Part shown: piece after piece, positions 1 to 64,000 of the stretch | Position numbering within the stretch: the stretch's first letter is position 1 | Layout of the letters: the number at the start of each line of letters is the position of its first letter | Origin: Yoonia sp. R2331 | Lineage (GTDB): Bacteria; Pseudomonadota; Alphaproteobacteria; Rhodobacterales; Rhodobacteraceae | DNA: 64,000 nucleotides | Direction of reading: 5' to 3' | NCBI RefSeq assembly: GCF_041103235.1 | Contig: NZ_JBGCUN010000001.1 | Span: 1,054,001 to 1,118,000 of the forward strand | The notes under the pieces: generated by a model | Seen by the model: only the letters and a program-made list of their open reading frames with translations | What the model was told of the DNA's origin: nothing | Databases searched by the model: none | Translations under genes and position numbers: made by a program

Positions 1-80
1 CAACCTGCTACTATATCCCGCAGGACGGGCAGGGGTATGATCAAGCGCGCATCGCCGCCCGCCTGAAGGGGGACATTTGA
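1..80 (+). CDS. C-terminal end of an unidentified protein (partial)
   Basis: Only the last 25 complete codons are present, read in the frame that ends with TGA at 78-80. The tail contains the string CYYIPQDGQGYDQARIAARL and is too short to assign to a family. The stop codon overlaps the ATG of the following glycosyltransferase by one base (TGATG), so the two genes are probably co-transcribed and translationally coupled. The context suggests a surface polysaccharide or sugar-transfer role, but that is inference from one neighbour only. Confidence 0.55.
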   Translation, partial: TCYYIPQDGQGYDQARIAARLKGDI

Positions 81-964
81 TGCTCTGGCGCAACCGCACC
101 ATCAGCAAACTGACACTCACGCCGCCAATTGGGCTTCCTAACCGCGACGGCCTTGGCATTGTGCTGATTGTGCGGAACGAGGCGGCGCATATCGCTGAAT
201 GGGCGCAGTTCCATCATGCCGCAGGTGTGCGCCACTTCATCGTTTATGACAACGGCAGCACCGATGGCACCACCGCCGTGCTCAGGGGGGTGCTGCCAGA
301 CCATGCGCTGACCATTCTGCCCTGGGATCAAAAGCTCGCCGATGGCCGGGGTGGGGCTGAAATCCACAATCAGGTGCTGGCCTATGCACATGCGCTGCGG
401 AACTTTGGCGCAGGCTTTCGGTGGCTGGCGTTCATCGACACGGACGAATTTATGCTGCCCGTTGTGGCAGATAACCTGCCCACAGCACTTAATGCCTTGT
501 CGAATCATGCGCAGGTCTCTTTGCCGTGGCATATGTTCGGGCGCGGGGGGCATGACACGCCACCGCCCGGCGGCATTCTGCGGAACTATTTGCTGCGGTC
601 CGACCCTTTGCAGGCGAGGCACAGCCAGAATTGGAAATGCATCGTTGATCCCACCCGCGTGACCGGCGTGCGTGTCCACGGCTTTGACATAGACGGGGCA
701 GGGATCGGGGTGAATGACGTAGGTGTTCTTGCGACCCACAAAGACCGCGCCAATCGCGCGTTCTATTCTCGCGCGGCGATCCAGCTGAACCACTACTACA
801 CCCGCTCGGATGCAGAGCTTCAGGCCAAGATCAACCGCGGGTCCAACAAGACCGTTGATGCCCAGAAACATATCAAACGCGTGATGCGGATCGTGGATGA
901 GATAGAGCGCGACACGGTCGAAGACCGGCTGGCGCGTGACATCCTCTCACGGCAACAGGGTTAA
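80..964 (+). CDS. glycosyltransferase, family 2/92-like
   Basis: The 294-residue product has the layout of the glycosyl transferase family 2_4 / family 92 group. Near residues 25-41 it shows the nucleotide-sugar entry segment ending RNEAAHIAEW. It continues with DNGSTDGT near residues 58-65 and the metal-binding DTD at about 120-122 inside FIDTDEFMLP. Such enzymes transfer a sugar from a nucleotide-sugar donor to a glycan or surface acceptor; donor and acceptor cannot be read from the sequence. I chose the ATG at 80, which overlaps the upstream stop codon, over an in-frame TTG at 77. No signal peptide or membrane helix is visible, so the protein is probably cytosolic or peripheral. It ends 66 bases before the convergent moaA. 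Confidence 0.8.
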   Translation: MLWRNRTISKLTLTPPIGLPNRDGLGIVLIVRNEAAHIAEWAQFHHAAGVRHFIVYDNGSTDGTTAVLRGVLPDHALTILPWDQKLADGRGGAEIHNQVLAYAHALRNFGAGFRWLAFIDTDEFMLPVVADNLPTALNALSNHAQVSLPWHMFGRGGHDTPPPGGILRNYLLRSDPLQARHSQNWKCIVDPTRVTGVRVHGFDIDGAGIGVNDVGVLATHKDRANRAFYSRAAIQLNHYYTRSDAELQAKINRGSNKTVDAQKHIKRVMRIVDEIERDTVEDRLARDILSRQQG

Positions 965-994
965 CGGATCTTCAGACTTTTGGCTGCATGACAT

Positions 995-1023
995 GTGCAT
1001 GCTTTGTGCATGCAGTGTGTATG
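995..1023 (+). repeat. triple GTGYATG direct repeat, 11-base period
   Basis: Three copies of GTGYATG (GTGCATG, GTGCATG, GTGTATG) start at 995, 1006 and 1017, separated by 4-base spacers. The 7+4 spacing equals one helical turn and is the architecture of binding sites for OmpR/PhoB-family response regulators. A related array lies at 13751-13779 on the other strand. This copy sits between two convergent gene ends, which is an unusual place for a promoter element, so it may instead be a dispersed repeat. Confidence 0.5.
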
Positions 1024-1030
1024 CGGAATC

Positions 1031-2035
1031 TTAACCGCCCGTATGGCTCATGTGGCGGCTGACTTGGCCGTCTACCGTTTGCCGGGAATAGTCGAAATCA
1101 TGGCCCTTGGGTTTCAGCGCAATCGCCGCCCGGATCGCATCATTGAGCGGGCCATCGCTTTCAGACGACCGTAAAGGTGCGCGCAGATCGGCATGCCCTT
1201 CCTGCCCCAGGCAGGTATAGATCTCGCCGGTGCAGGTGATCCGCACGCGGTTACAGCTTTCGCAAAAGTTATGCGACAAAGGTGTAATAAAACCAATGCG
1301 TTGACCGGTTTCGTTCACGCGCACATATCGCGCGGGGCCGCCGGTGCGGTCGGGCAGATCGGTCAATGCGTGCTGCGTCTCAAGCGTGGCGCGCAGGTCT
1401 TTCAGCGACCAGTATTGCCCGATCCGGTCCTCATTGCCGATATCGCCCATTGGCATAACCTCAATGAAAGTCAGGTCGAGGCCACGTTCCGCACACCACG
1501 TGGTCAGCGTGAAAAGCTCATCCTCGTTAAAGTCTTTTAGCGCCACAGCATTGATTTTCACTTTTAAGCCAACGGCTTGCGCGGCTTCAATGCCACGCAG
1601 AACCTGCGGCAACCGTCCCCAACGGGTGATCTGCGCAAATTTCGCCTCGTCCAGCGTATCAAGTGACACATTCACCCGCCGCACCCCCGCCGCATAAAGT
1701 GCTGCGGCGTGTTTCTCCAACTGGCTTCCATTGGTGGTCAGCGTCAACTCTTCCAACGCGCCGCTTTCAAGATGGCGCGACATCCCATTGAAAAAGCTCA
1801 AGATATCCCGGCGCACCAAAGGCTCACCGCCGGTGATCCGCAGCTTTTTGACGCCCAGTCCGATGAAGGCCGTGCACAGTCGGTCAAGCTCTTCCAGCGT
1901 CAGCAGGTCTTTCTTGGGCAGAAAGGTCATATTTTCCGACATGCAGTACACGCAACGAAAATCGCAGCGGTCTGTCACGGACAGGCGCAGATAGGTAATC
2001 GGGCGTGCAAATGGGTCGATCAGGGGGGCGGTCAT
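1031..2035 (-). CDS. moaA: GTP 3',8-cyclase MoaA
   Basis: MoaA is a radical-SAM enzyme that, with MoaC, converts GTP into cyclic pyranopterin monophosphate in the first step of molybdenum cofactor synthesis. The 334-residue protein carries the SAM-cluster motif CDFRCVYC with Cys at 24, 28 and 31. It also has the GGEPL motif near 69-73, the second-cluster cysteines in the C-terminal segment [13 protein letters not shown] and the following YTC, and the conserved C-terminal Gly-Gly (SHTGG). All catalytic features are present and the length is normal for the family. It stands alone here: moaC and the other moa genes are not in the window. It is transcribed divergently from the lipoprotein gene at 2122. 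Confidence 0.96.
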
Positions 2036-2121
2036 TGCGAAAGACTATGCCCCGGCAAGGCCTTGCGCAAGACATGACACAGCGCTTGTCACCCCGCAGC
2101 CCGCAGCATAACGTCCTTGTT

Positions 2122-2592
2122 ATGAAACGCCTTATTTTGATGCCCGCGCTTGCCCTTTCAGCCTGTACTGAATTTCAGGCGGCCTTTGCACCACCGGTGG
2201 TAGATGCGCCCGTTGAGCCACCTGCGCCGACCCTTGATCCAACACCGCCACCGCCACCGCCACCCACAGCGCGGACGGTCGCGGAATTCGACACCACAAC
2301 CGCCGAAGACCGAGAAGCGGCACTTGCCGCCCCCGAACCCGCGGGTGAAACAGCGCTTGGCACAGCCATCGGCGCGCTTGGTAATCCCGCAGATCCGGGG
2401 ATTTGGGTTGAAACAGCCCTTGTCACAGAACTCAAACCGGGGCGGATCACATGGGAAGGCAATTCGGTGAACGTGGAGTTGCGGCCATCCGGGGGGCAAG
2501 CGGGATCGGGTGCTGAAATCTCGCTTGCGGCAATGCGCCTGCTCGAAGCGCCGCTGGTCGGTTTGCACGAGATCATGATCTTCGCGGAATAG
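2122..2592 (+). CDS. putative lipoprotein, proline-rich N-terminus
   Basis: A 156-residue protein of unknown function. The N-terminus is a short lipoprotein signal peptide with lipobox LSAC, placing the acylated Cys at about residue 14. It is followed by a proline-rich spacer (about residues 28-50, including PPPPPPP) and then a globular part of about 85 residues ending in LHEIMIFAE. I chose the ATG at 2122 because it starts directly at the signal peptide; the longer frame upstream overlaps the moaA start region and has no signal. The proline-rich stretch suggests a spacer that holds the domain away from the membrane. No family recognised. Confidence 0.7.
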   Translation: MKRLILMPALALSACTEFQAAFAPPVVDAPVEPPAPTLDPTPPPPPPPTARTVAEFDTTTAEDREAALAAPEPAGETALGTAIGALGNPADPGIWVETALVTELKPGRITWEGNSVNVELRPSGGQAGSGAEISLAAMRLLEAPLVGLHEIMIFAE

Positions 2593-2602
2593 ACGGGCCC
2601 GG

Positions 2603-3277
2603 TCAGGGCAACTTGCGCGCGGCTTCCTTGCGGGAAAAGGGTTTCATGGCTTCGCCGTATTGATCCAGAAACGCTACGACCCGTGGCGCATCGTGCTTTG
2701 ATAACTCGCGCAACCACCACGCGACGGCCTTTTGAATGAACCAATCATGGTCCGTCACATAGGTCGCGGCCCAGCCTAAAACGCGATCACGCGCGTCCAA
2801 TTCGGCGGGTTTTGGATTGTTCTGCTTGGTCCACGGCAGTGTCATGACCAAAGCCGCGCGTTTGGTCCACATATGGTCCGAGGTGGTCCACCCTTCGATC
2901 TGGTCCAGCCGCGCCGGGTCCATCACCAGTCGCTTTTGCCCGGCAATGCTGGCGTGGTCAGCCACGGCCCAGGCGTCAAATGACGGAACCCAGGTTTTGA
3001 TCAGTTCCCAGGCATCGGTGTCGTCAGGGCGGATACGGGCCTGGGTCAACAGCTTTGCGGCAGCGATCCTGCCCTCATGCACATCGCTGTCCCAAAGATC
3101 AGCCGACAACGCCAACCGGTCCTGAAGCGTCAGTGCCGCGCGCCACTGCTTAACCTGCGCGTCAATGACCGGGTTTGCGACGCCCAGATAGACGCGCGGC
3201 GCCTTATGATAGGCGGCCATTTCGGCGGCTTTGCCGGGGTCGCCCCCCAATTGAGCGAGGGCATCGGATGCCTTCAT
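2603..3277 (-). CDS. DNA alkylation repair protein, AlkD-like HEAT-repeat glycosylase
   Basis: The 224-residue product matches the AlkD-like DNA alkylation repair family, HEAT-repeat DNA glycosylases that remove alkylated purines. Recognisable segments are the Asp-containing helix VPSFDAWAVADHAS, the following WTTSDHMWTKRAALV helix, and DHDWFIQKAVAWWLREL, which belongs to the C-terminal repeats. The ATG at 3277 overlaps the glmS stop codon by four bases (ATGA), so its translation is coupled to glmS. There is no functional reason for the pairing with amino-sugar synthesis. A second, unrelated-length HEAT-type glycosylase (AlkC-like) lies at 53361 in the same window. Confidence 0.85.
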   Translation of the reverse strand: MKASDALAQLGGDPGKAAEMAAYHKAPRVYLGVANPVIDAQVKQWRAALTLQDRLALSADLWDSDVHEGRIAAAKLLTQARIRPDDTDAWELIKTWVPSFDAWAVADHASIAGQKRLVMDPARLDQIEGWTTSDHMWTKRAALVMTLPWTKQNNPKPAELDARDRVLGWAATYVTDHDWFIQKAVAWWLRELSKHDAPRVVAFLDQYGEAMKPFSRKEAARKLP

Positions 3278-5085
3278 TCGACCGTCACAGACTTGGCAAG
3301 GTTGCGCGGCTGGTCCACATCCGTGCCTTTGGCAACAGCTGTATGATAGGCCAGCAATTGCGCGGGCACCGCATAAACGATGGGGGCCAACAGGTCGGGC
3401 ACTTCTGGCATGATCAGGGTGCGCCAAACGCCATCACCGGCCTCTTCGGCGCCTTTTCGGTCGGTGATTAACAAGACCTTGCCACCGCGAGCCATAACCT
3501 CTTGCATGTTCGAGATCGTCTTGTCGAAAAGCGCATCGCGCGGGGCCATGACAATCACCGGGACATGGGCGTCAACCAAGGCGATCGGGCCATGCTTGAG
3601 CTCGCCAGAGGCATAAGCTTCGGCGTGTATATAACTGATTTCTTTCAGCTTTAGCGCGCCTTCGTGCGCAAGTGGATACATCTGCCCACGGCCCAGGAAC
3701 AGGATGTCGCGCGACTCTGCCAGATCTTGTGCAATGTCATGCACAGCACCTTCGATGGTCAGTGCTGCGTTCATCAGACCGGGCAAGCCATTCATCGCTG
3801 CCAGCAGGTCAGAGACGTCATCAAGATGCCCGCGATCTTGCGCGGCTTTCAGGACCAGCATCGCAAGCGTCGCAAGTTGGCAGGTGAAAGCCTTGGTCGA
3901 GGCCACGCCAATTTCTGCGCCGGCAAGGATCGGCAAGGCCAGATCGCTTTCGCGCGCGATCGAGCTTTCGGCGACATTGACGACCGAAACGATCTTGTCG
4001 GCCTTGCCATCCATGTAGCGCAGCGCGGCCAGGGTATCGGCGGTCTCTCCTGATTGGCTGACGAAAAGTGCGACGGTGCCTTTGGTGACAGGGGGTTCGC
4101 GGTAGCGGAACTCTGACGCGACGTCGATTTCAACCGGCAGTCGGGCGATTTGTTCGAACCAGTATTTCGCAACCATGCAAGCATAATAGGCCGTGCCGCA
4201 GGCCACCATTGTCAGCCGGTCAACTTGCGCGAAATCAAGGCCGGGGGCGGGCAGGGTGATCTGCGCGCCATCGGCATAATGCGCCAGCGCGCCCTGCAGT
4301 ACGGTGGGTTGCTCGGCGATTTCCTTGGCCATGAAGTGCTTGAATCCGGCCTTGTCCACACGGGCGGTGTCGATCTGGATCACACGCATATCACGGTTCG
4401 CCAGCGCACCATTGGCGTCGCGGATTTCAACCGAATTCCGGGTGATGATGGCCCAGTCGCCCTCGTCCAGATAGGTGATTTTGTCTGTCATCGGCGCCAG
4501 CGCAATCGCGTCAGAGCCGACGAACATCTCTCCGTTCCCATGCCCAATGGCAAGCGGAGAGCCTTTGCGCGCCGCGATCAGCAAATCATCCTCGCCATCA
4601 AACAGGAAACACAGCGCATATGCCCCGTCGAGCCGGGCAATGGTCTGTTCGGCGGCGTCACGGGGGCTGTTGCCTTGGTCAAGGTAGTATTGCGCCAAGA
4701 GGGCCACAGTTTCAGTGTCGGTCTCTGTTGAAAAGCCGATGCCTTGCGCCGCCAGAAACTCGCGCAGCTCGCGGAAATTTTCGATGATGCCATTGTGCAC
4801 CACGGCCACCCCAGTGGCGGCATGGGGATGAGCGTTTGAGACTGTGGGCGCGCCGTGTGTGGCCCAGCGGGTATGGCCAATGCCGGATTTGCCCGCCAAC
4901 GGGTCATGCACCAGCGCATCCGAAAGGTTGACCAGCTTGCCCACCGCGCGCCGCCGGTCGAGCCGTTTGTTGTGGATCGTGGCGATGCCAGCGCTGTCGT
5001 AGCCGCGATACTCAAGCCGCTTGAGCGCCTCGACAAGGATGGGGGCTGCTTCATGATCGCCCAGAACACCAACAATGCCACACAT
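3274..5085 (-). CDS. glmS: glucosamine-6-phosphate synthase (isomerizing)
   Basis: GlmS makes glucosamine 6-phosphate from fructose 6-phosphate and glutamine, the entry step to UDP-GlcNAc for peptidoglycan and lipopolysaccharide. The protein is 603 residues, the usual size. Cys2 in MCGIVGVLG is the nucleophile of the N-terminal glutaminase domain. Two SIS sugar-isomerase domains follow (one contains SQSGETADT, the other EGALKLKEISY), and the chain ends with the conserved AKSVTVE. The gene follows glmU by one base on the same strand, so both enzymes of the pathway are made from one transcript. The AlkD-like gene is coupled downstream. No glmS-type ribozyme is present, since glmU abuts directly. 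Confidence 0.97.
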   Translation of the reverse strand: MCGIVGVLGDHEAAPILVEALKRLEYRGYDSAGIATIHNKRLDRRRAVGKLVNLSDALVHDPLAGKSGIGHTRWATHGAPTVSNAHPHAATGVAVVHNGIIENFRELREFLAAQGIGFSTETDTETVALLAQYYLDQGNSPRDAAEQTIARLDGAYALCFLFDGEDDLLIAARKGSPLAIGHGNGEMFVGSDAIALAPMTDKITYLDEGDWAIITRNSVEIRDANGALANRDMRVIQIDTARVDKAGFKHFMAKEIAEQPTVLQGALAHYADGAQITLPAPGLDFAQVDRLTMVACGTAYYACMVAKYWFEQIARLPVEIDVASEFRYREPPVTKGTVALFVSQSGETADTLAALRYMDGKADKIVSVVNVAESSIARESDLALPILAGAEIGVASTKAFTCQLATLAMLVLKAAQDRGHLDDVSDLLAAMNGLPGLMNAALTIEGAVHDIAQDLAESRDILFLGRGQMYPLAHEGALKLKEISYIHAEAYASGELKHGPIALVDAHVPVIVMAPRDALFDKTISNMQEVMARGGKVLLITDRKGAEEAGDGVWRTLIMPEVPDLLAPIVYAVPAQLLAYHTAVAKGTDVDQPRNLAKSVTVE

Positions 5086-5086
5086 T

Positions 5087-6439
5087 TCAGGCCCCTTTTG
5101 CCTTGTCAGCTTTGATTTTTTTCAACTTTGCAAACATCCGCCGCGCGAACCCCGGCTTGTTGTCTTGCCGCGCGCGGGCGACCGCCAGATCACCGGCTGG
5201 CACGTCGCGTGTGATGACCGATCCACTGGCGGTCATCGCGTCATCCCCAAGCGTCACCGGGGCGACCAGCATGGTGTTTGAGCCGACAAAGACGTTTTCA
5301 CCAATGGTGGTTTGATGCTTGAAAACACCGTCGTAATTGCAGGTGATCACCCCCGCACCCACATTGCTGCGTGCGCCAATAGTGGCGTTGCCCACATAGG
5401 ACAGGTGGTTGACCTTGGCCCCTTCGGCGATCTGGGCGCTTTTGATTTCGACAAAGTTGCCAATCCTCACGTCCTCGGCCAGCTCTGCACCCGGACGCAG
5501 GCGGGCGTAGGGGCCAACAATCGCACCGCGGCTGACATGGCACCCTTCAAGATGGGAAAAGGCGCGGATCGTGGCGCCGGTTTCGACCGTCACACCGGGG
5601 GCCATGACCACATTGGGCTCTATCACCGCGTCGCGCCCGATCACCGTGTCGTGCGACACAAAAAGCGTGTCAGGGGCCTGAAGCGTCACGCCTTGCGCAA
5701 TAAGATCGGTGCGGGCGCGGGCTTGAAACTGCGCCTCTGCCGCGGCCAGCTCGGCGCGCGAATTGATACCAAGGGTTTCAGCCTCTTCACAGGCCACGGC
5801 GGTGGCAGTCAGGCCGCGCTCACGGGCAATGGCCACGATGTCGGTCAGGTAATACTCACCAGCGGCGTTGTCGTTGCCAACGGCATTCACCAAATCAAAA
5901 AGCGTGGCGGCATCGGCGCAAACCACACCTGAATTGCACATTGTGATTGCGCGGGTGACTTCATCGGCGTCTTTGAACTCGACAATCCGGGTCAATGTGG
6001 TGCCATCCATGACCAACCGGCCATAGCGGCCGGGGTCTGCTGCCTCGAACCCCAGAACAACCACGTCATGGGTGATCCGTGCGGCGGCCATCGCGGCCAG
6101 CGTGTCTGGTGAAATAAAGGGTGTGTCGCCATAAAGGACAAAGGCATCGCCCGCAAAATCCTGCAGGGCAGGTGCCGCCTGTGCGACGGCATGAGCGGTG
6201 CCAAGCTGTTCATCTTGCACGACAATCTGCGCCTCAGGGTCCCATTCGGTTGCAACCTCACGGACCTGCTCTGCGCCATGACCCGCTACAACCACGTTGC
6301 GCTCTGGCGCGAGTGCCGCGCCGGATTTCATCGCATGGATCAATAGCGGGGCACCGGCCAAAGGGTGCAGCACTTTGGGCAGGTCGGATTGCATCCGCGT
6401 GCCTTTGCCTGCCGCCAAAATGATGAAAGCTGTCGCCAT
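5087..6439 (-). CDS. glmU: bifunctional UDP-N-acetylglucosamine pyrophosphorylase / glucosamine-1-phosphate N-acetyltransferase
   Basis: GlmU acetylates glucosamine 1-phosphate and then uridylylates it to give UDP-GlcNAc. The 450-residue protein begins with the nucleotidyltransferase signature LAAGKGTRM (residues 8-16) and has the active-site segment LYGDTPF near residue 100. The C-terminal half is a left-handed beta-helix with hexapeptide repeats, including HLSYVGNATIG and GVITCNYDG. I chose the ATG at 6439 because it directly precedes the nucleotidyltransferase fold and has a purine-rich site (GAGACAGG) upstream. The gene is divergent from gph and leads the glmU-glmS-alkD operon. Confidence 0.97.
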   Translation of the reverse strand: MATAFIILAAGKGTRMQSDLPKVLHPLAGAPLLIHAMKSGAALAPERNVVVAGHGAEQVREVATEWDPEAQIVVQDEQLGTAHAVAQAAPALQDFAGDAFVLYGDTPFISPDTLAAMAAARITHDVVVLGFEAADPGRYGRLVMDGTTLTRIVEFKDADEVTRAITMCNSGVVCADAATLFDLVNAVGNDNAAGEYYLTDIVAIARERGLTATAVACEEAETLGINSRAELAAAEAQFQARARTDLIAQGVTLQAPDTLFVSHDTVIGRDAVIEPNVVMAPGVTVETGATIRAFSHLEGCHVSRGAIVGPYARLRPGAELAEDVRIGNFVEIKSAQIAEGAKVNHLSYVGNATIGARSNVGAGVITCNYDGVFKHQTTIGENVFVGSNTMLVAPVTLGDDAMTASGSVITRDVPAGDLAVARARQDNKPGFARRMFAKLKKIKADKAKGA

Positions 6440-6462
6440 GAACCTGTCTCGCCCGTTTTTGG

Positions 6463-6495
6463 GTCTTGTATCCGCTTTGAAGGATATCACAAGAC
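6463..6495. other. imperfect inverted repeat in the glmU/gph divergent gap
   Basis: The arms GTCTTGTATCC (6463-6473) and GGAT-ATC-ACAAGAC (6482-6495) pair over 11 positions with a three-base bulge and an 8-base loop. The element sits in the 114-base gap between the divergent glmU and gph starts. It could be an operator or part of a leader. No T-run follows on either strand, so it is not a clear terminator. Confidence 0.35.
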
Positions 6496-6553
6496 TTGGG
6501 GCTTCACATCCAATTACGCATCGTTACAACCCCACACAGGCAACGGGGGCAGG

Positions 6554-7216
6554 ATGCGCGGCGTTATTTTTGATCTTGATGGGACGTTGGCGGACACCAG
6601 CGGTGATCTTATCGCAGCGGCGAATGCTTGCTTTCGCCAGCTTGGGCTTGGGGATGTGCTTGATCCGGTCCGAGATGCGGGAACTGCGCTGAAAGGTGGA
6701 CGTGCGATGCTGCGGCTTGGCTTTGCGCGCACCGGCAGTCACGGCGAAGACGAGGTGGATCGCCAGTATCGGCCGCTTTTGCAGCACTATGAGGGTGCGA
6801 TTGACACCCACACCGTCCTTTATCCCGGCGCGATGGATGCGGTGCGTGATTTGCGCGGCGCGGGCTATAAAGTCGCCATTTGCACAAACAAGCCCGAGGG
6901 TTTGGCGCGGCAGCTTTTGACATCGCTGGGAGTTTTGGAAGACTTTGGGGCCGTGCTGGGGGCTGACAGCTTGCCTGTGCGCAAACCAGACCCGGAACAT
7001 TTGGATGAAACCGCACGTCGCGCTGGCGCTGATCCGCGCCGTGTTGTGCTGGTGGGTGACACCGACACCGACCGCAATACCGCACGAAACGCTGGGGTGC
7101 CGAGTATCCTTGTCACGTTTGGCCCCGGTGGCGGCGATATGGCCGCCCTTGAACCCGAAGGGCTGATCAGCAGCTATGCAGAGTTGCCGGCAGAGGTGTC
7201 GCGGTTGATCGGCTGA
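6554..7216 (+). CDS. gph: phosphoglycolate phosphatase-like HAD hydrolase
   Basis: A 220-residue haloacid-dehalogenase phosphatase of the Gph type, which dephosphorylates 2-phosphoglycolate arising from DNA repair or photorespiration-like metabolism. HAD motif I is DLDGTL near residues 6-11, motif II is the Thr of ICTNKPEG, the motif III Lys lies in VRKPDPE, and motif IV is VGDTDTDRNTA. The start at 6554 is placed right before the HAD core and has an upstream GGGGCAGG. The 3' end overlaps the convergent MmgE/PrpD gene by 43 bases. Substrate within the broad HAD family is inferred from overall similarity. Confidence 0.85.
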   Translation: MRGVIFDLDGTLADTSGDLIAAANACFRQLGLGDVLDPVRDAGTALKGGRAMLRLGFARTGSHGEDEVDRQYRPLLQHYEGAIDTHTVLYPGAMDAVRDLRGAGYKVAICTNKPEGLARQLLTSLGVLEDFGAVLGADSLPVRKPDPEHLDETARRAGADPRRVVLVGDTDTDRNTARNAGVPSILVTFGPGGGDMAALEPEGLISSYAELPAEVSRLIG

Positions 7217-8505
7217 CAGATCAAGGCTGCGAGATCGGCAAAAGGCCTGCCGTTCAGTGTGTTGATCGCCTCTAGAATGTTTGCCGACCAGGCAGCGCCA
7301 AGGCGCGGCCTTGTCAGGGCGGCGAATTTGGCGCGTAGCTCGGACGCCTCTGGCGGATCGGTCGCATCCCACCGCGGTTCGTGCCAGTCACTCGTCAGGG
7401 TCTGCCCGTCTGCGAGCGTCAGGGTTACCTGAGCCACCCGCTGATGTGGAAAAACCGCATTGGCGTGATCATCCTCTGAAAACGTCATCAAGCCTGACAA
7501 GCGGTTCACATCGGCATCATTCAACGCATCATCGGCAATGTCCGCAGGGGTGACGTCGCCGCGCACGATTGCCACTGCCGTGGGGAAGGTGGTGGAATAT
7601 TGCGCCTCTTCGGTGGTTGCGGGATGCGCGGTGGCGAGGCGTGTTGCGGCATGGAAGGTTGTGACGTGCAGGCCAGTGATGGCGCTGTGGTGAAGGCTGT
7701 GATCCCGCATCAACGACAATGCCGCCTCAATCGGGGGCTGGGCCCACCGGCAGACCGGGTAGTTTTTGTAATACTGCTGATTTAGCTGCCAAACATGCCC
7801 AAGATCCGCCCAATGATCCGGCGCATCCTCGACCGTGATCGCAGGCGCGCCGGTAAAGCCCATGGCGGCAAGTTCTGCTGCCGCAACGCCCGCCATCGCA
7901 CCCCAAGAGGATCCGTCTTTCAGCATCGTGGGGTGGTCGATGCAGCGCATCATCTGGCTGCGCGGCCCGTGGTATTCCGCGATCCCCAGTGCGTGCCGGG
8001 TCTGTGTCGCATCCAAACCCATCAGGCGCGCACAGGCCGCAGCCGCGGTCACCGCACCCCAAGACCCAGAGGTGTGGTAGTCAGGTGCAGTGGCGTGCTG
8101 CGCAACCGAGGCGCGCGCGCCGAATTCGTAGCCCATTGCAAGGGCCGCCAGAAAATCGAGCCCGCTGGCGTCAAGGCGATGTGCCACTGGCAGGATCGCG
8201 GCAAACAACGGGCAGCCGATGTGGCCCTTGGCGGGGTTAAAGCCATCGTGAAAATCGAGCGCGTCAATGGTCATGCCAGCAGACAATGCAACACCAGAGG
8301 AAGACGCCGTGCCATTTGCAAATAACATCGGCTGTGTGCCGCCGAATTGTTGGCATGCGAGCTGCGCCATATTCCCGGCTGCACGGGTTTCGGCACCACC
8401 AGCGGCCACACCAATAAGGTCCATTAACGCGAGCGGAAGTTGCGCGGCGACTTGTGCAGGCAGGTCGTGCAGCTGAAAGTCATGGATGAAATCGCGCGGT
8501 TGCAT
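7174..8505 (-). CDS. MmgE/PrpD family protein
   Basis: A 443-residue protein of the MmgE/PrpD family, whose characterised members are 2-methylcitrate dehydratase and cis-aconitate decarboxylase. Family-typical segments are ALDFHDGFNPAKGHIGC (about residues 81-97), a Gly-rich SGSWGAVTAAAA stretch, and the CRWAQPPIEAA segment containing the conserved Cys-Arg. No other methylcitrate-cycle gene is nearby, so a role in propionate degradation is not supported here and the substrate remains unknown. The gene is divergent from a DegT-type aminotransferase across a 104-base gap with two palindromes, and its end overlaps gph. Confidence 0.85.
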   Translation of the reverse strand: MQPRDFIHDFQLHDLPAQVAAQLPLALMDLIGVAAGGAETRAAGNMAQLACQQFGGTQPMLFANGTASSSGVALSAGMTIDALDFHDGFNPAKGHIGCPLFAAILPVAHRLDASGLDFLAALAMGYEFGARASVAQHATAPDYHTSGSWGAVTAAAACARLMGLDATQTRHALGIAEYHGPRSQMMRCIDHPTMLKDGSSWGAMAGVAAAELAAMGFTGAPAITVEDAPDHWADLGHVWQLNQQYYKNYPVCRWAQPPIEAALSLMRDHSLHHSAITGLHVTTFHAATRLATAHPATTEEAQYSTTFPTAVAIVRGDVTPADIADDALNDADVNRLSGLMTFSEDDHANAVFPHQRVAQVTLTLADGQTLTSDWHEPRWDATDPPEASELRAKFAALTRPRLGAAWSANILEAINTLNGRPFADLAALICQPINRDTSAGNSA

Positions 8506-8547
8506 GATCCTAGCTTGGCATCTGCAATTTGCCCGGCGCGTCTGAAT

Positions 8548-8563
8548 GCGACATGCATGTCGC
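8548..8563. promoter_or_regulatory. 16-bp perfect palindrome GCGACATGCATGTCGC
   Basis: A perfect dyad in the divergent gap between the MmgE/PrpD gene (start 8505) and the aminotransferase (start 8610). Its position and symmetry suggest a homodimeric regulator site serving one or both genes. No regulator gene is adjacent, so the binding protein is unknown. Confidence 0.45.
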
Positions 8564-8578
8564 CCGAGCCCGATTGAC

Positions 8579-8590
8579 GTAAGCGCTTAC
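8579..8590. promoter_or_regulatory. LacI-type operator candidate GTAAGCGCTTAC
   Basis: A perfect 12-bp palindrome with the central CG typical of LacI/GalR-family operators. It begins at the last base of a TTGACG hexamer (8574-8579), so a repressor here would cover the promoter region of the aminotransferase starting at 8610. No LacI-type regulator is encoded in the window. Confidence 0.5.
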
Positions 8591-8609
8591 ACCAAGGCAT
8601 TGTCGCACC

Positions 8610-9818
8610 ATGACAGAACGATTCACCGGCAGTTTTACCCAGCAAGAACCCATCCCGGAGGAGGCGATCCAAGCCGCGATCTCTGTGATGCAGGGTGGTC
8701 GTTTACATCGGTACAACACAGTTCCGGGCGAGGTGGCGGAAACAGTGTTGCTCGAACAGGAGTTTGCCGCCTCTGTCGGGGCGGCCTATTGCCTTGCTGT
8801 GGCGTCAGGCGGCTATGCCATTGGCACTGCATTGCGCGCCTGCGGTGTACAGCCGGGCGACAAGGTGCTCACCAATGCCTTTACATTGGCACCCGTCCCC
8901 GGCGCGATTGCCGGTGTCGGCGGCGTGCCGGTTTATGTCGGCGTGACAAAGGCCTTGGTCATTGATCTTGATGATCTGGCCGGCAAACTGGAGCAGGCGA
9001 AAGTCCTGCTGCTCAGCCATATGCGCGGCCATCTGTGCGATATGGACGCGCTGATGGCGTTGTGTGACGCGGCGGGCGTCATCGTGATCGAAGATTGCGC
9101 GCATACGATGGGGGCCACCTGGAACGGCAAGCCATCGGGGACCTTTGGGCGTTTTGGTTGTTTTTCCACACAGACCTACAAGCATATCAACTCGGGCGAG
9201 GGCGGGCTGCTGGTGTCAGATGACGCGGATGGCATGGCGCGGGCAACGATGCTGTCGGGTAGCTATATGCTGTATGGCACGCATGCCGCCGGGCCGCCGC
9301 CAGAAGCCTTTGCCACCGCACGCTATGAAACCCCAAATATCTCTGGCCGGATGGACAATCTGCGCGCGGCGATCCTGCGGCCCCAGTTGCGCAATCTTGG
9401 CACGCAAGCCGCGCGGTGGAATGCGCGCTACCGCGTGGTCGAGGCGGGTTTACGTGATGTGCCGGGCCTGACTTTGGTGCCACGCTCCGCGAAAGAAGGC
9501 TTTGTCGCCTCGTCCTTTCAGTTCCTGCTGCTGGAGTGGTCGGACGATGCGATCGCCGAAGTGCAGGCGCGCTGTGCTGCACGCGGGGTAGAGCTGAAGT
9601 GGTTTGGCGGGGCGGAACCTGTGGGCTTTACCAGCCGCTATGACAGTTGGCGTTATGCGCCTTCTGACCGAATGCCAGCCAGCGACAGAATACTGTCAGG
9701 GATCGTTGATATGCGTTTGCCGCTGACCTTTAGTGAAGACGATTGCGCCTTGATCGCGCGGATTATCAGGTCAGAAGTCAGCGCGGTGTATCAGGCGATG
9801 CAGCCGCAGCCAGCCTAA
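8610..9818 (+). CDS. DegT/DnrJ/EryC1/StrS family PLP-dependent aminotransferase
   Basis: The 402-residue product belongs to the DegT/DnrJ/EryC1 aminotransferases, which usually act on nucleotide-linked or free keto-sugars. The PLP-Asp lies in VIVIEDCAHTMGA, and the Schiff-base Lys (about residue 191) is in QTYKHINSGEGG, both well conserved. The N-terminal segment with MQGGRLHRY and the C-terminal small domain are complete. No nucleotide-sugar genes flank it, so the substrate is unknown. Its 3' end overlaps the convergent kinase gene by 41 bases. A LacI-type palindrome and a second dyad lie just upstream. Confidence 0.85.
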   Translation: MTERFTGSFTQQEPIPEEAIQAAISVMQGGRLHRYNTVPGEVAETVLLEQEFAASVGAAYCLAVASGGYAIGTALRACGVQPGDKVLTNAFTLAPVPGAIAGVGGVPVYVGVTKALVIDLDDLAGKLEQAKVLLLSHMRGHLCDMDALMALCDAAGVIVIEDCAHTMGATWNGKPSGTFGRFGCFSTQTYKHINSGEGGLLVSDDADGMARATMLSGSYMLYGTHAAGPPPEAFATARYETPNISGRMDNLRAAILRPQLRNLGTQAARWNARYRVVEAGLRDVPGLTLVPRSAKEGFVASSFQFLLLEWSDDAIAEVQARCAARGVELKWFGGAEPVGFTSRYDSWRYAPSDRMPASDRILSGIVDMRLPLTFSEDDCALIARIIRSEVSAVYQAMQPQPA

Positions 9819-10632
9819 GGTAAAGCGGCACCAGATCGAGATCCTCTGTATCCGGTGTCAAATGGCCGCTACAGGACCACGCCAGTGACAGCGCCCCGCG
9901 CGCCGCCGCCCATTGCAGAATCCGTCGCTGCGGGGTCTGCGTTGCTATTGCCCAGTCTTCTGCCAGCCGCATTGCGCGGGTCTCATCCCGGATGACGTCA
10001 TCGGCACCAAGTGGGTTGCGAAAGGTATTGGACGCCTCAAACGCGGCTTCGCCCATGACACCTTTTGCATCAAACGCGCGGTAGCCGTTTGGCCCCCGTT
10101 TCACGTTGTCGTGGTGATAATCGCCGTGCAACGGCCGCGTAACTTGTTCTGTAGCCAACAACGTCCGCGCCAGTTGCTGGCAGTTCCTGATGTCTGCAAC
10201 CAAGGACGCGGGACAGGACGGGTCAAACGTCATCGCGAAAAGCGCCTCGAACCAGTCGCGCACGCTGCGCAAAGGCCGGTTGACCGATGTGATCGCCGCA
10301 TGCATGGCCTGCGACGTCTGGACAAGATCGTGATCAGCCGTCGCCACATTGCCCGCGCGCACCCGGTCGCCCAGCGTCGGACCATCCAACCATTCCAGCA
10401 ATGCAACCCCGTCACCGTAGGCAAAAACCTGTGCGGCCCCGCTGCCATCAGCGGTGCGCATGACGTCAAAACCGGGTGCCTCATCACGCGGATCGCGCGC
10501 TTCATAAACCTTGAGTGCGGCGTCGCGGCCATCAGGCAGCCTGACGTGCCAGATATCCGCGATTCCTGTCTTGGCGACATGGCGCAGTGGCGTCAGGTGG
10601 TAAAGGCGCGCGACATCCGCAGGAATCTCCAT
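9778..10632 (-). CDS. aminoglycoside/hydroxyurea-type phosphotransferase family protein
   Basis: A 284-residue protein with a choline-kinase/APH fold. It has the Lys of the ATP site in [10 protein letters not shown], the Brenner-type catalytic loop [13 protein letters not shown], and the metal Asp in [12 protein letters not shown]. It resembles the APH(6)/hydroxyurea phosphotransferase family (PF04655). The natural substrate may be a metabolite rather than an antibiotic, and resistance should not be assumed. I chose ATG 10632, closest to the domain start. An upstream ATG at 10704 has AAGGAG touching it with no spacer, which is too close for a good site but leaves the start ambiguous. Confidence 0.75.
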
Positions 10633-10714
10633 GCCGGTTTTGATACGCGGTATTCCGGCCCGTGCAAATCCGGTAAGAGAAATGACTCGACAGGGGCAAG
10701 GCATCTCCTTAAAA

Positions 10715-10728
10715 TGAACAAGCGTTCA
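10715..10728. promoter_or_regulatory. TetR-style operator candidate TGAAC-N4-GTTCA
   Basis: Perfect 5-base inverted arms TGAAC and GTTCA flank AAGC, 18 bases before the isovaleryl-CoA dehydrogenase start. Sites of this form are typical of TetR-family repressors of acyl-CoA catabolism. It is the only dyad in front of the leucine-degradation operon. No TetR gene lies in the window. Confidence 0.45.
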
Positions 10729-10746
10729 ATTAAGTGGAGCCGCCAT

Positions 10747-11910
10747 ATGTTCCTGTCCTCGATGACTTTCGACCTTGGCGAAGAGGTGAACGCCCTGCGA
10801 GATATGGTCCACAATTGGGCGCAGTCCCGTGTCAAACCGATGGCAGCCCAGATTGACGCGGGCAATGTCTTTCCCCCTGAACTTTGGCCGGAAATGGGCG
10901 AATTGGGCCTGTTGGGCGTGACCGTGGACGAGGCTTACGGCGGGGCAGGCATGTCCTATCTGGCTCACACGGTCGCCGTCGAAGAAATCGCGCGCGCAAG
11001 CGCCTCTGTCAGCTTGTCTTACGGCGCACATTCCAACCTGTGCGTGAATCAGATCAAGCTAAATGGGACGGAAGCGCAAAAGCAGACCTATCTGCCGCGA
11101 CTGGTGTCGGGCGAACACATCGGCGCATTGGCGATGTCAGAGGCAGGAGCCGGTTCTGACGTTGTGTCGATGTCGCTGAAGGCCGAAAAGCGCAACGATC
11201 ACTATAGGTTAAATGGCAACAAATACTGGATCACAAATGGACCGGACGCTGACACCTTGGTGGTCTATGCCAAGACCGATCCGGGTGCGGGGTCGCGCGG
11301 GATCACGGCCTTTCTGATCGAAAAGGAAATGACCGGTTTCAGCACCAGCCCTCATTTCGACAAGCTGGGAATGCGCGGGTCGAACACGGCAGAGCTGGTG
11401 TTTGAAGACGTCGAAGTGCCGTTCGACAACGTGCTGGGCGAAGAAGGGCGCGGGGTCGCTGTGCTGATGTCAGGGCTTGATTACGAACGCGTTGTGCTTG
11501 CGGGGATCGGCCTTGGCATCATGGCGGCCTGCCTGGACGAAGTGATGCCCTATCTGGCGAGCCGAAAACAGTTCGGCCAACCCATTGGGAGCTTTCAGCT
11601 CATGCAGGGCAAGATCGCGGATATGTATACCGCGATGAACTCTGCCCGGGCTTACGTTTACGAGGTCGCCAAGGCCTGTGACCGCGGCACCGTTACCCGT
11701 CAGGACGCCGCCGCTTGCTGCCTTTATGCCAGCGAGGAAGCGATGAAACAGGCGCATCAGGCGGTGCAGGCGATGGGGGGTGCCGGATTCCTGAACGACG
11801 CCCCCGTCGCCCGCCTGTTCCGCGACGCCAAGCTGATGGAAATTGGGGCCGGCACCTCTGAAATCCGCCGCATGCTGGTGGGTCGCGAGATGATGGGGGC
11901 GATGGGATGA
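10747..11910 (+). CDS. ivd: isovaleryl-CoA dehydrogenase
   Basis: The 387-residue flavoprotein oxidises isovaleryl-CoA to 3-methylcrotonyl-CoA in leucine breakdown. Acyl-CoA dehydrogenase landmarks are [12 protein letters not shown] (FAD/substrate loop), [12 protein letters not shown], and [17 protein letters not shown] at the C-terminus. Glu at about residue 247 in [12 protein letters not shown] sits at the position of the catalytic base of isovaleryl-CoA dehydrogenases, which distinguishes them from other acyl-CoA dehydrogenases. ATG 10747 has GGAG seven bases upstream; the same frame is open far upstream but has no matching sequence. It heads a tightly packed operon with both methylcrotonyl-CoA carboxylase subunits, HMG-CoA lyase and a hydratase. 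Confidence 0.95.
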
Positions 11911-12191
11911 GGTGGCTGCATCTGCCGTTCGCCGGACTGATTTGTCTGGCCGCTGTTCTGGGCTGGCGCACAGGGCAACCGGTGACTGAGACAGAGATCA
12001 TTGACCGTTATGCCGCAAAATATGTTGCGACTTTCGGGGCTGGGGCGCGATTGACAGATTGTGTCGCGACCGCAGGGCACGGCGATGTTCGGCTTGTGGT
12101 GCGGTGCCAGCATTCCGACGGGCGGCAGGCGGTCTATCCGGCAGGCGCGAAGGGGCAGTTGCTTGATATGGCAGGAGGGCCAGAGGCATGA
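11907..12191 (+). CDS. small exported or membrane-anchored protein of unknown function
   Basis: A 94-residue protein inserted between ivd and mccB, with four-base ATGA overlaps at both ends, so it is certainly translated as part of the operon. An N-terminal hydrophobic segment (about residues 4-20, [17 protein letters not shown]) looks like a signal anchor or signal peptide without a clear cleavage site. The rest is a small soluble domain with two cysteines (DCVATAG and VVRCQHSD) that could form a disulfide in the periplasm. I do not recognise the family, and a periplasmic protein has no obvious place in leucine breakdown. Confidence 0.7.
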
Positions 12192-13744
12192 GTAAAGCCG
12201 CACATCTGGAAGCTCTTGAAATCGTTCGGAAAGCTGCAGACGCGGCAGCCGCTGGCGGCGGAGAAAAATCGCGCGCGCGACATGTCAGTCGGGGCAAGAT
12301 GTTGCCCCGGGACAGGGTGGCGAGCTTGCTGGATCCGGGCAGCGCCTTTCTGGAAATCGGGGCGACGGCGGCGCATGAGATGTATGATGGGGCGGCCCCT
12401 TGCGCGGGCGTGATTGCGGGCGTCGGCCGGGTGGCCGGGCAGCAGGTCATGGTTGTGTGCAATGATGCCACCGTCAAAGGCGGCACCTATTATCCGATGA
12501 CCGTCAAGAAGCACCTCCGCGCGCAAGAGATCGCAGAAAAGTGTTGTTTGCCATGTGTTTATCTGGTCGATTCTGGCGGCGCAAACTTGCCAAATCAGGA
12601 CGAGGTTTTCCCCGACCGCGACCACTTTGGCCGGATTTTCTATAACCAAGCGCAGATGTCCGCCAAGGGCATTCCGCAGATTGCGGTGGTCATGGGCTCT
12701 TGCACGGCAGGCGGGGCCTATGTGCCCGCGATGGCCGATGTCTCGATCATCGTGAAGGATCAGGGCACAATCTTTCTGGCCGGGCCACCGCTGGTCAAAG
12801 CCGCCACCGGCGAAGTGGTCAGCGCAGAGGATTTGGGCGGTGGAGACGTTCACACGCGATTGTCTGGCGTGGCCGATTATCTGGCCGAAGATGACGCTCA
12901 CGCCTTGGCGCTGGCGCGGCAGGCGGTCGCCAGTTGCAGCATAAAGTCGCCTGAAAACAACAGACTGCCGTCCGAACCTCCTGTCATGGACATCGACACA
13001 TTGTTCGACGTGATTCCGGCTGATTTGCGCACACCATATGACATCCGCGAGGTGATCAAGCGCATCGTGGACGGGTCCAGGTTTGATGAATTCAAGGCGC
13101 GGTTCGGGGAAACGCTGGTCACCGGGTTTGCCCGGATCGACGGTTGGCCCTGCGGAATTGTCGCCAACAACGGGGTCCTGTTTTCAGAGGCCGCGCAGAA
13201 GGGCGCGCATTTTGTTGAACTCTGCTCACAACGAAAAATCCCGCTGGTCTTTCTGCAGAACATCACCGGCTTCATGGTCGGACAGAAGTACGAAAATGAA
13301 GGTATCGCGCGGCACGGAGCCAAGATGGTCACGGCCGTCGCAACAACGCAGGTCCCAAAGATCACGATGGTCGTTGGTGGATCCTACGGTGCGGGAAATT
13401 ATGGCATGGCTGGCAGGGCTTACAGCCCGGAGTTCATGTGGTCATGGCCGACCTCACGCACCGCTGTGATGGGCGGAGAACAGGCCGCAGGCGTTTTGGC
13501 AACGGTCAAACGCGACGCAATGGAGCGCGCAGGCAAAGACTGGTCAGAGGCCGATGAAGCAGCCTTCAAACAGCCCACAATTGATATGTTCGCGGAACAA
13601 TCGCATCCGCTTTATGCCAGCGCGCGGCTTTGGGATGACGGCGTGATTGACCCGCGCAAATCGCGCGAAGTGCTGGCGTTGTCGCTTGCGGCGGCGATGA
13701 ACCGCGAAATTGAGGACACCCGTTTCGGCGTGTTCCGGATGTGA
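12188..13744 (+). CDS. mccB: 3-methylcrotonyl-CoA carboxylase, beta (carboxyltransferase) subunit
   Basis: The carboxyltransferase subunit moves CO2 from biotin to 3-methylcrotonyl-CoA, forming 3-methylglutaconyl-CoA. The 518-residue protein shows the two crotonase-type halves of carboxyltransferases. Typical segments are [44 protein letters not shown] and [16 protein letters not shown]. It is slightly shorter than many family members, mainly at the N-terminus. It overlaps the small gene upstream (ATGA) and precedes mccA by 95 bases, the only sizeable gap in this part of the operon. That gap contains an 11-base-period iteron. Confidence 0.95.
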
Positions 13745-13750
13745 TCGGGG

Positions 13751-13779
13751 GATGCACATGACATGCACAAACCATACAC
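13751..13779 (-). repeat. triple GTGYATG-type direct repeat, minus strand
   Basis: Read on the minus strand the element is GTGTATG-N4-GTGCATG-N4-GTGCATC, three heptamers with an 11-base period (plus strand: GATGCAC 13751, CATGCAC 13762, CATACAC 13773). Aligned with the array at 995-1023 on the plus strand, 22 of 29 positions agree. It lies in the 95-base gap between mccB and mccA. The format fits OmpR/PhoB-type regulator sites, but no regulator is encoded nearby. Confidence 0.5.
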
Positions 13780-13839
13780 ATTGCGGGCATCCTCAAACCC
13801 TAAGCCACGTTAACCGTGCTGTGGTCAAGGATTGCGCGG

Positions 13840-15765
13840 ATGTTTAACCGTATCTTGATCGCCAACAGGGGCGAGATTGCTTGCCGCGTGATCCGCTCTG
13901 CGCGGAAATTGGGTGTCGAGACGGTGGCCATCTATTCGGATGCCGATGCAACTGCGCAGCATGTGGTTCAAGCGGATTATGCGGTCCGCATCGGGCCTGC
14001 GCCAGTGGCTGACAGTTATCTGCGCGGTGATTTGATCATCGCAGCGGCGTTGGACACCGGGGCAGAGGCGATCCATCCCGGTTATGGTTTTCTGTCCGAG
14101 AATCCCGACTTTGTAGAGGCCGTAGAGGCGGCCGGGCTGGTGTTCATTGGCCCATCTGCCAGCGCGATCCGGGCGATGGGGCTCAAGGACGCCGCCAAAG
14201 ATGTGATGGCGCAGGCTGGCGTGCCGGTGGTGCCGGGGTATCAGGGCGACGATCAGTCACCAGCGGGCTTGGCCGCTGCGGCCGCCGATATCGGCTATCC
14301 GGTGCTCATCAAGGCTGTGGCGGGCGGCGGCGGTAAGGGCATGCGTCTGGTCAACGCGGCCCCAGATTTTGAGGAAAATCTGACCAGCGCCCAGACCGAA
14401 GCGCGCACGGCCTTTGGCAATGACCGGGTCCTGATTGAGAAGTTTGTCCAAAGTCCGCGTCATATTGAGGTGCAGGTCTTTGGCGACGGCACCGACGCAG
14501 TGCATTTGTTCGAGCGTGATTGCTCGCTCCAGCGGCGTCATCAGAAAGTGATTGAAGAGGCGCCCGCACCGGGCATGACTGACGCGGTGCGCGCAGCGAT
14601 GGGGGCGGCGGCGGTCAAGGCAGCGAAGGCGATTGGTTATGCCGGGGCAGGGACGGTTGAGTTCATTGTGGACGGGTCAGACGGGCTGCGCACGGATGGG
14701 TTCTGGTTCATGGAAATGAACACGCGGCTTCAGGTTGAACACCCGGTCACGGAAGCCATCACCGGTGTGGATCTTGTGGCCTGGCAATTGCAGGTGGCCG
14801 CTGGTGGCGGATTGCCCGCGCGCCAGGAAGATCTGGCAATCAACGGTCATGCGTTCGAGGCGCGGCTTTATGCCGAGGATGTGCCCGCGGGTTTCCTGCC
14901 TGCGACCGGGCGGATTGCGCATCTGGCGTTTCCGGCATCGTCGCGGATCGATAGCGGTGTGGTGGCAGGGGATGAGATTTCGCCGTGGTACGACCCGATG
15001 ATTGCCAAGGTTACAACCCATGGCGCGGATCGCGCTGCGGCTTTGCGCCAGCTACAACGGGCCTTGGCAGATACGGAAGTGGCCGGGTTGGTCACCAACA
15101 TCGGCTATCTGCAGCGGTTGGCAGCACATCCGGGCTTTGGCCGCGGTGAGGTGGACACCGGCTTGATCGCCCGCCACCCGGAAATGGCAGCGGCACCTGA
15201 TGCAGGCGGCTGGCGGGCATGTTTTGCGGCCATTGTCGCAGCGGGCTGTGATCAGCCGGGGGCGCATGCGGGTTTTACCCTGTGGCAGCCCATGGCACGG
15301 AGTGTGACGTTGCGGGTTGGTGATCTGGAACTGAACCCGGTTTTGCAGGTCTCAGGCGATGGGATCAGGGTCACGCTGGACGGTGAAGCGCATGATTTCA
15401 CGCGGCGCGGCGCAGACTGGTTTGTTGGCACGCGCCGTTGCCCGCCCGCGCAAGCCCATGGGGCACAGGTTACTGTCTTTGGGGCAGATCCGCTCACCTA
15501 CGACATTCCCGATCCATTGGCGCGCGGTGGCGGGTCAGCAGGGGGAGATGCGGTGCTGGCCCCGATGCCGGGGCTGGTGCAGGCGGTAGCAGTCGCGCCC
15601 GGTGATGTGGTGACAGAAGGGCAGCGGCTGGTGGTTCTCGAAGCAATGAAGATGGAACACGTGCTGCGCAGTCCGCGCGACGGAACTGTGGCAGAGGTCA
15701 ACGCTATAACGGGCGGGCAGGTTGCGGCGGGCGCTCCGCTGGTGACTTTGGAGGTGACGTCATGA
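13840..15765 (+). CDS. mccA: 3-methylcrotonyl-CoA carboxylase, alpha (biotin carboxylase / BCCP) subunit
   Basis: The 641-residue subunit carboxylates its own biotin using ATP and bicarbonate. Domains in order are biotin carboxylase N-terminal domain (FNRILIANRGEIACRVI), ATP-grasp (Gly-rich AVAGGGGKGMR; FMEMNTRLQVEHPVTE), biotin carboxylase C-terminal domain (RLYAEDVPAGFLP), a linker, and a C-terminal biotinyl domain. The biotinylated Lys is about residue 604 in VLEAMKMEH. ATG 13840 has AAGGA with an 8-base spacer. The GST gene starts inside the stop codon. The BirA at 40054 is a candidate to attach the biotin. Confidence 0.96.
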   Translation: MFNRILIANRGEIACRVIRSARKLGVETVAIYSDADATAQHVVQADYAVRIGPAPVADSYLRGDLIIAAALDTGAEAIHPGYGFLSENPDFVEAVEAAGLVFIGPSASAIRAMGLKDAAKDVMAQAGVPVVPGYQGDDQSPAGLAAAAADIGYPVLIKAVAGGGGKGMRLVNAAPDFEENLTSAQTEARTAFGNDRVLIEKFVQSPRHIEVQVFGDGTDAVHLFERDCSLQRRHQKVIEEAPAPGMTDAVRAAMGAAAVKAAKAIGYAGAGTVEFIVDGSDGLRTDGFWFMEMNTRLQVEHPVTEAITGVDLVAWQLQVAAGGGLPARQEDLAINGHAFEARLYAEDVPAGFLPATGRIAHLAFPASSRIDSGVVAGDEISPWYDPMIAKVTTHGADRAAALRQLQRALADTEVAGLVTNIGYLQRLAAHPGFGRGEVDTGLIARHPEMAAAPDAGGWRACFAAIVAAGCDQPGAHAGFTLWQPMARSVTLRVGDLELNPVLQVSGDGIRVTLDGEAHDFTRRGADWFVGTRRCPPAQAHGAQVTVFGADPLTYDIPDPLARGGGSAGGDAVLAPMPGLVQAVAVAPGDVVTEGQRLVVLEAMKMEHVLRSPRDGTVAEVNAITGGQVAAGAPLVTLEVTS

Positions 15766-16412
15766 TCCGGTTGCATCATTGCCCCGGCACCCGATCCATG
15801 CGGGTGCTGTGGTTGCTTTATGAATTGGCGGTGGACTTTGATCTTGAGGTCTATCCATTCGACAAAACGCTGCGGTCAGAGGCCTATCTGAAGCTGAACC
15901 CCGCCGGCCGGGTGCCAGCGCTGGAACTGGACGGTCACATCATCCGCGAAAGTGGGGCAATCCTACAGGTCTTGTGCGAACGGTTTGACCCGCGCGGGCT
16001 GGGGCGGCCTTTGGGGCACAAGGACCACGTGGCCTGGCTGGATTGGATTCACTTCGCCGAGACGATCAGCGCCCATTGCGCGAACCTGACCCAGCAGCAT
16101 CTGATGCTGCGCGAGGATTACATGCGCTCACCCATCATCATGAAGTTGGAGGCCGCACGTCTGGGCAAGACATTGGAGGCGACCGAGGCGCGGCTGGCGG
16201 GCGATTATCTTTTGGGATCGGGGTTTTCGGCGGCGGATGTGGCGGTGGGGCAGGCGGTTTTTATGGCCAAACACTTCGTGCATCTGGACGCGACGCCCAG
16301 GCTCGCGGCATGGTACGCGCGGCTAGCCGAACGCGAGGCGTTTCAGGCGGCATTGCCGGACGGCGACATGCTATATGATCGGGACTTTTATGCACCGTGG
16401 CCGGTAGAATGA
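15762..16412 (+). CDS. glutathione S-transferase family protein
   Basis: A 216-residue GST with an N-terminal thioredoxin-like domain, where NPAGRVPALELDG holds the cis-Pro and ESGAILQVL forms the glutathione gamma-glutamyl site. An all-helical C-terminal domain (about 85-205) follows, including the FSAADVAVGQAV N-capping region. Such proteins conjugate or isomerise electrophiles with glutathione. The start overlaps the mccA stop (ATGA), so it is co-translated with leucine-degradation genes. It may deal with a reactive acyl intermediate, but that is inference. A dispersed GC-rich repeat follows. Confidence 0.85.
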   Translation: MIRLHHCPGTRSMRVLWLLYELAVDFDLEVYPFDKTLRSEAYLKLNPAGRVPALELDGHIIRESGAILQVLCERFDPRGLGRPLGHKDHVAWLDWIHFAETISAHCANLTQQHLMLREDYMRSPIIMKLEAARLGKTLEATEARLAGDYLLGSGFSAADVAVGQAVFMAKHFVHLDATPRLAAWYARLAEREAFQAALPDGDMLYDRDFYAPWPVE

Positions 16413-16422
16413 CGCCGGGTTT

Positions 16423-16480
16423 GGGGGCGCTGCCCCCGTCGCCAAGGCGACTCCCCCGGGATTATTTTGGCCAGAAGAAG
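16423..16480 (+). repeat. dispersed Rhodobacterales intergenic repeat, copy 1
   Basis: About 58 bases starting with GGGGGCGCTGCCCCC, then a short second hairpin (TCGCCAAGGCGA), then a CCCCCGGGAT-type block and a tail ending TTTTGGCCAGAAGAAG. A near-identical element occurs at 24582-24638. It lies between the GST and HMG-CoA lyase genes and its purine-rich tail supplies part of the leader of the next gene. The two hairpins could act as a weak terminator or an RNA-processing signal. Confidence 0.75.
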
Positions 16481-16491
16481 CGGGGAACGCT

Positions 16492-17364
16492 GTGGACTTT
16501 GTGACGTTGCACGAGGTGGGCCCACGGGATGGGTTGCAGAACGAGGCGCGTGTGATCCCGGTGGCCGAAAAGGTCGCTTTGATCGAGGCGTTGGCCGGGG
16601 CCGGGTTGCCAAGGATCGAGGTGGGGTCCTTTGTCAGCCCGAAGTGGGTGCCGCAGATGGCTGGGACAGATGCGGTGATGGCCGCGCTGTCGCCGGGGCC
16701 GGTCTATGAGGTGCTGGTGCCCAACATGCGCGGCTGGCAGGGGTTTCAAGCGGCAAAGCGGCATGGAGAATATGCAATTGCGGTGTTTGTGGCAGCCACC
16801 GAAGGGTTCAGCCGGGCCAATCTGAATTGTTCAGTCGCAGAGAGTTTGGAGCGGGCCGCACCAGTGATTGCGGCGGCACAAGAGGAGGGGGTTGCGGTGC
16901 GGGGCTATGTCTCTTGCGTGACCGATTGCCCATATGAAGGGCAGGTGCCGCCGGGGCAGGTGGCCCAAGTTTTGCACGGCTTGCGTGCGCTAGGCGTAGG
17001 CGAGGTGTCATTGGGGGATACCATTGGCAAGGGCACGCCAGAGCGGGTCGGGCAGATGCTGGATGCGGCGTTGGGCGAGGTGCCAGCGGCAGAGCTGGCC
17101 GGGCATTTCCATGACACCGGCGGGCAGGCACTGCAGAATATCGTGGTGTCACTTGAGAAGGGCTTGCGCAGTTTTGATGCAGCTGCCGGGGGCTTGGGCG
17201 GTTGCCCCTATGCGCCGGGCGCGCCGGGCAATGTTGCGACCGAGGCCGTGGTGGCGATGCTGCATGACGCAGGCTTTGAAACTGGCGTAGATGCTGGGAA
17301 GCTGGGTGACGCGGCCGGGATGGCGCGCGCGATGCGAGGATGCGATGATGCTGGTCAGGGTTGA
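16492..17364 (+). CDS. hydroxymethylglutaryl-CoA lyase
   Basis: HMG-CoA lyase splits 3-hydroxy-3-methylglutaryl-CoA into acetyl-CoA and acetoacetate, the last step of leucine degradation. The 290-residue TIM-barrel protein has VGPRDGLQNE at residues 9-18, GYVSCVTDCPYEG, the HFHDT-type metal site (GHFHDTGGQAL), and the catalytic-loop Cys at about 238 in GGCPYAPGAPGN. The start is GTG 16492, just behind the dispersed repeat whose AGAAG/GGGGAA tail is the best ribosome-binding site. The 3' end overlaps the hydratase gene by about 20 bases. Confidence 0.93.
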   Translation: MDFVTLHEVGPRDGLQNEARVIPVAEKVALIEALAGAGLPRIEVGSFVSPKWVPQMAGTDAVMAALSPGPVYEVLVPNMRGWQGFQAAKRHGEYAIAVFVAATEGFSRANLNCSVAESLERAAPVIAAAQEEGVAVRGYVSCVTDCPYEGQVPPGQVAQVLHGLRALGVGEVSLGDTIGKGTPERVGQMLDAALGEVPAAELAGHFHDTGGQALQNIVVSLEKGLRSFDAAAGGLGGCPYAPGAPGNVATEAVVAMLHDAGFETGVDAGKLGDAAGMARAMRGCDDAGQG

Positions 17365-18124
17365 GACAGATGCGCGCGGGGTGGCGACATTGACGCTGGC
17401 GCGCGCCGACAAACACAATGCGCTGTCGGCAGATTTGATTGCTGACCTGCATGCCGCCGCGCTGGCGCTGGGCGATGATCCGCAGGTGCGGGTGGTCGTT
17501 CTGGCGGCCGATGGGCCAACCTTTTGTGCTGGCGGCGATTTGGGGTGGATGCGGGGCCAGATGGCAGCAGATGCCGCGACGCGGCGCGCCGGAGCAGAGG
17601 CGATTGCGGCCATGCTGGGCGCGCTCAACAGCCTGCCCAAGCCCGTGATTGGCCGCGTTCAGGGCAATGCCTTTGGTGGCGGCGTCGGGCTTGCCTGCGT
17701 GTGCGATGTGGCGCTGACGGTAGATGGCGCGATGTTTGGTCTGACCGAAACCCGGTTGGGGCTGATCCCGGCGACGATCGGGCCATATGTCATTGCACGC
17801 ATGGGCGAGGCGCGGGCGCGGCAGGTCTTCATGTCTTCGCGGCGGTTTGGTGCGGCAGAGGCGCAATCGCTTGGCATCGTGGCGCGTGTTGTGGCGGCGG
17901 ACGACCTTGATCCAGCGGTCGAGGCTGAGGTCGCGCCCTATCTGGAGTGCGCACCGGGTGCTGTGGCTGCTGCCAAGGCTTTGGCGCAAAGACTGGGGGC
18001 GGGCATCGACGCGGATGCGGTGGCCCATTCGATCAATGCGCTGATCGCGCAATGGGAGGGTGACGAAGCGCCCGAAGGCATTGCGGCCTTTTTTGAAAAG
18101 CGCAAAGCCCGCTGGATGATCTGA
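17345..18124 (+). CDS. enoyl-CoA hydratase/isomerase, probable methylglutaconyl-CoA hydratase
   Basis: A 259-residue crotonase-family protein with the oxyanion-hole loops FCAGGDLGWM and GNAFGGGVGLACVCD. The Glu-containing TETRLGLIPATIG region follows the second loop. The setting, directly after HMG-CoA lyase and with both carboxylase subunits upstream, makes 3-methylglutaconyl-CoA hydration the likely reaction; with it, the window holds the whole route from isovaleryl-CoA to acetoacetate. Two ATGs lie at 17345 and 17348; GAGGA at 17336-17340 fits the second slightly better. The C-terminus EKRKARWMI is typical of the group. Confidence 0.88.
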   Translation: MMLVRVETDARGVATLTLARADKHNALSADLIADLHAAALALGDDPQVRVVVLAADGPTFCAGGDLGWMRGQMAADAATRRAGAEAIAAMLGALNSLPKPVIGRVQGNAFGGGVGLACVCDVALTVDGAMFGLTETRLGLIPATIGPYVIARMGEARARQVFMSSRRFGAAEAQSLGIVARVVAADDLDPAVEAEVAPYLECAPGAVAAAKALAQRLGAGIDADAVAHSINALIAQWEGDEAPEGIAAFFEKRKARWMI

Positions 18125-18255
18125 AGCTGCGGCAAGCTGCGGAAAACAGTCGCAGAATGCCCGCCAGCCGTTGACCCCCCCAAGCACGGCAGGTAAGTGT
18201 CGGCGCTAAGATGGTGCTGGTTCGCCACCGCACCGCTTTGGGAAAGGATACCCCC

Positions 18256-18621
18256 GTGCAAGAGCTTGCCACGCAATACCTGCCAATCTTGATTTTTCTG
18301 GGCCTTGCCATTGGTATGGGCCTGATCCTGATCCTGGCCGCCGCTGTTGTCGCGGTGCGGAACCCGGACCCCGAAAAAGTCAGTGCCTATGAATGCGGGT
18401 TCAACGCATTTGATGATGCCCGGATGAAGTTTGACGTGCGGTTCTATCTTGTGTCGATCCTGTTCATCATCTTCGACCTCGAAGTGGCGTTCCTGTTCCC
18501 TTGGGCCGTGGCCTTTCAGGACATCAGCATGGTCGGTTTCTGGTCGATGATGGTGTTTCTGGCGGTGCTGACCATTGGCTTTGCTTATGAATGGAAGAAG
18601 GGGGCGCTCGAATGGGAGTGA
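18256..18621 (+). CDS. nuoA: NADH-quinone oxidoreductase subunit A
   Basis: NuoA is a 121-residue membrane-arm subunit of complex I with three transmembrane helices (about residues 9-32, 62-84, 92-112). The conserved [20 protein letters not shown] loop lies between helices 1 and 2. I chose GTG 18256 ([14 protein letters not shown]) because it has AAAGGA seven bases upstream and matches the family start; an ATG at 18211 would add an atypical arginine-rich extension. A TTGACC hexamer at 18171-18176 may mark the operon promoter, but the -10 is poor. nuoB overlaps its end by ten bases. Confidence 0.95.
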
Positions 18622-19142
18622 TGACCGGAACGCAGGTCGGGGCTGATAAAGAGGCTGCCACGCAGGTTCTGAACCGCGAGTTGCAGGACAAGGGATTCCT
18701 TGTGACCTCTACCGCGGACATCGTGAACTGGGCGCGTACCGGGTCGCTGCATTGGATGACCTTTGGGCTGGCCTGTTGCGCGGTCGAGATGATGCATACA
18801 TCCATGCCGCGCTATGACCTTGAACGTTTTGGTACAGCCCCGCGCGCATCCCCGCGTCAGTCCGATCTGATGATCGTGGCCGGCACGCTGACCAACAAGA
18901 TGGCGCCAGCACTGCGCAAGGTCTACGACCAGATGCCAGAGCCGCGCTACGTGATCTCGATGGGGTCCTGCGCCAATGGTGGTGGTTACTACCACTACAG
19001 CTATTCGGTGGTGCGCGGCTGTGACCGGATCGTGCCGGTTGACGTCTATGTGCCGGGCTGTCCGCCAACGGCAGAGGCGTTGCTTTATGGCATTTTGCAA
19101 TTGCAGCGCAAAATTCGCCGCACCGGGACGATCAAGCGCTAA
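18612..19142 (+). CDS. nuoB: NADH-quinone oxidoreductase subunit B
   Basis: NuoB carries the terminal [4Fe-4S] cluster N2 that hands electrons to quinone. The 176-residue protein has the tandem cysteines in [12 protein letters not shown] and further ligands in [10 protein letters not shown] and [14 protein letters not shown], all intact. The start at 18612 overlaps nuoA; an alternative ATG at 18621 overlaps the nuoA stop by one base and would shorten the product by three residues. It lies in the hydrophilic arm next to NuoD at the membrane interface. Confidence 0.96.
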
Positions 19143-19184
19143 GCGCGCAACTGCGCGGGATACGGGCGCAGAAAGGACAAGACA

Positions 19185-19799
19185 ATGACCGAAGCTTTGC
19201 AGGAACTGGGCACCCATCTGGAGTTGAAGCGCAAGGATTGCGTTTTGTCCTGGGATATCACCCTTGATGAGCTGACAGTGACAGTGGCCCCGTCGAACCT
19301 TGTGGGCTTCGTGGAGTTCCTGCGCGAAGATCAGGCCTGCCAGTTCAGTACCCTGGTCGACATCACGGCGGTGGATTACCCGACGCGGTCCAAGCGGTTT
19401 GACGTCGTTTATCATTTTCTGAGCATGTATCAGAACCACCGCATCCGGCTGCGGGTGCAGATCCGCGAAGAAGATATGCTGCCCTCGATTATCAGTGTTC
19501 ACCCCAGTGCCAACTGGTTTGAACGCGAGATTTTTGACATGTTCGGCATTCTGTTCAGTGGCCACCCAGACCTGCGCCGCATCTTGACCGATTATGGCTT
19601 TCGCGGATTCCCGCTGCGCAAGGATTTTCCGACGACTGGCTATACCGAAGTCCGCTATGATGAGGTGCAGAAACGGGTGGTCTATGAACCTGTGAGCCTC
19701 GTGCAGGAATACCGCCAATTCGACTTTATGTCGCCTTGGGAGGGTGCGGAATACATCCTGCCCGGTGACGACAAGGCCAAGGAAGAGGCAAGCAAATGA
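19185..19799 (+). CDS. nuoC: NADH-quinone oxidoreductase subunit C
   Basis: A 204-residue hydrophilic-arm subunit of complex I. The signature [21 protein letters not shown] and the downstream [20 protein letters not shown] are complete. It is a separate protein, not fused to NuoD as in enterobacteria. AAAGGA precedes the ATG. The stop codon overlaps the start of a small membrane-protein frame, the first of the non-nuo insertions of this cluster. Confidence 0.96.
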
Positions 19800-20002
19800 T
19801 TGACTATCTCCTTCAACTTTCTCTTGTCTTGATTGGAACGGGAATGACTTTGCTTTTGCCTGATCTCAAAAAAAAACCTGCCGTCGTTGCGAAGCGTTCG
19901 TAGGTTCAAGAAATCGATATGCTGTTGGAAACCAACAATTTAATTCGAAGAAGCGAAGAGCTCCTGAGTTCGTGGAACGGGGTGGTGTGTCCAGATGTCT
20001 GA
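19796..20002 (+). pseudogene. small membrane-protein gene interrupted by an in-frame TAG
   Basis: The ATG at 19796 overlaps the nuoC stop (ATGA). It opens a 35-codon frame with one transmembrane helix (YLLQLSLVLIGTGMTLLLP) followed by a basic stretch encoded across a run of nine A. TAG at 19901-19903 ends it. The same frame then continues 32 sense codons (VQEIDMLLETNNLIRRSEEL and on) to TGA at 20000-20002, overlapping the sulfotransferase start by eight bases. Both outer overlaps are the style of this operon, so I read the whole 69-codon span as one gene with a nonsense mutation. Alternatives are a genuine 35-residue protein, stop readthrough, or a sequencing error. Confidence 0.4.
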
Positions 20003-20894
20003 CCCCACGATCCTTTATTGTGTCGGAGCAACCAAGGCGGGCACGTCATGGCTGCATGACGCGTTGAAGGGTCATGCGGATTGCGCGCTGCGCGATGTCA
20101 AGGAAGCGCATTACTGGGATACGGTGAATGGTGCGGACCGGCTGGCCTATCTGGAAACGCTGGAAAAGCAGCTTCACAAGTTGCGGTTAAGCCGTCACCG
20201 GGCCAATCTGGGCAATCGTGGTTGGGAGGCGGCCAATGTGGATCGTCAGATCGCAGCGCTGACCGAACAGATCGACATGCTATGTGCTGACCGACAGGGC
20301 AACGCGGCCTATCTGGATTGGCTAACGCGCGAGCGTGTGGACGAAGCCGTGGTCGCCGATTTCTCACCCAGCTATGCGTTGCTCGAAGGCCCCGCGCTCG
20401 AGCGGATGGTTAGGGTCAGCCCCAAGACCCGCGTGATCTATCTGATGCGCGATCCGCTGGCCCGGCTGTGGAGCCATGTACGCATGGCCGCACGTCGCAA
20501 GGTGGGCGAGGGGGACGCGCTGGAAGGCCGCGCGAATTACATCCTGCGCCGTGTACTGAATGGTGAATCTCATACGCAGATCAGCCTGCGCAGCGACTAT
20601 GCGGCAGCCGTTGACCGCCTGACCGCGGTCGTGCCCGAAAGCCGCCTGTCATTGATGTTCACAGAAGAAATGTTCGCCCCCGGCGGGTTTGAACAGGTCT
20701 GCGGATTTCTGGGCATTCGCAAGGCAGCGGCTGATACGCAAAAGCCGGTACATGCAGGCGTCAAGGTTCAGATGGAACCGGGCCTGCGCGAGATGGCGAT
20801 GAGTTTCCTGAAAGATCAATACGACTGGGCCAGGGCGACCTTTGGCCCCTTGCCGCAGGCGTGGCAGAACAACCTTGAGAGGGTGAGCGCATGA
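19995..20894 (+). CDS. PAPS-dependent sulfotransferase family protein
   Basis: A 299-residue sulfotransferase. The 5'-phosphosulfate loop is [14 protein letters not shown] with Lys at about 14. The 3'-phosphate region [19 protein letters not shown] carries the Arg and Ser that bind the 3'-phosphate of PAPS. The C-terminal part has the usual helix-rich substrate module. It would transfer sulfate from PAPS to a carbohydrate or other acceptor that cannot be inferred. It lies between nuoC and nuoD, and its stop overlaps the nuoD start (ATGA), so it is locked into the complex I transcript. No PAPS-synthesis gene is in the window. Confidence 0.88.
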
Positions 20895-22129
20895 TGGACG
20901 GCGATATTCGCACCAACACCTATGATGACGGGTCCACCGACGCGCGCACGGGTGAGCAGAAGATCCGCAATTTCAACATCAACTTTGGCCCGCAACACCC
21001 TGCGGCACATGGTGTTTTGCGTCTTGTGCTGGAACTTGACGGCGAGATTGTTGAACGCTGCGATCCGCATATCGGGCTGCTGCACCGTGGCACCGAAAAG
21101 CTGATGGAAAGCCGGACCTATTTGCAGAACCTGCCGTATTTCGACCGGCTGGATTATGTGGCGCCGATGAACCAGGAACATGCCTGGTGTCTGGCCATCG
21201 AAAAGCTGACCAAGACCGAAGTGCCGCGCCGCGCGAGCCTGATCCGGGTGCTTTACTCCGAGATTGGCCGGGTGTTGAACCACCTTCTGAACGTGACCAC
21301 GCAGGCCCTGGATGTGGGCGCGCTGACCCCGCCGCTTTGGGGCTTTGAAGAGCGTGAAAAGCTGATGATCTTTTACGAACGGGCCTGTGGTGCGCGGCTT
21401 CATGCTGCTTACTTCCGGCCTGGTGGCGTGCATCAGGACCTGCCCGATCAGTTGATCGAGGATATTGATGCTTGGGCGGTGGCCTTCCCCGAACTGTTGA
21501 ACGATATCGACGGGCTGCTGACCGAGAACCGTATTTTCAAGCAGCGCAATGCAGATATTGGCATTGTCACCGAAGAAGACATTCAGAATTACGGCTTTTC
21601 CGGTGTCATGGTGCGCGGATCGGGCTTTGCCTGGGACCTGCGCCGTGCGCAGCCTTATGAATGCTACGACGAGTTTGACTTTCAGATTCCCGTGGGCAAG
21701 AACGGCGATTGTTATGATCGCTACCTGTGCCGCATGGAAGAGATGCGGCAATCGACCAGCATCATCCGTCAGGCCTGCGAAAAGCTGCGCCACGAAAAGG
21801 GTGACATCATGGCCCGCGGCAAGATGACGCCGCCCACGCGCGCCGCGATGAAGACCGACATGGAAAGCCTGATCCACCACTTCAAGCTTTATACCGAAGG
21901 GTTCCACGTCCCGGCTGGCGAAGTTTATGCCGCGGTCGAGGCGCCTAAGGGTGAATTTGGTGTCTATCTGGTCGCAGACGGCAGCAACAAACCCTACCGC
22001 GCCAAGCTGCGCGCGCCGGGGTTCCTGCATTTGCAGGCGATGGACCACGTGGCAACTGGCCACCAGCTGGCCGACGTGGCCGCCATCATTGGAACAATGG
22101 ACGTTGTTTTTGGGGAGATTGACCGATGA
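20891..22129 (+). CDS. nuoD: NADH-quinone oxidoreductase subunit D
   Basis: NuoD, 412 residues, forms much of the quinone pocket of complex I. It shows the [13 protein letters not shown] hallmark near residues 32-44, [13 protein letters not shown], and the [19 protein letters not shown] segment. The C-terminal [12 protein letters not shown] is typical. The start overlaps the sulfotransferase stop and the stop overlaps the next lipoprotein start, so translation is coupled on both sides. A second ATG one codon downstream is also possible. Confidence 0.97.
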
Positions 22130-22464
22130 AACGCTTTTTGCCGCTGACAGCTTTCGTAGCCCTATCTGCTTGTGCAAACGGGATCCAGATTCCCGATTTT
22201 CGTGGATCTAACCCGGCCCCGGTCCCCGCTGTTGCCCCGGCACCAACACCGGCCCCTGTGATGCTGACCGCCAAAGAACGGTTGGTTGGCGCGATTGAGG
22301 CGAATGGTTGCCAGTTGAATGCATCCAACGTGGGCGCAATCCTAAGTGAGGCGACCATCGGCACAGAAGAGCTCAAGTCGCTGACCGCAGAATTGAGCGC
22401 CGAAGGCCGCGCTGAAGTGGCAGGTGACGGTGCAATCCGCGTGACCACGAGCACCTGCGCCTGA
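22126..22464 (+). CDS. small lipoprotein embedded in the nuo cluster
   Basis: A 112-residue protein with a lipoprotein signal peptide (lipobox LSAC, Cys about residue 16). A Pro/Ala-rich spacer (about 27-45) and a small domain with two cysteines (NGCQLNAS and the penultimate STCA) follow. The cysteines may form a disulfide in the periplasm. The domain is dominated by helices around [15 protein letters not shown] and [18 protein letters not shown]. The start overlaps the nuoD stop (ATGA) and the stop is shared with the next small frame (TGATG). I do not recognise the family. The position suggests a function linked to complex I levels or assembly. Confidence 0.75.
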
Positions 22465-22586
22465 TGATTTTGGTGGGCTCGGGCATTGGCACGGTCCTGC
22501 TGTTGACAGGGTTTGGCACCACTGCCATTCCCACGCTGACTTTCGCGAGCCTGACCGCTGGCGTCCTTTTGACCGGAATGAACTGA
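22464..22586 (+). CDS. 40-residue hydrophobic small protein
   Basis: A 40-codon frame that fills the gap between the lipoprotein and nuoE. Its ATG uses the last base of the upstream TGA, and its own TGA ends one base before the nuoE ATG. The product is almost entirely hydrophobic and Gly/Thr-rich ([20 protein letters not shown] then [14 protein letters not shown]) and could form one or two short membrane helices. The perfect packing argues for real translation, but no homologue is recognised. It may also act only as a coupling leader for nuoE. Confidence 0.5.
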
Positions 22587-22587
22587 T

Positions 22588-23685
22588 ATGCTGCGCCGTT
22601 TGCACCCTGACCAACCCGACAGTTTCGCCTTTACCCCAGAAAACCAGCGCTGGGCCGAAGGACAGATGACCAAGTTCCCCGAAGGCCGTCAAGCAAGCGC
22701 GATCATTCCGCTTTTGTGGCGGGCACAGGAACAGGAAGGCTGGCTAAGCCGTCCGGCGATTGAATATGTCGCCCGGATGCTGGGACTGGAATACATTCGC
22801 GCGCTTGAGGTCGCGACATTCTACTTCATGTTCCAACTGCAGCCGGTGGGGTCGGTCGCGCATATTCAGGTGTGCGGTACGTTGTCCTGTATGATTTGCG
22901 GCGCTGAAGATCTGATTGCCGTGTGCAAAGAAAAGATTGCTGCGGAGCCGCATGCGCTGTCCGCAGATGGCAAGTTTTCCTGGGAAGAGGTCGAGTGCCT
23001 TGGGTCCTGCGCCAATGCGCCGATGGCGCAAATCGGCAAGGACTACTACGAAGATCTTACCGCGACCCGCATGGGCGAGATCATCGACGAACTCGCCGCC
23101 GGTGGTGTGCCGGTGCCTGGTCCGCAGAACGGCCGCTTTGCCGCAGAGCCGCTGAAAGGGCTGACAAGCCTTGAAGAATACGACAGCGGCAAGACCAAGT
23201 ATAACGCCAGTGTGCAGCTTGCGACCGACATCGGAGACACGGTGAAGCGGATCGACGGCACTGAGGTGCCAATTTTGACGCCGTGGGTTGATGGCGGGGC
23301 AGGTGTGGCGACAAAGACCAAGCCAGCGGCCAAAGCCAAAGCAGCGACCAAAGCAAAGGCCGCACCCAAGGCCAAGGCGACCCCAAAACCAAAGGCAGAG
23401 CCGAAGGCAACAGCTCCGGCCAAGCCTGCAGCAGCAGCGGCGGGTGAGAAAAAGCCGCGCACGCTGAGCGCGCCGCGCAAGTCCGGGGCGGATAACCTGA
23501 AGCTGATCAGTGGCGTCGGGCCCAAGCTGGAAGGCGTGTTGAATGAATTGGGCTTCTGGCACTTTGACCAGATTGCCAAATGGACCGAGGCCGAGGTTGC
23601 ATGGGTTGATAGCCGGTTGAAATTCAAGGGCCGCATCGAACGCGACAACTGGATGGCACAAGCCGCAGAGCTGGCCAAAAAGTAG
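22588..23685 (+). CDS. nuoE: NADH-quinone oxidoreductase subunit E with C-terminal HhH extension
   Basis: The first 230 residues or so form the thioredoxin-like NuoE, which holds the [2Fe-2S] cluster N1a. Its ligands are C-x4-C in [11 protein letters not shown] and C-x3-C in [10 protein letters not shown]. The protein then runs on to 365 residues, well beyond the usual 160-240. An Ala/Lys/Pro-rich linker (about 232-300) leads to a C-terminal helix-hairpin-helix-like domain (about 302-365) with [20 protein letters not shown] and later [13 protein letters not shown]. The adjacent gene at 23857 ends in the same linker and domain. Such domains often bind nucleic acid; a role in complex I is unknown. 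Confidence 0.93.
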
Positions 23686-23856
23686 GCAGATGTCCGGGTC
23701 GTTCCGCTTGCGGGGAACGGTCCGAGCAAATTCTCTTATATTTCCGTGCAAAAAACCGCTAATACTGCGGGGAGACTTGGATATGGCCGCATATTCATTG
23801 CGATAACGGGAAAGTACGGGACGCGTCCAAAGCGGCCCTGAGGGAGAGACATTCTG

Positions 23857-24513
23857 ATGAAAGATACTGCACCAATCAGTTCAGGGATCATCGCCGTGGC
23901 GGTCGTATTCGGCCTGATCGCGGCCGGTGTCGCCTTTGTCATGTGGGACTTTGGCGCGATTGGCGCGCTGTTCATCGGCGCGATTATTGCTGTGATCGTG
24001 GCAATCTTGCTGATGCTTGGCTGGCGTGAACCGGCCCCGCGCGCGGGCGAAAGCGATACACCGGTGACAAAGGCTGCCCCAGCGGCACCCGCGGCGGCGG
24101 CGTCTGCGCCCGTCGCAGCGACATCTGCCCCGGAACCCGCGCCTGCACCTGCTGCAAAGCCAGTGGAAAAGGCCGAAGCAGCACCTGGCGCCAAAGCCAA
24201 ACCAAAGGCCAAACCGGTTGCCGCAGATGGCAAGCCCGAGATGTTGAGCGCCCCGCGCGGTGGTGCAGGTGACGACCTTAAGCAGATCAAGGGTGTTGGG
24301 CCAAAGCTGGAAAAGTTGCTGAATTCGATGGGCGTCTGGCACTTTGATCAGGTCGCCGGATGGCGCGCCAAAGAGGTCGCTTGGGTGGATGAAAACCTGG
24401 AAGGCTTCAAAGGCCGGGTCAGCCGCGACGAATGGGTCAAGCAGGCCAAGGTATTGGCCAAGGGCGGCACCACCGCGTTTTCGAAGAAAGTGAAAAAGGG
24501 CGACGTTTACTAG
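23857..24513 (+). CDS. membrane protein with C-terminal helix-hairpin-helix domain, related to the NuoE tail
   Basis: A 218-residue protein with two N-terminal transmembrane helices (about 8-30 and 33-55) and an Ala/Pro/Lys-rich linker (about 60-125). The HhH-type domain (about 139-205) contains IKGVGPKLEKLLNSMGVWHF and KEVAWVDENLEGFKGRV. Domain and linker match the C-terminus of NuoE 171 bases upstream, including the LSAPR lead-in, so one arose from the other or both from a common source. GGGAGAG lies eight bases before the ATG. The domain is of the type annotated as predicted flap-endonuclease-like HhH (COG3743). Function unknown. A strong terminator follows. Confidence 0.82.
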   Translation: MKDTAPISSGIIAVAVVFGLIAAGVAFVMWDFGAIGALFIGAIIAVIVAILLMLGWREPAPRAGESDTPVTKAAPAAPAAAASAPVAATSAPEPAPAPAAKPVEKAEAAPGAKAKPKAKPVAADGKPEMLSAPRGGAGDDLKQIKGVGPKLEKLLNSMGVWHFDQVAGWRAKEVAWVDENLEGFKGRVSRDEWVKQAKVLAKGGTTAFSKKVKKGDVY

Positions 24514-24535
24514 GACGATGCCAACGTGATGAGAG

Positions 24536-24561
24536 GCCCCGCTTGTGACCGCAGGCGGGGC
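24536..24561 (+). terminator. intrinsic terminator-like hairpin inside the nuo cluster
   Basis: GCCCCGCTTG (24536-24545) pairs with CAGGCGGGGC (24552-24561) as a 10-base-pair stem with one G-U wobble and a six-base loop, followed by CTTTGCGTT. It comes 22 bases after the HhH membrane-protein stop and before nuoF. If active it would split or attenuate the complex I transcript. Confidence 0.65.
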
Positions 24562-24581
24562 TTTGCGTTACAAACCGGGGA

Positions 24582-24638
24582 GGGGGCGCTGCCCCCGCCA
24601 GCAAGCTGGCCCCCCGGGATATTTTTGGCCAGAAGAAG
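24582..24638 (+). repeat. dispersed Rhodobacterales intergenic repeat, copy 2
   Basis: This element matches the one at 16423-16480: GGGGGCGCTGCCCCC, a short second hairpin (CCAGCAAGCTGG), then CCCCCCGGGATATTTTTGG and CCAGAAGAAG. It sits directly behind the terminator hairpin and before the DUF5337-like gene. Two copies 8 kb apart with different flanking sequence identify it as a mobile or repeatedly spread intergenic element. Confidence 0.78.
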
Positions 24639-24702
24639 GGGCTGGCCGCTCGACAGGGCAGTGCTGCGCGGCTACATCAGCGTCAGGAACGTGGAGACGG
24701 CG

Positions 24703-24915
24703 ATGGACGGGCACAACGACGACACGGCGCGGCAGGGGCGGATCATTGCGATCACCATCGCCATTGCCGGTGTGCTGGCGATTGCGGCACCTTGGTTGAC
24801 CACCGCGTTGGGCCTTGCCCCGAAGTTTGAAATTCTGTTCTACCTGATATCCTTGGCTGCGTTCATTTGGTCACTGGTCGTCACGTGGAAGCTGTGGCAA
24901 AAGACCCGTAGCTAG
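24703..24915 (+). CDS. small two-helix membrane protein, DUF5337-like
   Basis: A 70-residue protein with two transmembrane helices (about 15-33 and 41-62) and a charged N-terminus ([13 protein letters not shown]). It resembles DUF5337, a small family I associate with Rhodobacteraceae and nuo loci. I chose ATG 24703 with GGAG six bases upstream. The same frame is open back to 24526, but that part is the terminator and the dispersed repeat and cannot be real coding sequence. nuoF begins 17 bases downstream. Confidence 0.7.
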
Positions 24916-24931
24916 CAAGGGAACGTATCTG

Positions 24932-26218
24932 ATGCTCAAAGATCAGGACCGCATTTTCACAAACCTTTACGGGATGCACGACCGCACGCTGAAAGGCGCG
25001 CAGGCGCGGGGCCATTGGGATGGCACGGCAGGCATCATCAAAAAGGGCCGGGACTGGATCATTGACGAGATGAAGGCCAGCGGTCTGCGCGGGCGCGGCG
25101 GTGCTGGTTTCCCAACAGGTTTGAAATGGTCTTTCATGCCGAAGGAAAGCGACGGTCGTCCAGCCTATCTGGTTGTGAACGCTGACGAATCTGAACCCGG
25201 CACATGTAAAGACCGCGAGATCATGCGCCATGACCCGCATACGCTGATCGAAGGTTGCCTGATCGCGAGCTTCGCGATGAATGCGAATGCTTGCTACATT
25301 TACATTCGTGGCGAGTACATCCGCGAGAAAGAGGCGCTGCAAAACGCCATTGATGAGGCTTATGCCGCAGGGCTGGTGGGCAAGAACGCCGCCAAGTCGG
25401 GCTGGGATTTCGACATCTATCTGGCCCACGGGGCAGGTGCCTATATCTGCGGTGAAGAGACAGCACTGCTCGAAAGCCTTGAAGGCAAAAAGGGCATGCC
25501 CCGGATGAAGCCGCCGTTCCCGGCGGGTGCGGGGCTATATGGTTGCCCGACCACGGTGAACAACGTGGAATCGATTGCCGTGGTGCCAACGATCCTGCGC
25601 CGGGGCGGTGCATGGTTTGCGGGCATGGGCCGTCCGAACAATGCGGGCACCAAGCTCTTTGCGATCTCGGGCCACGTCAACAACCCTTGTGTGGTTGAAG
25701 AAGAGATGTCGATCCCGTTTGAAGAACTGATCGAGAAACACTGCGGCGGTATTCGCGGTGGGTGGGATAACCTCAAGGCTGTCATCCCCGGTGGGTCCTC
25801 GGTCCCTTGTGTGCGCGGTGAGCACATGAAGGACGCGATCATGGATTTCGATTACCTGCGCGGCGAGCTGGGGTCAGGCCTTGGTACAGCAGCGGTGATC
25901 GTGATGGATAACTCAGTCGACATGATCAAGGCGATCTGGCGGCTGTCAAAGTTCTACAAGCACGAGTCATGTGGTCAGTGCACGCCCTGCCGCGAAGGCA
26001 CCGGCTGGATGATGCGGGTGATGAAGCGACTGGTCGAAGGCGACGCGCGCCCCGAAGAGATCGACATGCTGTTTGACGTGACCAAGCAGGTTGAGGGTCA
26101 TACGATCTGTGCGCTTGGCGACGCGGCGGCGTGGCCTATTCAGGGGCTGATCAAGAACTTCCGCGACGAGATCGAAGACCGGATCGCCCACAAGCGGGTG
26201 GGCGTCGCGGCGGAGTGA
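24932..26218 (+). CDS. nuoF: NADH-quinone oxidoreductase subunit F
   Basis: NuoF, 428 residues, is the NADH-oxidising subunit with FMN and [4Fe-4S] cluster N3. FMN/NADH-binding segments are [15 protein letters not shown] (about 52-66) and [17 protein letters not shown]. The N3 ligands are [12 protein letters not shown] and the distal Cys in [13 protein letters not shown]. Length and motifs are normal. The stop overlaps the ATG of the following lipoprotein by one base. Confidence 0.97.
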
Positions 26219-26814
26219 TGCGACGCGGGGCCATCGCACTTTTGGCCCTTACGGCCTGTGACGTCGCCCCACGCCCTGTTGAGCTTGAACGTGGTTTTGT
26301 CGAGACCCCTGCCGTGGGGTATCAACTCTTTGTGGACACCATTATCGCGAGCAGTACAGCCCGACGTGCCGCGGAGGGCTGTCCCGCATATTCGTTTGAT
26401 GAGGCTGCGCGAGACGGTCAAATGCGGTTCTTTGAAGATGAAATGGAACGGTTGGCGGTTGACGATCCAGCGACACTTGAAGGTATTCACCAGCGCTTGG
26501 GAATTGATGTGACCGCAGAGCAAGTTGTTGCAAACGGCTACGATGGGCTGTCAGCGCCTGACGTTGATACCGGTTTCCTGATACGGAACGCAGGTGTGAC
26601 GGTCGATATCGGAACGCGGGCAATTGGGATGGTCGGTCGCAGGGGGCTGGTGGATGATTGCAAGGATGCCGAGCGTGAGATTGCCCAAGGGACAATGGCC
26701 GGGTCGTTTCTGAAGCCAATTGAAGGTGAATTGAATGGGACCTTTGCGAAACTGCCGCATGATGGTGATGCGTCAGACGAGCTGTTGGCAACACCGCGTG
26801 TTTCAGTTGAGTGA
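26218..26814 (+). CDS. putative lipoprotein with a DUF5333-like domain
   Basis: A 198-residue protein starting at the ATG that overlaps the nuoF stop (TGATG). A short signal peptide with lipobox LTAC puts the acylated Cys at about residue 14. The mature part contains EGCPAYS and, near the C-terminus, DDCKDAEREIAQGTMAGSFL. The latter aligns with [19 protein letters not shown] of the DUF5333-like protein at 28458, and the Cys-x-x-x-S element also matches, so the two are probably distant paralogues. Two cysteines in similar positions suggest a conserved disulfide. Function unknown; exported and encoded within complex I genes. Confidence 0.72.
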   Translation: MRRGAIALLALTACDVAPRPVELERGFVETPAVGYQLFVDTIIASSTARRAAEGCPAYSFDEAARDGQMRFFEDEMERLAVDDPATLEGIHQRLGIDVTAEQVVANGYDGLSAPDVDTGFLIRNAGVTVDIGTRAIGMVGRRGLVDDCKDAEREIAQGTMAGSFLKPIEGELNGTFAKLPHDGDASDELLATPRVSVE

Positions 26815-26822
26815 GAATTGCG

Positions 26823-27101
26823 ATGTTGGACGATTTTGATCTGGTCACAGGCACCGAAGGCACCAAATGGACGCGGATTGTAACGGGTTTGGTTGGGGCG
26901 CTTTTGGGCGGGCTGCTGGGATATTTCTACAGCACGGTCAGTGCCTCGGCAGCGGCACCTTCGCTTGTCTACGCGCTTGGCGGGGCGGCAGTTGGTGGGT
27001 TCTTCGGGGCGATCTTCTCGTTCTGGGTCATTTTGGGGTTGTTGATCGTTGTCGCCGTTGCGGGCGTGATCGGTTACCAGTGGCTCTTTGGCGGCGCTTG
27101 A
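26823..27101 (+). CDS. small Gly/Ala-rich membrane protein
   Basis: A 92-residue protein with an acidic N-terminus (MLDDFDLVTGTEGTKW) and about three transmembrane helices (about 18-36, 46-66, 69-88), rich in Gly and Ala. I placed the start at ATG 26823 with TGAGAA just upstream; a GTG at 26811 overlapping the previous stop (GTGA) is a fair alternative. The stop overlaps the next ATG (TGATG). No family recognised. It lies in the seven-gene insertion between nuoF and nuoG. Confidence 0.65.
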   Translation: MLDDFDLVTGTEGTKWTRIVTGLVGALLGGLLGYFYSTVSASAAAPSLVYALGGAAVGGFFGAIFSFWVILGLLIVVAVAGVIGYQWLFGGA

Positions 27102-27565
27102 TGCCGCTGGCTGAATTCAACTTTGGTACGCTGAAATACCCGTGGGATGATCCGCGGTTGAAGGATTTTCAGGATAATCTCGACCGGGTGAATGCGCTGG
27201 CGCAGCGGTCCGATGGGTTCATCTGGATGCTGGATGAAGACGGAATGGATGCGGTGCAGAACGATCCGCAGGGGCCGTTGAAGGATCGGCCCAATACGGC
27301 GAGCACGTTGTCGGTTTGGCGTGATGCGCAGAGCCTTTGGCAGTTCGTCGAAAATACGCTGCATGGGCGGTTCATGAAGCGCGGGAGCGAGTGGTTCCGG
27401 GCCGATGATCGCAGCCATCTGGTCATCTGGGAGGTCGTCGAAGGGCATCGCCCGACAGTCGCGGAAGGGATGGCGCGTTGGGAAGATTTGATGCGAGATG
27501 GGCCAAGTAAGCCAATTTTTGGTGGGGCAGAGCTTCGGAGGCGGTCCGATGTTTCTGCATCCTGA
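27101..27565 (+). CDS. DUF3291 family protein, copy 1
   Basis: A 154-residue soluble protein of the DUF3291 group, which has a dimeric alpha/beta-barrel (ferredoxin-like) fold related to antibiotic-biosynthesis monooxygenases. Recognisable parts are LAEFNFGTLKYPWDDPRLKD at the start, FQDNLDRVNALA, TLSVWRDAQSLWQFVENTLH, and VIWEVVEGHRPTVAEG. A paralogue of similar length lies at 27753 with a zinc-ribbon protein between them. The reaction, if any, is unknown. Both ends overlap the neighbours, so it is firmly part of the nuo transcript. Confidence 0.82.
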   Translation: MPLAEFNFGTLKYPWDDPRLKDFQDNLDRVNALAQRSDGFIWMLDEDGMDAVQNDPQGPLKDRPNTASTLSVWRDAQSLWQFVENTLHGRFMKRGSEWFRADDRSHLVIWEVVEGHRPTVAEGMARWEDLMRDGPSKPIFGGAELRRRSDVSAS

Positions 27566-27752
27566 TGTCTGTCCGTCGTGCAACACAAAGCCTTATCCGC
27601 GCGGCGAGGCCTGCACGTCTTGCGGGTTTGTTGGTGAAGAGTGGGATCACTATCAGGGTTTCCGCGCGCGGCACGGGCGGTGGTTGCTTATCCTTTCGGC
27701 TTTCATCATCCTTTGTGCGGTTATCCCCGTTGTGATCATGATAATTGGATAG
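27549..27752 (+). CDS. zinc-ribbon protein with C-terminal membrane helix
   Basis: A 67-residue protein with a four-cysteine zinc ribbon (VCPSC at about 8-11 and ACTSCGF at about 22-27). A charged linker and one C-terminal transmembrane helix (about 47-66, ILSAFIILCAVIPVVIMIIG) follow. ATG 27549 has GGAGG with a seven-base spacer and overlaps the upstream gene by 17 bases. The stop is immediately followed by the ATG of the second DUF3291 gene. Layout suggests a tail-anchored adaptor with the ribbon in the cytosol. Unknown function. Confidence 0.72.
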   Translation: MFLHPDVCPSCNTKPYPRGEACTSCGFVGEEWDHYQGFRARHGRWLLILSAFIILCAVIPVVIMIIG

Positions 27753-28202
27753 ATGATGCATTTGGCAGAACTGAATGTTGGGCGCTTGCTTGCACCCACT
27801 GATGATCCAAGGGTCAAGGAGTTCATGGATAACCTCGACCGGGTGAACGGGCTGGGTAAGCGGATGCCGGGGTTTGTCTGGATGATGGAAGGCTCGGGCG
27901 AACCGGGCACCGGAAATACAGAGGCCAAGATTGACGGTGACCCGCAGTTTGTTGCCAATCTGACCGTGTGGGAAGACGCAGCCAGCCTTGAAAAGTTCGT
28001 CTGGGGCACAATCCACAAACAGTTTTTCGCCCGCCGCAAGGAATGGTTCGAAGTTCTGGGTGAGCAGCATTTCGTGATGTGGTGGGTGCCGAAAGGACAT
28101 CGGCCAACGCTAAACGAAGCACTGGAACGACTCGACATGCGCCGCACAAAAGGCGATACGGAAGACGCCTTTGGTTGGGATTTGTTAAGATCTGGCGGGT
28201 AG
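27753..28202 (+). CDS. DUF3291 family protein, copy 2
   Basis: A 149-residue paralogue of the protein at 27101. Shared segments include LAELNVGRLLAPTDDPRVKE, FMDNLDRVNGLG, LTVWEDAASLEKFVWGTIH, and VMWWVPKGHRPTLNEAL. This copy is closer to the family norm (GRLLAP, WWVPKGHRPT) than copy 1. It starts directly after the zinc-ribbon stop codon. Possible functions of this fold include small-molecule binding or heme/quinone-type chemistry, but nothing in the sequence decides it. Confidence 0.85.
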   Translation: MMHLAELNVGRLLAPTDDPRVKEFMDNLDRVNGLGKRMPGFVWMMEGSGEPGTGNTEAKIDGDPQFVANLTVWEDAASLEKFVWGTIHKQFFARRKEWFEVLGEQHFVMWWVPKGHRPTLNEALERLDMRRTKGDTEDAFGWDLLRSGG

Positions 28203-28241
28203 TGTTAACCCTGTCAGAATAGTGAGTTGGTGGTTTGCCCG

Positions 28242-28355
28242 ATGGACATTAACGTTAAGTCATTCAAAAGAAAGAATGACATGCGCAAGGCTTATTACTT
28301 CTTTGTGCTGCTTGTTGCAGTTCAGGTGGGTTATCACCACACGTTGATCACCTGA
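28242..28355 (+). CDS. possible 37-residue small membrane protein
   Basis: A 37-codon frame in the 255-base gap between the second DUF3291 gene and the DUF5333-like gene. It has a basic N-terminus (NVKSFKRKNDMRKAY) and a hydrophobic helix (YYFFVLLVAVQVGYHH). An internal ATG at 28281 has a better purine-rich leader (AAAAGAAAGAA). A hairpin starts right after the stop. The gap is visibly richer in A+T than the surrounding genes. Weakly supported; it could be chance. Confidence 0.3.
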   Translation: MDINVKSFKRKNDMRKAYYFFVLLVAVQVGYHHTLIT

Positions 28356-28373
28356 CGCGCGGGTTTTCGCGCG
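28356..28373. other. CGCGCG hairpin after the small frame
   Basis: CGCGCG (28356-28361) and CGCGCG (28368-28373) flank GGTTTT. The hairpin begins at the base after the TGA of the 37-codon frame. It lacks a T-run, so it is a pause, processing or attenuation element at most. Confidence 0.3.
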
Positions 28374-28457
28374 ACACCCAACGCTGATATTGAATAGCAG
28401 CGACAAATCCCCGACATGACACCTGAAACCGGCCTCAAGCCCGGACAAAGGAAGAGC

Positions 28458-28862
28458 ATGTTGAAACGAACCCTATTTGCCGCATCGACGCTGGCCATTG
28501 TGACTGTCGCCGGGGCCAGTTCGGCCAAGCCCGCGCTGAAAGATGTGGCTTATGTGCGCGAGGGCATCATTGCCGCCGGCATCGCCTATGAAATCAGCGA
28601 AGAATGCGGCGATATCTCGGCCCGGCTTTTCCGTGGGCTCAGCTTTTTGAACGGGCTCAAAAGCCATGCCCGCGATCTTGGCTATACCGAGGCAGAAATC
28701 GACGCCTACATAGATGATAAGGCAGAGAAAAATCGCCTTGAAGGGATTGCGCGCGCGCGGCTGGCGGACCTTGGCGCCGTGCCCGGAAATGCGCAAAGCC
28801 ATTGCACAGTCGGGCGAGCCGAGATTGCCAAGGGCAGCGCGATTGGACGGCTGTTGCGTTAA
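28458..28862 (+). CDS. DUF5333-like exported protein
   Basis: A 134-residue protein with an Ala-rich signal peptide (about residues 1-23, ending SSAKP). The mature domain contains [20 protein letters not shown] and a C-terminal [19 protein letters not shown], with two cysteines placed as in the related lipoprotein at 26218. It fits DUF5333, a small periplasmic family known to me from Rhodobacteraceae. AAAGGAAG precedes ATG 28458. It lies 125 bases upstream of nuoG. Function unknown. Confidence 0.75.
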
Positions 28863-28987
28863 GTCGCCTCAGAGCTTCAAAAAATCACTGTTGGCGCTGG
28901 CATCGCGCCACCGATAGCGTTAGAACCCGTTCCAAACGCGCGCGCGGCATAGCCGCCTCGCCGCGACCAGGGAACGGAAGGCACGTG

Positions 28988-31003
28988 ATGTCCGATCTGC
29001 GCAAGCTTGTCATCGATGGAAACGAGGTCGAAGTGGATGGGGCAATGACCCTCATTCAGGCCTGTGAAGAAGCCGGGATCGAGATCCCGCGCTTTTGCTA
29101 TCACGAACGTCTGTCGATTGCCGGGAATTGCCGGATGTGTCTGGTCGAAGTTGTGGGCGGTCCGCCTAAGCCAGCTGCGTCTTGTGCGATGCAGGTCAAG
29201 GATTTGCGCCCCGGTCCCGAAGGACAGCCGCCGCAGGTCAAGACGAACTCTCCGATGGTGAAGAAAGCCCGCGAGGGCGTGATGGAGTTCCTGCTGATCA
29301 ACCACCCGCTGGATTGCCCGATTTGCGATCAGGGTGGCGAATGTGATTTGCAGGATCAGGCGATGGCCTATGGCGTCGACTTTAGTCGTTTCCGCGAACC
29401 GAAGCGTGCAACAGATGACCTTGATCTGGGGCCGCTTGTTGAAACCCATATGACCCGCTGCATTTCCTGCACGCGCTGCGTGCGATTCACGACAGAGGTC
29501 GCGGGCATCCATCAGATGGGCCAGACCGGTCGTGGTGAGGACGCAGAGATCACCAGTTATCTGGGCGAGACACTGAATTCGAACTTGCAGGGCAACATCA
29601 TTGATCTGTGCCCCGTGGGCGCGCTGGTCAGCAAGCCCTATGCCTTTACCGCCCGCCCGTGGGAGCTGACCAAGACCGAATCCATCGACGTGATGGATGC
29701 GCTTGGGTCCAATATCCGCGTGGATACCAAGGGCCGCGAAGTGATGCGCTTTTTGCCGCGCAACCATGACGGCGTGAACGAGGAATGGATTTCCGACAAG
29801 ACACGCTTTGTCTGGGACGGCCTGCGCCGACAGCGTCTCGACACCCCTTACATCCGCGAAAACGGCAAGCTGCGCAGCGCAAGCTGGCCAGAGGCGCTCA
29901 GCGCTGCGGCAGCGGCGATGCAAGGCAAGAAGGTTGCCGGGCTGGTCGGAGACCTCGCCCCGGTTGAGGCCGCGTTCGCATTGAAGCAGTTGATCGAAGG
30001 GCAGGGCGGCACAGTTGAGTGTCGCACCGATGGCGCAAAGCTGCCTGCGGGGAACCGGTCTGGCTATGTTGGCACGGGATGCATTGAAGACATTGATGAG
30101 GCCGAGATGATCATTCTGATCGGCACCAACCCGCGTGAAGAAGCGCCGGTGCTGAACGCACGTCTGCGCAAGGCCTGGTCGCGCGGTGCCAAGATAGCAC
30201 GGATCGGCGCGCCGGATGATCTGACCTTCCCGGTGATGGAGCTTGGCACAGGTCGCAAGGCGCTGGCCGAGGTCGCCAAGATGGACCATTCCGACAAGGC
30301 TGGCGTCAATGGTGTGATGATAATCGGTCAGGGCGCATTGAACGAGGCTGATGGGGAGGCCGTGCTTGGCACCGCGATGACCATGGCAGAGGCCGGATCG
30401 TCGAAGTTCATGGTGCTGCATACGGCTGCGGGCCGCGTTGGCGCGATGGACGTTGATGCCACGACCGAGGGCGGCATGGAGGCGTTGAAGGACGCCGAAG
30501 TGATCTTCAATCTTGGGGCTGACGAGGTTGAAATCGCGGCGGGTCCAGTGGTGATCTATCAGGGGAGCCATGGCGACCGGGGTGCGCACCGTGCGGATAT
30601 CATCCTGCCCGCGGCGGCCTATACCGAAGAGAACGCGCTGTTTGTGAACACCGAAGGGCGGCCCCAATTGGCGATGCGGGCGGGCTTTGCCCCCGGCGAG
30701 GCCAAGGAAAACTGGGCTATTTTGCGGGCGCTGTCCGCGGAACTGGACGCGGCATTGCCGTTCGATTCACTGGCGCAACTGCGCAACGCCCTTGTGGCCG
30801 CGCACCCGCATCTGGGCGACATCGACGAAGTGGCCGAGAATGCGTGGCAGCCGCTGCCCGCCAAGAAGATGGGCGATGCGGATTTCAAAGGGGCAATCAA
30901 GGATCACTACCTGACCAATCCGATTGCCCGCGCGAGTCAGTTAATGGCGGAACTGAGCGCCAACGCCAAAGCCCGCAACGCACCTGCGGTGGCTGCGGAA
31001 TAA
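28988..31003 (+). CDS. nuoG: NADH-quinone oxidoreductase subunit G
   Basis: NuoG, 671 residues, is the large iron-sulfur subunit of the NADH arm. Ligand sets are the [2Fe-2S] N1b set ([20 protein letters not shown]), the N4/N5 region ([18 protein letters not shown], including the His-Cys cluster), and [10 protein letters not shown] with the distal Cys in [11 protein letters not shown] molybdopterin-oxidoreductase-like domain without cofactor follows. ATG 28988 has GGAAGG upstream and matches the family N-terminus; the open frame before it is not conserved-looking. Confidence 0.97.
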
Positions 31004-31006
31004 CCG

Positions 31007-31390
31007 GTGCGGGTCTGGCCCATCATAACTTGCGCAGCCCTTGCGGCATGTGCTGACCCGCAGGTCAGCCAAGGTGGTGCGCGTCCGTCTTATGACGGTG
31101 TGCAGACGCGGCTGCTGGAAGGTGATCTGGTTGGTTTTGATGTGGCGCTGCGCGGGGCGGACGGGCCTGAGGCCGTCACGACTTATGCTGAATGCGCGGC
31201 GGCGCAATATGCGTTGATCCGCGGATATGGATTTGCACGCCACGTGCGTACCAATCTGGACAAGCAGGGTGGCACTTGGCGTGCCGATGCTGTTTACACA
31301 ATCTCGCCGGACCTGCCAGCCGGGGCCAAAACGATAGACGCTGAAGTGATCGTCGCCAATTGCGGCGCATCAGGCATACCAACAGCGTAG
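31007..31390 (+). CDS. small lipoprotein embedded between nuoG and nuoH
   Basis: A 127-residue protein starting with GTG three bases after nuoG. The signal peptide has lipobox LAAC with Cys at about residue 15. The mature domain has a Cys in YAECAAAQYALIRGYGFARH and a second in VIVANCGASG, which may pair. The middle GGTWRADAVYTIS suggests a small beta-rich fold. No family recognised. It is the third predicted lipoprotein inside this nuo cluster. Confidence 0.7.
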   Translation: MRVWPIITCAALAACADPQVSQGGARPSYDGVQTRLLEGDLVGFDVALRGADGPEAVTTYAECAAAQYALIRGYGFARHVRTNLDKQGGTWRADAVYTISPDLPAGAKTIDAEVIVANCGASGIPTA

Positions 31391-31402
31391 GGGACGAAGA
31401 CG

Positions 31403-32443
31403 ATGATGGCATTCTTTACAGAAACCACGTTGGGCATGGGCCTTGTGATCCTGGGGCAATGCCTTTTGGTGCTTGTGCCATTGCTGCTGGCGCTGGCCTT
31501 CCTGATGTACGCCGACCGCAAAATCTGGGCCGCCGTGATGATGCGCAAGGGCCCCAACGTTGTGGGTGCCTTTGGTCTGCTGCAATCATTTGCGGACTTC
31601 TTGAAATACATCGTCAAGGAAATCGTCGTGCCTGCGGGTGCGGACAAGGCGGTCTTCTTCCTTGCGCCCATGATCTCTTTCGTGCTGGCCGTGATTGCCT
31701 GGGCGGTGATCCCGTTTAACGATGGCTGGGTCGTCTCAGACATCAATGTCGCAATCCTCTATGTTTTCGCGGTGTCCTCACTCGAAGTTTATGGTGTGAT
31801 TATGGGCGGTTGGGCGTCGAACTCAAAGTATCCGTTCCTTGGCTCACTACGCTCTGCCGCGCAGATGATTTCTTACGAAGTCTCACTGGGCCTGATCATC
31901 ATCGGTGTGATCATCTCGACCGGCTCGATGAACTTCGGCGCGATTGTCGCGGCGCAAGATGGCAACGCTGGGATCTTCAACTGGTACTGGGTCGCGCATT
32001 TCCCGATGCTGTTCCTGTTCTTTATCAGCGCCTTGGCGGAAACAAACCGCCCACCGTTCGACCTGCCAGAGGCAGAATCGGAACTCGTTGCCGGATATCA
32101 GGTCGAATATTCCTCAACGCCATTCCTGCTCTTTATGATTGGCGAGCTGATGGCGGTGGTGCTGATGTGCGCACTGGTGTCGCTGCTGTTCTTCGGCGGC
32201 TGGTTGTCGCCGATCCCCGGCCTGCCGGATGGCGTGCTGTGGATGGTGCTGAAAATGGCGCTGGTGTTCTTCGCCTTCTCGATGGTTAAGGCGATCACCC
32301 CGCGCTACCGCTACGACCAATTGATGCGCATTGGCTGGAAAGTCTTCCTGCCGATGTCACTGGCCTGGGTCGTGTTCGTGGCCTTTATGGCGAAATTTGA
32401 AGTGTTTGGCGGCCTTTGGGCACGCTACGCGATCGGAGGCTGA
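31403..32443 (+). CDS. nuoH: NADH-quinone oxidoreductase subunit H
   Basis: NuoH, 346 residues, has eight transmembrane helices and forms the membrane side of the quinone channel. Conserved loops are [38 protein letters not shown] with [11 protein letters not shown], and the charged [19 protein letters not shown]. The length is standard for alphaproteobacteria. The first two codons are both ATG, so the start may be 31403 or 31406. A short unknown gene separates it from nuoI. Confidence 0.97.
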
Positions 32444-32447
32444 AGTA

Positions 32448-32741
32448 ATGGAGGCTCACGTCTACGAAAACGAAAATGGAAGTTGGGAACTGCGGCCGTC
32501 AGGAAAGGACATGCATGGGTATTGGATTGTTCAGGCCCACCCCAAAACCAAGTTTGACCGCGGGCTTGGGACCACGACATCATGGTTCTTTAGTTTGGAT
32601 GACGCTCTGACGAGTATTCGATATGGGCATTCGACCCTTTACTTGAAGAACGAGAAGCTTCGTGACCTAGGAGTATCAAGTGATCTCGAAGACTGGAAAG
32701 AGATTGATATTTCCTGTGGCGCGCTGGAGGACGTGATCTGA
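32448..32741 (+). CDS. unknown soluble protein inserted between nuoH and nuoI
   Basis: A 97-residue, Trp- and Tyr-rich protein ([19 protein letters not shown], then [15 protein letters not shown] and [17 protein letters not shown]). It has no signal peptide or membrane helix. Base composition is visibly lower in G+C than the nuo genes around it, and codons such as CTA and ATA-rich contexts appear, which suggests a later arrival. It starts five bases after nuoH and its stop overlaps the nuoI start (TGATG). I do not recognise it. The pattern resembles small immunity-like or DUF2188-type proteins, but I have no firm basis for either. Confidence 0.6.
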
Positions 32742-33226
32742 TGGACTACAACCGCGCCGCCAAATATTTCCTGCTGATGGATTTCTGGCAGGGGTTCCGA
32801 CTGGGGTTCAAACACTTCTTTCGGCCCAAGGTCACGATCAATTATCCCCATGAAAAGGGGCCGTTGTCCCCGCGTTTCCGGGGTGAACACGCGCTGCGTC
32901 GTTATCCCAACGGTGAAGAACGCTGCATCGCATGTAAGCTGTGCGAGGCCGTCTGCCCCGCGCAAGCCATCACCATCGACGCCGAACCGCGTGACGACGG
33001 CAGCCGCCGCACCACGCGCTATGACATCGACATGACCAAGTGCATCTATTGCGGTTTCTGCCAAGAGGCTTGCCCGGTGGATGCCATCGTCGAAGGCCCG
33101 AATTTCGAGTTCTCAACCGAAACACGTGAAGAGCTTTACTACGACAAAGACAAGCTTCTGGCCAACGGTGACCGCTGGGAAGCCGAGATCGCGCGCAACC
33201 TCGAACTGGATGCGCCCTACCGATGA
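32741..33226 (+). CDS. nuoI: NADH-quinone oxidoreductase subunit I
   Basis: NuoI, 161 residues, is the ferredoxin-like subunit with two [4Fe-4S] clusters N6a and N6b. Both binding motifs are intact: [16 protein letters not shown] and [16 protein letters not shown]. The N-terminal amphipathic part ([15 protein letters not shown]) docks to the membrane arm. It is translationally coupled at both ends (TGATG upstream, ATGA downstream). Confidence 0.97.
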
Positions 33227-33612
33227 CACAAAGCACCACGGCATATCAGCAAGGTCAGGCTCTTTCGGAAAAGGTCAACCCCGGCATGGAGGCGGCGCTT
33301 GCGGCACGTTACGACGATCTTGTGCCCGGCTTGTCACGGATGGTTGTCGAGGTGCCTTACGGTACATTCTATGCCCGTGGCGTAGTGGATGAAAAAACGC
33401 GGCTGTTGGCAACGATTGCGGCCCTGACGGCCCAGGGTGGTCAAACCAAACCGCAATTGAAGGTGAATATCGCCAGCGCCCGCAACGTTGGCGCCAGCCG
33501 AGAAGAGATCTGTGAGATCATTTATCAGATGACTCTGTATGGTGGTTTTCCGTCGATGATCAACGGGTTGAACGCCGCGATTGAGGTCTTTGAGGCGGAG
33601 GATGCCGCATGA
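33223..33612 (+). CDS. carboxymuconolactone decarboxylase-like protein, copy 1
   Basis: A 129-residue helical protein of the carboxymuconolactone decarboxylase (AhpD-like) superfamily. Family-typical parts are [38 protein letters not shown], and [20 protein letters not shown]. The redox CxxC of peroxidase-type AhpD members is absent, so it resembles the decarboxylase/isomerase type. It overlaps nuoI and the next paralogue by four bases each. Substrate unknown; the link to complex I is positional only. Confidence 0.82.
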
Positions 33613-34007
33613 CCGATCAGAACCCATTTGATGCAATGATGAAGATGAGTCAGGACTGGGTGAAGCAATTCAACCCGGCGATGGAGGCGTTCACGCCCAA
33701 AGGGTTCGAAGACATGTTCCCGACCATGCCAAAGGACCTGATGGAAACCTTCCTTGGAAAAGGCATGAATCCCGAAGGGCTGGATGCCAAAACCCGTCTG
33801 CTGCTGACGCTGATGGGGCTGACCATCATGGGCGCGCAGGCCGAAGCGCAGGTGCGCCTGACCGTGCGCCACGCGGTCGAAGCGGGGGCCACGAAACAGG
33901 AAATTGCCGAAACCATCGCGCAGGCCGCGATGTTTGGCGGCGTGCCAGCCATGACCAAGGCGATGGAGCTCGCCACGGAAGTCTTAGACAAGGATAGCGA
34001 CGCATGA
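33609..34007 (+). CDS. carboxymuconolactone decarboxylase-like protein, copy 2
   Basis: A 132-residue paralogue of the preceding gene with the same helical core: [39 protein letters not shown], and [20 protein letters not shown]. The CxxC pair is again missing. It has its own N-terminal 45 residues ([18 protein letters not shown]). Both ends overlap neighbours by four bases (ATGA). The two copies could form a heteromer; their joint retention between nuoI and nuoJ suggests a shared role. Confidence 0.82.
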
Positions 34008-34609
34008 CCGTGTTTGCCTTTACCTTTTATCTGTTCGCGATCTCGACCGTCCTGGGCGGCTTGATGACCGTGATCAGCCGAAACCCGGTGCATTCGGTGC
34101 TGTGGCTCATCCTTGCTTTCCTATCGTCCGCCGGGTTGTTCGTGACCTTGGGGGCCGAATTTGTGGCGATGCTGCTGATCATCGTCTACGTGGGTGCAGT
34201 CGCGGTGCTGTTCCTCTTTGTCGTGATGATGCTGGACGTGGATTTCGCCGAGTTAAAGGCGGAAATGTCGAAGTATCTGCCGCTGGGTTTGCTGATCGGC
34301 GTGGTGATCCTGATGCAGATGGCGATTGCCTTTGGCACATGGGGCTTTGACAAAAACGCCGCTGCCAACATTGCGGCACCGGTGGGTGACGCGGAAAACA
34401 CAGCAGCACTTGGTCTGTTGATTTACGACAAATACATCATGCTATTCCAGCTTGCGGGTCTGATCCTGCTGGTCGCGATGATCGGGGCGATTGTCCTGAC
34501 CCTGCGCCACCGTGTGGACATCAAGCGCCAGAACGTGATCGCCCAGATGCACCGCGATCCGGCGACCGCGATGGAGCTGAAAGACGTGAAACCGGGGCAG
34601 GGGCTATGA
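34004..34609 (+). CDS. nuoJ: NADH-quinone oxidoreductase subunit J
   Basis: NuoJ, 201 residues, is a five-helix membrane-arm subunit. The third helix carries the conserved [20 protein letters not shown] with the pi-bulge region. The C-terminal tail ([19 protein letters not shown]) is cytosolic. It overlaps the upstream gene (ATGA). A pair of perfect palindromes begins at the base after its stop codon and separates it from nuoK. Confidence 0.96.
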
Positions 34610-34654
34610 CAAATTTCTTCGAAGAAATTTGCCAAAACTCTTCGAAGAGTTTTG
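34610..34654. repeat. pair of adjacent 22-bp perfect palindromes
   Basis: Palindrome 1 spans 34610-34631 (left arm CAAATTTCTTC) and palindrome 2 spans 34633-34654 (left arm CAAAACTCTTC), with one base between. Both are perfect and share the CTTCGAAG centre. Together they make two A+T-rich hairpins in the nuoJ-nuoK gap. I recall similar tandem TTCGAA-centred elements from other Roseobacter-group genomes, so this is probably a dispersed repeat inserted inside the operon. It may act as an RNA-processing or stability element. Confidence 0.75.
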
Positions 34655-34679
34655 CGCGGGTTGCAAAGGACACAGACCA

Positions 34680-34985
34680 ATGATCGGACTTGAACACTAC
34701 CTCACGGTCGCGGCGGCGCTCTTTGTCATTGGCATCTTTGGCCTGTTCCTGAACCGCAAGAACGTGATCATCCTGTTGATGAGCATCGAATTGATGCTGC
34801 TGGCGGTGAATATCAACTTTGTGGCCTTCTCCAGCTTCCTCAACGATCTGGTCGGGCAGGTGTTCACCCTTTTCGTGCTGACTGTCGCGGCCGCCGAGGC
34901 CGCGATTGGGCTGGCGATCCTTGTCTGTTTCTTCCGCAACCGCGGAACCATCGACGTTGAAGACGTCAACGTGATGAAAGGCTGA
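34680..34985 (+). CDS. nuoK: NADH-quinone oxidoreductase subunit K
   Basis: NuoK, 101 residues, is a three-helix membrane subunit with the conserved buried Glu residues, in [14 protein letters not shown] and in the [13 protein letters not shown] helix. ATG 34680 has AAAGGA nine bases upstream. An in-frame ATG at 34629 lies inside the palindromic repeat and is not plausible. It follows the repeat by 25 bases and precedes nuoL by four. Confidence 0.96.
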
Positions 34986-34989
34986 ACGG

Positions 34990-37098
34990 ATGGAAACCAT
35001 CATCCTCTTTGCCCCGCTGGTGGGCGCGCTGATTGCAGGCTTTGGCTGGAAGATCATGGGCGAGACAGCCGCCCAGTGGCTGACAACCTCGCTGTTGTTC
35101 CTGTCGGCTTTTTTGTCGTGGATCGTCTTTCTGACGTTTGACGGCACAACCGAGAGCATTCAGATCCTGCGTTGGATCGAAAGCGGCACACTCAGCACCG
35201 ATTGGGCCATTCGGATGGACCGATTGACCGCCACGATGCTGATTGTGATCACCACCGTTTCGGCGCTCGTACACCTTTATTCCTTTGGCTACATGGCCCA
35301 TGACGAGAACTTTGGCGAAGGGGTCGCATATAAGGCCCGGTTCTTTGCGTACCTGTCGTTCTTTACCTTTGCGATGCTGATGCTGGTGACAGCTGACAAC
35401 CTTGTGCAGATGTTCTTTGGCTGGGAAGGGGTGGGCGTCGCGTCATACCTGCTGATCGGGTTCTACTACAAGAAACCCAGCGCCAACGCCGCCGCGATCA
35501 AGGCCTTTGTGGTCAACCGGGTCGGTGACTTTGGCTTTGCGCTGGGGATTTTCGGCCTGTTCTATCTGACCGACAGCATCCGCTTTGATGACATCTTTGC
35601 CGCAGCCCCCGAGCTGGCGGAAACCACGCTGACCTTCATGTGGACCGACTGGAATGCCGCCAACCTGCTGGCCTTCCTGCTGTTCGTGGGGGCCATGGGG
35701 AAATCGGCGCAGCTGTTCCTGCACACATGGTTGCCCGACGCGATGGAAGGCCCGACACCGGTGTCCGCGCTGATCCACGCCGCGACCATGGTGACGGCAG
35801 GTGTGTTCCTTGTCTGCCGCATGTCGCCGCTGATGGAATTCGCGCCAGAGACCAAGACATTCATCGTCTATCTGGGGGCCACAACCGCGTTCTTTGCCGC
35901 GACCGTGGGTCTGGTGCAGAACGACATCAAGCGCGTGATCGCCTATTCCACCTGTTCGCAGTTGGGATACATGTTCGTGGCGGCAGGTGTCGGCGTCTAT
36001 TCGGTCGCGATGTTCCACCTTCTGACACACGCGTTCTTCAAGGCGATGCTGTTTCTTGGGGCCGGTTCGGTGATCCACGGGATGCATCACGAACAGGACA
36101 TGCGGAACTATGGCGGGCTGAAAGACAAGATGCCCAAGACGTTCTGGGCCATGATGATCGGCACGCTTGCGATCACCGGGGTCGGCATTCCGCTGCTTTA
36201 CATCGGTTTCCCGGTTGGTTTTGCGGGCTTCGTGTCCAAGGACGCGATCATCGAAAGCGCCTATGCAGCGCATGCGGGCTATGCCTTTTGGATCCTTGTT
36301 CTGGCCGCCGCAATGACCAGTTTCTACAGCTGGCGTCTGATGTTCCTGACCTTCTATGGCACACCACGAGGGGATGCGCATACCCATGAACATGCCCACG
36401 AAAGCCCCAATGTGATGCTGGTTCCACTCGCTGTTCTGGCAGTGGGTGCGATTTTCAGCGGCATGGTGTTCTACAAGCCTTACTTTGGCTCGGACGCGAG
36501 TGTGGGCAAATTCTTTGGCGTGATCGAAGCCAAGGAAGAAGCACATGCCGAGCTGGGCTTTACGTTGATTTCACCGGCCTTTGCTGCGGGTGAAGAGACG
36601 GATGAGCACGGCGACGAACACGGTGCGGAATGGCCTGCCGAGCCGGGCAAGGGCGCCATCTTCAAGCATCCCGACAACCATGTCCTGCACGAGGCGCATC
36701 TGGTGCCCAAGTGGGTCAAGCTAAGCCCGTTCATTGCGATGTTGGCCGGGTTCTTGCTGGCCTATCAGATGTATATCCGGCGGCCCGACTGGCCTGCGAA
36801 ACTGGCCGAAAACCAGCGCCCGCTGTATAACTTCCTGCTCAATAAGTGGTACTTTGACGAGCTTTACGACCTGATCTTTGTGCGGCCCGCCAAGGCGATC
36901 GGCAGCTTCCTGTGGAAGCGCGGCGATCAGGGCACGATCGACGGTGGCATCAACGGTGTGGCAATGGGGATCATCCCGTTCTTCACCAAGCTCGCCGGGC
37001 GCGCGCAGTCTGGCTATCTTTTCACCTATGCATTCGCGATGGTTCTGGGCCTTGCTGTGCTGCTGACCTGGGTTTCTCTGTCCGGGGGATATAACTGA
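34990..37098 (+). CDS. nuoL: NADH-quinone oxidoreductase subunit L
   Basis: NuoL, 702 residues, is the distal antiporter-like proton pump with the long lateral helix. Conserved elements are [19 protein letters not shown] with its Glu, [20 protein letters not shown], and the Lys-containing helices. The chain is longer than the enterobacterial protein (about 610). Extra His/Glu-rich loops occur at [13 protein letters not shown] and [18 protein letters not shown], typical of this bacterial group. The stop overlaps the nuoM start. Confidence 0.97.
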
Positions 37099-38639
37099 TG
37101 GGCAACCTCCTTTCGCTCACAACCTTCATTCCGCTGCTGGGGGCGGCCATTCTGGCCATCTTCCTGCGCGGCGATGACGAGGCCGCACAACGCAACGCCA
37201 AATGGGTGGCGCTGGTCGTCACGGGGGCCACGTTCCTTGTGTCGCTGTTCATCTGGTTCGGATTTGATCCGCAGAACACCGGGTTCCAGTTCGTGGAAGA
37301 ACGCGACTGGCTGCTGGGCCTGAAATACAAGATGGGCGTTGACGGGATCAGCGTGCTGTTTGTACTGCTGACCACATTCCTGATGCCGCTGGTGATTGCC
37401 GCCTGTTGGGACGTGAAAACACGGGTCAAGGAATACATGATTGCCTTCCTGATCCTTGAGACGCTGATGCTGGGCGTCTTCATGGCGCTGGATCTGGTGC
37501 TGTTCTACCTGTTCTTCGAGGCCGGGCTGATCCCGATGTTCCTGATTATTGGAATCTGGGGCGGAAAGGACCGCATCTATGCGTCCTTCAAGTTCTTCCT
37601 TTATACCTTCCTTGGCTCTGTGCTGATGCTGGTGGCGATGGTGGCGATGTTCGTGGACGCGGGCACCACTGATATCCCGACGCTGATGACGCATTCCTTT
37701 GGCTCTGAAAGCTTCAGCCTGCTGGGTATCCAGATCATTGGTGGCGCACAGACGCTGATGTGGATTGCGTTCTTCGCAAGCTTCGCCGTCAAGATGCCGA
37801 TGTGGCCAGTGCATACTTGGCTGCCCGATGCACACGTTCAGGCGCCCACCGCAGGTTCGGTCGTGCTGGCAGCAATTCTGTTGAAAATGGGCGGCTACGG
37901 CTTCTTGCGGTTCAGCCTGCCGATGTTCCCCGTTGGGTCTGAGGTGATGGGGCCACTGGTCTTGTCGCTATCCGCCATTGCCATCGTCTACACCTCGCTG
38001 GTCGCGCTGGTGCAGCAGGACATGAAAAAGCTGATTGCTTATTCGTCGGTTGCGCACATGGGTTATGTGACCATGGGCATCTTTGCGGTGAACCAACAGG
38101 GCATCGACGGTGCGATTTTCCAGATGATCAGCCACGGCTTTATCTCGGGCGCGCTGTTCTTGTGTGTCGGTGTGATCTACGACCGGATGCACACGCGCGA
38201 GATTGACGCCTATGGCGGGTTGGTGAACCGGATGCCGGCCTATGCGCTGATCTTCATGTTCTTCACGATGGCGAACGTCGGCCTGCCGGGAACGTCCGGC
38301 TTTATCGGTGAATTCCTGACCCTGATGGGGATTTTCCAGGTCAACACCTGGATCGCGGTGATCGCGACCTCGGGTGTGATCCTGTCGGCGGCCTATGCGC
38401 TTTGGCTTTACCGCCGCGTGGTGATGGGTGATCTGATCAAGGAAAGCCTGAAAACCATTTCCGATATGACCACGCGCGAACGCGCGATCTTTGCGCCGCT
38501 GGTCTTCATGACGCTGCTGCTGGGCGTTTACCCGGCACCTGTGCTGGACACCATCGGGCCAAGCGTGCAGGCGCTGATCGGGCAATATGACATCGCAACC
38601 GCGACCTTTGAGGCCGCGAACCAAGTTGCATCGAACTAA
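37098..38639 (+). CDS. nuoM: NADH-quinone oxidoreductase subunit M
   Basis: NuoM, 513 residues, is the middle antiporter-like subunit. Conserved parts are [20 protein letters not shown] with the pumping Glu, [20 protein letters not shown] with Lys, and [16 protein letters not shown]. The start ATG shares a base with the nuoL stop. nuoN follows after 12 bases. Confidence 0.97.
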
Positions 38640-38651
38640 GGACGCCGGGCT

Positions 38652-40097
38652 ATGATCTCTGCTGATATCCAAACTGTTCTGCCGGAAATCGTGCTGTCGC
38701 TTTATGCGATGGCGGCGCTGATGGCGGCTGTTTACACGATCAAGGATGGGGCCGCGGCGCTGCTGACATGGGTCACCGCAGGCGTCTTTGTGTTGATGGC
38801 GGTCTGGATCGGCATCAACGGCGAAGGGACCACAACGGCCTTTGGCGGCATGTTCGTCGAGGATGCCTTTGCGCGCTTTGCAAAGATCGTCATCCTGATC
38901 TCTGCCGCGATTGTCTTGCTGATGAGCGAGGGCTATATGGCCCGCCGCGATTTGTTGCGGTTTGAATACCCGCTGTTGGTGGCCCTGGCCGTCGTTGGCA
39001 TGATGGTGATGGTCAGCGCAGGCGACCTGATGGCGCTTTACATGGGGCTGGAACTGCAGTCGCTGTCGCTTTACGTGGTTGCATCGCTGCGCCGCGATAG
39101 CGTGAAGTCGACCGAGGCGGGCTTGAAGTACTTTGTGCTTGGCGCGCTGTCGTCCGGTCTGCTGCTTTATGGCGCATCGCTGACCTATGGCTACGCGGGC
39201 ACGACGCTGTTCTCCGGGATCATTGCGGCGGTCGAAGATGGTGCCTCGCTGGGACTGCTGTTTGGCCTTGTATTCCTTGTCACGGGCTTTGCCTTCAAGG
39301 TCAGCGCGGCCCCGTTCCACATGTGGACGCCGGATGTTTACGAAGGTTCGCCAACACCTGTCACCGCGTTTTTCGCGACGGCGCCCAAGGTGGCTGCGAT
39401 GGCGCTTTTTGCCCGCGTGGTACATGACGCCTTTGGCGGGATCGTCGGCGACTGGCAGCAGATCGTGGCCTTCCTTGCGGTCGTTTCCATGTTCCTTGGT
39501 GCAATCGCTGCCATCGGTCAGCGCGACATCAAGCGCCTGATGGCCTATTCCTCGATCGCGCATATGGGCTTTGCCCTGATGGGGCTCGCGGCTGGCACGG
39601 CTTTGGGTGTGCAGGCGATGCTGATCTACATGGCGATTTATGTGACAATGAATATCGGCACCTTCGCCTTGATCCTGAGCATGGAAAAAGATGGTCGTCC
39701 GGTCACTGACATTCAGGCGCTGCAAAGCTACTCCAAACGTGATCCGCTGATGGCGCTCGTGATGCTTGTGATGATGTTCAGCCTTGCGGGCGTCCCGCCG
39801 ATGCTCGGCTTTTTCGGCAAATTCTACGTGCTGCGTGCCGCCTACGACGCGGGCCTTGGCTGGCTGGCAGTGGCGGGCGTGATCGCATCGGTGATTGGCG
39901 CGTTCTATTACCTGCGCATCGTCTACTACGTCTATTTTGGCGCAGAGAGCGAAGGTACCGACGGTCGCCCGACACCGGTTCTATGGACGGCCGCCGTGGT
40001 CAGTGGCGTGATCGTCGCCGTCGCCTGGCTGCCCGGGATCAACCTTTTCGGGATTGAGCCTGTCGCCGCCGCAGCAGCCGCGACCCTTGTCAACTAG
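38652..40097 (+). CDS. nuoN: NADH-quinone oxidoreductase subunit N
   Basis: NuoN, 481 residues, is the third antiporter-like subunit and closes the nuo set. Conserved parts are [20 protein letters not shown] with Glu, [19 protein letters not shown] with Lys, and [18 protein letters not shown]. The final 44 bases overlap the birA frame. All fourteen complex I genes are therefore present in canonical order. Confidence 0.97.
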
Positions 40098-40848
40098 ACC
40101 CGACAAGCATCACGACTGGCCGCAAGGCTATCGCTGTCTGGCCTATGATACGCTGGACAGCACAATGGCCGAGGCCGCGCGCCTCGCCCCCGGTATTGAT
40201 GGCCCCACATGGATCACCGCGCGCGCGCAGACCGCCGCACGCGGGCGGCGCGGCCGGGTATGGAAGAACCCAGCGGGCAATCTTGCCGCAACGCTGGTGT
40301 TTCATCCGCTTTGCACGCCGCAGGTCGCAGCACAGCGGTCGTTTGTGGCAGCCAATGCCCTTTTGGAAACGCTGGCGCTTTATGTCGATCGCGGCAAACT
40401 GGCGACGAAATGGCCCAACGATGTGCTGCTGAACGGCGGCAAGGTCGCGGGCATCCTGCTGGAAACCAGCGGGCGTGGTCCCTTTGTGGATTGGCTGTCG
40501 GTGGGAATTGGCGTGAACCTGACAGAGGTGCCAGAAGGCGTCGCAGACGCAAAGTTCCCGCCCGTCAGTCTGGCAAGCGAAGGCGGAGCTACCGTCGATG
40601 CAGATGAATTTCTTGTCTATCTGGCCTGCAACATCGCCACGCAAGAGGGCAAGCTGGATCGCTTCGGCTTTGACAAGATCCGCACCGACTGGCTGAAACA
40701 CGCGGCCAAGCTGGGCGAGACGATCACCGCTTTGCAAGGCGCAGAGATGATCCAGGGCATTTTCGATACCATTGATGCGGATGGCAATTTAGTGCTGATC
40801 ACCGCAAAAGGCCCGCGCAAGATTGCAGCGGCCGATATCCATTTCTAA
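40054..40848 (+). CDS. birA: biotin--[acetyl-CoA-carboxylase] ligase
   Basis: The ligase activates biotin as biotinyl-AMP and attaches it to carrier lysines such as that of MccA. The protein has the catalytic domain only, with no DNA-binding N-terminus. The biotin/ATP loop is [21 protein letters not shown], followed by [20 protein letters not shown] and VGIGVNL. No ATG is available. TTG at 40054 (264 residues, overlapping nuoN by 44 bases) and TTG at 40087 (253 residues) are both possible and neither has a strong ribosome-binding site. The overlap suggests expression from the nuo transcript. Confidence 0.9.
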
Positions 40849-40860
40849 GGGGGGCAGGGG

Positions 40861-41637
40861 ATGCTTCTGGCGATTGACTGCGGCAACACCAACACGGTCT
40901 TTTCCATCCTGGATGGCGACACAGAGATTGCGACCTGGCGCACCAGTACCGAGTGGCAGCGCACGGCGGACCAATACTATGTCTGGCTGTCGTCGCTGAT
41001 GCGGTTTCAAAAGCTTGAAGGCATCATGATTGACGAGGTGATCGTCAGTTCCACCGTGCCGCGTGTGGTCTTCAACCTGCGGGTCCTGTCCGACCGCTAT
41101 TTCAATTGCCGCCCCATTGTTGTGGGCAAGCCTGAATGCGCGCTGCCGGTTGAACCTCGGGTGGATGCAGGCACTGCCGTTGGCCCGGATCGTCTGGTCA
41201 ATACTGCCGGTGCCTTTGACCGCCACGGTGGCAACTTGATCGTGGTCGATTTTGGCACTGCGACGACCTTTGATGTGGTGGACGATGACGGAGCCTATAT
41301 CGGCGGCGTCATTGCGCCCGGTGTGAACCTGTCGCTTGAGGCGCTGCACAATGCCGCCGCCGCCCTGCCGCATGTCGATATCAGCAAGCCGCAGTCGGTG
41401 ATTGGCACCAACACAGTGGCTTGTATGCAGTCAGGTGTCTTTTGGGGTTACATCGGACTGGTGCGCGAGATATGCGCACGGATCAAAGCCGAACGCGGGC
41501 GCGAGATGAAGGTGATCTCGACCGGTGGGTTGGCGCCACTTTTTCAACAGTCCGAGGCCTTGTTTGATGCCTTTGAGGACGATCTGACGATGCACGGTCT
41601 GACCGTCATCCACCGCTATAACAAGGACATCGCATGA
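40861..41637 (+). CDS. coaX: type III pantothenate kinase
   Basis: CoaX phosphorylates pantothenate in the first step of coenzyme A synthesis and, unlike CoaA, is not feedback-inhibited. The 258-residue ASKHA-fold protein shows the phosphate loop DCGNTNTVF (residues 6-14), the GPDRLVN substrate segment, DFGTATTFD and the Gly-rich STGGLAPLF. The start follows birA by 12 bases with GGGGCAGGGG upstream, and the stop overlaps the RNase J start (ATGA). The birA-coaX-rnj order is common in alphaproteobacteria. Confidence 0.95.
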   Translation: MLLAIDCGNTNTVFSILDGDTEIATWRTSTEWQRTADQYYVWLSSLMRFQKLEGIMIDEVIVSSTVPRVVFNLRVLSDRYFNCRPIVVGKPECALPVEPRVDAGTAVGPDRLVNTAGAFDRHGGNLIVVDFGTATTFDVVDDDGAYIGGVIAPGVNLSLEALHNAAAALPHVDISKPQSVIGTNTVACMQSGVFWGYIGLVREICARIKAERGREMKVISTGGLAPLFQQSEALFDAFEDDLTMHGLTVIHRYNKDIA

Positions 41638-43313
41638 GTGCTGCGAAAGCCAATGACCGCCTGATTTATCTGCCCCTTGGTGGGGCGGGTGAAATTGGCA
41701 TGAACGCCTATGTTTATGGCTATGGCAAACCCGGCAAAGAACGGTTGATCGTGGTCGATCTGGGCGTGACCTTTCCTGATATGGACGGCACACCGGGGGT
41801 TGATCTGATCCTGCCCGATATTGCTTGGTTGAAGGAACGCAAGGCCCAGATCGAGGGCATCTTCATCACCCACGCGCACGAAGACCACGTCGGCGCCATC
41901 GGACATTATTGGGAAGACCTTGGCGCGCCTGTCTATGCGCGCAAGTTCACCGCCAATATCGCCCGACGCAAACTGTCCGAACACGGACATCCTGACAGTG
42001 TCGTCAGCGTTGTGGACGTCTGGCCGCAGGTAATTGATTGCGGCCCGTTCAAGGTGGGGTATCTGCCGATCAGCCACTCAATCCCCGAAAGCGCGGGCCT
42101 TGTGATCGACAGTCCAGAAGGGCGGTTACTGCATACGGGCGACTTCAAGATCGACACCACGCCGGTGGTGGGGGACCCCTTTGACCGGGACCTCTGGGCA
42201 GATGTTTCCAAGGATGGGGTCAAGGCGCTGATCTGTGACAGCACCAATATCTTTTCCCCACACGCAGGCCGGTCCGAAGCCTCAATCGCGGATGAGGTCG
42301 AAGGCCTGATGCGCGATGCACCGGGCATGGTGGTGGCGACCACCTTTGCGTCGAACATTGCACGACTGAAGACACTGGCCACGGCAGCCCACGAGGCGGG
42401 TCGTACCGTTTGCCTTTTGGGCCGTGCGATGCGACGGATGACCGAAGCGGCGGTAGAAACCGGTTTGTTGACCGGCTTTCCACCGACGGTTGGGCCAGAG
42501 GATGCGCAAAGCATTCCGCGCGAAAACTTGATGCTTCTGGTCACAGGATCGCAGGGTGAACGACGCGCGGCCTCTGCCCAATTGGCGAATGGGTCCTATC
42601 TGGGGCTGAAAATGAAGGAAGGTGACACCTTCCTGTTCTCGTCCAAGACGATCCCCGGCAATGAACGCGGCGTGATCCGGATTATGAACCAGTTTTCCGA
42701 ACTGGGCGTGGATGTGGTGGACGACGCGGGTGGCAAATACCACGTGTCTGGTCATGCCAACCGGCCCGATCTGGAAGAGATGCACCGCATCGTGAAACCA
42801 CAGATACTGATCCCGATGCATGGCGAACACCGGCACTTGCGCGAACATGTCAAGGTGGGTGCGGCAAACGGGTTGTCAGGTATCGTGGCCGTCAACGGGA
42901 TGATGGTTGACCTGTCAGGCAATCAGCCCACCGTCGCCGAATACATCGACACGGGCCGCACCTATCTGGATGGTTCGGTGCAAATCGGTGCAATGGACGG
43001 GATCGTGCGCGAACGCATCAAGATGGCGCTGAACGGCCATATTGTGGTGACGCTGATCATTGACGAAAACGATGAACCGCTTGGTGATCCGTGGGTCGAA
43101 CTGGCCGGTCTGGCCGAGACGGGGACGTCAAATGCGGCCTTGGTCGAGGTGATCGAAGAAGACCTCAGCCAGTTTGTGAACCGCGCCAATGCCAAAACGC
43201 TGCGTGATGACGTGAAGCTTGAAAAAGAGCTGAAGTCGATCACCCGGCGCAGCGCCCAGGGCGAGATCGGCAAGAAGCCGGAGGTCACCGTGATCGTCAG
43301 CCGTCTCAGCTAG
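41634..43313 (+). CDS. rnj: ribonuclease J
   Basis: A 559-residue metallo-beta-lactamase/beta-CASP ribonuclease with 5'-exonuclease and possibly endonuclease activity in rRNA maturation and mRNA decay. The zinc motif HAHEDH is at residues 80-85, with further ligands in ISHSIPES, HTGDFKID and the beta-CASP HVSGHANRPDL. The C-terminal domain is complete. ATGA coupling to coaX. Alphaproteobacteria use RNase J with RNase E, consistent with the host group. Confidence 0.93.
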   Translation: MSAAKANDRLIYLPLGGAGEIGMNAYVYGYGKPGKERLIVVDLGVTFPDMDGTPGVDLILPDIAWLKERKAQIEGIFITHAHEDHVGAIGHYWEDLGAPVYARKFTANIARRKLSEHGHPDSVVSVVDVWPQVIDCGPFKVGYLPISHSIPESAGLVIDSPEGRLLHTGDFKIDTTPVVGDPFDRDLWADVSKDGVKALICDSTNIFSPHAGRSEASIADEVEGLMRDAPGMVVATTFASNIARLKTLATAAHEAGRTVCLLGRAMRRMTEAAVETGLLTGFPPTVGPEDAQSIPRENLMLLVTGSQGERRAASAQLANGSYLGLKMKEGDTFLFSSKTIPGNERGVIRIMNQFSELGVDVVDDAGGKYHVSGHANRPDLEEMHRIVKPQILIPMHGEHRHLREHVKVGAANGLSGIVAVNGMMVDLSGNQPTVAEYIDTGRTYLDGSVQIGAMDGIVRERIKMALNGHIVVTLIIDENDEPLGDPWVELAGLAETGTSNAALVEVIEEDLSQFVNRANAKTLRDDVKLEKELKSITRRSAQGEIGKKPEVTVIVSRLS

Positions 43314-43350
43314 CGCCCGACTATTCGTCGAATAATCGTGGTCCCGCTGC

Positions 43351-43980
43351 CTAGCCGTTGCACATCCAAAGGCCACCGCCCACGGCGACCACGCTCAGCG
43401 CAGTGGCTGACAGCCCCATGGGGGTGGTCACCGCAGCGGCGAGCGCGGCTGATCCCAATTCCTCGGCCTTGTCTTGCAAGACGTCGCGGCCCAGCGTCAT
43501 GATCATCACGCCAGACGCATGCGCCATAACCGCGCTGTCGGGATCGGGTTCGGCATAAAGCATCAGAGCCATGCGATTGGTCAGCCCAACGATGTCATCT
43601 GCCGCGCCGTTGATTTGCTGGCAAGTTGACACCGCACAGCGCCCGCGAAAGTTGCGCTGCCCTGGCACCAAAAGCCAGCCGGTCTGTGCATCACCCTCTG
43701 CCAGACAATAGCCGTCGGTATTGGGCAGGCCTTCGATGCCAGCCATGAAATCAAGTGTGACATCGCTGGTGCAGGTGGGCAGGGTGCCGGTCAACGCATT
43801 CAGGCTGCGACGCGGCCATGACAGCATATTCTCGCGGATCGTAGCACCGTCGCCATAAAGATCAGTGTTGACCACAACGTCCATCGCGTTGACGCGCACG
43901 GTGCAATCGTCAGCCAATGCCGGTGTGCTGGCGCAAATGGCCAGCACCGCCGCAATCGCCTTATGCTTTGGCCCGTTCAT
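43351..43980 (-). CDS. exported cysteine-containing protein of unknown function
   Basis: A 209-residue protein with a cleavable signal peptide (about residues 1-23, ending TPALA then DDCTV). The mature part contains about six cysteines, including the DDCTV start, PTCTSDV, DGYCLAEG and RCAVSTCQ, which suggests disulfides in the periplasm. A hydrophobic C-terminal region (about 178-205, rich in Ala/Val/Gly) ends GGGLWMCNG and might be membrane-associated. The first 20 bases overlap the 3' end of rhlE, so it follows the helicase on the same transcript. No family recognised. Confidence 0.65.
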   Translation of the reverse strand: MNGPKHKAIAAVLAICASTPALADDCTVRVNAMDVVVNTDLYGDGATIRENMLSWPRRSLNALTGTLPTCTSDVTLDFMAGIEGLPNTDGYCLAEGDAQTGWLLVPGQRNFRGRCAVSTCQQINGAADDIVGLTNRMALMLYAEPDPDSAVMAHASGVMIMTLGRDVLQDKAEELGSAALAAAVTTPMGLSATALSVVAVGGGLWMCNG

Positions 43981-45427
43981 CAAAGCTGAGCGCGATGAAG
44001 GCTGGGGTATCATCGCCCATGCCCACGATCTTTTCGTGCTGTTTGCCGCCACCGTCACCCTTCTTGCCGCCGCGATTACGGCCACCGCGCTGGCGCGGTT
44101 CGCGCTGCGGTTTATCCTTGGACGTATCCGTAGTCTCGGCAGATTTGGGCTCGTCCGTTTGCGGGGCCTCTGCTACGGGTGCTGCGTCAACCTCTTCACG
44201 CGGCTTGCGCGAGCGGGTGCGGCGTGGCTTGTCTTCACGCACAGGGGCATCTTCTTCGGGCTTGGCACCACCTTTGCTGGGCATAGGATCGTCCAGCCGG
44301 GGAATTTCGTGGTTCACCAGCCGTTCAACGTCAGCAAGGTTCTTTTCGTCGCGCGGATTGCAGATCATGATCGCAACGCCAGAGCGGCCAGCGCGGCCCG
44401 TGCGACCAATGCGGTGCACGTAGTCCTCAGCGTGGCTGGGCACATCAAAGTTGAACACGTGGCTCACGGCCGGAATATCCAGACCCCGCGCCGCCACGTC
44501 AGAGGCCACAAGAAAACGCAGGCGATTTTCGCGGAAACCATCCAGTGTCCGCGTCCGCACGCTTTGGTCCAGATCACCGTGGATCGCACCGGCATCGTAG
44601 CCGTATTTCTTCAATGATTTCGAAACGATATCCACATCCGACTTGCGGTTGCAGAAGATGATCGCGTTTGAACACGCCTCGCCCTCGGCATCAATCAGCG
44701 CACGCAACAGCTTGCGCTTTTCGCTGTCGGCACGGTCACGGCGCGAGCCTTTGAACATCACAACGCCCTGTTTGATGTTCTCGTTCGTGGTTGCCGCGCG
44801 GGCGACCTCAATCTTGACCGGGGCAGAAAGGAAGGTATTGGTGATCCGCTCAATCTCGGGCGCCATGGTGGCCGAGAAGAACAGGGTCTGGCGGGTGAAG
44901 GGCGTCTTTTTGAAGATCTCTTCGATATCCGGAATAAAACCCATATCAAGCATCCGGTCGGCTTCGTCCACCACCATGACCTTGACGTCTGACAGGATCA
45001 GCTTGCCACGTTCAAAATGGTCCAGCAGTCGGCCCGGTGTGGCGATCAGCACATCGACGCCTTTGTCGATCAGCAGGTCCTGTTCCTTGAACGAGGTGCC
45101 ACCGATCAGCAGCGCCTTGGTCAGCTTGGTGTACTTGGCATATGTATCAAAGTTTTCAGCAACTTGTGCGGCCAGCTCGCGGGTGGGGGCCAGCACAAGG
45201 CTGCGCGGCATCCGTGCGCGGGCGCGGCCCCGGCCCAACAATGTGATCATCGGCAGGGTAAAGGCCGCCGTCTTTCCGGTGCCGGTCTGTGCGATGCCCA
45301 ACACGTCTTTGCCTTCGAGAGCGGGTGGAATGGCACCGCCCTGAATCGGGGTCGGCGTGTCATAGCCCGTTTCGTCGATGGCTTTCAGAACCTTTTTGTC
45401 GAGGTTCAGATCAGAGAATTTTGTCAT
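43961..45427 (-). CDS. rhlE: DEAD-box ATP-dependent RNA helicase, RhlE type
   Basis: A 488-residue DEAD-box helicase. It has the Q motif (FSDLNL and TPTPIQ), Walker A AQTGTGKT at 46-53, VDEADRML, FFSATM, and the C-terminal motifs ARGLDIPAVSHVFNFD and HRIGRTGRAG. The last 100 residues are a charged, disordered tail with Arg/Gly-rich REPRQRGGRNRGGKK that binds RNA. It remodels structured RNA in ribosome assembly, mRNA decay or cold adaptation. A perfect hairpin lies in its leader 15 bases before the start codon. Confidence 0.94.
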   Translation of the reverse strand: MTKFSDLNLDKKVLKAIDETGYDTPTPIQGGAIPPALEGKDVLGIAQTGTGKTAAFTLPMITLLGRGRARARMPRSLVLAPTRELAAQVAENFDTYAKYTKLTKALLIGGTSFKEQDLLIDKGVDVLIATPGRLLDHFERGKLILSDVKVMVVDEADRMLDMGFIPDIEEIFKKTPFTRQTLFFSATMAPEIERITNTFLSAPVKIEVARAATTNENIKQGVVMFKGSRRDRADSEKRKLLRALIDAEGEACSNAIIFCNRKSDVDIVSKSLKKYGYDAGAIHGDLDQSVRTRTLDGFRENRLRFLVASDVAARGLDIPAVSHVFNFDVPSHAEDYVHRIGRTGRAGRSGVAIMICNPRDEKNLADVERLVNHEIPRLDDPMPSKGGAKPEEDAPVREDKPRRTRSRKPREEVDAAPVAEAPQTDEPKSAETTDTSKDKPQREPRQRGGRNRGGKKGDGGGKQHEKIVGMGDDTPAFIALSFDERAKA

Positions 45428-45442
45428 GTAGCCCTTTCAAGT

Positions 45443-45465
45443 CTTGCGGCTTTATTGGCCGCAAG
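45443..45465. promoter_or_regulatory. perfect 8-bp hairpin in the rhlE leader
   Basis: CTTGCGGC (45443-45450) and GCCGCAAG (45458-45465) flank a seven-base A/T-rich loop. On the rhlE mRNA the hairpin ends 15 bases before the ATG, next to the GAAAGGG ribosome-binding site. Helicase mRNAs are often controlled through leader structure, so this may be an autoregulatory or cold-responsive element. Confidence 0.45.
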
Positions 45466-45505
45466 ATTGCGCGGCCCGCTGGACCGGATTGTCCAAGCGT
45501 TCGAC

Positions 45506-45564
45506 AAAAAAGCCCCTACGCCCTTCTTTCAGAAAGGTCAAGGAAACCTGCCGGTTCAGGGGCT
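45506..45564 (-). terminator. probable terminator downstream of the 45564 gene
   Basis: On the minus strand, AGCCCCT (45564-45558) overlaps the stop codon of the upstream gene and pairs with AGGGGCT (45517-45511), which is followed directly by a run of T (45511-45506). The loop is about 40 bases and holds a smaller hairpin. The T-run after a GC stem fits an intrinsic terminator. Confidence 0.45.
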
Positions 45565-46178
45565 TATTCGGCCGAAGGGTGCAAATCAGGGCAATATCCG
45601 GCGCGTAGAACGGCGATCGACGGTGCCGGCGTCATAACTGTCATGTCACCGGTTCTGGGGCGCGGCCGTTTTGGGCCATATCCATCAGGTGAGTAGGCGC
45701 GCATATGGTCGGACCGGATCAGGTGCGGGCGATCAGCCACCAGCGCAAAACAGCCATTCGGCAGATCGGCCGCCGGTGCACGATGGGTGATCTGCCGATG
45801 CTGGCGCGGGACGACGCGGGTTCGATGCAAGGCGTCATCCATGTCTGGTGCACTCGGGACGGACCCTGTGGCATCGGTCCAAGCCTCGCGATACCGCAGG
45901 TAGGCCGCGCGCCTGCAATAGGCACAAGGGCGGTGCCCGGCTGCAATTGCCACGGCCTCGTCCAAAAAGAACAACTCAGTCCAGTTGCGTCCGGTCATGA
46001 CCTGCCGTTTGCGGCCTTGCCAGTGCAAGACGCAGCAAATCCAGGCCTTGTGCCGCCAGCGTGCGGTTCCAAGGGTGCGATCGGGATTATGGAGGATGCC
46101 CCGGTTGCCGGTCATCGTTCCGCGTGCGGACAGGGCGACGATCTGGCCGTCAGGCAGGACACGGTTTTGCAAAGGCAT
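45564..46178 (-). CDS. conserved hypothetical protein with HRPCAYCRR motif
   Basis: A 204-residue soluble protein that I recognise as a widespread but uncharacterised alphaproteobacterial family. Family-like segments are the start MPLQNRVLPDGQIVALSARG, TGNRGILHNPDRTLG, RSW-type NWTELFFLDEAVAIAAGHRP, and the CAYCRRAAYLRYREAW motif. The CxxC could bind a metal. No signal peptide. A probable terminator overlaps its stop codon. Function unknown. Confidence 0.72.
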   Translation of the reverse strand: MPLQNRVLPDGQIVALSARGTMTGNRGILHNPDRTLGTARWRHKAWICCVLHWQGRKRQVMTGRNWTELFFLDEAVAIAAGHRPCAYCRRAAYLRYREAWTDATGSVPSAPDMDDALHRTRVVPRQHRQITHRAPAADLPNGCFALVADRPHLIRSDHMRAYSPDGYGPKRPRPRTGDMTVMTPAPSIAVLRAGYCPDLHPSAE

Positions 46179-46187
46179 ACCGGCAGG

Positions 46188-46664
46188 TTAGGGGGTCTGA
46201 CGCAGTTGCGCCAGTACGCGGACGAAAGCCTCTGCCGGAACGATGCCTTCGGCACGTCCGCGCAAACCCCAAACCCGCAAAGGCAGCCCACTACGGGCAG
46301 CGGCGCGAAAGGTCGCTTCGGACAGATGAACAGCGCCGACCTCTGCTGCCTGACATCCGTCGATGCAATGGGTGCGCAGTCGGTCATGGCGGACGTAGAC
46401 CATGTCATGCCCTAAAGAGGTGACCCGTTCGATCCGCGGTCCATTTGCGTCGCGCCGCCGCAGATTGGTCAGTACCGCATATCCCGTTTGCCCGTCTTTG
46501 ACGATGATCGTGGGGCGCGCCACCAGGATTGCATCATCATCGCGATAAATCTCGCGTTCCTGAACAGTGATTGTCTGATGTCCGGTCCATGCATCTCTGG
46601 TGACCAAGACTTGGTCGCGGATACATCCCGCGAGAAGCAGGAACAGAAGGGGTATGCGCCACAT
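46188..46664 (-). CDS. putative lipoprotein
   Basis: A 158-residue protein with a short signal peptide and lipobox LLAGC (Cys at about residue 14). The mature part contains a Cys pair in THCIDGCQAAEVGAVHL that probably forms a disulfide. A beta-rich first half (HQTITVQEREIYRDDDAI) precedes it. It lies nine bases upstream of the 45564 gene on the same strand, so both are likely co-transcribed. No family recognised. Confidence 0.68.
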   Translation of the reverse strand: MWRIPLLFLLLAGCIRDQVLVTRDAWTGHQTITVQEREIYRDDDAILVARPTIIVKDGQTGYAVLTNLRRRDANGPRIERVTSLGHDMVYVRHDRLRTHCIDGCQAAEVGAVHLSEATFRAAARSGLPLRVWGLRGRAEGIVPAEAFVRVLAQLRQTP

Positions 46665-46714
46665 GCCCGCACAGTGTTCGCAGATTGGTTAACAAAACCC
46701 AAAGACCAACAACG

Positions 46715-46740
46715 AAAAAGGGCGCCTAAGTAAGGCGCCC
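46715..46740 (-). terminator. intrinsic terminator of the VPLPA-CTERM gene
   Basis: On the minus strand GGGCGCC (46740-46734) pairs with GGCGCCC (46726-46720) around a seven-base loop, followed by five T (46719-46715). It lies 24 bases after the stop of the gene at 46764 and is one of the clearest intrinsic terminators in the window. Confidence 0.8.
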
Positions 46741-46763
46741 CCTTTGCAATCTGTCGACGATTC

Positions 46764-47528
46764 TTAGGCCTTGCGGCGCTTTGCTGCGGCCAGACCACCA
46801 AATGCCGCAATCAACAACCAGCCGGCTGCGGGAAGGGGCACGTCGTTGAGGTTGCCGTCTGGCAAGTCAGCAAGATTCAGGTTGAAGTCACCATGAGAAT
46901 CGAACCCAACAAAGTCAAAGTGCTGTGCAACAGTTTGATCGGCCGCATCGCTTGTCTTCGTGGCGTTGAACCAGAACGACATCCCGTTCTTGTTGTTGTC
47001 GACCAAGGCATTGGCATCAATCCCGACCTGCGCAGGGTGATTGCTATTGGTCATGTCGGCAATGCTGTAGCTCAGACCCGCCAACGTGCCGAGGCCAGAG
47101 ATTGTCGATGTGCCATCGATATCAAAGTAATTCCAAAGCGACGGATCAATGTCGCCATTTGCAATCATCTGCTGATGTGCCTGGCTTGCGCATCCGCCGT
47201 CTGGACCACCAACAAACTGGCAGTACCCGGCTGATGGGGTGGTCTGCGTCAATTGAATATTCACCGCCATTTCGATGGCCGAATTCGCGATGTTCTTGAT
47301 CGTCCCGACAAGAGACGCCTGCGTACCACCGTTGCCAACGATGAGCGCAGCATCATTCTTGAACGACCAAAGATGGCTCAACTGCGAGGAAATCCCAAAA
47401 CCCCAGACGGTTCGGTTTCCGTTGTAGTCAGACGCGGCATAGATCCCGTCTGTCAATTGTGCAGCTGATGCAGTGAACGGTGCCGTCGCAGCAAGAATCG
47501 TAGCCGCAACTATTGCCCTGAATTTCAT
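46764..47528 (-). CDS. VPLPA-CTERM sorting-signal protein
   Basis: A 254-residue exported protein. A signal peptide (about 1-22, ending TASAA) leads a beta-rich domain with a Cys pair (GYCQFVGGPDGGCAS). The C-terminus DVPLPAAGWLLIAAFGGLAA followed by RRK is a VPLPA-CTERM anchor: motif, hydrophobic helix, basic end. Such proteins are thought to be processed by an exosortase and carried to the cell surface or into exopolysaccharide; no exosortase is in the window. A strong promoter and an own terminator mark it as a separate transcription unit. Confidence 0.85.
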   Translation of the reverse strand: MKFRAIVAATILAATAPFTASAAQLTDGIYAASDYNGNRTVWGFGISSQLSHLWSFKNDAALIVGNGGTQASLVGTIKNIANSAIEMAVNIQLTQTTPSAGYCQFVGGPDGGCASQAHQQMIANGDIDPSLWNYFDIDGTSTISGLGTLAGLSYSIADMTNSNHPAQVGIDANALVDNNKNGMSFWFNATKTSDAADQTVAQHFDFVGFDSHGDFNLNLADLPDGNLNDVPLPAAGWLLIAAFGGLAAAKRRKA

Positions 47529-47562
47529 AACCTTAACCCTCGTAAACAAAACACTGGTCAAG

Positions 47563-47591
47563 ATTTTAGCGGATTTCCGCCTGTTTTTCAA
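47563..47591 (-). promoter_or_regulatory. sigma-70-type promoter of the VPLPA-CTERM gene
   Basis: On the minus strand TTGAAA (47591-47586), a 17-base spacer, and TAAAAT (47568-47563) lie 34 bases before the start codon. The spacer holds the dyad GCGGA-AA-TCCGC (47580-47569), a possible operator. It is the best promoter match I see in the window. Confidence 0.6.
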
Positions 47592-47612
47592 CACAATTGG
47601 CCCGGGGGTAGG

Positions 47613-49220
47613 TCAGACCATCATCTCTTTTGTGTTTGACAGGGTCACATCCGGATAATCACGGCCGACACGGTCGATGTCCCATTGCAAACGGGTCAGG
47701 AACACCGTGTCGCCGTCGTTATCAAGGGCAATGTGCTGTTTGTTGGCAGCGGCAAAGGCGTCGACAGCGTCTTTGGCACCATGAACCCAACGTGCCGATG
47801 TGAACTGAGAACCCTCAAAGCGAACGGGCAGCCCGTATTCCATCTCAATCCGGCTGGCGAGCACTTCGAATTGCAAGGCACCGACGACACCTACGATAAA
47901 GCCCGACCCGAACGTCGGCTTAAACACCTTGGCGGCCCCTTCCTCGGCGAATTGCATCAGGGCCTTTTCAAGGTGCTTTGCCTTCATTGGATCACCAGCG
48001 CGACACGCCTGCAGCAACTCCGGAGCGAAAGAGGGGATGCCAGTCACCCGGATCGCTTCGCCCTCGGTCAGCGTATCACCAATGCGCAGTTGCCCGTGGT
48101 TCGGGATACCGATGATGTCACCCGCCCAGCCTTCTTCGGCCAATTCGCGATCAGCGGCGAGGAACATGACCGGGTTAGCGACGGCCATCACCTTTTTGCT
48201 GCGCACATGCGTCAGCTTCATGCCGCGCTGAAAGTGACCAGAGGCGAGCCGAACAAAGGCCACGCGGTCGCGATGCTTGGGGTCCATATTCGCCTGCACC
48301 TTGAACACGAAACCCGCGACGTTCTTTTCCTCGGGCGCGATTGACCGGGGTTCAGCCTTTTGCACCTGTGGTTCGGGGCCATAGGTGCCGATGCCGTCCA
48401 TCAGCTCTTTCACGCCAAAGGAATTGATCGCAGAACCAAACCAGATCGGCGTCATCGACCCGTTCAATACGCTTTCTTGGTCTAGTGGGGGCAGCAGCTC
48501 TTTTGCCATCTCGATCTCTTCAAGGAACTTGTCCAGCAGACGGGCCGGGATATGTTCGGCCAATTTGGGATCATCAAGTCCTTTGATTTCAATGCTTTCC
48601 GCGACCTTGTTGCGGTCGGCGCGGTCCATCAATTCCAATCGGTCGCGCAGGATGTCATAGGTGCCCATGAAATCGCGCCCAACACCGATAGGCCAGGCTG
48701 CGGGGGTAACATCAATCGCCAGATTCTCCTGAATCTCGTCGATAATTTCGAACGTATCGCGGCTCTCGCGGTCCATCTTGTTACAAAACGTCAGAATAGG
48801 AAGGTCGCGTAAGCGGCAGACTTCAAACAGTTTTTGCGTTTGGCTCTCGACCCCTTTGGCCCCGTCGATCACCATCACAGCAGCATCCACGGCCGTCAGC
48901 GTGCGATAGGTGTCTTCGGAAAAGTCAGAGTGGCCGGGCGTGTCGACCAAATTAAAGCGAAAATTGTTGTCCGCATTGGCAAAATCAAATGACATTGCCG
49001 ACGCGCTGACAGAGATGCCGCGGTCTTTTTCCATCTGCATAAAGTCCGACCGCGTGCGGCGCGCTTCGCCTTTGGCACGGACCTGTCCGGCCATCTGAAT
49101 TGCGCCACCATACAGCAAGAATTTCTCGGTCAGTGTGGTCTTGCCCGCATCCGGATGCGAGATAATTGCAAAGGTGCGGCGGCGGGCGATTTCGGCAGGA
49201 AGGTCAGGGCGATTTGTCAT
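47613..49220 (-). CDS. prfC: peptide chain release factor 3
   Basis: RF3 is a translational GTPase that recycles RF1/RF2 after termination. The 535-residue protein has G1 SHPDAGKTTL (about 22-31), the switch region RGISVSASAM, G3 DTPGHSDF, and G4 NKMDRE. Its C-terminal domains include FGSAINSFGVKELMD and the VVGALQFEVLASRIEMEY segment. I chose ATG 49220 with GAGG six bases upstream; a GTG at 49226 is also in frame. It stands alone on the minus strand. Confidence 0.95.
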   Translation of the reverse strand: MTNRPDLPAEIARRRTFAIISHPDAGKTTLTEKFLLYGGAIQMAGQVRAKGEARRTRSDFMQMEKDRGISVSASAMSFDFANADNNFRFNLVDTPGHSDFSEDTYRTLTAVDAAVMVIDGAKGVESQTQKLFEVCRLRDLPILTFCNKMDRESRDTFEIIDEIQENLAIDVTPAAWPIGVGRDFMGTYDILRDRLELMDRADRNKVAESIEIKGLDDPKLAEHIPARLLDKFLEEIEMAKELLPPLDQESVLNGSMTPIWFGSAINSFGVKELMDGIGTYGPEPQVQKAEPRSIAPEEKNVAGFVFKVQANMDPKHRDRVAFVRLASGHFQRGMKLTHVRSKKVMAVANPVMFLAADRELAEEGWAGDIIGIPNHGQLRIGDTLTEGEAIRVTGIPSFAPELLQACRAGDPMKAKHLEKALMQFAEEGAAKVFKPTFGSGFIVGVVGALQFEVLASRIEMEYGLPVRFEGSQFTSARWVHGAKDAVDAFAAANKQHIALDNDGDTVFLTRLQWDIDRVGRDYPDVTLSNTKEMMV

Positions 49221-49482
49221 GGCCACCCTCTATCGCGGCGGGCTGCAAAGGGCAATCAGCGGGGTCAGGGCGATTTCCTGATGTGGTTCACATCTGTTGA
49301 TGAGCTTCAAACCGGGCGATTGCAGCTGAAACCTATGTTGCGCGGCCAGAACCCGCGCAGCGGCCACGCAGCATCCGGCCAAATGCCGCCCTGCTATCGG
49401 ATAGCGCGGTGGCATTATTGCTTAGCGGCACGGTCGAGGTCCTTAACTCTTGGCAGAGATATCTGCATCAGAGGGGATCACC

Positions 49483-50082
49483 ATGATCAATACGAAACTT
49501 TCCGCGCTGGCCCTGCTGGGGCTTTGCGCCTGCGGTGGCACCGGCACACCTGTGACCACCACCAATCCGGTGCCAAGCGCCGCTCTCAGCTTTGCTGAGA
49601 TTGCCGACATCGCCGACGACGTGAACCGAGGCTACAATGCTGTTGGCATCACACCCAAGGCGCAGGTCCCGATCAGCGGTGGCGCGACGTATCAAGGGGC
49701 CGTTGGTGGCACGGTGGCTGTGCAAGGGAACGTGACGGATGTCGCCGGTGTGATGGCGATGGACGTCGACTTTTCCCGCGACCGGGTGGGCGGTCTTTTG
49801 GGGAATTTCGTGACCCGTGCCGGGGATCCAATTGACGGCACGCTGAGCTTAAACAACGGGGTCCTGAACCGCCAAAGCAACAGCCAGCAGGTCGCCATAT
49901 TTGCCGATGTTGACGGTAATCTGCGCAGTGCCGCAGGCGAATTCATCACCGTCGATGCGCGTCTGCGTAACAGTGGGTTCAAAGGGAATGATGTCCAATT
50001 CATCGGCGGCGATATCACTGGTGATATCTACGTTGATGGGGTGCGCGGCGATCTGGACCTGCGGACGCAATTGGAGCGTTAA
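49483..50082 (+). CDS. lipoprotein paralogue 1 of three (TbpB-like beta-barrel type)
   Basis: A 199-residue protein with lipobox LCAC (Cys about residue 17) and a low-complexity Thr-rich spacer. A domain follows with the pattern ALSFAEIADIAD, SGGATYQGAVGG, MDVDFSRDRVGG, DGTLSLNNGVLNR, and a C-terminal LER. The same pattern recurs in the next two genes. The small Gly-rich beta repeats recall transferrin-binding-protein-like barrel domains, but iron binding is not implied. A weak GAGGGG site precedes the ATG. The 262-base region before it shows nothing else I can assign. Confidence 0.75.
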   Translation: MINTKLSALALLGLCACGGTGTPVTTTNPVPSAALSFAEIADIADDVNRGYNAVGITPKAQVPISGGATYQGAVGGTVAVQGNVTDVAGVMAMDVDFSRDRVGGLLGNFVTRAGDPIDGTLSLNNGVLNRQSNSQQVAIFADVDGNLRSAAGEFITVDARLRNSGFKGNDVQFIGGDITGDIYVDGVRGDLDLRTQLER

Positions 50083-50215
50083 AGCGGTGACGTGATCCTT
50101 CCTGTAACTATTTGGCAACGTTGCATTCGTCGGCAGACACATCCTCTGGTCCATCGTCGGATTTCCGACATGGTTGCCAGGAAAATGGATAGCGATTCTT
50201 GGAAGGGTGAAGTTG

Positions 50216-50809
50216 ATGATCAGAATGGTAAAGTTGGCAGTCGCGGCGACAGCGTTGGCGGGCCTTGCCGCATGCGGTGGCGGATCGACGGGCAGCGGGG
50301 CGCTTAGCTTTCAACAGATTGGCAATCGCGCAGATCCCTTAATCACCCGATTTGAGAATGTGTCGTCGACACCCATTCGTAATGTGCCGACCTCCGGTTC
50401 AGCAAACTATAGCGGCATCATGGCAGCAGAAGCTGACGTTGGTGGTGAGGTGACTGCCTTGGCCGGGCTCGCCAATATGCGTGTCGGCTTTGGTTCAAAT
50501 ACCCTGTCCGGTTCGATCACCAACATCGTGAATGATGCAAACCAGCGCTACCCGGGGCGTTTGAATATGACGAATGGGACCATTGATCGGAGTGGCGGCA
50601 ACTCATTGTTTCCAGGCGAAGTTGTGATGGAAACGGATGTGACCGGTCGCCTGACGGGCCCCGCCGGAGAGCGGATCGTCGTGGACGGTGGGTCCGTCCT
50701 TGGTTTTGGCAATCCGAATTATGAGGTGATCGGCGGCCTGATTGGCGGTGACCTTACGGTGGATGGCACGCGCGGGTCCTTTTTCGGCGGTCTGGTGCTT
50801 GAACGTTAA
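50216..50809 (+). CDS. lipoprotein paralogue 2 of three
   Basis: A 197-residue lipoprotein with lipobox LAAC followed by a Gly/Ser spacer (GGGSTGSG). It repeats the family pattern: ALSFQQIGNRAD, TSGSANYSGIMAA, MRVGFGSNTLSG, PGRLNMTNGTIDR, TDVTGRLTGPAGERIVVDGG, and the terminal FGGLVLER. Length and ending are close to paralogue 1, so these two are the nearest pair. GGAAGGG precedes the start; a second ATG three codons on is possible. A GGCCGGTTAACCGGCC palindrome lies 16 bases after the stop. Confidence 0.75.
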   Translation: MIRMVKLAVAATALAGLAACGGGSTGSGALSFQQIGNRADPLITRFENVSSTPIRNVPTSGSANYSGIMAAEADVGGEVTALAGLANMRVGFGSNTLSGSITNIVNDANQRYPGRLNMTNGTIDRSGGNSLFPGEVVMETDVTGRLTGPAGERIVVDGGSVLGFGNPNYEVIGGLIGGDLTVDGTRGSFFGGLVLER

Positions 50810-50860
50810 GACAGCGATGGCGAAGGCCGGTTAACCGGCCATTAACCAGCATTGTGAAAC

Positions 50861-50892
50861 CCTGACCCCGGATCATCAGAACTGGGGTCAGG
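50861..50892 (+). promoter_or_regulatory. hairpin occluding the ribosome-binding site of lipoprotein 3
   Basis: CCTGACCCC (50861-50869) and GGGGTCAGG (50884-50892) form a perfect nine-base-pair stem around a 14-base loop, ending at the base before ATG 50893. The only purine-rich ribosome-binding sequence for the gene, GGGG at 50884-50887, is inside the stem. Folded mRNA would be hard to translate, as in RNA thermometers and other translational switches. Confidence 0.55.
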
Positions 50893-51465
50893 ATGCGATT
50901 TACAACTTATGTGCTGACCGTGCTGGCACTTGCGGGCTGTAGCACAGGCGGCAGCAACAGCGGCACGCTCAGCCGCAGCGCGCAAGCCGCAGACCTGGAA
51001 GAAACTCTGTCTGCCACCAATATCACCAACCCGGCGACGCTGCCGACGACCGGCAGCACAACATATCAAGGTTTCATGACGGCTGGCCTCCCGACAGGGG
51101 CAGGGGGTGCGCGCACGGAATATCTGGGTGATCTGACGATGAATGTCGATTTCGCCGCCTCGCGCGATCAAGTCACCGGCACCGCGCGCAATTTTGCGGC
51201 TGGAAACGACCAGCTTACCGGGGTGCTGATCATCCGGCAGGGCGATCTGTTTCGCAATACCAACACCAGCCAGAACTTCACCTTCACCGGCGACGTGAAT
51301 GGCACGCTGAAACAAGGTGTCTCGGCCTTTGTGATTGATGCTGAAATCGCAGGAGAATTCAGAGGCCGCGATCAGGAAGGCGTCAGCGGCTTGCTGTTTG
51401 GCGACGTCACAGGCCCTGCCGGTCAGGACATTTTTGACGGCACTTTCTTTGCCGCCACACCTTAG
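50893..51465 (+). CDS. lipoprotein paralogue 3 of three
   Basis: A 190-residue lipoprotein with lipobox LAGC (Cys about residue 16) and a Gly/Ser/Asn spacer. It shares TTGSTTYQGFMTAG, MNVDFAASRDQVTG, LTGVLIIRQGDLFR, FTGDVNGTLKQG, and VSGLLFGDVTG with the two genes upstream. It is the most diverged of the three and lacks the LER end. Its ribosome-binding site is buried in a perfect hairpin. Its stop overlaps the convergent Hint-domain gene by four bases. Confidence 0.75.
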   Translation: MRFTTYVLTVLALAGCSTGGSNSGTLSRSAQAADLEETLSATNITNPATLPTTGSTTYQGFMTAGLPTGAGGARTEYLGDLTMNVDFAASRDQVTGTARNFAAGNDQLTGVLIIRQGDLFRNTNTSQNFTFTGDVNGTLKQGVSAFVIDAEIAGEFRGRDQEGVSGLLFGDVTGPAGQDIFDGTFFAATP

Positions 51466-52451
51466 CTGCTGGATGCTTTACGCAGCAGGGCCACGGCGTC
51501 AGGCGTCGACAACAAGCTGCTGTTGACCTCATAGTCCAGATGATGCCGATGGCTATGGGTGCTATGACCGGGCAAGGCGGCGCGGGTGCGCGGATCGACC
51601 AGCAGCGATTCCGCAGCAATCCCTTCGGCATAGATGATCTGATGGTTGTCAAAAAGCAGCTGGAAGTAGTCCACAAACCCGCCATCTTGCTGATAGACCG
51701 TATCGTCATTGATCAGATGCCGCACCTTGACCAGCACTTCGCTGCGGCCAGCGCCCAGCCGATCCTGCCGCTGATAGACAAAAAGGCGGTGGTCCGGGCT
51801 GACGACCAGATCGTTGATGTTGTGCAGCGCATCGGCCTTGATCACCACGGGCGCGAATTCACCCACTGCGCGCAGAGTGGTCTGCCCAATCCAGCGAATC
51901 TGCTGCGGGCCGTCGTCGCGCGTCAGCACCTTGTCTCCGACAGACAGGTCTTCAATCGGGACCTGCTGGCCAGAGGCCATCGTGATATGCGTGCCACGCG
52001 TGAACGATACACAGGCGACTTCGGCAAACCGGGTTGCGGCCGCTTCGCGGTCAACACCCACAAGCCGATAGTCGGTTTTCGGGGCCAGTGTTGCCAGCGG
52101 CAAAAGATAGACCGCCTCGACCCCGTCCTGCTCGATCTCGACCATCACCAGCGCCTCGAACGTGCTGCCGTCACGGGCCATCAGTGTCAGGCAGCAGTCC
52201 AGCACCACTGCATTGCCGGGTTTGCCAACTTCGCTGCTGTCGTCGATCTCAAAGAACAATTGCTCATCTGACAACGCCAGCGTCAGGCGCTGGCGGTTTG
52301 CGCCACTTTGCAGTTGATAGACATCGTCCATCACCAACTCGTCCGCAAAGGACATACCATCCCCCAGTGCCACCCCGTCGGTCACGCTGAAATCAGCTGC
52401 ATTCAGGACCGGAACAGCCTGCAGACTGCGCGAGGTTTCGGTAGATGTCAT
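51462..52451 (-). CDS. Hint-domain protein
   Basis: A 329-residue protein with a C-terminal Hint (hedgehog/intein, Hint_2-type) domain starting at VACVSFTRGTHITMASGQQV. It continues with VPIEDLSVGDKVLTRDDG, the His-containing VVSPDHRLFV, and the late YFQLLFDNHQIIYAEGIAAE. The Cys before SFTRGT would be the self-splicing/cleavage nucleophile. The N-terminal 150 residues are a separate domain without signal peptide. Such proteins are common and uncharacterised in this group. The start codon at 52451 has no strong ribosome-binding site. Confidence 0.82.
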   Translation of the reverse strand: MTSTETSRSLQAVPVLNAADFSVTDGVALGDGMSFADELVMDDVYQLQSGANRQRLTLALSDEQLFFEIDDSSEVGKPGNAVVLDCCLTLMARDGSTFEALVMVEIEQDGVEAVYLLPLATLAPKTDYRLVGVDREAAATRFAEVACVSFTRGTHITMASGQQVPIEDLSVGDKVLTRDDGPQQIRWIGQTTLRAVGEFAPVVIKADALHNINDLVVSPDHRLFVYQRQDRLGAGRSEVLVKVRHLINDDTVYQQDGGFVDYFQLLFDNHQIIYAEGIAAESLLVDPRTRAALPGHSTHSHRHHLDYEVNSSLLSTPDAVALLRKASSS

Positions 52452-52581
52452 ATGCTGAAAACCAATGGAGTGTGAGTGGGCGCAAACTACGGTCATGTGC
52501 CGCGCAGGTCAACGCCGCACACCCCCTGTCATCCCGGTCCCGGCGTGTTAGGTCTAAGACAACATAACGAAAGGAAGCATC

Positions 52582-53358
52582 ATGGATCTGGGGATCAAAG
52601 GAAAGCGCGCATTGGTCTGCGCAGGCTCCAAGGGGTTGGGCAAGGGCTGTGCGACAGCCTTGGCCGAGGCAGGTGTTGATCTTGTGCTGAACGCCCGCGG
52701 GGCAGAGGCGCTTGAAGCGACCGCTGCAGAGCTGCGCGGTTTTGGCGTCAACGTGACCACCGTGGCGGCTGACGTCAGCACCGATGCAGGTCGCGCGGCA
52801 CTGATTGAGGCCTCACAGGGCGTTGATATCCTGGTTAACAACGCAGGTGGCCCACCGCCGGGCCTGTGGTCCGACTGGGACCGCGATGATTTCATCGCCG
52901 CGCTTGATGCAAATATGTTGGCCCCGATTGCGCTGATCAAGGCGTTGATACCAGCGATGATGGATGCAGGCTGGGGCCGGGTGGTCAATATTACCTCTGT
53001 CTCGGTCAAGTCCCCGGTTCCTCAGCTTGGCCTGTCCAATTCTGCGCGCGCCGGGCTGACCGGTTATGTGGCTGGCACCTCACGGCAAGTGGCTCAGCGG
53101 GGTGTGATCATCAACAACCTGCTGCCCGGCATACACGCCACCGACCGCGCCATCAGCCTTGATCGTACTGTCAGCAAGGCGCAGGGCATCAGCATGGACG
53201 AGGCCACGGCACAGCGCACCGCCACCATCCCCGCAGGTCGCTACGGCACACCGGAAGAGTTTGGCGCGACCTGCGCGTTTCTGTGTTCGCAGCACGCCGG
53301 ATACATCGTGGGGCAGAACATTCTGCTGGACGGTGGCGCCACCAACACAACGCTCTGA
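52582..53358 (+). CDS. SDR-family oxidoreductase with altered catalytic motif
   Basis: A 258-residue Rossmann protein of the short-chain dehydrogenase/reductase type. The cofactor loop is GSKGLGKG (residues 16-23), with NNAGG at about 87-91 and the catalytic-Ser region NITSVSVK. Thirteen residues after that Ser, where YxxxK is expected, the sequence reads SNSAR, so Tyr and Lys are replaced by Ser and Arg. This fits the beta-ketoacyl-reductase-like subgroup known to depart from the SDR tetrad. AAAGGAAG precedes the ATG. The AlkC-like gene starts two bases after its stop. Confidence 0.88.
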   Translation: MDLGIKGKRALVCAGSKGLGKGCATALAEAGVDLVLNARGAEALEATAAELRGFGVNVTTVAADVSTDAGRAALIEASQGVDILVNNAGGPPPGLWSDWDRDDFIAALDANMLAPIALIKALIPAMMDAGWGRVVNITSVSVKSPVPQLGLSNSARAGLTGYVAGTSRQVAQRGVIINNLLPGIHATDRAISLDRTVSKAQGISMDEATAQRTATIPAGRYGTPEEFGATCAFLCSQHAGYIVGQNILLDGGATNTTL

Positions 53359-53360
53359 CA

Positions 53361-54479
53361 ATGGCGCAGGGTTTCAGTCTGAAGGACGATCTGTTCAACG
53401 CAACCACGGTCGCACGATTGGCCCAGGGGTTCGAAGCGGCGGGCGTGTTCAAGGCCGCCCCATTCGAGGCGGCGGTCATGGCGCAAATGCCCCCGCTCGA
53501 GCTGAAGGCGCGCATCAACATGATCGCGGATGTGCTGACAGATTTTCTGCCAGCTGACTTTCCCGCAGCAGCCACCGCAATCCAAAGCGCGCTGCCCCCG
53601 CAGTTGGATCCAACGCTGACGGACGATGACTTTGGTCATTTCATCTTTGCGCCTTTGGGCGTTTATGTTGAAAATCATGGGATTGAGGGCCATCTTTCAA
53701 CTGCGCTGGACCTCTTGGCAGAGTTGACGCAGCGGTTTTCGATGGAGTATTCGATCCGTGCTTTCCTGAACCGGTGGCCGGATCCAACCTTGGCGCGGAT
53801 GCAGGATTGGGTGCGCCACGACAGCTATCATGTGCGCCGGCTGGTCAGCGAAGGCACACGGCCCAAGCTGCCATGGGGGCAAAGCATCGGGATTGGCGCC
53901 GACCAGACGCTGCCGCTTCTGGACACCCTACACGGCGACAGAACGCGTTTTGTCACCCGCTCAGTCGCGAACCACCTCAATGACATCACCAAAAAGCAAC
54001 CAGAGCTTGCCTTGGAACGCTTGGCGCAGTGGGCAAAGTTGGATCACCAGACCCCGAAAGAGCTTGATTGGATGACGCGCCATGCCCTGCGTGGATTGGT
54101 CAAAGCGGGGCATCCCGGTGCAATGGCGCAATTGGGCTATACGCCTGACGTGGCCCTGACCAATGCCGAGGTGACGATGGCTCCAGCCGCGCTGGCAATT
54201 GGCGACGCAGCAGAGGTGTCTGTGACGCTGACCACCAAGACTGATGCGCCATTGATTGTGGATTATGTGATCGATTTTGTGAAAGCCAATGGATCAAGCG
54301 CGCCAAAAGTCTTCAAAATGAAGGTGTTGCAGGCCAAGGCGGGCGAGCCAGTCGTGTTGAAGAAGAAGCATCTTTTCAAGAAAGGTGCCACGACTTTCAC
54401 CCATTATCCGGGCGCGCACCGGGTGCATCTGCAGGTCAATGGACGGCAAGTTGCGGCTGCTGACTTTGCCTTGTCCTGA
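53361..54479 (+). CDS. AlkC-like DNA alkylation repair glycosylase with C-terminal Ig-like domain
   Basis: A 372-residue protein of the AlkC branch of HEAT-repeat DNA glycosylases, which excise 3-methyladenine-type lesions. The helical part (about 1-265) includes EYSIRAFLNRWPDPTLARM, WVRHDSYHVRRLVSEGTRP, LPWG and VANHLNDITK. A beta-rich domain (about 275-372, VTMAPAALAIGDAAEVSVTL to the end) matches the Ig-like domain found in some AlkC proteins. It is coupled to the SDR gene upstream. Together with the AlkD-like gene at 2603 the window holds two such enzymes. Confidence 0.82.
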   Translation: MAQGFSLKDDLFNATTVARLAQGFEAAGVFKAAPFEAAVMAQMPPLELKARINMIADVLTDFLPADFPAAATAIQSALPPQLDPTLTDDDFGHFIFAPLGVYVENHGIEGHLSTALDLLAELTQRFSMEYSIRAFLNRWPDPTLARMQDWVRHDSYHVRRLVSEGTRPKLPWGQSIGIGADQTLPLLDTLHGDRTRFVTRSVANHLNDITKKQPELALERLAQWAKLDHQTPKELDWMTRHALRGLVKAGHPGAMAQLGYTPDVALTNAEVTMAPAALAIGDAAEVSVTLTTKTDAPLIVDYVIDFVKANGSSAPKVFKMKVLQAKAGEPVVLKKKHLFKKGATTFTHYPGAHRVHLQVNGRQVAAADFALS

Positions 54480-54533
54480 TGGGGGATCGTTGTTAGGTGC
54501 TTTCCTGACTGAATTGCTCAAGAGTTTGCGCTG

Positions 54534-55607
54534 ATGAAAACGCCGAGGCTGCAGATCACGCAGTTGACCAAAGCCTTTAACGGGCGGCGGATTGTCGATG
54601 ACATCGACCTGACAGTGATGCCGGGGCAGGTGACTTGTCTGTTGGGACCGTCAGGCTGCGGCAAATCCACGACCCTGCGAATGATTGCCGGGGTCGAAAT
54701 GCAGGACAGCGGCACGATCCACGTCGATGGCGAACTGATCTGCGACACCGTACACCGCATTCCGCCCGAGGCTCGGGGCATAGGCCTGATGTTTCAGGAC
54801 TTTGCCCTGTTCCCGCACCTGACCGTTGCGCAGAACGTCGGCTTTGGCCTGCCCAAATCAGAGAGGGCCGCGCGGATCAAAGACCTGTTGGCCAAGGTCG
54901 GCATGTCACGGCACATTGACCGCTTCCCGCATGAGCTGTCCGGGGGCGAACAACAGCGGGTTGCTCTGGCCCGTGCGCTGGCCCCGAAGCCGGGCATCAT
55001 GTTGATGGACGAACCCTTTTCGGGCCTCGACGACCGGTTGCGCGATGATATCCGCGATGAAACGCTGGACGTGCTGAAAGAAGAAGGCACAGCCGTTTTG
55101 CTGGTGACCCATGAACCGGCAGAGGCGATGCGTATGGCCGATGAAATCGCGTTGATGCGCAATGGACGCATCGTGCAGCGCGGCGCGCCCTATAACATCT
55201 ACAACGCCCCCGTTGATCTGTTGGCTGCGTCTTTCTTTAGCGATATCAACGTGATCCACGGTAAAGTTCAAGGTGCTTTGACGGAAACGCCGTTTGGTCA
55301 ATTTCTGGCTCCGGGCGTGCCTGACGGAACCGAAGTTGATATTTGCATTCGCCCACAGCACCTGAAAATCGACTTTGACCGCGCGGGGCGCGGCCCAAGC
55401 CCGACCCCTGTCGAAGGCACGCCGGCGCGCGGTGTTGTGCTGCGCGCGCGCTATATGGGCAAGGAAAGCCTTGTCGAATTTAAGATGGACTATGACGGCT
55501 CTGTGCTGCGCGCGCTCGTGCCGTCGGTGTTTCTGCCTCAAAGGGGCACGGCCCTGTGGCTGATGATCCGCCGCGACCGCTGTTTCGTTTTTCCGCGCGC
55601 GGCTTAG
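54534..55607 (+). CDS. ABC transporter ATP-binding protein, Fbp/CysA-like
   Basis: A 357-residue ABC ATPase with Walker A GPSGCGKST (38-46), the Q-loop FQDFALFPHL, signature LSGGEQQRVALARAL, Walker B IMLMDEPFSGLD, and His switch VTHEP. A C-terminal OB-type regulatory domain (about 240-357) is typical of ferric-iron (FbpC), sulfate or sugar importers. FbpC-type overall similarity is my best guess. No permease or binding protein is adjacent, so the ATPase is an orphan in this window. The stop overlaps the convergent DUF1289 gene by four bases. Confidence 0.86.
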   Translation: MKTPRLQITQLTKAFNGRRIVDDIDLTVMPGQVTCLLGPSGCGKSTTLRMIAGVEMQDSGTIHVDGELICDTVHRIPPEARGIGLMFQDFALFPHLTVAQNVGFGLPKSERAARIKDLLAKVGMSRHIDRFPHELSGGEQQRVALARALAPKPGIMLMDEPFSGLDDRLRDDIRDETLDVLKEEGTAVLLVTHEPAEAMRMADEIALMRNGRIVQRGAPYNIYNAPVDLLAASFFSDINVIHGKVQGALTETPFGQFLAPGVPDGTEVDICIRPQHLKIDFDRAGRGPSPTPVEGTPARGVVLRARYMGKESLVEFKMDYDGSVLRALVPSVFLPQRGTALWLMIRRDRCFVFPRAA

Positions 55608-55831
55608 GCGAGCCTCGCCGCCCGCCCGCCACGCCTGCGCGTCAGTTTCCCGCGACGCCCTTCCAGCTCTGTCATGACAGACCGGCGTTCTTCTGGCGTC
55701 ATGCGCGACCACGCCCCGATTTCGTCAATCGTTCGCATGCAGCCTGTGCAAAGCCGCGTTTCCGGCTGGATCACGCAGATCTTGATGCAGGGGCTTTCGA
55801 CCTCGGCGCGTTTCCAAATCTCATCGGTCAT
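55604..55831 (-). CDS. DUF1289 family protein
   Basis: A 75-residue protein with the DUF1289 pattern SPCIKICVIQPETRLCTGCM, where four cysteines probably bind a metal, followed by RTIDEIGAWSRMTPEERRSV. The Arg-rich C-terminus (GRRGKLTRRRGGRAARLA) could contact nucleic acid. The start overlaps the ruvX stop (ATGA), so it is the last gene of ccmI-ruvX-DUF1289. Function unknown. Confidence 0.88.
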   Translation of the reverse strand: MTDEIWKRAEVESPCIKICVIQPETRLCTGCMRTIDEIGAWSRMTPEERRSVMTELEGRRGKLTRRRGGRAARLA

Positions 55832-56304
55832 GATGTGGTTCCCAAATGTGCCAGCCGGTCCAGCAACCCTTGCAGGATATAGGCAGCGGCCACGTGGTCG
55901 ATCAACTCTCCGCGACGCTTTCGGGACATATCCGCCTCGAGCATGGCGCGTTCGGCGGCAACGGTGGACAGGCGTTCATCCCAGAACGTGATCGGCAGCG
56001 GCGTCAGTTTGTTCAAATTGCGGGCAAAGGCGCGGGTTGCCTGACAGCGCGGCCCCTCGCTGCCATCCATGTTCATTGGCAAACCAAGGACAAGGCCGGT
56101 GACCTCTCGCTTTTCGCAAAGCGCCAGCAGGGCGGCAGCATCGACGCCAAATTTCTTGCGCTTGATTGTCTCAACCGGCGTGGCGACGCCGCGCATCCGG
56201 TCCGACACCGCCACGCCCAGCGTGACGGTCCCAAGGTCCAGACCCGCCACCGGGCCAAAAGCGGGCAGGGCGGCTGCAAAGGCAGCGGGGTCATCCATGA
56301 TCAT
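55828..56304 (-). CDS. ruvX: RuvX/YqgF Holliday-junction resolvase-like protein
   Basis: A 158-residue RNase H-fold protein of the YqgF family, implicated in pre-16S rRNA processing and proposed as a Holliday-junction resolvase. Landmarks are AGLDLGTVTLGVAVSD near residue 20, LVLGLPMNMDGSEG, and FWDERLSTVAAERAM with the catalytic acidic pair, plus DHVAAAYILQ. The start at 56304 overlaps the ccmI stop (ATGA); another ATG lies two codons downstream. Confidence 0.9.
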   Translation of the reverse strand: MIMDDPAAFAAALPAFGPVAGLDLGTVTLGVAVSDRMRGVATPVETIKRKKFGVDAAALLALCEKREVTGLVLGLPMNMDGSEGPRCQATRAFARNLNKLTPLPITFWDERLSTVAAERAMLEADMSRKRRGELIDHVAAAYILQGLLDRLAHLGTTS

Positions 56305-57494
56305 TCGGTCAGTCCTGCATTCCTGGCCGCCTCTGCCAGCATGGCAATTGCGGCATCGTCGGCGGCAAAAACCTGACGCGCTTCGGCCCAAATCCGCCCA
56401 GCCTGTTCGGCGTCGCCCAAAACGCCGTGCGCAGTGATCAGACGCGCCCAGTCGGCCGCGGTCCCGCCCTCTGTCGCCAAGCGGTCAGACAGCCCGGCGA
56501 CCATATTGCCGATCATCGCAGCCCGATCCTCTGGCGCCAAATTCTCGGCATTTGCGATATCAGCCGCAGATGGGCCGCGCATTGCCGGTGCGGTGTAGTC
56601 GATCCCGGCGCGCGCTGCCGCACCTTCGATCTGCAATCGGGCAAGCGAGACGTGGTAGCCGTCCGGTTCATCCTCGACCAGCGGACGCCACAGGCGAAAC
56701 GCAATATCGCCCCGGTCGGTCTGATCGTAAAGCGCGCCAAGATGATAGCGTGCGGCGACATTCTGCGGGTTCCGGTCTAGCAATTGACGGATCAATCCTT
56801 CGGCTTGCGGCGACACAAAGCCATCGGTGGCCAGCGTCATCAGGTCAAGCTGCCGCCGCAGGTCCTCGTCGCTAGCGGCATCCCCTTTCAGCGTCACAAC
56901 CCGCTCTTGTGCCTTGGCCGCAGCACTGTAATTGCGCAGCTCTGCCTCGTGATAGGCCAGCAGCTCCCACCCTTGCAGATCGTCGGGCCGCGTTGCCATC
57001 GCGTCGCGCAAGGCGTCTACGCTGTCGAGGTAGGTGGCGGGCGCGTCGACCGGCGGTGGCGTTGGCGCGGCTGCCTCCAATGCGGCCTGATCCGGGCGGT
57101 TGGCGCGCATCGCGTCAGAGGCCGCAAGCCGTTGCGCCAGCGGCTGATCGGGCACCGCTGGTGAACCCAACTGCCAATAGGTCAGCGCAGAAACCGCCAT
57201 GACCACGATCGCTGTCAAAACCGCCGTCACCGGGCTGCTGCGCAAAACACCGGCTACGCGCGGTGCTGCGTTGGCGGCCAGCAAGCGGCGCGCCACTTCG
57301 GTGCGGGCGCGCTCTGCCTCTGTCGGGTCCAGCACATCGCGGGCCAGATCACGCTCAATCTCGGCCAGTTGCGCGGTGTAGATCGCCACATCCGACCCGG
57401 CCCCTTCCGGTGCTGCCGCGTCGCGCAGCAAGGGTTTGACCAACGTCGCAAGAACGACAGCGGCAAGAACACCGGCGATGATCCAAAACAACAT
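56301..57494 (-). CDS. ccmI: c-type cytochrome biogenesis protein CcmI
   Basis: CcmI holds apocytochrome c for heme ligation. The 397-residue protein has two N-terminal transmembrane helices (about 2-20 and 92-110) around a loop with leucine-zipper-like helices (YTAQLAEIERDLARDVL). A periplasmic TPR-like domain (WELLAYHEAELRNYSAAA; NPQNVAARYHLGALY) follows. The other ccm genes are not in the window. It leads a coupled operon with ruvX. The 193-base gap upstream is shared with the divergent soxB. Confidence 0.9.
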   Translation of the reverse strand: MLFWIIAGVLAAVVLATLVKPLLRDAAAPEGAGSDVAIYTAQLAEIERDLARDVLDPTEAERARTEVARRLLAANAAPRVAGVLRSSPVTAVLTAIVVMAVSALTYWQLGSPAVPDQPLAQRLAASDAMRANRPDQAALEAAAPTPPPVDAPATYLDSVDALRDAMATRPDDLQGWELLAYHEAELRNYSAAAKAQERVVTLKGDAASDEDLRRQLDLMTLATDGFVSPQAEGLIRQLLDRNPQNVAARYHLGALYDQTDRGDIAFRLWRPLVEDEPDGYHVSLARLQIEGAAARAGIDYTAPAMRGPSAADIANAENLAPEDRAAMIGNMVAGLSDRLATEGGTAADWARLITAHGVLGDAEQAGRIWAEARQVFAADDAAIAMLAEAARNAGLTE

Positions 57495-57511
57495 GGCTTC
57501 CCCTACGATTG

Positions 57512-57530
57512 AGCCCCTTACTTAGGGGCT
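57512..57530. other. 7-bp hairpin in the ccmI/soxB divergent gap
   Basis: AGCCCCT (57512-57518) and AGGGGCT (57524-57530) flank a five-base loop, 17 bases before the ccmI start. With no gene reading into it, a terminator role is unlikely. It would be part of the ccmI leader, or an operator. Confidence 0.35.
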
Positions 57531-57687
57531 TCATCGCGGCGTGGAAAGCGCTTGGCCCTTGCAAATTGCCTGTGACGAGACACCATGTCGCAAATCCACT
57601 GCTGCTTGCCGCTGGCAGTATCCTTCGCAACGCAAAGACAGGCCAGTAAGTCGCTAACGTCCGGTCTGTCCACCAGAGGAATCGCAC

Positions 57688-58932
57688 ATGAAGCGCTATT
57701 CGGCCTTTGCCATTGCCCGCGAGGCGTTTCGCCAGCACACCGGCTGGGAACGCGCATGGCGTTCGCCAGAGCCCAAGAAAAAATACGATGTGATCATTGT
57801 GGGCGCAGGTGGGCACGGACTGGCGACGGCGTATTACCTTGGCAAGAATTTTGGCATCACCAATGTCGCCGTGATCGAAAAGGGCTGGTTGGGCGGTGGC
57901 AACACCGGGCGAAATACGACGATCATCCGTTCCAACTATCTGCAAGACCCCTCTGCTGCGATCTACGAAAAAGCCCGCAGCTTATATGAAACGATGAGCC
58001 AGGATCTGAACTATAACGTCATGTTCAGCCCCCGCGGCGTGCTGATGCTGGCCCAGACCGAACACGAGGTGCGCGGCTACAAGCGCACAGCACATGCCAA
58101 CAGCCTGCAAGGGGTCACGACAGAGTGGATCGACCCCAAACGGGTCAAGGAAATCTGCCCGATCATGAACATCGACGGACCGCGCTATCCGGTTCTGGGC
58201 GGTCTGTGGCAGGCCCGTGGCGGCACGGCACGCCATGATGCGGTGGCCTGGGGCTATGCCCGGGCCTGTTCCGACATGGGCATGGACATCATCCAGAAAT
58301 GCGAAGTCACCGGCGTGATGACATCTGGTGGGAAAGTCACCGGCGTGAACACCACCAAAGGTGACATCGCCTGCGACAAACTGGGCATGGTTGTGGCCGG
58401 TCACGCCTCTGTGCTGGCCGCAAAGGCCGGGTTCCAACTGCCCATCGAATCGGTGCCATTGCAGGCGCTGGTGTCAGAGCCGATCAAGCCTTGCATGGAC
58501 ATTGTGGTGATGGCCAACACCGTGCATGGCTACATGTCGCAGTCCGACAAAGGAGAAATGGTGATCGGCGGCGGTACAGACGGGCACAACGCCTATACCC
58601 AGCGCGGCAGCTTTCATCACATCGAAGAAACCGTACGCGCATTGGTCGAGACTTTTCCGATGATCGCCAACCTCAAGATGCTGCGCCAGTGGGGCGGGAT
58701 CGTTGACGTGACCGGCGATCGTTCTCCCATTCTGTCCAAGACACCTGTTGAGGGCATCTTTGTGAACTGCGGCTGGGGCACCGGTGGGTTCAAGGCCATT
58801 CCGGGGTCTGGCTGGGCGATGGCAGAGCTGATGGCAAAGGGCCAATCGCCGCTGACCGAAGAATTCAACATGTTCCGGTTTCGCGAAGGCAAGTTTATCG
58901 ACGAAAGCGTGGCCGCCGGGGTGGCGCACTAA
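57688..58932 (+). CDS. soxB: sarcosine oxidase beta subunit
   Basis: SoxB is the flavin subunit of heterotetrameric sarcosine oxidase, which oxidises sarcosine to glycine, passing the methyl group to tetrahydrofolate and making H2O2. The 414-residue protein has the FAD fold VIIVGAGGHGLATAYYLG (about 32-49), the segment NTGRNTTIIRSNYL, and the RGGTARHDAVAWGYARA region holding the His that binds FMN covalently. C-terminal NCGWGTGGFKAIPGSG closes the site. AGAGGA precedes the ATG. It leads soxBDAG, but two small genes separate it from soxD. Confidence 0.96.
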   Translation: MKRYSAFAIAREAFRQHTGWERAWRSPEPKKKYDVIIVGAGGHGLATAYYLGKNFGITNVAVIEKGWLGGGNTGRNTTIIRSNYLQDPSAAIYEKARSLYETMSQDLNYNVMFSPRGVLMLAQTEHEVRGYKRTAHANSLQGVTTEWIDPKRVKEICPIMNIDGPRYPVLGGLWQARGGTARHDAVAWGYARACSDMGMDIIQKCEVTGVMTSGGKVTGVNTTKGDIACDKLGMVVAGHASVLAAKAGFQLPIESVPLQALVSEPIKPCMDIVVMANTVHGYMSQSDKGEMVIGGGTDGHNAYTQRGSFHHIEETVRALVETFPMIANLKMLRQWGGIVDVTGDRSPILSKTPVEGIFVNCGWGTGGFKAIPGSGWAMAELMAKGQSPLTEEFNMFRFREGKFIDESVAAGVAH

Positions 58933-59126
58933 TGCGGATCGCGATGTCCCATCGTGCGGTCGCTGATCTCGCTGTCGATACGGGTCAACTCCCGGTCGGC
59001 GTGGCTGTTGCCCTGACCGGTACGGTCCAGGTCTGCGCGAAATGCGCGGCCGCGCTTGCGTTCGATCAACATGACGACAACAGCGGCAAGGACCATGCCG
59101 CCGATGATCAGATATACGATCTCCAT
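58929..59126 (-). CDS. small single-helix membrane protein antisense within the sox operon
   Basis: A 65-residue protein on the minus strand between soxB and soxD. It has one N-terminal transmembrane helix (about 3-21, IVYLIIGGMVLAAVVVML) and a charged cytosolic tail (ERKRGRAFRADLDRTGQG and on). AAGG lies just upstream of the ATG at 59126. Its 3' end overlaps the soxB stop by four bases from the opposite strand. The helix-plus-charged-tail layout looks like a real small protein, but its isolated opposite orientation keeps the call moderate. Confidence 0.55.
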   Translation of the reverse strand: MEIVYLIIGGMVLAAVVVMLIERKRGRAFRADLDRTGQGNSHADRELTRIDSEISDRTMGHRDPH

Positions 59127-59202
59127 GACCTTGATATGGGGCATGCGGCGGCGAATTGCCACTCTGACAAGGCCATTCCGGCCAAGCACAGCCCAAAACG
59201 TC

Positions 59203-59231
59203 CGGGGATTCTTGCCGATCTGGAATCCCCG
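59203..59231. other. 9-bp perfect inverted repeat upstream of the 59276 gene
   Basis: CGGGGATTC (59203-59211) and GAATCCCCG (59223-59231) flank 11 bases. The element lies in the gap between two divergent small genes (starts 59126 and 59276). It could be an operator for both or a leader hairpin for the plus-strand gene. Confidence 0.45.
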
Positions 59232-59275
59232 TCGGCCTCCCCCATGATGGTGTCACCTGAAAAGGAGGCATACTC

Positions 59276-59479
59276 ATGGTTGACTACACAACTGGAAAGA
59301 CAGGCGGCAGCGGCATCGGATTGTACCTTGCCGCAGGCGTGGTTGTTCTTGTGTTGCTTTACGCCCTCTTCGCGGGCGGCGGCAGTACAACGACACTTGA
59401 CCCCGCAACACTGTCTGAAGACCCCGGTGCGGCCATCGCGGTTGAACCCGACGCCGCGGCACCTGCCGTTACCGAATAA
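59276..59479 (+). CDS. small single-helix membrane protein in the sox operon
   Basis: A 67-residue protein with a short polar N-terminus (MVDYTTGKTGGSG), one transmembrane helix (about 14-33, IGLYLAAGVVVLVLLYALFA), and an acidic, Pro/Ala-rich tail (about 34-67). The ribosome-binding site AAGGAGG with a seven-base spacer is among the strongest in the window, which supports real and possibly high expression. A long hairpin follows 15 bases after the stop. Unknown family; position between soxB and soxD. Confidence 0.72.
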   Translation: MVDYTTGKTGGSGIGLYLAAGVVVLVLLYALFAGGGSTTTLDPATLSEDPGAAIAVEPDAAAPAVTE

Positions 59480-59494
59480 CCCCCACCACCACTC

Positions 59495-59538
59495 ACACAC
59501 CTTAGGCGGGCGCAGAGATGCGTCCGCCTTTGGTGTGT
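59495..59538 (+). terminator. long hairpin terminator between the small gene and soxD
   Basis: ACACACC pairs with GGTGTGT (59495-59501 with 59532-59538). After a two-base internal loop, AGGCGGGCGC pairs with GCGTCCGCCT (59504-59513 with 59520-59529, one G-U). This gives 17 base pairs around a six-base loop. The T-run inside (59529-59531) suits termination of the shorter stem, while the outer arms may stabilise the upstream RNA end. Confidence 0.6.
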
Positions 59539-59584
59539 CCGCATGGCGTGGCGTGGGGATGCCCATCGAAGTTGAGGTGACCCC

Positions 59585-59914
59585 ATGCTGATCCTGCATT
59601 GTCCCAATTGCGGTCGCGATGTCGACGAAACCGATCTGCACAGCGGCGGAGAAGCGCATTTGACCCGGTTTGGCCCCGGATCAACCGATCAGGAGTTCGA
59701 GGATTACCTGTTCATGCGCGAAAATCCCAAAGGTGTGCATTTTGAACGCTGGCATCACACCTATGGCTGCGGCAAGTGGTTTCACGCCGCGCGCTGCACC
59801 AACACGCTTGAGGTGTTTGGCACCTATTCCGCGCAGACGCCGGAACCCCCCAAAGAGATCATGGAGCGCATCGCAGAACGCAGACCCGATTGGACCAAGG
59901 GGGCAAAATCATGA
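59585..59914 (+). CDS. soxD: sarcosine oxidase delta subunit
   Basis: SoxD, 109 residues, is the small zinc-binding subunit of sarcosine oxidase. It has the zinc knuckle LHCPNCGRD (residues 4-12) with further ligands in HHTYGCGKWFHAARCT. GAGG lies a few bases before the ATG. The stop overlaps the soxA start (ATGA). Its distance from soxB (650 bases) is unusual, because these genes are generally adjacent. Confidence 0.96.
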   Translation: MLILHCPNCGRDVDETDLHSGGEAHLTRFGPGSTDQEFEDYLFMRENPKGVHFERWHHTYGCGKWFHAARCTNTLEVFGTYSAQTPEPPKEIMERIAERRPDWTKGAKS

Positions 59915-62900
59915 GCACGCGCTTGGCCCGCGAAGGGCGTTTTGTCAACAAAAGCAAGCCTGTAGCCTTTACCTTTAACGGCAAGAACCTGCGAGGCCTC
60001 GAAGGCGACACGCTCGCCTCGGCCTTGTTGGCAAATGATCAGATGCTCATAGGGCGGTCGTTCAAGTATCACCGCCCGCGCGGCGTGATCGCGTCCGGCG
60101 CAGAGGAACCCAACGGGCTGGTCAATCTGGGCAAAGGCGACAGCTTTGAACCGAACGCCCGAGTGACTACGACCGAGGTCTTTGACGGTCTGCATGCCAC
60201 CAGCCAGAACCACTGGCCCAGCCTCGAATTTGACGTGGGCGCCATCAACTCCCACCTGTCACGGTTCCTGCCTGCGGGATTCTACTACAAGATGTTCATG
60301 TTTCCGCGTCCGTTCTGGAAACATATCTATGAACCCTTCATCCGCAAATCCGCCGGTCTGGGCAAAGCGCCCAAGACGCGGGACGACAACACTTATGAAC
60401 ACTTTCACATCCATGCGGATGTGCTGGTCATCGGCGGCGGCATTGCCGGTCTGGCCGCGGCCTTGGCCGCGGGTCAATCCGGCGCGCGGGTCGTGCTGAT
60501 GGAACAGACCGCCCATTGGGGCGGGAGGGCGCCTGTGGATGGCGCGGTGATCGACGGGATGCCTGCGCAAGAGTGGGTCGATGAGACCGTCGCTGCGCTT
60601 TCGCAGATGGACAACGTCACCCTGCGCACCCGCTGCATGGGGGCAGGTGTCTACGACCACGGCTATGTGCTGGGCTATGAACGCCTGACAGACCATGCGC
60701 CGCGACCTGGCGCGGTCAAGCATCGCCTGTGGCGCGTCCGCGCACAGCAAGTGGTGACGGCAACCGGCGCGATTGAGCGGCCATTATCATTTGCAGCCAA
60801 TGACTTGCCAGGTGTTGTTCTTGCAAGTGCTGCGCGCGACTACGTGGTGAACTTTGGTGTTTCGCTGGGCGACCGCACCGTGATCGTGACCAACAACGAT
60901 GACGCCTATCGCACCGCGATCACGCTCAAAGAAGCGGGGCTGGACGTGCCTGCCATCATCGACGCGCGCCCTGCGGTCACAGGCGATCTGCCCGAACAAG
61001 CCCGCGCACTCGGCATCCGGGTTGAGACGGGCAAAGGCATCGCCAAGGTCAAGGGTGGCAAGCGCGTCACAGGTGTCGCGATCTGCGCGCAGGCGGGTGA
61101 GGGCGCGATTCTGGAAGAGATCGCTTGCGATTGCGTGGCGATGTCGGGCGGCTGGTCACCCGTGGTGCACCTCTGGTCCCACTGCGGTGGCAAACTGTCG
61201 TGGGACGCCGATCAGGCCATGTTCCGCCCCGATGCCGCGCGCGCGCCAACGGGTGCAAACGGGCAAGCCTTCGTGACAGTCGCAGGCGTAGCGAACGGTC
61301 ATCTCTTCACGGCTGAAGGTGTCGCTGACGGGTTCTGCGCGGGACGTGCTGCAGCCAATGCGGCCGGACACAGCAAAAAACCCGGACAAGCGCCAATGGG
61401 CGAAGATGCGGCCGAAGGCGCGCTGTCGCCCGTCTGGCTGATGCCACAGGGCGCATCCTATGCGCTGCGGTCCAAGGCCTGGCTGGATTTCCAGAACGAC
61501 GTCAAAGTCTCTGACGTGCAACTGGCCGCCAAAGAAGGCTTTGAAAGTGTCGAACACGCCAAGCGCTACACGACGCTGGGTATGGCAACGGATCAGGGAA
61601 AGATCAGCAACATCAACGGCCTGGCGATCTTGGCAGATCAACTCGGTGCGGATATTCCGGACGTTGGGACAACTACGTTCCGCCCGCCTTACACGCCGAT
61701 CTCAATGGCCGCGATCGCCGGTCCCGCGCAGCGCGACCTGTTCCAGCCGGTGCGCAAAACGCCGATGTCGGACTGGCACACCGCAAACGGCGCGTTCTAT
61801 GAACCGGTCGGCCAATGGCGCAGGCCCTACGCCTATCTGCGTGGGTCCGAAACGGTGCACGACGCGGTCAACCGCGAGGTGGTGAACGCCCGCACCAACA
61901 CCGGGCTTCTGGACGCTTCTACCCTTGGCAAGCTGGTGGTCAGCGGGCCGGACGCGGGCAAGTTTCTGGACATGATGTACACCAACATGATGTCCACGCT
62001 GCCCATCGGCAAATGCCGCTATGGCTTGATGTGTACCGAAAACGGCTTCCTCAGTGATGACGGCGTCGTGGCCCGGATAAATGACGACACGTGGCTGTGC
62101 CACACCACCACCGGCGGGGCAGAGCGGATCCATGGTTGGATGGAAGACTGGCTGCAATGCGAATGGTGGGACTGGCAGGTCTATGTCGCCAATGTGACCG
62201 AACAACTGGCGCAGGTCGCCGTGGTTGGCCCCAATGCCCGCAAGCTGTTGGAAAAGCTGGGCGGCATGGATGTCAGCAAGGACATGCTGCCGTTTATGCA
62301 CTGGGCCGACGGCACCCTTGGCGGGTTTGACGCGCGGGTCTACCGGATCAGTTTCTCGGGTGAGCTGTCCTATGAAATTGCTGTGCCGGCCAGTCAGGGC
62401 CGCGCCTTCTGGGACGCGCTGCTGGAGGCGGGCGAGGAATTCGGGATCATGCCCTACGGCACCGAGGCGCTGCATATCATGCGCGCCGAAAAAGGCTTTA
62501 TCATGATCGGGGACGAAACCGATGGTACGATTATCCCGCAGGATCTGAACCTCAACTGGGCGCTGTCCAAAAAGAAAGAGGATTATCTGGGCAAACGCGC
62601 ACATGCGCGCAGCCACATGGCAGATCCGAACCGTTGGAAGCTGGTGGGCCTTGAGACGCTGGATGGCTCGGTTCTGCCTGACGGGGCGTATGCCATTGCC
62701 AACGGTGTCAACGCCAATGGTCAGGGCAACACCCAAGGACGGGTGACTTCGACCTATTTTTCACCGACCCTGAAAAAGGGCATCGCGATGGGGCTCGTTC
62801 TCAATGGCCCTGACCGGATGGGCGAGGTGATCTCTTTCACCAATATCGGGGGCGAACCGATCAAGGCGAAAATCGTAGATCAGGTTTTCTATGATCCTGA

Positions 62901-62922
62901 GGGGGAGAAGCAGAATGTCTAA
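59911..62922 (+). CDS. soxA: sarcosine oxidase alpha subunit
   Basis: SoxA, 1003 residues, binds NAD+ and tetrahydrofolate and is the folate-methylating half of the enzyme. An N-terminal ferredoxin-like domain (GKNLRGLEGDTLASALLAND; RSFKYHRPRGVIASG) precedes the dinucleotide fold VLVIGGGIAGLAAALAAG (about 171-188). The C-terminal half is a GcvT-type aminomethyltransferase domain (GLLDASTLGKLVVSGPDAGKF; GTEALHIMRAEKGF). The ATG at 59911 overlaps the soxD stop. soxG starts eight bases before its end. Confidence 0.96.
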   Translation: MSTRLAREGRFVNKSKPVAFTFNGKNLRGLEGDTLASALLANDQMLIGRSFKYHRPRGVIASGAEEPNGLVNLGKGDSFEPNARVTTTEVFDGLHATSQNHWPSLEFDVGAINSHLSRFLPAGFYYKMFMFPRPFWKHIYEPFIRKSAGLGKAPKTRDDNTYEHFHIHADVLVIGGGIAGLAAALAAGQSGARVVLMEQTAHWGGRAPVDGAVIDGMPAQEWVDETVAALSQMDNVTLRTRCMGAGVYDHGYVLGYERLTDHAPRPGAVKHRLWRVRAQQVVTATGAIERPLSFAANDLPGVVLASAARDYVVNFGVSLGDRTVIVTNNDDAYRTAITLKEAGLDVPAIIDARPAVTGDLPEQARALGIRVETGKGIAKVKGGKRVTGVAICAQAGEGAILEEIACDCVAMSGGWSPVVHLWSHCGGKLSWDADQAMFRPDAARAPTGANGQAFVTVAGVANGHLFTAEGVADGFCAGRAAANAAGHSKKPGQAPMGEDAAEGALSPVWLMPQGASYALRSKAWLDFQNDVKVSDVQLAAKEGFESVEHAKRYTTLGMATDQGKISNINGLAILADQLGADIPDVGTTTFRPPYTPISMAAIAGPAQRDLFQPVRKTPMSDWHTANGAFYEPVGQWRRPYAYLRGSETVHDAVNREVVNARTNTGLLDASTLGKLVVSGPDAGKFLDMMYTNMMSTLPIGKCRYGLMCTENGFLSDDGVVARINDDTWLCHTTTGGAERIHGWMEDWLQCEWWDWQVYVANVTEQLAQVAVVGPNARKLLEKLGGMDVSKDMLPFMHWADGTLGGFDARVYRISFSGELSYEIAVPASQGRAFWDALLEAGEEFGIMPYGTEALHIMRAEKGFIMIGDETDGTIIPQDLNLNWALSKKKEDYLGKRAHARSHMADPNRWKLVGLETLDGSVLPDGAYAIANGVNANGQGNTQGRVTSTYFSPTLKKGIAMGLVLNGPDRMGEVISFTNIGGEPIKAKIVDQVFYDPEGEKQNV

Positions 62923-63487
62923 TGCTGTCAGCGCATTAAACGGCAAAGTCGCCCAAGGTGACGTGACAATCCGCGAGGATGGTCTGCGCGGCATGATCAG
63001 CCTGCGGGGCGATATGTCGAACAGCAAACTCAAGTCGGTCTGTGCCGAATTGACCGGTGTCGCGTTTCCCACACAGGGGCGCGCGCAGGGTGCGGGCACC
63101 ACGGGCCTTGCGTGGATGTCCCCGGATGAGGTGCTGGTGATGGTGCCCCATGACCTGGTGGCAGACGCGCTGGCGCGGATCGCAAAGGCGCTGAAGGGCC
63201 AGCACCACCTGGCGGTCAACGTTTCGGACGCGCGTGCCGTTATGGTGGTCGAAGGCCCCTTTGTCCGTGATGTCTTTGCCAAACTGGCACCTGTTGACTT
63301 GCACCCTGACAGCTTTGGCCCCGGCGACTTCCGCCGCTCGCGTCTGGGGCAGGTGGCTGCCGCGTTCTGGATGCGCGATGACCAATGTGTCGAGGTTGTC
63401 TGCTTCCGTTCTGTGGCTGACTATGCCTTTGACCTGCTGGCCGCTGCGGCCAAAGGCGGCCCCGTCGGACACTTCCCCACCGGCTAA
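62915..63487 (+). CDS. soxG: sarcosine oxidase gamma subunit
   Basis: SoxG, 190 residues, is the structural gamma subunit. Family segments are VTIREDGLRGMISLRGDMS, GTTGLAWMSPDEVLVMV, HLAVNVSDARAVMVVEGP and FWMRDDQCVEVVCFRSVADY. The start at 62915 overlaps soxA by eight bases with GAGGGGGAGAAG upstream. It completes soxBDAG. No folate-recycling gene follows in the window; the next gene is superoxide dismutase. Confidence 0.95.
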   Translation: MSNAVSALNGKVAQGDVTIREDGLRGMISLRGDMSNSKLKSVCAELTGVAFPTQGRAQGAGTTGLAWMSPDEVLVMVPHDLVADALARIAKALKGQHHLAVNVSDARAVMVVEGPFVRDVFAKLAPVDLHPDSFGPGDFRRSRLGQVAAAFWMRDDQCVEVVCFRSVADYAFDLLAAAAKGGPVGHFPTG

Positions 63488-63570
63488 GCGGGGCGTTTCG
63501 GGGTTGACGCGCGGGCCAATCACGCTTTGTTAAGCGGCAAAGCAACTTCGCATCAAAAGGGGTCCATAAT

Positions 63571-64000
63571 ATGGCTTTTGAACTTCCCGATCTTCCCTAT
63601 GCGCACGACGCGCTGGCATCCAAAGGCATGTCCGCAGAGACGCTGGAATACCACCACGACCTGCACCACAACGCCTATGTCACCAATGGCAACAAGGCGA
63701 TCGAAGGCACCGAATGGGCTGGCAAGTCTCTGGAAGAGATCATCGTCGGCACCTACGATAAATCGGCGGTCGCCCAGAACGGTATCTTCAACAACATCAG
63801 CCAGTTGTGGAACCACAACCAGTTCTGGGAAATGATGGGTCCGGGCGATGCCGGGATGCCGGGCGAGCTGGAAAAAGCGTTGACCGAAAGCTTCGGCTCT
63901 GTCGATGAATTCAAGTCGCAGTTCTCTGCTGCAGGCGCGGGCCAGTTCGGTTCCGGCTGGTGCTGGCTGGTCAAAAACGCTGACGGTTCATTGGCAGTCA
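63571..64000 (+). CDS. sodB: superoxide dismutase, Fe/Mn type (partial)
   Basis: The first 143 codons of an Fe/Mn-family superoxide dismutase, which converts superoxide to O2 and H2O2. The first metal-ligand region LEYHHDLHHNAYV and the second, SQLWNHNQFWEMM, are present, as is GSGWCWLVKN just before the window ends. Residue choice (AGAGQFGSGW) favours the iron type. AAGGGG lies eight bases before the ATG. Upstream, TTGACG (63504-63509) and the inverted repeat GCTTTG...CAAAGC (63524-63543) may be promoter and operator. Confidence 0.94.
   Translation, partial: MAFELPDLPYAHDALASKGMSAETLEYHHDLHHNAYVTNGNKAIEGTEWAGKSLEEIIVGTYDKSAVAQNGIFNNISQLWNHNQFWEMMGPGDAGMPGELEKALTESFGSVDEFKSQFSAAGAGQFGSGWCWLVKNADGSLAV

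Follow-up and report, generated by a model that had tools for sequence, protein, structure and literature searches.

We consider it fairly probable that the leader of the rhlE mRNA is a cis-regulatory RNA of 80-90 nt with two folds, which would act on translation and is perhaps set by the level of RhlE or by cold. Two competing shapes of this leader probably control the amount of helicase made, as judged from the leaders of related bacteria. The window referred to below is the whole stretch of DNA that was analysed (64,000 nucleotides). Because the matches of the 488-aa protein to the NCBIfam RhlE and CshA models, strong as they are, fall under the cut-offs of these models, the gene is named rhlE by resemblance only. 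The features on which the description relies are the following (coordinates of the window).

45536..45541, minus strand: -35 element TTGACC, conserved in rhlE leaders.
45513..45518, minus strand: -10 element TAGGGG, weak, of which TA alone is the conserved part (comparison of rhlE leaders).
45428..45506, minus strand: predicted 5' leader, its start inferred from the promoter; fold z -4.0.
45478..45498, minus strand: helix P1, its conserved loop being AATCCG (consensus AAUNYG); compensatory changes at 6 of its 7 pairs among 62 sequences.
45471..45476, minus strand: strand A (GGCCGC), predicted to pair with strand B (early fold) or, through its GGCC, with the GGCU of the Shine-Dalgarno (SD) region (late fold; from energy only).
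45457..45463, minus strand: strand B (TGCGGCC), common to both alternative helices.
45442..45466, minus strand: the hairpin under study, i.e. the B:C helix, 9 bp (sequence and conservation).
45445..45450, minus strand: strand C (GCCGCA), predicted late-fold partner of B; B:C with 94.6% of cells paired.
45430..45438, minus strand: SD region GAAAGGGCT (from the sequence), partly paired in the minimum-energy fold; AAAGG in 52 of 62 type 1 leaders.
43961..45427, minus strand: DEAD-box RNA helicase gene, rhlE-like, 488 aa (Pfam DEAD and Helicase_C).

On the minus strand the hairpin consists of TCTTGCGGC (45466-45458), the loop CAATAAA (45457-45451) and GCCGCAAGA (45450-45442), i.e. 9 perfect pairs around a 7-nt loop at 45442-45466. 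The preliminary description had a perfect hairpin of 8 bp, which is right as to its presence and one pair short as to its length; the 15 bases it counted from the stem to the start codon are 14 nt by the coordinates (ATG at 45427-45425), and as to its placement at the ribosome-binding site, GAAAGGGCT (45438-45430) follows the stem downstream and lies outside the hairpin. In isolation such a hairpin is close to chance: the window has three perfect hairpins of at least 9 bp (loop 3-8), and 10 first-order Markov copies had 2.0 on average. (At 34610-34654 of the window two perfect hairpins, each with 9 bp and a 4-nt loop, stand side by side, namely at 34610-34631 and 34633-34654.) The fold of the leader at 45500-45410 had a z of -4.0, and among the leaders of the window's ORFs of at least 200 aa that of rhlE ranked 1 of 41 by fold z (-5.1; the next was -2.7). 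The minimum-energy fold of the window's leader pairs the GGCU of the SD region with an upstream GGCC and leaves the AAA of the SD region free; the predicted unpaired probability of AAAGGG at 37°C is 0.57, and the accessibility of the wider SD region is ordinary (rank 20 of 41 leaders). Related sequences show that the hairpin belongs to a selected RNA structure, being one helix of a predicted structured leader of about 80 nt that is conserved through the Rhodobacteraceae.

Other identities of the element were rejected. A terminator is not supported by a T-run after the hairpin on either strand, and the hairpin is absent from the list of the terminator scan. No curated covariance model of Rfam matched the leader: positions 43500-47700 of the window gave two matches (best E 1.7), both far under their gathering scores and outside the leader, and 16 other leaders gave no match at E up to 1.

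The 125 nt before the start codon were read at the rhlE loci of all six genomes of the genus (own genome included) and at 80 further loci. The leaders were first sorted into types by eye; L048 was added later, and the duplicates L003, L008, L009 and L016 were dropped. Type 1, to which the window belongs together with Loktanella, Salibaculum, Limimaricola and others, has the order P1 - GGCCGC (A) - GCGGCC (B) - GCCGC (C) - AAAGG. Type 2 (Roseobacter, Sulfitobacter, Roseovarius and others) has the 3' part GCGGGC - GUGUCCG - CGGACAC - AUG, and type 3 (many Yoonia and others) reads GGGACGC - GCGUCC - hairpin - GGACGU - AUG. In every architecture one strand can pair either with an early competitor or with a late partner on the side of the ribosome site, but not with both. 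A helix finder, run without a control, returned both an SD helix and a competitor for all 14 type 3 leaders, and among the other 27 leaders it found no SD helix in three and no competitor in three. Three leaders that covariance models 1 and 2 (see below) missed, L177, L182 and L188, look by eye like a fourth architecture, in which UACGGC:GCCGUA competes with CCGUA:UACGG(A) at the SD region; the pattern is clearest in L188.

Alignment A6 of type 1 holds 62 of 64 sequences, the weak rhlE leaders L208 and L209 having missed the threshold; four duplicates (L088, L089, L097 and L110) were kept out of the input. (In another alignment set five duplicate loci were left out, and alignment A2 was made without L059, L060 and L061.) A6, A5 (type 2) and A8 (type 3) were each fitted to the helices of their own model, which favours the counts for those helices; the models contain neither P2 of type 3 nor the early helix of type 1 or type 2. 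The type 1 structure is conserved and covaries, with 79 double-changed cells over its whole extent compared with 21.4 ± 3.7 after shuffling (0 of 500 shuffles), mostly in P1. Double changes occurred at 6 of the 7 pairs of P1, and 0 of 1000 permutations were as good (relatedness uncorrected). The search for compensatory substitutions among relatives, proposed in the preliminary description, was run on the hairpin as well: the stem is maintained, since in A6, an alignment fitted to this stem, 94.6% of its cells are paired and two of its six pairs show double changes. The hairpin extension covaries, giving -5.23 kcal/mol with its own partner compared with -3.32 kcal/mol with swapped partners (0 of 1000 permutations as good, relatedness uncorrected). 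On the strength of the maintained hairpin and of the compensatory changes in its extension and in P1, cis-regulation of the helicase by its leader, as predicted from the relatives, is well supported; to this extent the earlier suggestion of a control through the leader is partly supported, and autoregulation by the helicase would be one form of it.

The A:B helix of type 1 is nearly invariant (99.5% of 371 cells paired). Its one double change (L094) was reached by 31 of 500 shuffles, and in the duplex test 2 of 1000 permutations were as good (relatedness uncorrected). Covariation lends no support to a pairing of A with the SD region in type 1, where 402 of 1000 permutations did as well; this pairing reaches at least 4 bp in 33 of 62 leaders compared with 15% with shuffled SD segments. 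Helix 2 of the type 1 alignment was 71.0% paired with zero double changes. From a 30-row MAFFT alignment of type 1, RNAalifold chose P1 and A:B, not the hairpin under study; 6 of the 14 pairs of this consensus had double changes, all within P1. Most single type 1 leaders fold into the late form.

In type 2 (100 sequences, A5, fitted to its own model), the hairpin that holds the SD region had 95.1% of its cells paired, and two of its seven pairs showed double changes. The modelled structure had 44 double-changed cells compared with 7.7 after shuffling, and the number of its pairs with a double change was not above the shuffles (4 vs 3.5). The competitor helix lies outside the alignment model and uses the same middle strand as the SD hairpin; it is conserved, with 600 of 600 cells paired in the 100 sequences. 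Its end pair is G-C in 64, A-U in 29 and G-U in 7 sequences, and its second pair is A-U in one (L246). The state of the end pair changed at least 20 times on the rhlE protein tree. Because sign tests on the supported branches of the tree were under-powered (4 vs 0, median p 0.125; 3 vs 0, median p 0.25), the competitor pair was simulated: zero A-C mismatches were observed, a value reached by 0 of 2000 tree simulations of independent evolution (mean 18.1, minimum 6). Type 2 leaders have two conserved helices that exclude each other, with the SD region inside one of them.

In type 3 (55 sequences, A8, fitted to its own model), pairing amounted to 99.5% in P1, where 4 of the 7 pairs had double changes, and to 86.9% in P2, where 5 of the 6 pairs had them; the P2 loop is CCGAU in 27 of 55 leaders by a strict pattern. 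The helix between anti-SD and SD of type 3 was 96.7% paired with no column covariation, and 5 of 1000 permutations were as good in the duplex test (relatedness uncorrected). Conservation of both mutually exclusive helices with a strand in common is thus indicated for type 2 and, more weakly, for types 1 and 3.

Upstream of the leaders, TTGA-N17-TA was present in 82 of 82 rhlE leaders of the first set compared with 4-6% of Markov copies (spacers 16-18), and the fifth -35 base was C, i.e. TTGAC, in all 82 (30 type 1, 38 type 2 and 14 type 3 leaders, with L059, L060 and L061 included). The median distance from the end of the -10 element to the start codon was 86 nt in type 1, 98 nt in type 2 and 93 nt in type 3; from the conserved position of the promoter, leaders of about 80-90 nt are therefore predicted. 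The promoter TTGAC-N17-TA (45513-45541 in the window, and in the 82 leaders) has a poor -10 element, the last T of which is not conserved; we take this to be perhaps the usual form of promoters in the Rhodobacteraceae. On the minus strand at 45507-45568, just after the upstream ORF (stop codon 45566-45564), a terminator-like stem AGCCCC...GGGGCT followed by TTTTTT overlaps the -35 and -10 elements of rhlE; its T-run is present in the same species (L003) and missing from four other members of the genus (L004-L007). An ORF at 46764-47594 (minus strand) ends in a C-terminus of the form VPLPAAGWLL...RRKA, presumably a VPLPA/PEP-CTERM sorting tail by its looks; a Pfam search of this ORF gave no match.

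One covariance model per type was searched against 295 genomes of the Rhodobacteraceae, and models 1-3 jointly placed the leader in 231 of them, with no overlap between the three sets. An rhlE match (E up to 1e-120) was present in 284 of the 295 genomes, and the 231 include three genomes (G061, G074 and G278) without an rhlE match at this strict threshold. Because the training sequences (R1, R2) overlap the searched genomes, the best matches are partly the training set itself. Model 1 matched 44 family genomes, 39 of them at rhlE (30 and a further 8 checked, G055 by matching coordinates), and the other five (G248, G024, G104, G044 and G154) had only a weak match away from rhlE. Model 2 matched 113 family genomes, the best 30 of which were checked at rhlE; 40 further matches, which have an rhlE-like start and an uninterrupted coding part of 300 aa or more, were used in the rhlE tree. 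Model 3 matched 95 family genomes. In 79 of these E was no higher than 3e-5, and the location at rhlE was checked for the best 30; the 16 genomes with only E above 3e-5 were left out of the counts. The best matches stood directly before rhlE in 60 of 60 cases for types 1 and 2 and in 30 of 30 for type 3, the distance of these 90 from the first matched rhlE codon being about 60 nt at most. A class-wide search of 190 genomes with models 1 and 2 only gave matches in three genomes, all in the family (model 1 in the window's own genome alone, model 2 in two). The leader is tied to rhlE, with constant position and orientation before this one gene.

Widespread use at other genes was rejected, the six model 1 matches away from rhlE that were examined being weak (E 7e-5 to 0.008; L203-L207 and L211). 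One of them (L204, 500-581, E 2e-4) is similar by eye, with P1-like and GCGGC/GCCGC-like parts, and precedes GAAAGGGC and an ATG that belongs to a different gene, which may be a second one to carry such a leader; its genome (G024) also has a type 2 leader at rhlE (L249). A repeat was rejected as well: within its own genome the leader DNA matches itself alone (E up to 0.001), and model 1 matches that genome once.

The order in which the early and late folds form was computed, as was their stability relative to each other. When either helix was forced at 37°C, the late one was favoured by a median of 3.0 kcal/mol in type 1 (with B:C alone forced as the late fold) and 3.6 kcal/mol in type 2; for 9 of the 62 leaders of type 1 and 13 of the 100 of type 2 the early fold was computed to be the more stable. 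At equilibrium the late fold is favoured more strongly in the cold, and because of this stabilisation an induction by cold needs kinetics. In prefix folding, run without a shuffled control, the early helix of each of the three types reached a median peak probability of 0.91-1.0 and dropped to about 0 once the leader was complete. It exceeded 0.5 during prefix folding in 59 of 62 (type 1), 68-74 of 100 (type 2) and 53 of 55 leaders (type 3), and the late helix exceeded 0.5 in the full leader in 54-56 of 62, 89 of 100 and 38 of 55, respectively.

The following course of events is proposed. During transcription the early helix would form first, namely A:B in type 1, GCGGGC:GUCCGC in type 2 and GGGACGC:GCGUCC in type 3. 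Once the full leader is made, it would go over to the late fold, usually the more stable one, the shared strand passing to its downstream partner, and the SD region would then be paired (types 2 and 3) or stand, partly paired, at the foot of a long hairpin (type 1). Translation could start on the early fold and would be hindered on the late fold. We infer that the late fold lowers translation and that the level of RhlE or cold sets the balance; the likely input would be the capacity for RNA remodelling, i.e. RhlE itself and/or cold. With scarce helicase or in the cold the early fold would persist and more RhlE be made, and ample RhlE would speed up refolding and close the loop. A stronger form of the proposal is tentative and on the doubtful side, namely that the leader acts as a kinetic fold trap and that the free RNA-remodelling capacity is read from the lifetime of this trap, that RhlE resolves the trap and thereby shuts its own translation, that cold opens it, and that at least three unlike architectures do this at one gene.

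Several other readings were weighed. RhlE or another protein might bind the conserved loops, AAUNYG in P1 of type 1, mostly AUNCG in P1 of type 2 and often CCGAU in P2 of type 3, and repress translation as in ribosomal-protein leaders, the two folds being secondary. Loop sequences that are conserved while their stems covary, in an element tied to one gene as autogenous sites are, agree with such binding; but the sequence and position of the loop vary among the three types, and the strands of the early helices covary or stay invariant although they lie outside those loops, so that we regard this reading as unlikely. That the 5' hairpins act on the stability of the mRNA alone, by shielding it from RNase E or by targeting it for decay, and leave initiation unaffected, is quite improbable in our judgement: stable hairpins do stand near the predicted 5' end, and a stabilisation by the rhlE 5' UTR is proposed for Caulobacter in the available text of PMC5472812, but the mutually exclusive conserved pairings and the SD region inside the type 2 hairpin would be left unexplained.

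An RNA thermometer of the heat type, in which warmth melts the helix that pairs the SD region and more RhlE is made, draws on the G's of the SD region, which are predicted to be paired in all three types. Their predicted unpaired probability is, however, nearly flat between 10 and 50°C, the median going from 0.03 to 0.09 in type 1, from 0.00 to 0.02 in type 2 and from 0.00 to 0.04 in type 3. Moreover, the GC-rich 9-bp stem is very stable, and a conserved competitor helix would be needless. An equilibrium thermometer was rejected on the flat accessibility, and with it goes the plain form of the temperature switch that the preliminary description had attached to the leader; a thermometer of the heat type is very improbable. 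Competing folds that control the SD region are typical of translational riboswitches, and yet a riboswitch for a small molecule is the reading to which we give the least credence: no conserved junction-like aptamer was seen in the alignments, the gene downstream is the helicase in every match checked at rhlE, and three unlike architectures at the same gene come with no Rfam match.

Among known systems, cold-shock leaders of the cspA type have alternative mRNA folds that alter access to the ribosome site, with cold as the input. The rhlE leader differs from these in the lack of an Rfam match, in the gene and in a late fold whose computed stability increases in the cold. Translational riboswitches and ribosomal-protein leaders share with the proposed two-fold leader an anti-SD strand that alternates between a competitor and the SD, and an association with a single gene; unlike them, the rhlE leader comes without a known ligand or protein and in three architectures that have the logic alone in common.

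The closest gene is rhlE of Caulobacter crescentus, which has a leader of 186 nt with predicted stem-loops, a translational fusion that rises at 10°C and transcriptional fusions that are higher in an rhlE null strain (PMC5472812). It is the same kind of gene in another alphaproteobacterium; unlike the leader described here, that of Caulobacter is longer, and a conserved motif or alternative fold is not described in the available text of PMC5472812. Models 1 and 2 were without a match outside the family in the 190 genomes of the class. A helicase-dependent switch, the other form in the preliminary description, would fit both the two-fold architecture and, by analogy, the Caulobacter precedent. 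In Synechocystis the DEAD-box helicase gene crhR autoregulates its own expression with temperature; this is a different phylum, and the available text of PMC3485376 speaks of the half-life of transcript and protein and gives no comparable leader structure.

Conserved structured RNAs limited to the Rhodobacterales have been described, namely the SAM/SAH, HRC-8-4 and uORFC-8-2 motifs (PMC2864571, PMC8632094, available text), which sit at metK, between cco operons and at cysS, respectively, and not at rhlE. An rhlE motif was not found in the available main texts of the surveys of structured RNAs PMC8632094, PMC2864571, PMC6429828 and PMC7247131 (a survey of ribosomal leaders among them), which for PMC8632094 covers the main text as distinct from the supplementary motif list. 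Among the matches listed in literature searches there was no published description of an rhlE leader of the Rhodobacteraceae.

If the proposed two-fold regulation is true, the leader would directly sense the activity that is encoded by its own gene. In our judgement, little is known of how bacteria adjust the amounts of their DEAD-box helicases. The leader would offer a compact system (80-90 nt, in cultivable bacteria) for testing helicase-driven refolding of RNA in cells, and the occurrence of one regulatory logic in three designs, at genes that are related, may be useful for studying the turnover of RNA switches in evolution.
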